Shown: positions 1 to 22,451 of the stretch, piece after piece
How positions within the stretch are numbered: the first letter of the stretch is position 1
How the letters are laid out: each line of letters begins with the position of its first letter
Notes under the pieces: model-generated
What the model was told of the DNA's origin: nothing
Database searches by the model: none
What the model saw: only the letters and a program-made list of their open reading frames with translations
Position numbers and translations under genes: made by a program
Source: a virus
IMG/VR virus record: IMGVR_UViG_3300027907_000057
Coordinates: 1-22,451 of that record
Reading direction: 5' to 3' (one strand)
DNA length: 22,451 nt

Positions 1-312
1 CGGCCAGACTGTGGCCCTGGCTCCAGCTTCCGACATGCCGGTTTCCAGAAGTCGCCGGTACTCCGCGATCTTCTTCCGCCGGTCCTCACCTGGGGGCTGC
101 CAGTCCTTGATGGCCAGGAAACCACCCTCCCACCACTTCCGCAGCCGAACAAGCTGCCGCTGTGGACTCGTGCCCAGTGCCGCCCGAATCTCGGGTGTCA
201 CTTCCTGCCCGGGCAGTGCAACAGGGCAGCTCGGCAAACCGAGCCTGACCCGGCGCACAAAGATCAGGGGGGCTTTGGGGTCCCACCGCTGCTTCCAGTG
301 TCGTCTTTTCAT
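1..312 (-). CDS. Hypothetical phage protein downstream of capsid gene (partial, runs off left edge)
   Basis: The frame opens with ATG at 312 and stays open for 104 codons to the first base of the window, so the 3' end is missing. The N-terminus is basic and aromatic (MKRRHWKQRWDPKAP), followed by a mixed hydrophobic stretch (residues 16-35) and an Arg/Trp segment (LVRLRKWWEGG, about residues 58-68). I do not recognise a named domain. Its place directly after the major capsid gene suggests a small head-completion or head-tail joining protein; that is an inference from gene order only. A 78-base gap with a strong hairpin separates it from the capsid gene. The ribosome binding site is weak (GGAAC upstream of ATG). 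Confidence 0.65.
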   Translation of the reverse strand, partial: MKRRHWKQRWDPKAPLIFVRRVRLGLPSCPVALPGQEVTPEIRAALGTSPQRQLVRLRKWWEGGFLAIKDWQPPGEDRRKKIAEYRRLLETGMSEAGARATVWP

Positions 313-330
313 GGGGTGTGTTCCGTGTAG

Positions 331-355
331 GACGGCGGCCACCAGCGCCGCCGTC
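331..355 (-). terminator. Hairpin after the major capsid gene (possible attenuator or terminator)
   Basis: A perfect 8-bp inverted repeat, GACGGCGG and CCGCCGTC, encloses a 9-base loop in the gap between the capsid stop (391) and the next start (312). No T-run follows on the minus strand, so it is not a textbook intrinsic terminator. It could reduce read-through or protect the 3' end of an abundant capsid message. Confidence 0.45.
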
Positions 356-390
356 AGTGCTGTGCGCAGGCCGTAGCCCGCGCACTTCGA

Positions 391-1380
391 TCAGGCAACC
401 GCCGTCGCGAAGAACTGCGCAGCATCGGCCATGACCTTCTTCTGGTCGAAGCTCTGTTCGATCTCCAGACGGTCGGCCTTCAGGTGCTCCATGCGGAAGC
501 GGCTGATGCGCGAGCCGAGCACACCACCACCCAGCAAGCCCTGCCACACGAACGTGTAGCCGGCCGACGGGACCATGAGGCCCGGGGCCGATGGCGTGTA
601 GAGCAGCAGCGCGGACTTGCCACCGATGAACGCGTGGCTGTTCGTGGCGCCTTCGATGGCGTTGTTCACAATGCCGTCCATCACCAGGATCTCGTCCAGC
701 TCGAACAGAGCTGCGAGGGTCTGGCGCATGACCAGCGCCGTACCCGTGGTCTGGCCACGATCGACACGGCCCACCATGTCCGGATGATCCAGCAGGGCAT
801 CGTAGACCTTGCGGCCCAGCACCATCCGATTCGGACGGAAGCCAGTACGCTCGGCCACGGTCGTCATGCCACGCCGCACGTCTTCGATCGGGTTGCTCAG
901 CGCATCGTTCCATTGCAGGAACTGGTTCGCGCCTGGCGCAGCCGCCACGCCGGTCTGGTCACCGGTCCACACGCCCGTAGTGAAGAAGTCCGCCGCCCAC
1001 GCCTTCTCCCTGCGGATGAGGGCCTTGATGGTCAGCAGCTCCGTCGCCTCCCGGTCCAGTTGGATCGGGCTGTCGGCGTTCGCGCGGATCTGGTCCGCAA
1101 CGTTGACGTGGAGTCCCCACACATCGCAGGAGTAGGAGTCCTGGCCGATGGTGTAGGTGACGCCTGCGGACTCCGCACCGGGGGCGCGAAGTTGCATTTC
1201 GTCGCGGTTGAACATGCCGCGGTCGTAGGTGTAGAACTTGTCGGAGACCTTCATCACCGGCACGCGCGGAAACGCGCGGTCGGCAACGAAAACATCCTGA
1301 CGCTGGATGAAAGCCAGCGAAAGGTTCGAAAGGGGCCCGTCGATGTGAACGTCACCGAGCCCAGGTTGGATAACAGGCAT
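391..1380 (-). CDS. Major capsid protein (HK97-fold type)
   Basis: The 329-residue product has the size and features of the short HK97-fold major capsid family of siphoviruses and Mu-like phages. An N-terminal arm (PLSNLSLAFIQRQDVFVADRAFP) is followed by a segment with Tyr/Asp (FYTYDRGMFNRDEM) and a central helical region (EATELLTIKALIRREKAWAADFF, around residues 112-134). Then come the conserved blocks RPNRMVLGRKVYDALLDHPD (about 182-201) and a glycine-rich GGKSALLLYTP region. It forms the icosahedral shell. It follows the decoration gene with a 55-base A/C-rich leader and a GAGGAACAAGACAG ribosome binding region before ATG. The scaffold and protease genes lie upstream in the same transcription unit, the usual order. 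Fold assignment is by sequence resemblance. Confidence 0.9.
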   Translation of the reverse strand: MPVIQPGLGDVHIDGPLSNLSLAFIQRQDVFVADRAFPRVPVMKVSDKFYTYDRGMFNRDEMQLRAPGAESAGVTYTIGQDSYSCDVWGLHVNVADQIRANADSPIQLDREATELLTIKALIRREKAWAADFFTTGVWTGDQTGVAAAPGANQFLQWNDALSNPIEDVRRGMTTVAERTGFRPNRMVLGRKVYDALLDHPDMVGRVDRGQTTGTALVMRQTLAALFELDEILVMDGIVNNAIEGATNSHAFIGGKSALLLYTPSAPGLMVPSAGYTFVWQGLLGGGVLGSRISRFRMEHLKADRLEIEQSFDQKKVMADAAQFFATAVA

Positions 1381-1418
1381 CTGTCTTGTTCCTCAGTTGG
1401 TAGTTGTTGGGGTAGTTG
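1381..1418 (-). promoter_or_regulatory. A/C-rich leader and ribosome binding site of the major capsid gene
   Basis: On the minus strand the leader is rich in CAACTACC-type words and ends GAGGAACAAGACAG before ATG. The same GAACAAGACA block precedes the decoration gene at 1820-1850. Such G-poor leaders stay unfolded and favour strong initiation, which fits a capsid gene. The enhancer role is inferred. Confidence 0.45.
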
Positions 1419-1435
1419 GGGAAGGGGGCTGGCTA

Positions 1436-1819
1436 TTACGTCAACCCGTCCTGGTATTGACCGAGCTGGATCTCGATGATCTCACCGGCGTTGGCCGCAG
1501 CTTCCTTTGCTACGCCCAGGATGTAGTTGCCCGCGGCCGACACAGCGGCGATGACTCGCCCCTGCGCGTCGCTTGCGACCAGCACGCCACGCGTGACGGC
1601 CGCACCGGCTTCCAGCTTCATGCACACGCCGTTCAGCGGCTGCATGGCGAACACCTTGCCGTCCGCCGAACCCGCCGAGCATGCCACGCCGTCGGCGCGC
1701 GTCTGTGCAACGCCCACCTCGATGTACTTGCCCGTGCTCTGAAGCTGGACGAATCGGTAAAGTCGGACCACTGCGCCAGCAATCGCGTTGATCGGTCCGA
1801 GCCCTTGAAAAGTAGCCAT
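1436..1819 (-). CDS. Capsid decoration / cement-like protein (DUF2190-type)
   Basis: The 127-residue protein has the pattern of the small capsid cement family: an early hydrophobic segment (INAIAGAVVRLYRFVQL, about residues 10-26), a repeated pattern of short beta strands, the block GVLVASDAQGRVIAAV (about 79-94) and a closing strand before a polar tail. Members bind the outside of the mature shell and stabilise it. It lies between the scaffold and the major capsid gene, the usual position for this family. It starts at ATG 1819 behind an A/C-rich leader almost identical in its last bases to that of the capsid gene, consistent with near-stoichiometric production. Family assignment is from pattern recognition. 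Confidence 0.78.
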   Translation of the reverse strand: MATFQGLGPINAIAGAVVRLYRFVQLQSTGKYIEVGVAQTRADGVACSAGSADGKVFAMQPLNGVCMKLEAGAAVTRGVLVASDAQGRVIAAVSAAGNYILGVAKEAAANAGEIIEIQLGQYQDGLT

Positions 1820-1852
1820 GTCTTGTTCTCTGTTTGTGGTTGGTGGTTGTGG
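1820..1852 (-). promoter_or_regulatory. A/C-rich leader and ribosome binding site of the decoration gene
   Basis: The 33-base gap is composed of CCACAACCACCAACCACAAAC-like words ending AGAGAACAAGAC before ATG on the minus strand. It matches the capsid leader in composition and shares GAACAAGACA, which points to a duplicated or co-selected strong initiation region. Confidence 0.45.
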
Positions 1853-2551
1853 TTACTTGCCCTGCCGGTGCAGCTCGTACAGCTCGCGGCCCTGGTCCGT
1901 CGAAGTGACGGCCTCGTACGCCTTCGAAAGGTCGCACTTGTTCGTGCGGGCGAACTCTTCCGCCATCGCGGAAAGCTGTTCACCAGCTCGCTTGCCCTCG
2001 CCGCTTGCCGGCGCAGCACTCGTGCCCTTGCGCGTGAACGCCAGCGCCAGGCCGGTGCTCGCCGCCTTCAGCGACTCGGTGACCTTCGCGCGCACGCCAT
2101 CGTCCGCGATGCTCTCGACGGCGCCCAGTAGGGCCGTCTTCGTGGCAACGTCGCCGTTCAGGTTCGGGATCTCGTCGGCCGCGCGCTTCTCCAGCCGCGC
2201 AACGTTCCGCAGCGCCCGTTCCTTCACCAGCTCCGCGCCCGCGCGCTCGCTGTCCTGGGCCAGCTTCAGCATGAGCGGACCCGCGCTCTTGCGGATCTGC
2301 GTACCGTCGGCGCAGGTGAACACGACAGGATCACTGTCGCGAAGGTTCTTCACGATCAGCTCGCGCTGCTCGGGGCTCTTCGCCAGGAACGCATCCTGGT
2401 CCGAACCGTTCAGGGTATCGAAGTGGGCCCGCTGCTCGGTGCTCATCTTCAGGATCGACTCGGCACGGTCTGCGCGCCGCGTCGCGGCCTCGCTGGCCAG
2501 CTTCGCATCGTCTGCCGCCTTTTGGAGCGCGGCCTGTTGCTCAGGGGTCAT
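1853..2551 (-). other. Possible nested start giving a separate scaffold protein
   Basis: Codon 211 of the protease-scaffold gene is ATG, preceded by GCGAGAGAAACAGC on the minus strand, a plausible ribosome binding site at 7-9 bases. The internal product, beginning MTPEQQAALQKAADDAK, would be 232 residues and contain just the coiled-coil scaffold part. The lambda C/Nu3 gene pair is the known precedent for such nesting. This is a suggestion from the sequence only. Confidence 0.35.
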
Positions 2552-3181
2552 GCTGTTTCTCTCGCCGCTCGGGGCGGTCGTCTGGTTTGTGCCCGCAGGA
2601 AGTTGACCGATGCCGGCAGCGGGCCCGCCGTCTTCGGTTGTGCTCTTTGCCAGCATGCCCTCTTCGGGCAGCAGGTCGGAAAGTCCTAGCGCGCGTGCGC
2701 GCCTCTTGATGTGCTTCGCAGCCGCAGCCTTGTCCTTTGCGCGGCCGAACGCCTGAATTGCGTTCTTCAGGTCTTGCTTGTTCGCGATGGGGAACGAACC
2801 GTCTGGCATCGCGGTACCTTCGTCCGCCATGTGCTCGCGCATGTCGCCGGAGAACTCGCGCTTTGCCAACACGGCCAGGCCGTGCGTGTGTCCGTTCGCG
2901 TCACCGATGTAGATGACGCCGGCCTCGTTCATGATCCACTGGTGTGCGTGGCCGTTGTCCCAGCTCGTGGTGCCGCTGCGATTCTCGCCGCCGCTCATGC
3001 TGTTCGTCACGATGCTGTGCGCGTGCCCGTCGGCCTGCGTCGTCAGCGCAACAGACTTCACAACGTCCGCGCGCTTCATCACCGCGATCCGTGCAGGGTC
3101 CTGCATCGGGAAGTCCACTAGGCTGATCTCCACCAGCTCCAGGTCCTTCATTACGCGGTACTTGTCCTTCGGCTTGCTCAT
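1853..3181 (-). CDS. Prohead protease C-terminal part fused to capsid scaffold
   Basis: The 442-residue product starts with a strand typical of the end of an XkdF-like prohead protease domain (DLELVEISLVDFPMQDPA, residues 13-30); the catalytic part is in the preceding gene. Residues 51-100 hold three Gly-His-x-His motifs (GHAH at 52, GHAH at 77, GHTH at 97), possibly metal-binding. Residues 125-172 match a short module common in such phage proteins (DGSFPIANKQDLKNAIQAFG followed by a basic segment). From about residue 211 onward the protein is rich in Ala, Glu, Lys and Gln with coiled-coil character, as expected for a scaffold. Met211 (base 2551) follows a GAGAG sequence and could start a separate 232-residue scaffold. 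The gene overlaps the protease gene by 4 bases (ATGA). Confidence 0.8.
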   Translation of the reverse strand: MSKPKDKYRVMKDLELVEISLVDFPMQDPARIAVMKRADVVKSVALTTQADGHAHSIVTNSMSGGENRSGTTSWDNGHAHQWIMNEAGVIYIGDANGHTHGLAVLAKREFSGDMREHMADEGTAMPDGSFPIANKQDLKNAIQAFGRAKDKAAAAKHIKRRARALGLSDLLPEEGMLAKSTTEDGGPAAGIGQLPAGTNQTTAPSGERNSMTPEQQAALQKAADDAKLASEAATRRADRAESILKMSTEQRAHFDTLNGSDQDAFLAKSPEQRELIVKNLRDSDPVVFTCADGTQIRKSAGPLMLKLAQDSERAGAELVKERALRNVARLEKRAADEIPNLNGDVATKTALLGAVESIADDGVRAKVTESLKAASTGLALAFTRKGTSAAPASGEGKRAGEQLSAMAEEFARTNKCDLSKAYEAVTSTDQGRELYELHRQGK

Positions 3182-3630
3182 CGCTGTACGAATTCTTCGG
3201 CGGAACCTACGCGGCTGCCACCAATGGAGAAACCACGATACTCACCGCGCCTCGCCTTTGCAAGGGCCTCCGGGTCGTCTGGCTTGACGGCCACCAGTAG
3301 GCCGGTCTTCTCCACGGTCATGCCCAGGGCTTTGGCTATCTCCGTGGTCATGGGCCAGCAGAACACGACCGTGCCGCCCTGGACCACGTTGCCATCGGCA
3401 TCACGTGCATGCATCTCGGCCGCCACCCGGCTGTTCTGCATGAACCGCGCGGCCGCCTTCAGCATGCCCTCTTCGGTTACGTGGTCGTGGATCCGGCTGC
3501 CATCCTCTTGCAGCTCGCCCAGGTCGTAGTAGTCTTCGCCATTCTCTTTGCAGACGATGGCGTACCCCAGGATCAGGCCCAGGGATTCCTCCACCTTGCA
3601 GAAGGTGGCCGCGGTGGTGAATGTCTTCAT
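3178..3630 (-). CDS. XkdF-like prohead serine protease, catalytic part
   Basis: The 150-residue product carries the recognisable blocks of the XkdF/prohead protease family. An N-terminal strand (LGLILGYAIVCKENGEDYYD) is followed by the helix GMLKAAARFMQNSR, then AEMHARD with candidate catalytic His74, a block ending GLLVAVKPDDPEA, and RGFSIGG with candidate catalytic Ser135. The enzyme would cleave scaffold and itself during head maturation. The reading frame ends at residue 150, before the final strand EISLVDFP that normally belongs to the same domain; that strand begins the next gene. Start ATG at 3630 lies shortly after the stop of the preceding gene. Split origin versus frameshift is discussed in the findings. 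Confidence 0.82.
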   Translation of the reverse strand: MKTFTTAATFCKVEESLGLILGYAIVCKENGEDYYDLGELQEDGSRIHDHVTEEGMLKAAARFMQNSRVAAEMHARDADGNVVQGGTVVFCWPMTTEIAKALGMTVEKTGLLVAVKPDDPEALAKARRGEYRGFSIGGSRVGSAEEFVQR

Positions 3631-3634
3631 GTGG

Positions 3635-3868
3635 TTACCCTGTTGGCTTCCCGTTCTGCACCCACAGCAGGAACTGGTCGGTTGCCTGGCCGATGGCTCG
3701 GCGTTCTAGGTTGTTGACTGTGCCGGCGTCGGAATTCTCCGGCACCTGAATGGCGTAGTAAAACGTGCGAGCCGGAGCACCGGAGTACGTGCACACACCG
3801 ATGACCGTGGTGACACCTGCCACCACGCTGGACACCGCGCGCACGTCGATGTTGTGGGTTGCGATCAT
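3635..3868 (-). CDS. Hypothetical phage protein, 77 residues
   Basis: The product is MIATHNIDVRAVSSVVAGVT onward, with a strand-rich N-terminal half and a polar C-terminal half (NNLERRAIGQATDQFLLWVQ). I recognise no domain. ATG at 3868 overlaps the stop of the preceding gene by 4 bases (ATGA), and the protease gene begins 4 bases after its stop, so it belongs to the head gene unit. A small head-associated role is possible but not shown. Confidence 0.7.
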   Translation of the reverse strand: MIATHNIDVRAVSSVVAGVTTVIGVCTYSGAPARTFYYAIQVPENSDAGTVNNLERRAIGQATDQFLLWVQNGKPTG

Positions 3869-4038
3869 TCTGGCTTCTTCTCTTCAGGGGTTGGAGCGGG
3901 CACGATGCTTGCGAAGGGCGAGCGAATCAGCCGCTGGATCAGGTCGGCCACTTCCTTGTAGGGCCGGGTTTGCAAGTACTCGCACAGCTCTTGTGCGAAC
4001 GCTGCGGGAATCAGGATCTGCTTTTGTTGCTGTGTCAT
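3865..4038 (-). CDS. Small hypothetical phage protein, 57 residues
   Basis: Starting at ATG 4038 the product begins MTQQQKQILIPAAFAQELC and contains an amphipathic helix (QTRPYKEVADLIQRLIRSP) and a Pro/Glu/Lys tail. Proteins with a similar short 'strand, helix, RPYxEVA, helix' layout are common next to phage head genes, with no known function. A GTG codon at 4068 would extend it by ten mostly basic residues and overlap the previous gene; neither start has a strong ribosome binding site, and I prefer the ATG. The stop overlaps the next start by 4 bases. Confidence 0.65.
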   Translation of the reverse strand: MTQQQKQILIPAAFAQELCEYLQTRPYKEVADLIQRLIRSPFASIVPAPTPEEKKPE

Positions 4039-4052
4039 GGTTCGGGTTCGGG

Positions 4053-6119
4053 TTACTCTTCGGTCCACTCAACTTCGATGCTCATAGTGGTTGCCGTTGC
4101 GGGGGCTGCGTCGAACGCAAGGCTAATGCATTGCGCTGTTCCGCGCAATACCTCTCCCTTCCCGTCGCTGTTCTGGAATCTCCATTCCAGACTGGAGGGC
4201 AGCGCGGCCGCCGATACCGTGGTGGACTGCGCAGTGTAGCTGACGTTCCCGATGGCGCCCACCAGGGTGCCCTCCGTCGGGGCCGCCGTGTACACCTGCA
4301 CCAGGTTTGCCGTGGCCGCCGCGTCGTTTGCGTCGTTCGGAATCTTCGTCAGGGCAGTGCTCGTGCCGCCGGTCGGGGCCGTGGACCATCGCTCGCAGAC
4401 GATCGACTGGTACGCCGCAGTGGTCAGGCGCATGCCGCTGACTCGGATGCGCTGCACAACAACCGTCTTCGTGCTGCTGCCCGCAATGACGAAGAACATA
4501 GCCGCACCCGCGGCCGCAGAGAATGGGGCCGTGGTCGAAGCGCGGTACGTGATCTTGCCGCCGTCCTGGATTACGCGCACGCGCCCGAGCGCATCCAGGC
4601 TCAGGGGTGCGTAGTCGCCGGTCGTGCCAGCCAGCGCCGCAGGCACGTCTTGCCGCACGGCCAGCATCATCACGCCGGTGTCTCCCGACACGTGCGCATT
4701 GTCCTCGGCCTTGCCTAGGTTCGTGGCGCCGGTGCCGGGAATCACAGACGACACGTTCGCATCGTTCACCGACACGACCAGGTGCTGAGAATTGTTCAGC
4801 AGCGGTGGAAGGTAAACACTGTCGCTACCGCGCACGCACAGCATGGCGACGCCTGTATCACCTGCTGCGTACGGTGTACTCTCCGTTTCCTTGCCCAGGT
4901 TCGACTGGCCAACACCGGGGACGACACTACTTACGTCTATCGAGCCGGACGAAACGAAAACGCGCAGGGCACCTACGCTGTTCGTGGTCAGCGGGATATA
5001 GTCGCCAGTGGCTCCAGCCAACACTGCGCCCGAATCGTTGCGCACGGCCAGCGCCATCACGCCCACGTCTCCCGTGGCGTGCACGGCGTCTTCGGCTTTG
5101 CCCAGGTTCGTAGCGCCGGTGCCTGGAGTCACCGCGGTGGCCACGACGTTACCGCCGACCTGCAAGACGTTGCCATTCGACAAGACGGGCTGCCACGTCA
5201 GCGTGCCCTGGTCCAGCGTCATCATGGCCGTGCCTACTTCGCCGCCGAAGGTGTAGGATGCGCCGGCCGCCTTGCCTAGGTTCGTAACGCCCGAACCGCT
5301 TGCCTCGATTCGCAAGTGTCCCGTGGCGTTGACGGACAGCGGGATGTAGTCGCCGTTCGCGGCGAGGGCCGCAACAGAATCCTGGCGCACGGCCAGCGCC
5401 ATCACTCCCGTGTCGCCCGATGCGTGCACGGCGTCTTCGGCCTTGCCCAGGTCGCCCGCGGCCGTACCCGTGGTGATCGAAACCGTGCCCACAACGTCCG
5501 TCTTCAGTCGTCCGGCAGCAGTCAGGCGCAGGAAGTCCCAGGTGTCCGTGGCCAGGCTCGGCGTGCTCGTGTCCACTCGCGCGGCCACAACAGCGCCCCC
5601 GTCGGCGGCCGCGTTGTAGGTGTCCGTGGCCCGTTGCACGCTCAGGAACTGTGCTGTTCCGCTGCCATCATCCAGGTTGATGGCAAGTCGCGTGTTGTTC
5701 AGGGCAATCGGGTTCCACTGCGCGGTTGTCAGGTCGATACCATAGAAGGCAACGCCTGTTGCACCGGCAACAAATAGGTCCCCGGAAGCCTTCCCAAGCT
5801 GATCCGGGTCCGTGCCTGGAATCACGCTCACTACGTCTACAAGCCACGATCCACCTTGATTCGCAGTCACCGTGCCGTCCACGGTCAGGCTGCCGCCGCC
5901 GTCCGCCACGACGAACACAGCGCCGGTGCCCGGCTGTACGTGCAGCGCATTGCCGGCGCCCACGGCCACGCCGCCGTACTGGGCCAGGTTCACGTCTCCG
6001 CCCGAACCGCCGCCGGGGTTCACAACGTAGACTTGCAGCGCCTCCGTGTCGGATCGAATCCGCGCGCAGGCTTCGCCGGCCGTGCCGGGCCCGAGTAGGA
6101 ATACGCTGCGGGAACTCAT
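4053..6119 (-). CDS. Large repeat-containing virion protein, 688 residues
   Basis: The protein is Gly/Ala/Thr/Val-rich and predicted to be beta-strand rich. Residues 101-520 contain about six copies of a 55-60-residue unit with the core NLGKAED..H..GDTGVM.LAVR, then D..AALA...GDYIPLS......LRV. This unit is frequent in structural proteins of tailed phages. Residues 520-688 look like a separate C-terminal beta domain (KITYRASTTAPFSAAAG onward, ending SIEVEWTEE). It is probably a surface fibre, spike or capsid-associated protein. It lies between the MuF head protein and the protease, an unusual place for a fibre. ATG at 6119 overlaps the previous stop (ATGA). Role inferred; repeats directly visible. 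Confidence 0.82.
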   Translation of the reverse strand: MSSRSVFLLGPGTAGEACARIRSDTEALQVYVVNPGGGSGGDVNLAQYGGVAVGAGNALHVQPGTGAVFVVADGGGSLTVDGTVTANQGGSWLVDVVSVIPGTDPDQLGKASGDLFVAGATGVAFYGIDLTTAQWNPIALNNTRLAINLDDGSGTAQFLSVQRATDTYNAAADGGAVVAARVDTSTPSLATDTWDFLRLTAAGRLKTDVVGTVSITTGTAAGDLGKAEDAVHASGDTGVMALAVRQDSVAALAANGDYIPLSVNATGHLRIEASGSGVTNLGKAAGASYTFGGEVGTAMMTLDQGTLTWQPVLSNGNVLQVGGNVVATAVTPGTGATNLGKAEDAVHATGDVGVMALAVRNDSGAVLAGATGDYIPLTTNSVGALRVFVSSGSIDVSSVVPGVGQSNLGKETESTPYAAGDTGVAMLCVRGSDSVYLPPLLNNSQHLVVSVNDANVSSVIPGTGATNLGKAEDNAHVSGDTGVMMLAVRQDVPAALAGTTGDYAPLSLDALGRVRVIQDGGKITYRASTTAPFSAAAGAAMFFVIAGSSTKTVVVQRIRVSGMRLTTAAYQSIVCERWSTAPTGGTSTALTKIPNDANDAAATANLVQVYTAAPTEGTLVGAIGNVSYTAQSTTVSAAALPSSLEWRFQNSDGKGEVLRGTAQCISLAFDAAPATATTMSIEVEWTEE
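4566..5471 (-). repeat. Coding repeats in the 688-residue virion protein
   Basis: Within this segment the NLGKAEDAVHxxGDxGVMALAVR unit recurs at residues 224, 338 and 468, with more diverged copies at 280 and 407. DNA stretches around 4640-4720, 5040-5120 and 5385-5455 are clearly alike. An earlier, weaker copy lies at residues 101-150. The pattern suggests internal duplication, with possible length change by recombination. Confidence 0.75.
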
Positions 6120-7132
6120 TGCACCACCTGCGCGGACAGGACCGGCCCGCTAACCGCGGACATGCGGACACCTACCGCGCACCTGCACTGTATCGTGTCT
6201 TCGCCTGGGGCGGAAGGGTCCCCGGGATACAGCAGGGCGTTCCCGCCGCCGCTGATGAACGGCTCGGACATTCCCTGCACTACCTGGCCGTGCATGCTGG
6301 CGTGGCTGGTCTTGCCGCCGGTGGATTCGAACGTGCGTACGCGTTCGTCTCCCGCGGTGTTCCACTCTCGCGTCAGGGACTGGTCGGACAGGCTGCCGTC
6401 CGCGATAGCCTGGCGGAACATGGAGAAGGTGCCTTCATGCGCAGAGCGCAGCGCCTCCGTCCGTGCGATCACCTCGGTACGATACTTCAGGTATCGCTCG
6501 CGGTAGCGCGCCACCATGTTGTCGATCTGCCGCCGCGTAAGGGGCGTCCCGTCTTCCAGGGCTCGGGCCACAGAGCGATCGAACCGACGGTCCCGCAGTG
6601 CACGTTCCAACGCCTCGGGGTTGTTCTGCTCCAGCAGCCGCCGGTAGTTGTTCACCGCGCGGACCTGGCGTTCGGTCAGCCCCAAGCTGTCGCGGAAGTT
6701 GCGAGCCTGCGCGATGGGGTTGTCCCCGCGCCGCACTCCCTCGGTGATGGCCTCGCGGATTGCGCGCCGCTGGGCCTCGGTGATCTCGCGCACCAGGCGG
6801 AGCCGGTTCTGCTGAATGGCGTTCACCGCGTCCTGGTGCACCATGTCGAAGTCCAGCACCACTTCGCCGCGGGCCACGTTCGACAGGGCCGCCGCGATGT
6901 CTTCGGCCGTGGCCTCTCCCGCGCGGGCGAACTCGCGCGCCCACGCGGGCGGGAACCTGCGGGCCTGGCGCAGCACCGCTTCCGTTGCATCCTCCAACCG
7001 TCCCGCCGCCAGTAGCTGGGCCAGCCTCGTCAACGTGTGCGTGTCGCGCATGGCCGTGACTACCGTAGCCCAGGCCACACCCAGCCGGGGTTCGGAACTC
7101 TCGGCCAGGGCCCGCACGTCGTCGGGAGTCAT
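6116..7132 (-). CDS. MuF-like head morphogenesis protein
   Basis: Using ATG 7132 (ATGA overlap with the previous stop) gives 338 residues. The N-terminal two thirds are helical. The C-terminal 110 residues carry the blocks typical of the phage Mu gpF / SPP1 gp7 family: RTEVIARTEALRSAHEG (about 218-234), REWNTAGDERVR (255-266), SHASMHGQ (276-283) and the closing DTIQCRCAVGVR (312-323) with the CRC motif. The protein is a minor head component needed for assembly and possibly DNA ejection. It usually follows the portal directly; here seven genes lie between. Family call is secure; exact function in this phage is inferred. Confidence 0.88.
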   Translation of the reverse strand: MTPDDVRALAESSEPRLGVAWATVVTAMRDTHTLTRLAQLLAAGRLEDATEAVLRQARRFPPAWAREFARAGEATAEDIAAALSNVARGEVVLDFDMVHQDAVNAIQQNRLRLVREITEAQRRAIREAITEGVRRGDNPIAQARNFRDSLGLTERQVRAVNNYRRLLEQNNPEALERALRDRRFDRSVARALEDGTPLTRRQIDNMVARYRERYLKYRTEVIARTEALRSAHEGTFSMFRQAIADGSLSDQSLTREWNTAGDERVRTFESTGGKTSHASMHGQVVQGMSEPFISGGGNALLYPGDPSAPGEDTIQCRCAVGVRMSAVSGPVLSAQVVQ

Positions 7133-7515
7133 CGCGCCGCTACCTCGCACGTGTACGTGGCGCCGGCAGGGTCTCGGTCGATTGTTGCGTCCTCGGAAAT
7201 GGTGTAGGTGGCGCCTTCGATCATGATTCGGTCACCTGGCTCGGGTGCGATGGTGCCACCTGCGATGGTGTCCCCGATCAGCACGATGACTTTGCGGCCC
7301 GCTCGGACCAGCGTGCCATTCGAGAACCGCACGCGCTGCCGATCGATGAACCCGCGGCAGGAGTAGTCCGCCGTCGTAGGATTCGTGCCCGCCGTCAGCG
7401 CACCTGGTGTGCGCGTGCCCGGGGTAGACTTCGTGAGGGTGGCCGGCAGCACGCCGGGGCCGATGGCTCCCGCGATGATGCCGCTGATGTTGACACCGAA
7501 CAGTGGGTTGCCCAT
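7129..7515 (-). CDS. Head-completion / head-tail connector-like protein, 128 residues
   Basis: The product begins MGNPLFGVNISGIIAGAIGP and continues with PATLTKSTPGTRTPGALTAG and TADYSCRGFIDR. It ends in beta strands around PGDRIMIEGATYTISEDATI. This arrangement is common in phage proteins encoded between the DnaT-like connector and later head or tail genes, usually annotated as head-tail joining or hypothetical. ATG at 7515 has a GGAG ribosome binding site 8 bases upstream and lies 2 bases after the previous stop. The stop overlaps the MuF gene start by 4 bases. Confidence 0.75.
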   Translation of the reverse strand: MGNPLFGVNISGIIAGAIGPGVLPATLTKSTPGTRTPGALTAGTNPTTADYSCRGFIDRQRVRFSNGTLVRAGRKVIVLIGDTIAGGTIAPEPGDRIMIEGATYTISEDATIDRDPAGATYTCEVAAR

Positions 7516-7517
7516 GG

Positions 7518-7715
7518 TTACAGCTCCGCGCCGCTGGGGTTCCGGGTCGTGCGCTTGCCGATGTGGTAGCCGTTGACGTAGCCCTGATCGTCTTCCACGA
7601 CAAGGGCCCGAACCTCGTACGAATCGGTAACGTCGCGAACGTTTTCCGACTCGTCGCCCTCGTGGACAACGAATTTCTGCACGCCGTCCACGGAGTAGAT
7701 AGATACGTTGATCAC
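7518..7715 (-). CDS. Small hypothetical protein between connector genes, 65 residues
   Basis: I place the start at GTG 7715, which shares four bases with the stop of the previous gene (GTGA) and lies close behind GGAGG. The product reads (M)INVSIYSVDGVQKFVVHEGD and ends GKRTTRNPSGAEL. It looks like a small beta-rich protein. No family is recognised. Its place between two head-completion genes suggests a virion or assembly role, which is inference. Confidence 0.7.
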   Translation of the reverse strand: MINVSIYSVDGVQKFVVHEGDESENVRDVTDSYEVRALVVEDDQGYVNGYHIGKRTTRNPSGAEL

Positions 7716-8320
7716 AGGCCTCCGTTCAGCCCGAACGGGTTGCACTCGTCGAAGGTGCTTCGCTGGTTGCAGCAGTCAGGGTTGATGCCCGTAACCTGCG
7801 GGCCGGCCAGCAGCCGCGCGGTTGCACTATCCAGGTAGCATTGCAGCAGCTCTTGCACCGGTGTGGGGAACTGCGTTGCAGCCGTCGTGCCGATCGTCGG
7901 AACGAAGTATTCCACTTCTGCGCTGCCGGCCTTCGCTCGCTTGATGTTGCTGCCGACGTTCTGCGTGTCCTGCACGGCCTCGTTCTCCAGCAGGGCCAGC
8001 GCCATCTCGAATTCGGCCAGCACGATGTCGTCAGGAATCGTGCCATCGGGCACAGCTTCGCCGCAGTTGGTTGCGCTGTTGCGCGGCCACTCCAGCGGCT
8101 GGTTCGCCACCGTCTTCGTGCCAGTGAACGTTGCGCGCCGATCGATCATGCGCACGGCAGACACCAGCGCCTGCTTCTTCGTCGTCGTGTCCGCCGCGGT
8201 CCAGACAGCAGCGCCCAGCCGTGCAGCGAAGTAGCCGTTTGCGTCCGCAACAGGGTCCGCCGTCAGCGCGTACACGCTGTAGTTCGTCGAACCGATGGTT
8301 ACTGTGGAAACTTGCCCCAT
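7712..8320 (-). CDS. DnaT-like head-tail connector protein
   Basis: The 202-residue protein has the layout of the 'DnaT-like ssDNA-binding' phage family, which acts as a head-completion (gp6-like) connector rather than in replication. Visible blocks are the helix KKQALVSAVRMIDRRATFTG (about 48-67), QPLEWPRNSATNCGEAVPDG (74-93), IPDDIVLAEFEMALALLENE (95-114) and the C-terminal helix TPVQELLQCYLDSATARLLAG. The tail contains CCNQRSTFDECNPFG, a Cys pair common in this family's C-terminus. ATG at 8320 has an AAGG element upstream. Its neighbours are all head genes. Confidence 0.82.
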   Translation of the reverse strand: MGQVSTVTIGSTNYSVYALTADPVADANGYFAARLGAAVWTAADTTTKKQALVSAVRMIDRRATFTGTKTVANQPLEWPRNSATNCGEAVPDGTIPDDIVLAEFEMALALLENEAVQDTQNVGSNIKRAKAGSAEVEYFVPTIGTTAATQFPTPVQELLQCYLDSATARLLAGPQVTGINPDCCNQRSTFDECNPFGLNGGL

Positions 8321-8329
8321 GACTATGCC

Positions 8330-8689
8330 TTACTTCGTGATGTCCTGGCGGAACTCGAACTTGCCTTTTGCAATCGTGCGGATCTTGCCGCCGCCGTCCG
8401 TCATCTGCACGTCGTAGTAGTACACGTTCGGGGTCTGGTCCGCCTGTAGGCTGCTCATCGAGAAGGACACGATGCCGCCCGGGGCGTCCGTGATGGTGCC
8501 CGAAAGTTGGAACAGGTTGGCCACCGATGTGGTCGGGTCCTCGTTCGGATCCACCGTCAGCAGGAACGAGAAGCCCGTGATGTTCTGCGCCGCGCCCGCG
8601 CTATCCTTCACGGCGAAGGTAAACGCCAGCGTGTCACCGCGTGTAACGGCTATGTCGATGGCGGCAGGTAGCAGGTTCAGGTTCGCCAC
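8330..8689 (-). CDS. BppU-like N-terminal (Ig-like) virion protein
   Basis: The 119-residue protein has the typical pattern of a beta-sandwich virion domain: ITRGD-type strand (VTRGDTLAFTFAVKDSAGA), ITGFSFLLTVDPNEDPT, then GTITDAPGGIVSFSMSS, then VYYYDVQMTDGGGKIRTIAK and GKFEFRQDITK. This order matches phage proteins with a BppU_N-like fold, seen in baseplates and head or tail decorations. Start is GTG at 8689 with AGGA 7 bases upstream, one base after the previous stop. It follows the long-repeat protein and could be its partner on the virion surface. Confidence 0.78.
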   Translation of the reverse strand: MANLNLLPAAIDIAVTRGDTLAFTFAVKDSAGAAQNITGFSFLLTVDPNEDPTTSVANLFQLSGTITDAPGGIVSFSMSSLQADQTPNVYYYDVQMTDGGGKIRTIAKGKFEFRQDITK

Positions 8690-8690
8690 G

Positions 8691-9710
8691 TTACGTTCCT
8701 ACGTTGATGGAAGACGCGGCCAGCGTAGCCGTGGCCCGCGTCGAAGATCCTACCGCGTTCGCCTGCGTTGCGCCAGTCCCCACTCGCGCCTGGCTGTTGG
8801 CTAGGGGGATTGTGGCCTGGCTGCTGGAAAGGGTCGCCACTACCACCGAAGCGGACAGGGGTACGCCGATCACCTCGATGGGCCCGGAAAGGGGCGAGAT
8901 GATGAAGGCCTGCCGGGTCTCCGACATGGCCTCCACGTCGTTGATCAGCCGGACCAGCCCGCGGATCGTAGCCAGGGCTTCGGCCGCTTGTTCCTGCTCG
9001 TTCACCACACGGCGCATCGTGGCCGCGCGGTTGGCTTGCTCGGCAATGGCTTGCAGCTCGTCCACTACACGGCGGAGGGTCATCACGCGCGCCACCGTCT
9101 CGGGCATCTGCTCCACTTCGTTCAGGATCCGGCGCAGCGCGCGGGGCTGTAGGGTCGTCTCAACAAGGGAAACAGATTCTCCGATCACCTTGACCAGCAG
9201 GGACGCTATGGCCTCCGCGGTGGTCTCCACGATGGACTCCGACTCGTTCACCACCAGACGCCGGCCGGTCACCACTCTCGTGGCCTCCACCACCTGCTGC
9301 ACCTCGCTGGCAATTCGGACGAGCCCGCGTACCTGGCTCGCAGCTTCGGGGATCTGCTCTTGCTCGTTCTGGAGCCGGCTTAGTGCGCGGGGGCGTAGGG
9401 CCGTCTCGGGGATCTGCTCCACCTCGGACAACACGCGCGCCATCACGCGCGGGCGTACGATGGCTTCGGGGATCTGCTCTTGCTCGGACAGGATCCTGGC
9501 TAGCGTGCGCGCTCGCGGATCCGTCTCAGGGATCTGCTCCACCTCGGACACGATGCGCGTCTGTCCGCTGCGTCGGGTAGCCGCTTCGTTCAGTTGCTCC
9601 GTCTCGTTCACCACCGTGACGAGCGCAGCGCCGCCACCCGGTGGCGTGTCCGAACCTACTTCGGCTTCGCCGATATAGCTGGTGCTGGATCCTATGACGA
9701 ATCCAACCAC
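8691..9710 (-). CDS. Virion protein with twelve 20-residue tandem repeats
   Basis: The 339-residue protein has a short N-terminal part (MVGFVIGSSTSYIGEAEVGS), twelve tandem units (residues 31-272) and a C-terminal part rich in Ala, Ser, Thr and Val. The unit is RhhxxExEQhxExxxxxRxh, where h is hydrophobic; good copies are ARILSEQEQIPEAIVRPRVM and ARVLSEVEQIPETALRPRAL. Regular spacing of Glu and of hydrophobic residues points to a rod-like or solenoid structure. Start is GTG 9710, overlapping the previous stop by one base (TAGTG). Related E-x-x-x-x-x-E repeats occur in phage and archaeal surface proteins. A fibre role is inferred from neighbours. Confidence 0.8.
   Translation of the reverse strand: MVGFVIGSSTSYIGEAEVGSDTPPGGGAALVTVVNETEQLNEAATRRSGQTRIVSEVEQIPETDPRARTLARILSEQEQIPEAIVRPRVMARVLSEVEQIPETALRPRALSRLQNEQEQIPEAASQVRGLVRIASEVQQVVEATRVVTGRRLVVNESESIVETTAEAIASLLVKVIGESVSLVETTLQPRALRRILNEVEQMPETVARVMTLRRVVDELQAIAEQANRAATMRRVVNEQEQAAEALATIRGLVRLINDVEAMSETRQAFIISPLSGPIEVIGVPLSASVVVATLSSSQATIPLANSQARVGTGATQANAVGSSTRATATLAASSINVGT
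8895..9620 (-). repeat. 60-base coding tandem repeat
   Basis: Twelve units of 60 bases (one unit has a 6-base insertion) encode the 20-residue repeat. The most conserved piece, GATCTGCTC on the plus strand, recurs exactly 60 bases apart at 9351, 9411, 9471 and 9531. Units further from these copies have diverged. Such an array can gain or lose units. Confidence 0.88.
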
Positions 9711-10693
9711 TACAGCAGCTCCACGGTGGCGCCCTCCACCACAATCTCGTCCGCTGCGTTAGCTACGTTCATCGTGAACTGCACCTGCAAGGTTCTATCC
9801 GCCGCGTCCGAATCTACCGCTGCGGATCCCGAGAAGGGAACAGAGCCCAAGCGGTTTGAAGTGTTGGCGAACTTCAAGTCACCGATTCCTGTGGTTGCTG
9901 CTACTCGCGCCGCATCAAGAGGCTGTAGTTGCAATGAGCCCGTCAGGGCTTGATCAGAGTTTCCCTGTGCTACCACAAGTAGCTCCAGGAACCATGCCGA
10001 TCTATCTGCGTCGGCCACAGAAGCGACAGACGCGTTAGCGTACATCGTTGTGCCGCCAAAGATCACCGTTAGGGTCAGGGTTGGCGTACCGCTGTTGAGC
10101 AGCAGATTCCCGCCAATGCACACGCGCAGGACACGGCCGGCCGTGAAGAGCCCGGACGGGATCACCACGCCGCTGTTCGTCTTGTCGAGAATATTGACGG
10201 CCGCAGACGTGTTGTTCGTCGTCTCCGCCGTGGTCGTCTTGTAAAGCACCAGCGGGCCACGCGTGCGCATCACGCGCATGTCCACGATCTGCGCCGATGA
10301 AATGGTTGTATCGCTCGCAGGCACGTAGACCACAGCCAGTACCACATCGTTGGCTGTGCGCGCAGGTGGCTTCGGGCTCGATGCCGCAGTGCCAGCTCGC
10401 ACGGACTTCGTGCCGCTGCTGTTCACCACGATCAGATCCAGGCGCGGGTTGCTACCGTCCGCCGTGCCGATGGTGACGTTGCCCGCCGTTACAGGCTTCA
10501 GCACTCCGTTCGTCAAGACGGCGCCCTTCGCGACAGCCACCGTCATGTCGGGGCTGCCCTGCGCGGTGCAGTCGCATCCTTTCAGGACGCAATCCTGCCC
10601 GTCGATGCCAGCCACCAGGGCTTCTAGGTACTCCTGGAAGCAGATTGACTGAATGTCGTTCTGCCCCTCGCCTTTGTCGGGGATGGTCCACAT
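9710..10693 (-). CDS. Fibre-like virion structural protein, 327 residues
   Basis: The N-terminal 150 residues follow a pattern common in phage tail-fibre or spike proteins: QEYLEALVAGIDGQDCVLKG, then SPDMTVAVAKGAVLTNGV, NVTIGTADGSNPRLDLIVV, a PKPPARTANDVVLAVVYVP block and IVDMRVMRTRGPL. The C-terminal half is a run of beta strands (AGRVLRVCIGGNLLLNSGTP onward), as in a receptor-binding or jelly-roll head. ATG at 10693 lies 7 bases after the preceding stop. The protein is probably on the virion surface. Its place between portal and head genes, not with tail genes, makes a capsid-attached fibre possible. Confidence 0.78.
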   Translation of the reverse strand: MWTIPDKGEGQNDIQSICFQEYLEALVAGIDGQDCVLKGCDCTAQGSPDMTVAVAKGAVLTNGVLKPVTAGNVTIGTADGSNPRLDLIVVNSSGTKSVRAGTAASSPKPPARTANDVVLAVVYVPASDTTISSAQIVDMRVMRTRGPLVLYKTTTAETTNNTSAAVNILDKTNSGVVIPSGLFTAGRVLRVCIGGNLLLNSGTPTLTLTVIFGGTTMYANASVASVADADRSAWFLELLVVAQGNSDQALTGSLQLQPLDAARVAATTGIGDLKFANTSNRLGSVPFSGSAAVDSDAADRTLQVQFTMNVANAADEIVVEGATVELL

Positions 10694-10700
10694 GGGGGAA

Positions 10701-11231
10701 TCACACCCCGTTCATCTCGTGATTCACGAACACCTTCAGGGTGTCGCTGCTCGTCTTGTCGAACGGCGTGAACTCCGCGTGCATCAGCAGGGCTTCGCTC
10801 GCGCCCGGGCTCGGGTTCGTAAGGATAACGTCCGCGATTCCCGTAGCGTTCGCTTCGCTCGTGGTGTAGCTGACTCGGTACGTCACCTTATCCGTGCCGG
10901 CGCCCGTGTTGTCCGGGTCGCTGTCGTTCACCTTCGGATAGGTGCTGTCCATGGCCTTCGCACTTCCCGTGACCAGGCCCGCCAGGTTGCTGCGGTTGTT
11001 GCCCTTCGCCGGGGCCGCGCTCGCGCCGTTGTACAGCTCCATGATCCCGTCGAAGACGCCCGAGCCGTTGGTGAAGTTGGTTGGAATCGCTGTGTCCACG
11101 CCGCGCTCGGCGTAGAACAGGTCGCCCGCGTTCGTCACGATGTTCTTCGAAACGTGCGTGCGCTTCTCGCCGGTCTTCTCGTTCGTCAGCACGATGACGA
11201 TTCGGCCCTGGATTGCTTGCTTCTCGTTCAT
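10701..11231 (-). CDS. Beta-rich virion protein downstream of the portal, 176 residues
   Basis: ATG 11231 overlaps the portal stop by 4 bases (ATGA), so I use it in place of longer frames. Visible segments are GRIVIVLTNEKTGEKRTHVS, KNIVTNAGDLFYAERG, a DSTYPKVNDSDPDNTGAGTD loop and VTYRVSYTTSEANATGIADV. It ends in SDTLKVFVNHEMNGV. Proteins with the NTGxGxDxVxYRVSYT block are found among phage structural genes; no precise role is known to me. It is encoded just before the fibre-like gene and may form its attachment. Confidence 0.72.
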   Translation of the reverse strand: MNEKQAIQGRIVIVLTNEKTGEKRTHVSKNIVTNAGDLFYAERGVDTAIPTNFTNGSGVFDGIMELYNGASAAPAKGNNRSNLAGLVTGSAKAMDSTYPKVNDSDPDNTGAGTDKVTYRVSYTTSEANATGIADVILTNPSPGASEALLMHAEFTPFDKTSSDTLKVFVNHEMNGV

Positions 11232-12907
11232 TTGTTCCTCGCTTGCCACTTCTGGTTCGCCACCGCTGCGCGCTGCTTCGCGTCGGGGAATTCTTCGTTC
11301 GCCTTCGCATCGCCCATGAATCGGGAGATGAATGCCTTGCGGTCCTCGTCCGCGCTCGGGCTCGGTAGAACCTTCAGCACAGACTCCCACCGTTGCAGCA
11401 TGGCCAGGGCCAGCACGCCGCGCCGCTGCTTCGCCATGTTCTCGTCCACGGGTTCGCTGTCGGCAGGATCCTCTTCGCCGCCGTCTTCACCAGGCGCGGT
11501 TGGATCTTCGGGGGTGTTGCCCGCCAGTTGCATGTTGGGATCCGTCAGGATCTGCCCGACCAGGCGCGGAAGGCCCAGCAGGTTGAACAGCTCGGCCACG
11601 GCCTCGTCCTCGCGGTCCAGCACGACGCCGGCCGCGGACAGGTCGCGAATTGCTGCGGTAAGGGACTCCACGTCGCGCGTAACGTTCGTGTCGGTCACCA
11701 GCTCGGGCATCAGGTCTTCGTCCCACCCGTTCAGCTTCCACAGCGGGCCCAGCAGGTCGCGCTTCATCGCTTCGCGCAGCTCTTTCAGGGTGCTGTCCAC
11801 GATCAGCCCGAAGTTGTTGCTTTTGTCCTTCGACAACGCATAGCTGCCGTTGCTCGTAGTCTGGCTTCCGAGCAGCAGGTGTTCGACGCCCAGCACGCGC
11901 GCAATCTCCATCGTGATGCGCTCGATAGCCCGCGCCACTTCCTCCAGACTGTACTGGCCGCCCTCCATCAGCTCCGCGTCCCACTTCTTCACCGGGCTCG
12001 GGTTGGCCGATGCGTCCTTTGTGGCGTACGTTTCGGAATCGATCATCAGCGCAAGCATCGGGTTCCGCACGTGGTTCTCCATCATGTCGCGGAACGGCTT
12101 CATAAGGGCCTGCATGTCTTCCTTCTTCAGCGTGCCGGCCGCCACCTCGTTCAGCAGCTCGCGCATGGGCACGCGCAAGAGCGGAATGCCCTTCATGTTG
12201 CCCTCGTAGCCGAAGCCCTCCAGCTTCTCGTACACTTGCAGCCGCTGCGCTGCCTGCACGATGTGCCGCAACAGGCCCAGGCCCTCGGGGCTGTCGGTCA
12301 GGCTGTCGTCCACCAGGTAGACCAGCTTTTCGCGCGGGATGTTCACTTCCTTGCCCGTCTGCGGACTGGTCTGTAGCGCGCCGATCACCTTCCCCGTCTC
12401 CGGGTCCGTGTCCCACCGCTGGATCGTCGCCTGTGGTCTGTTCTCCACGTCGCGCAGCTCTACGCTGCCGTCTTCCTTGTTCCGACGCATCGTCCATTCG
12501 AGCGTCGCGAATCCGTAAAAGCGGTACATGGCCGCCTTGCGCACGACTCGATGCCAGGACGTTTCCATTCCGTTCAGCATCGTCTCCACGCGCTCCGCCA
12601 GCTCTTCGCCCTCCGTTCCACTGTCCTTCGGTGGCTCGGCTTTCCACTTCGCCGCACTCACGAGATTCAGGAAGAACCGAACACCAGCGGACACAATGGT
12701 GACGTTGGCCAGCAGTTGCCCGAACGTGCGATACCGTTCCGTGCCGACCAGGGAAGGCTCGCGTTCGCTCGATACGATGTGACCCGCGTAGATGGCCGTT
12801 CCAGACGTGCCCACCTCGCGCATCGGACGCAACGGGGCCGGCTCGATGTCTGGACGCCGGCCTTCCGGGTCGTCGTTCACTGCCTTCACAACTTCGGGGG
12901 TGTCCAT
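11228..12907 (-). CDS. Portal protein (DUF935 / Mu gp29-like)
   Basis: The 559-residue protein has the portal signature of the gp29-like group. Conserved pieces are RFYGFATLEWTM (about 128-139), RPQATIQRWDTDPETGK, IPREKLVYLVDDSLTDSPEG (about 190-209) and LLRHIVQAAQRLQVYEKLEG. A long helical section follows (ARAIERITMEIARVLGVEHL), then LLGSQTTSNGSYALSKDKSN. It forms the dodecameric DNA channel at one head vertex. The acidic linker (EDPTAPGEDGGEEDPADSEP) and the C-terminal FPDAKQRAAVANQKW motif form a tail that resembles modules in phage protease proteins. ATG at 12907 follows the large terminase by 21 bases. Confidence 0.88.
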   Translation of the reverse strand: MDTPEVVKAVNDDPEGRRPDIEPAPLRPMREVGTSGTAIYAGHIVSSEREPSLVGTERYRTFGQLLANVTIVSAGVRFFLNLVSAAKWKAEPPKDSGTEGEELAERVETMLNGMETSWHRVVRKAAMYRFYGFATLEWTMRRNKEDGSVELRDVENRPQATIQRWDTDPETGKVIGALQTSPQTGKEVNIPREKLVYLVDDSLTDSPEGLGLLRHIVQAAQRLQVYEKLEGFGYEGNMKGIPLLRVPMRELLNEVAAGTLKKEDMQALMKPFRDMMENHVRNPMLALMIDSETYATKDASANPSPVKKWDAELMEGGQYSLEEVARAIERITMEIARVLGVEHLLLGSQTTSNGSYALSKDKSNNFGLIVDSTLKELREAMKRDLLGPLWKLNGWDEDLMPELVTDTNVTRDVESLTAAIRDLSAAGVVLDREDEAVAELFNLLGLPRLVGQILTDPNMQLAGNTPEDPTAPGEDGGEEDPADSEPVDENMAKQRRGVLALAMLQRWESVLKVLPSPSADEDRKAFISRFMGDAKANEEFPDAKQRAAVANQKWQARNK

Positions 12908-12928
12908 GGGGGTGGCGATCCTACCAGG

Positions 12929-14437
12929 TTAGTCTCGCATCAACAAGGTGGCAGGCACACGAGGGCCCTGCGCGGGGGCCATGTTCAGCAGCTCGGCATA
13001 GGCCCGGCTGGTTGCGTCGGCCTGGTCTTTGTAGTCGCTGTTCGGGAACAGGCGCAGCTCGGCCAGGTAGGCATCGTTCCAGGGGCCGCGCACGATGTAC
13101 ACGTTACCGTTCTCCATCTGCGCCGCCAGGGGCAGGGCCCGTTGCGCCTTCTCACCGGCCTCGGGGCTGCTCGTCAACAGGAATCCGTGGAAGTCCTTTG
13201 CGTAGTCCGCCACCTGCGCCACGCCGGCCTGGCCAGGGTCCTGCGGGATGCTGATGCGCACCATGCGCCCGTCCTGGTCGGCCGCACTACGCACGAAGGT
13301 CTTCACCTCGCCCGGGCCCGCCTGCACACGCCGGCAGTCCAGGATGATCACCTTGCCGTCGGCCGTCATGCCCAGCTTCGCGCCCGCGGAGTAGGCCGCG
13401 CGGGGGTTCTTCTTTCTGCTCGTTGCCGCGAAGTCCCACCCACGACATACGCGCACAACGTTTGCAGGCGGAGCATCCAGGAACTGCACCTTGTCCACCT
13501 TGAACAGGTTTCCTTCGCGCGGTGCCGGCCGCTGCTGTAGCTGTGCTGCCTCCGCGTAGCTGCCGCCCCACGCACGTAGCTGCGTCTTCAGCTCGTCCAC
13601 TGCGTTGCGCGGGAACCGCTCGGGCCACAACAGTTCCCCGTCCTCGGTGCGCCAGTCCGCGAACGTGTTGCCCTTCGGCATGACCACACGCGTAGCGCAG
13701 TGTCGGTCCTTCTCGTACTCCATCGGCAGACACAGGTGCACCCAGTCTTCGCCCAGCTCTTCCAGGATCAGGCCCGCGATGTCGCGCTGGTGCAGCCGCT
13801 GCATGATCACCACTATGGCCGATTCGTTGGCCTTGTTCAATCGTGTGGGCAGCGTCTCCGCGAACCAGCGCAGGGACTCTTCGCGCTCCGCATCGGACTC
13901 GGCGCCCTTCACGCTGTGCGGGTCGTCGATCAGGATTCGGTCTCCGCGGTAGCCCGTCAGGCTCGCGCGCACCGAAGACGAGAAACGCCAACCCGTGTTC
14001 GTGTTCTCGTAGTACGTCTTCTGGTCCTGGTCGTCCTTGAACGCGAGCGGCCACCGCGCCTGATACCACTCGCTGCGCACAAGGTCGCGGCTTCGCACTG
14101 CGTCGCGGATGCTCAGGCCCTGCTCGTAGCTCGCGCCGATGAACCGATGGTGCGCGAGCCCGCGCGGGCCCCACTCCCACGTCGGCCAGGCCACGCACGT
14201 CATCCAGCTCTTCGTACATCCAGGCGGAACGTTTATCAGCAGCTTGCGGATCTGTCCTTCGGTCACCGCTTGCAGGTGCTCCGCAATCGCTTCCACGGCC
14301 CTACCGCGTTGGAACTTCGTGCCCGGCTCCAGCACGTGCCACGCTTGTTCGGTGTAGTCGATCAGCGCAAGCTCGCAGCGGGCCTTCATCGGGTCCGCCT
14401 GCATCTTCGCCAGCTCCGCGGCCGCGTCGAACTTCAC
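12929..14437 (-). CDS. terL: Terminase large subunit
   Basis: The 502-residue packaging motor contains an ATPase and a nuclease domain. Walker A-like VPPGCTKS is at 70-77, Walker B ILIDD at 168-172, and the coupling segment MQRLHQRDIAG at 212-222. The RNase H-like nuclease has GWDFAATSRKKN (Asp335), IPQDPGQAG (Asp400) and DYKDQADATSRAYAEL (Asp471, Asp474). Length and motifs match the family annotated as 'phage terminase large subunit, psiM2-type C-terminal domain'. Start is GTG 14437, sharing four bases with the previous stop (GTGA). It binds the portal during DNA packaging. Confidence 0.95.
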   Translation of the reverse strand: MKFDAAAELAKMQADPMKARCELALIDYTEQAWHVLEPGTKFQRGRAVEAIAEHLQAVTEGQIRKLLINVPPGCTKSWMTCVAWPTWEWGPRGLAHHRFIGASYEQGLSIRDAVRSRDLVRSEWYQARWPLAFKDDQDQKTYYENTNTGWRFSSSVRASLTGYRGDRILIDDPHSVKGAESDAEREESLRWFAETLPTRLNKANESAIVVIMQRLHQRDIAGLILEELGEDWVHLCLPMEYEKDRHCATRVVMPKGNTFADWRTEDGELLWPERFPRNAVDELKTQLRAWGGSYAEAAQLQQRPAPREGNLFKVDKVQFLDAPPANVVRVCRGWDFAATSRKKNPRAAYSAGAKLGMTADGKVIILDCRRVQAGPGEVKTFVRSAADQDGRMVRISIPQDPGQAGVAQVADYAKDFHGFLLTSSPEAGEKAQRALPLAAQMENGNVYIVRGPWNDAYLAELRLFPNSDYKDQADATSRAYAELLNMAPAQGPRVPATLLMRD

Positions 14438-14628
14438 CGGTCACCACCCATGCCCGCACAGTCGCACGGCTGGTGATGACGCTTGTAGTAGCAGCGAACT
14501 GTTTCGCACAGGTCTTCGCAGTTGCGCGCATGTGGGCAACGCTTGCTGTGGCAAGTCTCGCAGCAGTACATCCGCTGCAAGGGCTGCGGCGCATGCGTCT
14601 GGCAGCAGTCGCGCACCTCGTCCGTCAC
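14434..14628 (-). CDS. Cysteine-rich 64-residue protein between terminase genes
   Basis: GTG 14628 overlaps the previous stop (GTGA) and has GGAG 8 bases upstream. The 64-residue product contains 11 Cys and 5 His, with motifs CCETC (22-26), KRCPHARNCEDLC (29-41) and PCDC (54-57). This density suggests one or two zinc sites or disulfides. Its stop overlaps the large terminase start. I do not recognise a family. Coupling to both neighbours suggests a role around packaging or DNA recognition, but this is inference. The long upstream extension of the same frame (to 14880) is a shadow of the neighbouring gene. Confidence 0.72.
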   Translation of the reverse strand: MTDEVRDCCQTHAPQPLQRMYCCETCHSKRCPHARNCEDLCETVRCYYKRHHQPCDCAGMGGDR

Positions 14629-14906
14629 GTGCACCGCTCCATGCTGGCCGGTCCCGGGCACCCGCGGCCGCCGATCAGGCCGATAGGCTCGTCGAAAGAG
14701 TAGGCCTTGCCGCAGTGCTTGCAGCGGATCTTCGCCGTGCCGTTCTCGTCCCAGCGTGTGGTGTAGACATGCGCGGCCCAGGTCCAGCCCTGGCTCGGAT
14801 GTCCCGCGTTGTTGCTCAGCCAGGCCGTGATCGCGCCCACCAGCTCGTGCGGCACACCGCGCCGTAGCAGCTCGTCGCACAGCATCGCGATACGCTCAGC
14901 TTCCAT
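14625..14906 (-). CDS. Small zinc-ribbon-like protein, 93 residues
   Basis: ATG 14906 lies inside the end of the small terminase gene (11-base overlap), giving MEAERIAMLCDELLRRGVP onward. The first 35 residues form a helix pair. A C-terminal metal-binding candidate follows: RCKHCGKAYSFDEPIGL with Cys62 and Cys65, then Cys83 in RGCPG and Cys92. CKHCGK is typical of zinc ribbons. The function is unknown; the gene is coupled to terminase genes on both sides. Longer versions of the frame run through the terminase gene and are not credible. Confidence 0.75.
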   Translation of the reverse strand: MEAERIAMLCDELLRRGVPHELVGAITAWLSNNAGHPSQGWTWAAHVYTTRWDENGTAKIRCKHCGKAYSFDEPIGLIGGRGCPGPASMERCT

Positions 14907-15426
14907 CGGCCACCACTTCGAACGAAGCCAGGAACTCGCGCGCCTTTCGCCGCTGCTCGGGTGTGTAGTGTTCCACCTCGATGCGCCCGCTGTGCTTGTG
15001 CTCCACCGTGCCGCTGTGCTTCTGGTCCACAGCCACGCGCTCGGTCCAGCTCCCTGACTCTTGCTTGCGCAGCCACGCGAGCAGAAGTCGCTCGCTGTAC
15101 CGACGCTCGCGCACAACAACAGCTCCCGTGTCGTTGCGAACTTCCTTCGTGATCACACCGCGCACAGCATGTTCCCGCACGACGCCCATCAGCTCTTCGG
15201 CCAGCAGGTCCATGGCTCGCTTGCATTCCGCCGCGAACTCTTCGTCATGGTCGCGGTGGTAGCGCACCACACTTTCGTAGATGCCCACCGCTGCGGCCGC
15301 CGCGTTGACGGAGCCCGACCGTTGCAGCGCCAGCAGGAACGACGCCCGCACCTCGGGATTCCACACGGTACGGTTGTGTCTCGGCCCCAATGGTTGGGGG
15401 CTGGGGTTGGCCGGCAGGTCAGGCAT
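14896..15426 (-). CDS. terS: Terminase small subunit (helix-turn-helix type)
   Basis: The 176-residue protein recognises phage DNA and guides the large terminase. An N-terminal Pro-rich arm is followed by a helix-turn-helix segment (SVNAAAAAVGIYESVVRYHR, 39-58) and a helical region (EEFAAECKRAMDLLAEELMG). The RYSERLLLAWLRKQESGSWT block (109-128) resembles the common phage DUF in which RYSDxLLxxLLK is conserved. The C-terminal region has a helix EHYTPEQRRKAREFLASF. ATG at 15426 has no good ribosome binding site; upstream is the repeat region. Family call is by resemblance. Confidence 0.84.
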   Translation of the reverse strand: MPDLPANPSPQPLGPRHNRTVWNPEVRASFLLALQRSGSVNAAAAAVGIYESVVRYHRDHDEEFAAECKRAMDLLAEELMGVVREHAVRGVITKEVRNDTGAVVVRERRYSERLLLAWLRKQESGSWTERVAVDQKHSGTVEHKHSGRIEVEHYTPEQRRKAREFLASFEVVADGS

Positions 15427-15743
15427 GACTCGCGAAGTTTCGCAACAGTTGTGCCACGTGTCAACCCCCTCGTCCGGCCGTCCCTTCGCGCCCGGTCAGC
15501 CACCCCTTCCACGTTTTGCCAACCCTACTATTTGTTAGGGTGTCACTCGGCATCTGCCCGTGTCATCGCAATACCCGTAGTACGTGCCAACCCTTCCATA
15601 CTACCCTTCTCTCTCTCTAAGAAAGATAGGTAAGGCAGGGGGAAGGGTTGGAAACATGGGCGACTGATTCAGAGGGGTGGTAGCCCTCGGCAACCTGTTC
15701 CGGGCTTTGTGCCACAACGGGTTACGATGCCAACCCCCACCTT
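15427..15743. other. Non-coding region upstream of the small terminase gene
   Basis: No convincing gene lies in these 317 bases. They hold TGYCAACCC repeats in both orientations, an 11-bp inverted repeat, a CTCTCTCTCT tract (around 15609-15618), and TTGTGCCAC at 15449-15457 and 15707-15715 near each end. TTGTGCCACAA at 15707-15717 is a near-palindrome. A position next to the terminase genes suggests a packaging-site or regulatory role. Confidence 0.6.
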
Positions 15744-15773
15744 TCAGGGATTGGCAGACTGTGGAAGGGTTGG
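15459..15773. repeat. TGYCAACCC repeat family (iteron-like)
   Basis: TGYCAACCC occurs in the same orientation at 15459-15467 (TGTCAACCC), 15517-15525, 15585-15593 and 15728-15736 (TGCCAACCC). GGAAGGGTTGG, partly the inverse, occurs at 15641-15651 and 15763-15773; the last copy lies in the end of the upstream gene. Spacings of the direct copies are about 58, 68 and 143 bases. The set is consistent with multiple binding sites for one protein. Confidence 0.65.
15587..15651. repeat. Perfect 11-bp inverted repeat with 43-base spacer
   Basis: CCAACCCTTCC at 15587-15597 and GGAAGGGTTGG at 15641-15651 are exact inverse copies. The 43-base spacer contains the CT tract, AAGAAAGATAGG and a run of G. 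It could form a long hairpin or present two opposed protein-binding sites. No T-run argues for simple termination. Confidence 0.6.
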
Positions 15774-16013
15774 AACAGCCAGCCCCACCTGCCGCAGGTC
15801 CGAAGGCCACGCGAAGAACAGCCAGCCCGGTAGATTGTTCAGGACACACCCGCGCCGCGTGCCCGGATTCTGCGCCCGCTCCAGCTTGCACCCGATGGCC
15901 GCCCACGGATCCCGGCGCCGCAGCTCGGCCGCCATCTTCCGCACCACAGGCACCATCCCTCCAGGGCACTCTGTCCCTACCCCTAACCATGTCGAACCCA
16001 GCGGTGTCTTCAT
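15744..16013 (-). CDS. Hypothetical protein, tandem paralog B (89 residues)
   Basis: ATG 16013 overlaps the previous stop by 4 bases (ATGA) and follows GGAGGAAGAAAGC. The product begins MKTPLGSTWLGVGTECPGG and has MVPVVRKMAAELRRRDPWA and FFAWPSDLRQVGL. It aligns along its whole length with the upstream neighbour (MKTVPLGAEWIG.., CPDGWVVVTRRQAVELRRK, EFLFMARPEDLRSAGL), so the two arose by tandem duplication. No domain is recognised. Its last codons carry one copy of the repeat family found downstream. Confidence 0.78.
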   Translation of the reverse strand: MKTPLGSTWLGVGTECPGGMVPVVRKMAAELRRRDPWAAIGCKLERAQNPGTRRGCVLNNLPGWLFFAWPSDLRQVGLAVPTLPQSANP

Positions 16014-16288
16014 GCTTTCTTCCTCCGTCCCCACCCTCTTCCATTCTCGGGAAGCCCAGCCGATCGCAGGTCCTCGGGCCGCGCCATGAACAGGAATTCC
16101 GCCCGCTGCTGCACCAGTGTCCCGTCCCGGGCCTTCCGAGGCCGCAACGGTTGCCACAGCGTGCACAGCATCCGGGCCGTCATTTTCCGCCGCAGTTCGA
16201 CGGCCTGCCGGCGGGTCACTACCACCCACCCGTCCGGACACTTCGCCCACGGCCCGATCCACTCCGCACCCAGGGGCACCGTCTTCAT
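16010..16288 (-). CDS. Hypothetical protein, tandem paralog A (92 residues)
   Basis: ATG 16288 overlaps the previous stop (ATGA). The product MKTVPLGAEWIGPWAKCPDG onward is basic at its C-terminus (GRGWGRRKKA). It shares the pattern PLG..W.G....CP.G..V..R...ELRR and F.A.P.DLR..GL with the next gene. I do not recognise a family. Conservation of both copies at similar length implies both are functional. Confidence 0.78.
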   Translation of the reverse strand: MKTVPLGAEWIGPWAKCPDGWVVVTRRQAVELRRKMTARMLCTLWQPLRPRKARDGTLVQQRAEFLFMARPEDLRSAGLPENGRGWGRRKKA

Positions 16289-16668
16289 CGCCCAGCCTCG
16301 ATCCGCAGCCCGTAGGCCATGATCCCTGAATCGCACAGCCGCACCATCTGTGCACCAGCCACAGCCTGGCCGTCCGCAGCCCGGTAGAACTTCGGCCCTC
16401 GGTACGGGTTGTACCGAATTGTCACCCACGCCCACCCGGGCGGGCCATCCGTCTCCACGTCATCCACGACCATGCCCACCACGAACGCGTGCACGTTCTT
16501 ACGGCACTCCGCCAGGACCCGCTGGCGCCCCTTCTCGTTCACCCGGAACTCCACCATGCCCAGGCAGATCCGGTGAACGTGCGCCACTACCCGGCCTCGG
16601 AACATCACGCTGTAGCAGCCCTTCCGCAGATTGCGATACACCTTCACGCACTTGCCGCGCAGCTTCAT
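16285..16668 (-). CDS. Conserved phage hypothetical with RVLxxxRKNVHAFVxG motif
   Basis: ATG 16668 overlaps the previous stop (ATGA), giving 127 residues. The first half contains a domain seen in many phage and prophage hypotheticals: YSVMFRGRVVAHVHRICLGM, then FRVNEKGRQRVLAECRKNVH and AFVVG (about residues 19-65). The second half has VTIRYNPYRGPKFYRAADG and ends CDSGIMAYGLRIEAGR. The biochemical role of this domain is unknown to me. The gene lies in a coupled run of accessory genes. Confidence 0.78.
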   Translation of the reverse strand: MKLRGKCVKVYRNLRKGCYSVMFRGRVVAHVHRICLGMVEFRVNEKGRQRVLAECRKNVHAFVVGMVVDDVETDGPPGWAWVTIRYNPYRGPKFYRAADGQAVAGAQMVRLCDSGIMAYGLRIEAGR

Positions 16669-16973
16669 GCCTTGCTCCGTTTGTCGTACAGCACCAGCTC
16701 CACCTTCTGGCGCAGAACCCGGTATCCCAGCTCGTGCAGCTTCCTCGCACAGAACTCCAGGTGCCCCACCACCTCCGCCATCGGCAACCGCGCGGGGTAC
16801 TGCCGCGTCAGGTAGCTCTTCACCCCCGCGCCCAGCGTCGGGTCCCCATCGATGCGCGAGAACTTCCACCCTCGAATCTTCGGTTCCCTCGAAACCCAGC
16901 TTCGGCTGTTGTCCGGCTCGTTGGTGAAGTTCGGATCCACGAACGTAACGTGCAGCTCGTAGTAGCTCAGCAC
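16665..16973 (-). CDS. Hypothetical protein, 102 residues
   Basis: GTG 16973 overlaps the previous stop by one base (TAGTG), and the protein reads (M)LSYYELHVTFVDPNFTNEPD onward. It has two or three strands, a basic middle (REPKIRGWKFSRIDGDP) and a helix (PMAEVVGHLEFCARKLHELG) followed by a final strand QKVELVLYDKRSKA. This alternation could be a small alpha/beta fold. No family is recognised. Longer versions of the frame run antisense to or inside the neighbour. Confidence 0.72.
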   Translation of the reverse strand: MLSYYELHVTFVDPNFTNEPDNSRSWVSREPKIRGWKFSRIDGDPTLGAGVKSYLTRQYPARLPMAEVVGHLEFCARKLHELGYRVLRQKVELVLYDKRSKA

Positions 16974-17539
16974 TACAGCGCCCTCCGCGCATCTTCCAGG
17001 GCCGCGCGCTTCTCGCGGATCCTGTTGGCCAGCGCCACCTTGTTGGCGGCCAGCATCTTCTCCGCCAGCCGCTCCACGGTCCAGGTGGTTTCCCGCATGT
17101 GCACGTCCGCGCCGGTGCGCAGGATACACACCGAAGCCCTGCGCTTGCCGTTCCACTCCAGGCTGTTCTTGTTCAGCAGCTCGGCCGCCACGCCCAGCGT
17201 GTTGAACGTGTCGCCCAGGTTCGGGATCTTGACAAACCGAACTTCGTGGTGCCCACGGCACTCCGTGTAACTGCCGCCGATGACTTTCAGCCACTTGCGG
17301 ATCCTGGGCGAAAGCTCGACGCTCGCGCGCAGGTGCAGTTCGAAGTGTCCACCCTCCCGGGGGTCCTGCGCCGACAGCTCGGCCAGCTCCGCTTCCAGCT
17401 TGCACACGCGCTCCAGCGCCGCACGCTGTTGCATGCAAAGGTCTTCGTGCAGCGCCACCATCGTGGGCAGCAGCGTCCGCCCCTCGTTCCGCAACACCAT
17501 GAGAAGGGCCGCCAGGTCGTTCCGTTGTTCCGTGTTCAT
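16973..17539 (-). CDS. Hypothetical protein with N-terminal coiled coil, 188 residues
   Basis: The first 60 residues are helical with coiled-coil character (LHEDLCMQQRAALERVCKLE). A middle strand-rich part follows (HFELHLRASVELSPRIRKWL, HHEVRFVKIPNLGDTFNTLG), then a C-terminal helix rich in Ala, Arg, Lys and Glu. FELHL.. and the EVRFVKIPN strand recall the start of the next gene (YYELHVTFVDPN), possibly a distant relation. ATG at 17539 has GGAGG 4 bases upstream. Motif GCTAAAGTTGTG lies 34 bases before the start. Function unknown. Confidence 0.75.
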   Translation of the reverse strand: MNTEQRNDLAALLMVLRNEGRTLLPTMVALHEDLCMQQRAALERVCKLEAELAELSAQDPREGGHFELHLRASVELSPRIRKWLKVIGGSYTECRGHHEVRFVKIPNLGDTFNTLGVAAELLNKNSLEWNGKRRASVCILRTGADVHMRETTWTVERLAEKMLAANKVALANRIREKRAALEDARRAL

Positions 17540-17572
17540 CGTGCCTCCACCCTATTGTCGGCCGAAGTCTAC

Positions 17573-17584
17573 CACAACTTTAGC
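17573..17584 (-). promoter_or_regulatory. Intergenic motif copy B (GCTAAAGTTGTG)
   Basis: The 12-mer lies in the 60-base gap before the 188-residue gene, 16 bases after the preceding stop. It is one of three such copies. Both this leader and that at 17870-17919 continue with CCGA..AT.GGGTG and GGAGGCA before the start. A promoter or operator is the likely meaning. Confidence 0.5.
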
Positions 17585-17599
17585 ACGGCCTTCGGAATT

Positions 17600-17869
17600 T
17601 CAGAAAGGCAGGTCGTAGTCCGGGCCGGCGCCCAGCACCCGCCGCGGGGCCTCCACCAGCACCACCGGCGGCCGATCCAGGGCGGCCAGCTCTTCCCCGT
17701 AGTCGTCCATTTCGGCCTCGCAGCGCCCGCAGGGTGCATCGAACTGGCCGCAGGGGGACGACGTAACCTCGCCGTGAATCGCGCAGCGTCGGGGGTCACC
17801 CAGCTCCGCGCCCATCTCGTCCTGCATCTCCTGCACCCGGTTCCAGTCCACGTATCCGTTGTTCATCAT
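17600..17869 (-). CDS. Small Cys-containing hypothetical protein, 89 residues
   Basis: ATG 17869 has GGAGG 8 bases upstream; a second ATG follows at once. The product begins MMNNGYVDWNRVQEMQDEMG. A Cys/His cluster follows: RRCAIHGEVTSSPCGQFDAP and CGRCEAE, which can form a small zinc site. The C-terminus is hydrophobic then acidic (PPVVLVEAP, YDLPF). The frame extends upstream to 17908 without a better start. Not recognised. It is preceded by motif copy C and followed by motif copy B. Confidence 0.72.
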   Translation of the reverse strand: MMNNGYVDWNRVQEMQDEMGAELGDPRRCAIHGEVTSSPCGQFDAPCGRCEAEMDDYGEELAALDRPPVVLVEAPRRVLGAGPDYDLPF

Positions 17870-17907
17870 GGTTGTTGCCTCCACACCCATGATCGGACGC
17901 CAGAGCA

Positions 17908-17919
17908 CACAACTTTAGC
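17908..17919 (-). promoter_or_regulatory. Intergenic motif copy C (GCTAAAGTTGTG)
   Basis: Identical to copy B. Its TAA is the stop codon of the 58-residue gene. It begins a 45-base gap before the 89-residue gene. The gap shares further words with the leader of the next gene, implying that both leaders derive from one element. Confidence 0.5.
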
Positions 17920-18091
17920 GGCAGCTCTTGTGCGCTTTCTCGAACTGATACTGCCGTGCCAGGAACTCCGTGCCCACCACCCACGGAGCGCACCACAGGC
18001 GCATCAGGCACACCGTGCAGACGAGAACCCGCAGCGCACCACCGTGCGCCCGCGCGTAGTCGGACGGCATCTCCACAACCTGTACGGCCAT
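17915..18091 (-). CDS. Short hypothetical protein, 58 residues
   Basis: ATG 18091 lies 2 bases after the stop of the HNH gene. The product begins MAVQVVEMPSDYARAHGGAL and continues with VLVCTVCLMRLWCAPWVVG and a basic C-terminus (FEKAHKSCR). CxxC at 25-28 with Cys34 could bind metal. It is below common length cut-offs but fills the gap between genes exactly, with coding frame and AGG-type ribosome binding site. Function unknown. Confidence 0.65.
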   Translation of the reverse strand: MAVQVVEMPSDYARAHGGALRVLVCTVCLMRLWCAPWVVGTEFLARQYQFEKAHKSCR

Positions 18092-18093
18092 GT

Positions 18094-18516
18094 CTAGCCT
18101 GGCAGGCTGTCCCCTCGAACAATCTTTCGGATTCCCGAACGGGTCTTGTTGAAGAGCGCAGCCAGCTCGTCGTGCGTCAGTAGTCCGTGGAGCCGTCGGA
18201 TAGCTCTTGCGTCGTCGATTGTCAACCGCCAGGGCTTCAGACCGGTTCTCTGTCGGCCAGCTCGCACCATGTCTGCCGCGTTTTCCGCAGCCGTTCCAGG
18301 AACCAGGTGCTCAGGGTTGCAACACCGGGGATTGTTGCACGAATGCCGAAGCAGTGGCGGCAGCTCTTTCCGCAGCAGGAAGTAGGCCAGTCTATGTGCC
18401 CGCCACCACCTGCCGCGAATCTTGTGGTGCCCGTAACCCTCCGACGTTGTGCCAGCCGTCCAGGGCCAGCACTCCATCGGAGCACCGCGGCGAACCTTCT
18501 TCCAGAACGTTTCCAT
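18094..18516 (-). CDS. HNH endonuclease with C-terminal helix-turn-helix
   Basis: The 140-residue protein has an HNH_3-type core: CWPWTAGTTSEGYGHHKIRG (16-35), RAHRLAYFLLRKELPP (39-54) and RHSCNNPRCCNPEHLVPGTA (57-76) with His58, Asn61-62 and His70. Such enzymes nick or cut double-stranded DNA with a metal ion. The C-terminus (LTIDDARAIRRLHGLLTHDE, ALFNKTRSGIRKIVRGD) resembles a DNA-binding helix-turn-helix. Phage genomes often carry these as free-standing homing endonucleases. It stands alone between a terminator and accessory genes. ATG at 18516 has a poor ribosome binding site. Confidence 0.9.
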   Translation of the reverse strand: METFWKKVRRGAPMECWPWTAGTTSEGYGHHKIRGRWWRAHRLAYFLLRKELPPLLRHSCNNPRCCNPEHLVPGTAAENAADMVRAGRQRTGLKPWRLTIDDARAIRRLHGLLTHDELAALFNKTRSGIRKIVRGDSLPG

Positions 18517-18521
18517 GTCTT

Positions 18522-18559
18522 AGAAAATGGGCCGACGGCGCCCATGCAACGCCGCCGGC
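18522..18559 (-). terminator. Intrinsic terminator between membrane gene cassette and HNH gene
   Basis: On the minus strand GCCGGCGGCG and CGCCGTCGGC form a 10-bp stem (one G-U pair) with a 9-base loop. CCATTTTCT follows, a short T-run close to the stem. It lies in the 97-base gap between the 96-residue gene stop (18614) and the HNH start. Shape and position support rho-independent termination. The rest of the gap shows no clear promoter. Confidence 0.65.
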
Positions 18560-18613
18560 CCCGAACCCGCACCCGTAGGGGAAAGGATACAGGCTCCTAT
18601 TCTCTCGCGCAAG

Positions 18614-18904
18614 CTACGGCATCCAGAACAGGGCCCGGGCCCCCATGGTCAGGGCTCCACCCAGCACGCCCAGCAGCTCGCGGTCGGCGGCATCGGCCGC
18701 GTCCACCGCGGCAATGCCCAGCTTCAGGGCCACGTTGTCGCGCTCCACGTCGGCCACCTCCGCGAAGTCCGGTTTGCCGAACGAACGCGACAGCCGCTCC
18801 ATCCGCTCGGCAGCGTACCCAGCCACCTCGGGCAGGTCCCCCGCAAGGTTCTTGCCCAGCCTCTTCGCCGCCGCCCGCACCGTGTCCATCAGGTCCGTGA
18901 TCAT
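18614..18904 (-). CDS. Small phage protein with hydrophobic C-terminus, 96 residues
   Basis: ATG 18904 overlaps the previous stop (ATGA). The product begins MITDLMDTVRAAAKRLGKNL. A helix follows (YAAERMERLSRSFG), then DVERDNVALKLGIAAVDAAD and a hydrophobic end (LLGVLGGALTMGARALFWMP) that could insert into or lie on a membrane. Proteins with this layout are common near phage lysis or late genes, with unknown function. It is the last gene of a five-gene membrane cluster and precedes a terminator. Confidence 0.72.
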   Translation of the reverse strand: MITDLMDTVRAAAKRLGKNLAGDLPEVAGYAAERMERLSRSFGKPDFAEVADVERDNVALKLGIAAVDAADAADRELLGVLGGALTMGARALFWMP

Positions 18905-19116
18905 CCGCAAACTCCCGCAATGTAGCCCAGGGCGAAGCCCACCGCGCCAGCCAGCAGACGCCACCATAGCGCCCGCTGCTCTAGCTCGACGCTTCGCCGG
19001 ATCAGTTCCAGCCGCACCAGCTCCAGCTCGCTGCGCTTCTCGCGCAATAGCTCCGCAACCATGTCGCCGCCGCCATGCCGCTGTTCTTCGAAGTCGTCGA
19101 ACCGCTGCACGATCAT
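18901..19116 (-). CDS. Coiled coil with C-terminal membrane anchor, 71 residues
   Basis: ATG 19116 overlaps the previous stop (ATGA). The product begins MIVQRFDDFEEQRHGGGDMV, then a charged helix (ELLREKRSELELVRLELIRR), then the membrane segment WWRLLAGAVGFALGYIAGVC at the very end. The layout is that of a tail-anchored protein with a cytoplasmic coiled coil. It lies next to a lipoprotein and a holin-like protein and could be part of a lysis system. It does not look like a usual inner spanin, whose anchor is N-terminal. Confidence 0.7.
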   Translation of the reverse strand: MIVQRFDDFEEQRHGGGDMVAELLREKRSELELVRLELIRRSVELEQRALWWRLLAGAVGFALGYIAGVCG

Positions 19117-19526
19117 CGGGAAGTGGCCCGTTCCCACGCCTCGCCGAAGATCCGCAGCCGCTCCAGCTTCGCCTCCGCCAGCTCGGCCGATACTTCGCCC
19201 GCCAGTACACCGTCCTGGATCCCCTCCATGGCAAGCTGGGCCAGCAAAGGCCAGGACAGTTCCCGCAACAGCTCCCGGTCCCCGCGCTCCAGCGCGCCGC
19301 GAACGTCGGACACCAGCACGCGCACCAGCGCCGCGTCCGTGCCCTCCATCTGCCGGACCCGCAACCCGCGCTCCACGTCGGGTTCGATCTTCGTGAACAC
19401 CGGCGCCATCCGCGGCAGCAGCACGTCCTTCCGCGCCGTCACGCCGGTGCACGCGAACAGCGCCACCAGCAACAACATCGACGCCGCAACGATTCGGTTG
19501 ACACCACGCACTCGCACTTCGTTCAT
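19113..19526 (-). CDS. Putative lipoprotein, 137 residues (possible outer spanin)
   Basis: ATG 19526 overlaps the previous stop (ATGA). The N-terminus has a basic start and hydrophobic core (VAASMLLLVALFAC) with Cys26 as a possible lipidation site; Phe at -2 is not ideal for a lipobox. The remaining 110 residues are helical and charged (LVSDVRGALERGDRELLREL). Lipoproteins next to holin-like genes often act as outer spanins that join the membranes during lysis of Gram-negative hosts, but this one is longer than typical Rz1. Role inferred from neighbours. Confidence 0.7.
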   Translation of the reverse strand: MNEVRVRGVNRIVAASMLLLVALFACTGVTARKDVLLPRMAPVFTKIEPDVERGLRVRQMEGTDAALVRVLVSDVRGALERGDRELLRELSWPLLAQLAMEGIQDGVLAGEVSAELAEAKLERLRIFGEAWERATSR

Positions 19527-19723
19527 AGTTTTTCGACCTTCGCTCGTTCCTTGCCCAGGTCCGCCATGCCCTGGCCCACCACGTAGGCCACGAACGGGGA
19601 CGCCATCACCATCAGCTCGTCCGCCTTTGCCTCGGGCAGGCCCAGCAGCTTCACAGCCACCATGACCACCACGCCCAGCAGAGACACAACGAACTTCTTC
19701 GAAGACAACAGCTCACGGATCAT
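19523..19723 (-). CDS. Holin-like membrane protein, 66 residues
   Basis: The start at ATG 19723 overlaps the previous stop (ATGA); ATG 19732 would add three residues. The product begins MIRELLSSKKFVVSLLGVVV and has a membrane segment FVVSLLGVVVMVAVKLLGL, a short loop (PEAKADE), a second hydrophobic stretch MVMASPFVAYVVGQGMADLG and a charged tail (KERAKVEKL). The pattern 'SSKKF, membrane helix, PF.AYVVGQG.AD.GK' is frequent in small phage proteins thought to be holins. It would make membrane lesions to start lysis. Candidate only; no endolysin is nearby. Confidence 0.72.
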   Translation of the reverse strand: MIRELLSSKKFVVSLLGVVVMVAVKLLGLPEAKADELMVMASPFVAYVVGQGMADLGKERAKVEKL

Positions 19724-19818
19724 CGGTTGCATAGCAGGCACACCACGAAAAGCCCCAGCAGTAGCCAGAGCACCAGGGAAAGACACAGGCCGATCAGGAC
19801 AGCACGGAACACGCGCAT
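19720..19818 (-). CDS. 32-residue membrane peptide
   Basis: ATG 19818, 9 bases after the previous stop, opens a 32-codon frame: MRVFRAVLIGLCLSLVLWLL onward, ending FVVCLLCNR. Almost the whole peptide is one membrane helix with Arg at both ends. Its stop overlaps the next start (ATGA). The exact fit between two genes and its uniform hydrophobicity support a real gene, although short. It could be a lysis regulator such as an antiholin; that is a guess. Confidence 0.6.
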   Translation of the reverse strand: MRVFRAVLIGLCLSLVLWLLLGLFVVCLLCNR

Positions 19819-19827
19819 GCCCCAATT

Positions 19828-20382
19828 CTAGCCAGCATCCACCCCCACGTCCAGGGCCACCCGTTTGGCCAGGCCAGGCAGCAGCGACATGATCCGCTGT
19901 CCGTCCGCGCTTTCCGCCAGCACCTTCTCCACGGCCATCACGCGCGCCTCGTCGGACAGCGCCGCCAGTTTCTGGCTACGGGCCCAGGCCGCTTTCCGTC
20001 TACGCACTGCCGCAAACCAGGCCCCCAGCGCCGCGTCGTCCGCCCGGCACACGAACTTCAGCATGATCCGTGCCGCCCATGGTTCGTCATCGCGCAGGGT
20101 AACGTTCACGAACAGGGGCTGCCCGCCCGCAAGCTCCAGCATGTCGTCCGTGGGCTCCAGGTTCACGTCTACCACGAACCGGTCCACGCTGGACCCGCAC
20201 AGCGACGCCACGCTACGCAGCAGCTCGGGCTCGCGCAGGATGCCCTCGCGCATCACGCTTTCGAACGCCCGCCGTGCCGCCACCTCCGCGGCCGCCGCGC
20301 GCCCGCCCTCGCCGTCGATCTGCTCGCGCAGCTCGGCCACGCACAGCCGCACCATGTCCGCCCGATTCAGCTTCATGCTCAT
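19828..20382 (-). CDS. Hypothetical protein, 184 residues
   Basis: ATG 20382 overlaps the stop of the 29-residue peptide gene (ATGA). The product begins MSMKLNRADMVRLCVAELRE and has Ala/Arg-rich helices, a strand-containing middle (RFVVDVNLEPTDDMLELAGG, PLFVNVTLRDDEPWAARIML), and a C-terminal helical part (AAWARSQKLAALSDEARVMA). No family is recognised. It follows the SSB gene and may have a DNA-related early role, but nothing in the sequence proves this. Confidence 0.72.
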   Translation of the reverse strand: MSMKLNRADMVRLCVAELREQIDGEGGRAAAAEVAARRAFESVMREGILREPELLRSVASLCGSSVDRFVVDVNLEPTDDMLELAGGQPLFVNVTLRDDEPWAARIMLKFVCRADDAALGAWFAAVRRRKAAWARSQKLAALSDEARVMAVEKVLAESADGQRIMSLLPGLAKRVALDVGVDAG

Positions 20383-20468
20383 CGTTGTCTCCGCGCCACC
20401 AACAGCCCGAATGCAAGCACCACCGACGCCACGTACAGCATCAGGAAGAACGTTCTAAGCCAGGCCAC
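20379..20468 (-). CDS. 29-residue membrane peptide after SSB
   Basis: GTG 20468 overlaps the SSB stop by one base (TAGTG). The frame encodes (M)AWLRTFFLMLYVASVVLAFG and then LLVARRQR, a single membrane helix with a basic end, and its TGA overlaps the next ATG (ATGA). Both junction types recur across this genome, which supports translation. Too short for usual gene finders. Function unknown. Confidence 0.6.
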   Translation of the reverse strand: MAWLRTFFLMLYVASVVLAFGLLVARRQR

Positions 20469-20869
20469 TAGAACGGAACATCCCCGGCCGTGCCGCGCGA
20501 CGGTGCCTCGTCCCCTTCACCCTCCGGCTGCGAACGCGTGCCGTCGGACAGCAGGAAGTAGAACCTTCCCACGTTCAACTTGTGCTTGCTTCGCTTCTCG
20601 CCGGTCTTGCTGTCGTCCCACTGGTCCAGCACTAGCTCGCCCTCCACCATGATCGGCGAGCCCTTGCGGAAGTGCTTCGCCAGGTTCTCGGCCGTGCGTT
20701 CCCAGGCCTCGCAATCCAGGAAGCACGTGCGCTTCTTCGCCTTGCCGTCCCGATCCTTACCGGCGTACGAGTCCACGGCCAGCCCGAACTTCGCCACCGT
20801 CTTGCCCGACTGCGTGGTACGTGTCTCCACGTCGCGCGTCAGCCGCCCCATAAAAGTGCAGTTGTTCAT
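20468..20869 (-). CDS. ssb: Single-stranded DNA-binding protein
   Basis: The 133-residue protein has the bacterial/phage SSB OB-fold pattern: MNNCTFMGRLTRDVETRTTQ at the N-terminus, VAKFGLAVDSYAG, CFLDCEAWERTAENLAKHFR, then KGSPIMVEGELVLDQW and RSKHKLNVGRFYFLLS. An acidic, disordered tail ends in DVPF, matching the SSB C-terminal tip that recruits partner enzymes. It protects single-stranded DNA during phage replication or recombination. ATG at 20869 lies 2 bases after the previous stop. No helicase, primase or polymerase is in the window. Confidence 0.95.
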   Translation of the reverse strand: MNNCTFMGRLTRDVETRTTQSGKTVAKFGLAVDSYAGKDRDGKAKKRTCFLDCEAWERTAENLAKHFRKGSPIMVEGELVLDQWDDSKTGEKRSKHKLNVGRFYFLLSDGTRSQPEGEGDEAPSRGTAGDVPF

Positions 20870-20871
20870 GT

Positions 20872-21075
20872 TCAGTCCACCATCACGCCATCGGACGGCA
20901 GCCCGGTAAGGTAGATCGCGCGTACGCCGTCCTCAACCTGCACGCGCTGCACCACGTAGCCACGCTGTTCCACGAAGAACTGGTTTCCCACGCGCACCTG
21001 TTTCAGGTCGTCGTGGTACCGCCATATCTCGCGGCCCGTGGAATCGTCTCGCACCACTGTCTCGTGAATCTCCAT
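20872..21075 (-). CDS. Hypothetical protein, 67 residues
   Basis: ATG 21075 overlaps the previous stop by one base (TGATG). The product begins MEIHETVVRDDSTGREIWRY and is predicted strand-rich, with VGNQFFVEQRGYVVQRVQVE and a hydrophobic end (YLTGLPSDGVMVD). It resembles a small beta-barrel, but no family is recognised. It is encoded directly before ssb. The longer frame to 21282 is a shadow of the upstream gene. Confidence 0.7.
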   Translation of the reverse strand: MEIHETVVRDDSTGREIWRYHDDLKQVRVGNQFFVEQRGYVVQRVQVEDGVRAIYLTGLPSDGVMVD

Positions 21076-21263
21076 CAGCTCGCCTTCTTCCGGAGCACCG
21101 CGGACAACATCACCTCCAGGTCGGAAGTGTCGTGTCCCAGGATCGTCCACTGGGCGATCCGAAGCCGCAGCCGGATCTCCAGGCCGCGCTTCGCGTCGCG
21201 CTCTCGCTGCATGTCCTGCTTCCAGCTCTTTTCGTCCGCCTTTCGTTGTGAATTCGTAGCCAT
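21075..21263 (-). CDS. Small basic helical protein, 62 residues
   Basis: I use ATG 21263 (MATNSQRKADEKSWKQDMQR) in place of the ATG 7 codons upstream, since the longer start overlaps motif copy A. The N-terminal half is highly charged; a helix follows (LEIRLRLRIAQWTILGHDTS). No domain is recognised. There is no strong ribosome binding site. It is preceded by the third copy of GCTAAMGTTGTG and could start a transcription unit that includes ssb. Confidence 0.65.
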   Translation of the reverse strand: MATNSQRKADEKSWKQDMQRERDAKRGLEIRLRLRIAQWTILGHDTSDLEVMLSAVLRKKAS

Positions 21264-21279
21264 GGTGCCAGCATTGTAG

Positions 21280-21291
21280 CACAACGTTAGC
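21280..21291 (-). promoter_or_regulatory. Intergenic motif copy A (GCTAACGTTGTG)
   Basis: The 12-mer differs from copies B and C only at one base. Its TAA is the stop of the 117-residue gene. It continues as CTACAAT, giving TGCTACAAT, which resembles an extended -10 element; no clear -35 is visible. The next start is 17 bases downstream. Confidence 0.5.
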
Positions 21292-21640
21292 CGTCGTGCG
21301 TGTTTCGCTCTATCTTTTCTCTCTCGTCTCGGGACAGGTCCCAGTGTTCGGGCTCGCGCCCGGCCACCTCACCCATCCACCGGGAAAGCACGTCGTTTGC
21401 TCCGTCGCGCTCGTCCGGCGCCTCCAACAGGTACGACACACAGGCCGACACGCCGAGCATGCCCACGAAGTTCGGCAGCACCCGGGCCTTGCCTCGCTGG
21501 TCCACGCCATGCTGGGGCAACGTAACGAACACTTTGCGCCACCCCATCACGAAGAACGCAAAAAGGGGGTTCAGCAGCTCAGGGCTTTTCTCGGCCAGTC
21601 TGCCGATCGTCGCCCTGCTCGGTTTCCGTGTCGCACCCAT
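21287..21640 (-). CDS. Hypothetical protein, 117 residues
   Basis: ATG 21640 opens MGATRKPSRATIGRLAEKSP. A hydrophobic segment follows (LLNPLFAFFVMGWRKVFVTL) and then NFVGMLGVSACVSYLLEAPD and a charged end (DLSRDEREKIERNTHDG). It may be a small globular protein with two helices. It is not recognised. The start codon lies at the edge of a 12-bp palindrome. The gap before it (18 bases) separates it from the preceding gene. Confidence 0.68.
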   Translation of the reverse strand: MGATRKPSRATIGRLAEKSPELLNPLFAFFVMGWRKVFVTLPQHGVDQRGKARVLPNFVGMLGVSACVSYLLEAPDERDGANDVLSRWMGEVAGREPEHWDLSRDEREKIERNTHDG

Positions 21641-21650
21641 GGTGCACCAT
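21639..21650. promoter_or_regulatory. 12-bp palindrome at a start codon
   Basis: ATGGTGCACCAT reads the same on both strands and overlaps the first bases of the 117-residue gene's start. A dimeric repressor or translational block is conceivable; it may also be chance. Confidence 0.3.
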
Positions 21651-21658
21651 ACTACGCT

Positions 21659-21973
21659 TCACGCCGAACTCCCGCTAGTCCAGTCCGGCGTATCCGAGTC
21701 TTCCCCCAGGATCTCCCGCCTCCGCGCCCGTGCCACCTCGTGGGCTGTGTTCCGAACGTACATCAGCCGGTAGCCACAGGCGGGATCGTCGTAGCGAATC
21801 ACGCAGTTGACCACCGGCGGCAAGTGGTCCGTCCGCCGCACCTCTTCCGTTTCGATCGGGGTAACCGTGTCGATGCGGGCCGGGTTCAGGTAGGTCCCCG
21901 CGCGGTCCATGTTCGTCTGCGCGAAGCCCTGCGGGGTCGGCACTCGCACCATCACCAGGTGTACTTGGATCAT
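21659..21973 (-). CDS. Hypothetical protein, 104 residues
   Basis: I use ATG 21973, 2 bases after the preceding stop, giving MIQVHLVMVRVPTPQGFAQT onward. The frame also extends to 22048 but that part overlaps the neighbour. Visible pieces are LNPARIDTVTPIETEEVRR, PPVVNCVIRYDDPACGYRL and a basic helix (NTAHEVARARRREILGED). A small beta-rich fold is likely. No family is recognised. Confidence 0.7.
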   Translation of the reverse strand: MIQVHLVMVRVPTPQGFAQTNMDRAGTYLNPARIDTVTPIETEEVRRTDHLPPVVNCVIRYDDPACGYRLMYVRNTAHEVARARRREILGEDSDTPDWTSGSSA

Positions 21974-21975
21974 GG

Positions 21976-22170
21976 CTAGCTCAGGTCCTCGATCTGTCGG
22001 CGGTACGCGTCGCGCATCGCGTCGAACTTCTCCGGCGGAAGCATACACGCGGCTTCGCCGAAGTGTCGGGGGTTTCCTCCGTTTTCTTTCGCCGCGATCA
22101 CCACCGCGGACTCGTACGCCAGCCGCAGCGCCTCCAGTACCTGCTCCCGCGTCAGCTCTGCTTCTTCCAC
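21976..22170 (-). CDS. Hypothetical protein, 64 residues
   Basis: GTG 22170 follows GAGGTGAAGAA and makes a 19-base overlap with the previous gene; an ATG at 22206 would overlap more. The product reads (M)EEAELTREQVLEALRLAYES, then VVIAAKENGGNPRHFGEAAC and a helix ending RDAYRRQIEDLS. It is mainly helical. Not recognised. It belongs to the coupled early run. Confidence 0.65.
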   Translation of the reverse strand: MEEAELTREQVLEALRLAYESAVVIAAKENGGNPRHFGEAACMLPPEKFDAMRDAYRRQIEDLS

Positions 22171-22409
22171 TTCTTCACCTCTTCCACGATCACAGCCTGG
22201 ACGCACAATCGAAGGAACGTCTGCAAGAATGCGCGCAAGTCACCACTGTTGTAGAACTCATCCACAGCCTTCGTCAGCTCCACCAGCTTCTCGGCCTCCG
22301 TCATCCGGCTGATGTCCTGCACCAGCTCCCGCCCGTTGTTGCACGGCCGCGAGAACCCGCCCACCAGGCCCGTACCCCAACACTTCGGACATTCGCTCCA
22401 GTTCTTCAT
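22152..22409 (-). CDS. Small zinc-ribbon-like hypothetical protein, 85 residues
   Basis: ATG 22409 opens MKNWSECPKCWGTGLVGGFS. CPKCWGTG resembles half of a DnaJ-type CxxCxGxG zinc motif, with a single later Cys (RPCNNG) that leaves the second half incomplete. A helical part follows (MTEAEKLVELTKAVDEFYNS) and a C-terminal helix (LCVQAVIVEEVKKWKKQS). It may bind one metal. Function unknown. It is the first complete gene in transcription order. Confidence 0.7.
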   Translation of the reverse strand: MKNWSECPKCWGTGLVGGFSRPCNNGRELVQDISRMTEAEKLVELTKAVDEFYNSGDLRAFLQTFLRLCVQAVIVEEVKKWKKQS

Positions 22410-22430
22410 GTTTCTCGGAAGTAGTGTGGC

Positions 22431-22451
22431 CTACGGTTGCAAGACGGCAGG
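22431..22451 (-). other. Possible end of an upstream gene
   Basis: The frame from 22451 reads six sense codons (PAVLQP) and then TAG at 22431, 21 bases before the next start. It could be the 3' end of a gene beyond the window. Six codons are too few to be sure. Confidence 0.2.

Follow-up and report, generated by a model that had tools for sequence, protein, structure and literature searches.

A repeat-bearing gap upstream of a phage small terminase gene as a candidate late-operon control region and replication origin

Introduction

What function could be served by a 317-base non-coding gap, filled with short repeats, directly in front of the small terminase gene of a phage? The DNA analysed here (the window) is an IMG/VR contig in full, a linear fragment of 22,451 bases in which every called gene is on the minus strand. 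A first-pass annotation had read the repeats as a good candidate for a packaging initiation site resembling lambda cosB or, alternatively, for a control region of the late genes. The answer depends on which features of the gap are specific to this phage, which are kept in its relatives, and where the genomes of those relatives end.

Results

The genes for TerS and TerL are followed by those for a Mu-like portal, a Mu F-like head protein, an XkdF-like protease and an E-type capsid protein, and the gap occupies the start of this terminase/structural operon (Table 1). Its extent agrees with the first-pass annotation, but it is the longest gap, as described there, only on condition that two further regions count as genic: the weakly coding ORFs at 15744-16288 and the HNH ORF at 18094-18516. 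The former are two adjacent small ORFs (15744-16013 and 16010-16288, minus strand) that form a tandem duplication with 43% identity just upstream of the gap; the latter (minus strand), in the block upstream of the gap, is HNH-type endonuclease-like with sub-threshold Pfam matches. In the syntenic relative L010, SSB and homologues of g19113, g18614 and g19523 are located directly before the gap. Small Cys/His-rich candidate ORFs without a family match lie between terS and terL (14438-14895), and a protein at 8691-9710 (minus strand), also without a family match, contains degenerate EQEQIPEA-like repeats with a 60-nt period at 9386-9550. A search for RNA families or tRNAs found none.

Table 1. 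Features of the terS-upstream gap and its surroundings (window coordinates).
Feature	Position	Strand	Evidence or remark
terL, large terminase subunit	12929..14437	-	Terminase_6C
terS, small terminase subunit	14896..15426	-	phrog_4044; YuA gp50 homologue, E 9e-7
Non-coding gap, 317 bases, directly upstream of terS	15427..15743	-	largest gap in G004/G005 at same place
Candidate sigma-70-type promoter TTGACA-17-GAAACT into terS	15436..15464	-	6/6 and 3/6; below scanner threshold
Sigma-54-type (-24/-12) match TGGCAC-N5-TTGC	15442..15456	-	10/10, only perfect match in window
Repeat TGTCAACCC; antisense contains TTGACA	15459..15467	+	TGYCAACCC scan
Degenerate repeat CCACCCCTTCC, 1 mismatch	15500..15510	+	11-mer scan
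Repeat TGCCAACCC	15517..15525	+	TGYCAACCC scan
Repeat TGCCAACCCTTCC, left flank of core	15585..15597	+	TGYCAACCC and 11-mer scans
AT/CT-rich core, melting-element candidate	15589..15638	.	least stable 50-bp window of contig, rank 1
Conserved segment TTACCTATCTTTCTTAGAGAGAGAGA inside core	15608..15633	-	PaMx11, RaNi gap matches
Inverted repeat copy (GGAAGGGTTGG on +), right flank of core	15641..15651	-	11-mer scan
Repeat TGCCAACCC	15728..15736	+	TGYCAACCC scan
Upstream ORF, weakly coding, paralogue of 16010-16288 ORF	15744..16013	-	43% identity
Inverted repeat copy inside 3' end of upstream ORF	15763..15773	-	11-mer scan; encodes VPTLPQ

The motif TGYCAACCC has exactly four matches in the window, all on the plus strand, against 0.49 expected; four were reached in 0 of 100 shuffles, confirming the same-orientation copies of the first-pass annotation as beyond chance. 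The 11-mer GGAAGGGTTGG and its reversed form CCAACCCTTCC (15587-15597) together have four matches, including the copy with one mismatch, against 0.27 expected (0 of 100 shuffles). Both of the previously noted opposite-orientation copies are present, but the one at 15763 lies inside the upstream ORF rather than in the gap. All copies of TGYCAACCC (4/4) and of CCAACCCTTCC in the contig fall inside the gap or at its edge, and in a blind k-mer repeat test (k = 7 to 11) the observed number of repeated pairs was reached by 0 of 2,000 shuffles. The gap thus contains the clustered, specific repeats that characterize an iteron-type replication origin. The CT tract (~15608-15619) is also present, as is TTGTGCCAC near both ends (15449 and 15707), with the correction that the copy at 15449 overlaps a promoter-like element. 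On the plus strand, GGGGGAAGGGTTGGAAACATGGG (15637-15663) resembles the known G-quadruplex former Gq23 (PMC3136172).

Judging from sequence comparison, the exact repeat is private to the window phage. Two or more copies were found in 0 of 80 TerL-related IMG/VR loci (best 54% identity), and single-protein scans for close relatives returned none. As a widespread signal the exact motif was rejected: a pattern scan of viral contigs gave only three matches, one being a hairpin-like pair that follows a PhoH gene and the other two coming from phages with a D5 helicase, and an inverted-pair search of bacterial genomes gave eight, all of them hairpins in bacterial contexts and none in a phage. In three loci from phages that have a D5 helicase and another kind of terminase (L087, L088 and L089), the 11-mer CCAACCCTTCC is repeated, partly in inverted orientation, in the stretch that separates the helicase gene from the following gene. 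The D5/SF3 helicase was rejected as the repeat binder, being present in these three phages and absent from the relatives G004-G006, S0112 and X3_2. Two candidates for a shared word were also discarded. A GGTTGG iteron was suggestive in L010 and L018 but not in held-out isolates; GTAAGTA, the top word in a blind search of seven gaps, is lineage-specific, being present in three of 11 held-out isolates (two of them YuA-like) with six copies against 0.46 expected.

Comparison with relatives, which the first-pass annotation had called for, gave a divided result: the exact repeat is private, whereas the gap and its CT/AT-rich core are conserved. Of the 12 isolates whose TerS is homologous and whose annotation could be read, 11 have a gap of 250-930 bases before terS. 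Its annotated length is 659 bases in YuA, 667 in PSP2, 641 in CN1, 926 in Ab18, 752 in phiH1, 254 in JWX, 880 in RaNi, 629 in Fanboy and 432 in Delta, and at least 829 in PaMx11 and at least 617 in Sonora. RcRudolph (81 bases) lacks the gap, and so does S0112, though it carries a family A polymerase. Non-coding gaps directly before terS also occur in the TerL-related IMG/VR loci L010 (445 bases), L018 (686), L029 (410) and L056 (476), while L014 and L015 have long weakly coding stretches there; in G004 (the contig of L010) and G005 (that of L018) this gap is the largest of the contig. Repeats are in strong excess over shuffles in the window, L014, L015, L029 and L056 and in weak excess in L010 and L018, with a separate repeat family in the gap of each relative. 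The TerS of YuA is homologous to that of the window, even though BLASTP detects no similarity between their TerL proteins. With a phrog_4044/YuA-type TerS preceded by a gap that holds the least stable stretch of the window, the locus has the makeup of a YuA-type terS-upstream control gap.

Three further arrangements were seen in the relatives. Before terS in L015 (757-1009), inverted ATAACCATT arrays surround an AT-rich centre in a very origin-like layout. Between terS and terL in G006 (58983-59793), an 811-base gap is densely filled with repeats resembling GCAAAATGAGCA/CATGTGCA, at a k-mer z above 25. For phage Delta, the CtrA gap was considered as the terS gap and rejected, because in the record the genes flanking the latter run in one direction.

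The core was delimited by a nearest-neighbour stability scan. At each window size between 40 and 100 bp, the terS gap ranks first or second genome-wide for low duplex stability in G004, G005, G006, YuA, CN1, Sonora, Ab18 and phiH1; counting the window contig, such a rank was obtained for 9 of 9 tested long genomes with the gap. A candidate unwinding element of exceptionally low duplex stability, another hallmark of an iteron-type origin, is therefore present. The AT content of the core in the window, 56%, is modest compared with that of its relatives. A chance estimate based on length alone is too generous for these ranks, because non-coding stretches are AT-richer than genes; within G004 and within G005, the terS gap nonetheless exceeds the remaining gaps. 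The best local match of the window gap to the PaMx11 and RaNi gaps pairs TTACCTATCTTTCTTAGAGAGAGAGA with TTACTCTACTTTCTTTAGAGAGAGAGA (0 of 200 shuffles), and the same window segment is matched by Epa5 (1/200), L029 (4/200) and CN1 (5/200). The shuffle control matters here because the segment is of low complexity; the match includes the CT tract, and the flanking TTAC/TTTCTT(T)AG bases match as well. In many Pseudomonas-group phages the core is 300-390 bases from terS, whatever the length of the gap.

BLAST revealed that the gap element is duplicated 28-35 kb away, about half a genome, in YuA (84% identity over 57 bp), CN1 (83% over 139 bp), Sonora (72% over 110 bp) and Ab18 (86% over 305 bp, inverted), and phiH1 has a weak match to a second place. 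For three of these phages (YuA, CN1 and Sonora), the second copy occupies the intergenic space immediately preceding a DNA helicase gene. The YuA record places a promoter with measured activity, annotated '1000 MU, clear -35/-10', next to each of the two cores, which lie near 620 and 33,170. No second copy was found by BLAST in G004 or G005; the second least stable place in G004 is just before a helicase-like ORF at 51497. The window, a partial contig, is too short to contain a second copy.

On the terS strand, the candidate TTGACA-17-GAAACT promoter ends about 9 bases before the TerS ATG; a generic sigma-70 scanner reported nothing. The spacer of this candidate contains the perfect sigma-54-type match. 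We do not commit to sigma-54, because this match is not conserved in the relatives, where the best score is 6-8/10; the YuA record annotates -24/-12 promoters (2000 MU) in late genes. A TTGACN/TTGCGC-like -35 box is found 35-38 bases before terS, or before the first gene of the block, in L010, L132, L194 (Delta), L199 (Fanboy) and the window, a distance that would yield a nearly leaderless mRNA. CtrA sites were also considered and dropped, with 0 occurrences of TTAA-N7-TTAA in the gap. The position at the operon start, the promoter-like elements before terS and the measured activity recorded for the YuA gap promoter all support the earlier proposal of a late-gene control region.

Discussion

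We propose, with a probability of roughly 0.48, that the gap is a late-operon control region combining a late promoter into terS with a replication origin. The repeats, the gap, the preservation of gap and core, the low stability and, in relatives, the second core copy before the helicase gene are directly shown; origin function, protein binding and promoter activity in the window phage are what we infer. The late promoter would read into terS, and the lineage-specific iteron-like repeats (GGAAGGGTTGG / GGGTTGGCA) flanking the core would bind a phage initiator or regulator. By analogy with the T7 primary origin and the SPP1 origins, the CT/AT-rich core at 15589-15638 would melt, perhaps helped by transcription, and would be loaded by the phage primase-helicase and a family A polymerase. 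A family A DNA polymerase is present in 8 of 10 related records searched. On the other side, GC skew carried no signal of an origin. The contig stops before any replication module, and neither a replication initiator nor a protein that binds iterons was identified. The literature searched contained no published replication origin for YuA-like phages.

For an element that stands at the start of both early and late operons, a purely transcriptional role is equally possible. The gap would then hold one or more late promoters and an array of sites for a phage or host activator or repressor, without origin function, and the repeats would serve as operators or enhancers, for instance as upstream activator sites of a sigma-54 promoter at 15442-15456. 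This match is perfect, unique in the window, directly upstream of terS and overlaps TTGACA-17-GAAACT; the YuA terS gap has its 1000 MU promoter and the YuA late genes their -24/-12 promoters; the repeats face both ways and are unevenly spaced, an arrangement that enhancers may also show; and in alphaproteobacterial phages, repeat arrays in intergenic gaps are bound by CtrA of the host, with an effect on expression (PMC9437464). However, the sigma-54 match is not conserved in relatives, TTAA-N7-TTAA is missing from the gap, and a core among the least stable stretches of whole genomes is not readily explained by transcription. We consider this account less probable than the combined one. That the gap is a decayed or low-complexity spacer, functional only as a promoter and with repeats that are recombination debris, is very improbable. 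The exact repeat does lack counterparts in TerL-sharing loci, and the inverted-pair search of the genome collection gave only hairpins outside a phage context; but all save one of the 12 annotated isolates, and several environmental relatives, retain the gap and its conserved core, and compact phage genomes are expected to lose neutral spacer.

The packaging reading supposes a pac or cos site bound by TerS, possibly an SPP1-like pac overlapping the late promoter. The gap is directly before terS and accompanies a homologous TerS even in YuA, whose TerL shows no BLASTP similarity, its core keeps its distance from terS in many Pseudomonas-group phages despite variation in gap length, and SPP1 pac overlaps late promoters and the 5' end of terS (PMC6316719). 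We nevertheless regard a packaging site as unlikely, because the read-based ends reported for two TerS relatives are far from terS, in one case as judged from the record, and the core is duplicated. Stenotrophomonas phage Sonora, which belongs to the same TerS family, has the gap and carries a core like that of the window phage, has an end predicted by PhageTerm at 46430, ~18 kb from terS (PMC9022593). Shewanella phage S0112 (TerL 52% identical) is called T5-like (PMC6893657) and has terS near 28.4 kb of its record, which would put the terminus ~28 kb from terS if the record starts at the terminus. A core that recurs at about half a genome's distance, as it does in four isolates, would be unusual for a packaging start. 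Paracoccus phage Pkon1 (TerL 41% identical) is without cohesive ends (PMC6536676), and Mesyanzhinovviridae are thought to be circularly permuted (PMC11946847). G004 and G006, listed as linear, are probably complete circular assemblies, because they have exact end overlaps of 117 and 123 bases; each can be closed into a circle that includes the gap, and this speaks against a fixed unligated end there but is compatible with headful packaging. Contig ends within the gap were rejected as cos evidence: they are few (L016 and L132), show no clear excess, and two relatives are circular.

Beyond the combined promoter and origin at this locus, we tentatively suggest, with clearly less confidence, a rapidly evolving two-origin system in a widespread siphophage class that comprises Mesyanzhinovviridae and numerous uncultured relatives possessing family A polymerases. 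One core would precede the early helicase operon and the other terS; with a promoter and lineage-specific iterons at either core, the system would couple replication initiation to early and late transcription. A short element that ranks among the least stable parts of many genomes, holds its position before terS across hosts and recurs before the early helicase gene offers a precise, testable target, and repeats beside terS should not be read as packaging sites by analogy with lambda.

Among known systems, the T7 primary origin likewise sets a promoter next to an AT-rich stretch, in phages that encode a family A polymerase together with a primase-helicase; it differs in using a phage RNA polymerase promoter, none being known in the window gap. 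CtrA-site gaps of alphaproteobacterial phages (PMC9437464) are likewise intergenic arrays of repeated binding sites, putative in the window, but are built on a different motif, TTAA-N7-TTAA, that the window gap does not contain. SPP1 oriL and oriR, two per genome, combine direct repeats with an AT-rich unwinding element (PMC6316719), and the window gap likewise has repeats and a candidate unwinding element; oriL, however, is within gene 38 rather than before terS, and the initiator gp38 was not found here. SPP1 pac and lambda cosB resemble the window repeats in adjoining or overlapping the terS start, but differ in that the TerS relatives have reported ends far from terS and a duplicated core. 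YuA (Yuavirus, Mesyanzhinovviridae) shares with the window a gap before a homologous terS, a least-stable AT-rich core, repeats and a nearby promoter; its core (GTAAGTAAGTTAAGTA, with TATC repeats) and repeats (CTTGGGTT) are different, and it has a second copy before the helicase gene, whereas the window is a partial contig. In Abidjanvirus (PaMx11, Ab18 and RaNi) and Epa5 the gap is two to three times longer, the flanking repeats are others and TerL is different, but the CT-tract/TAAA/purine core matches that of the window directly.
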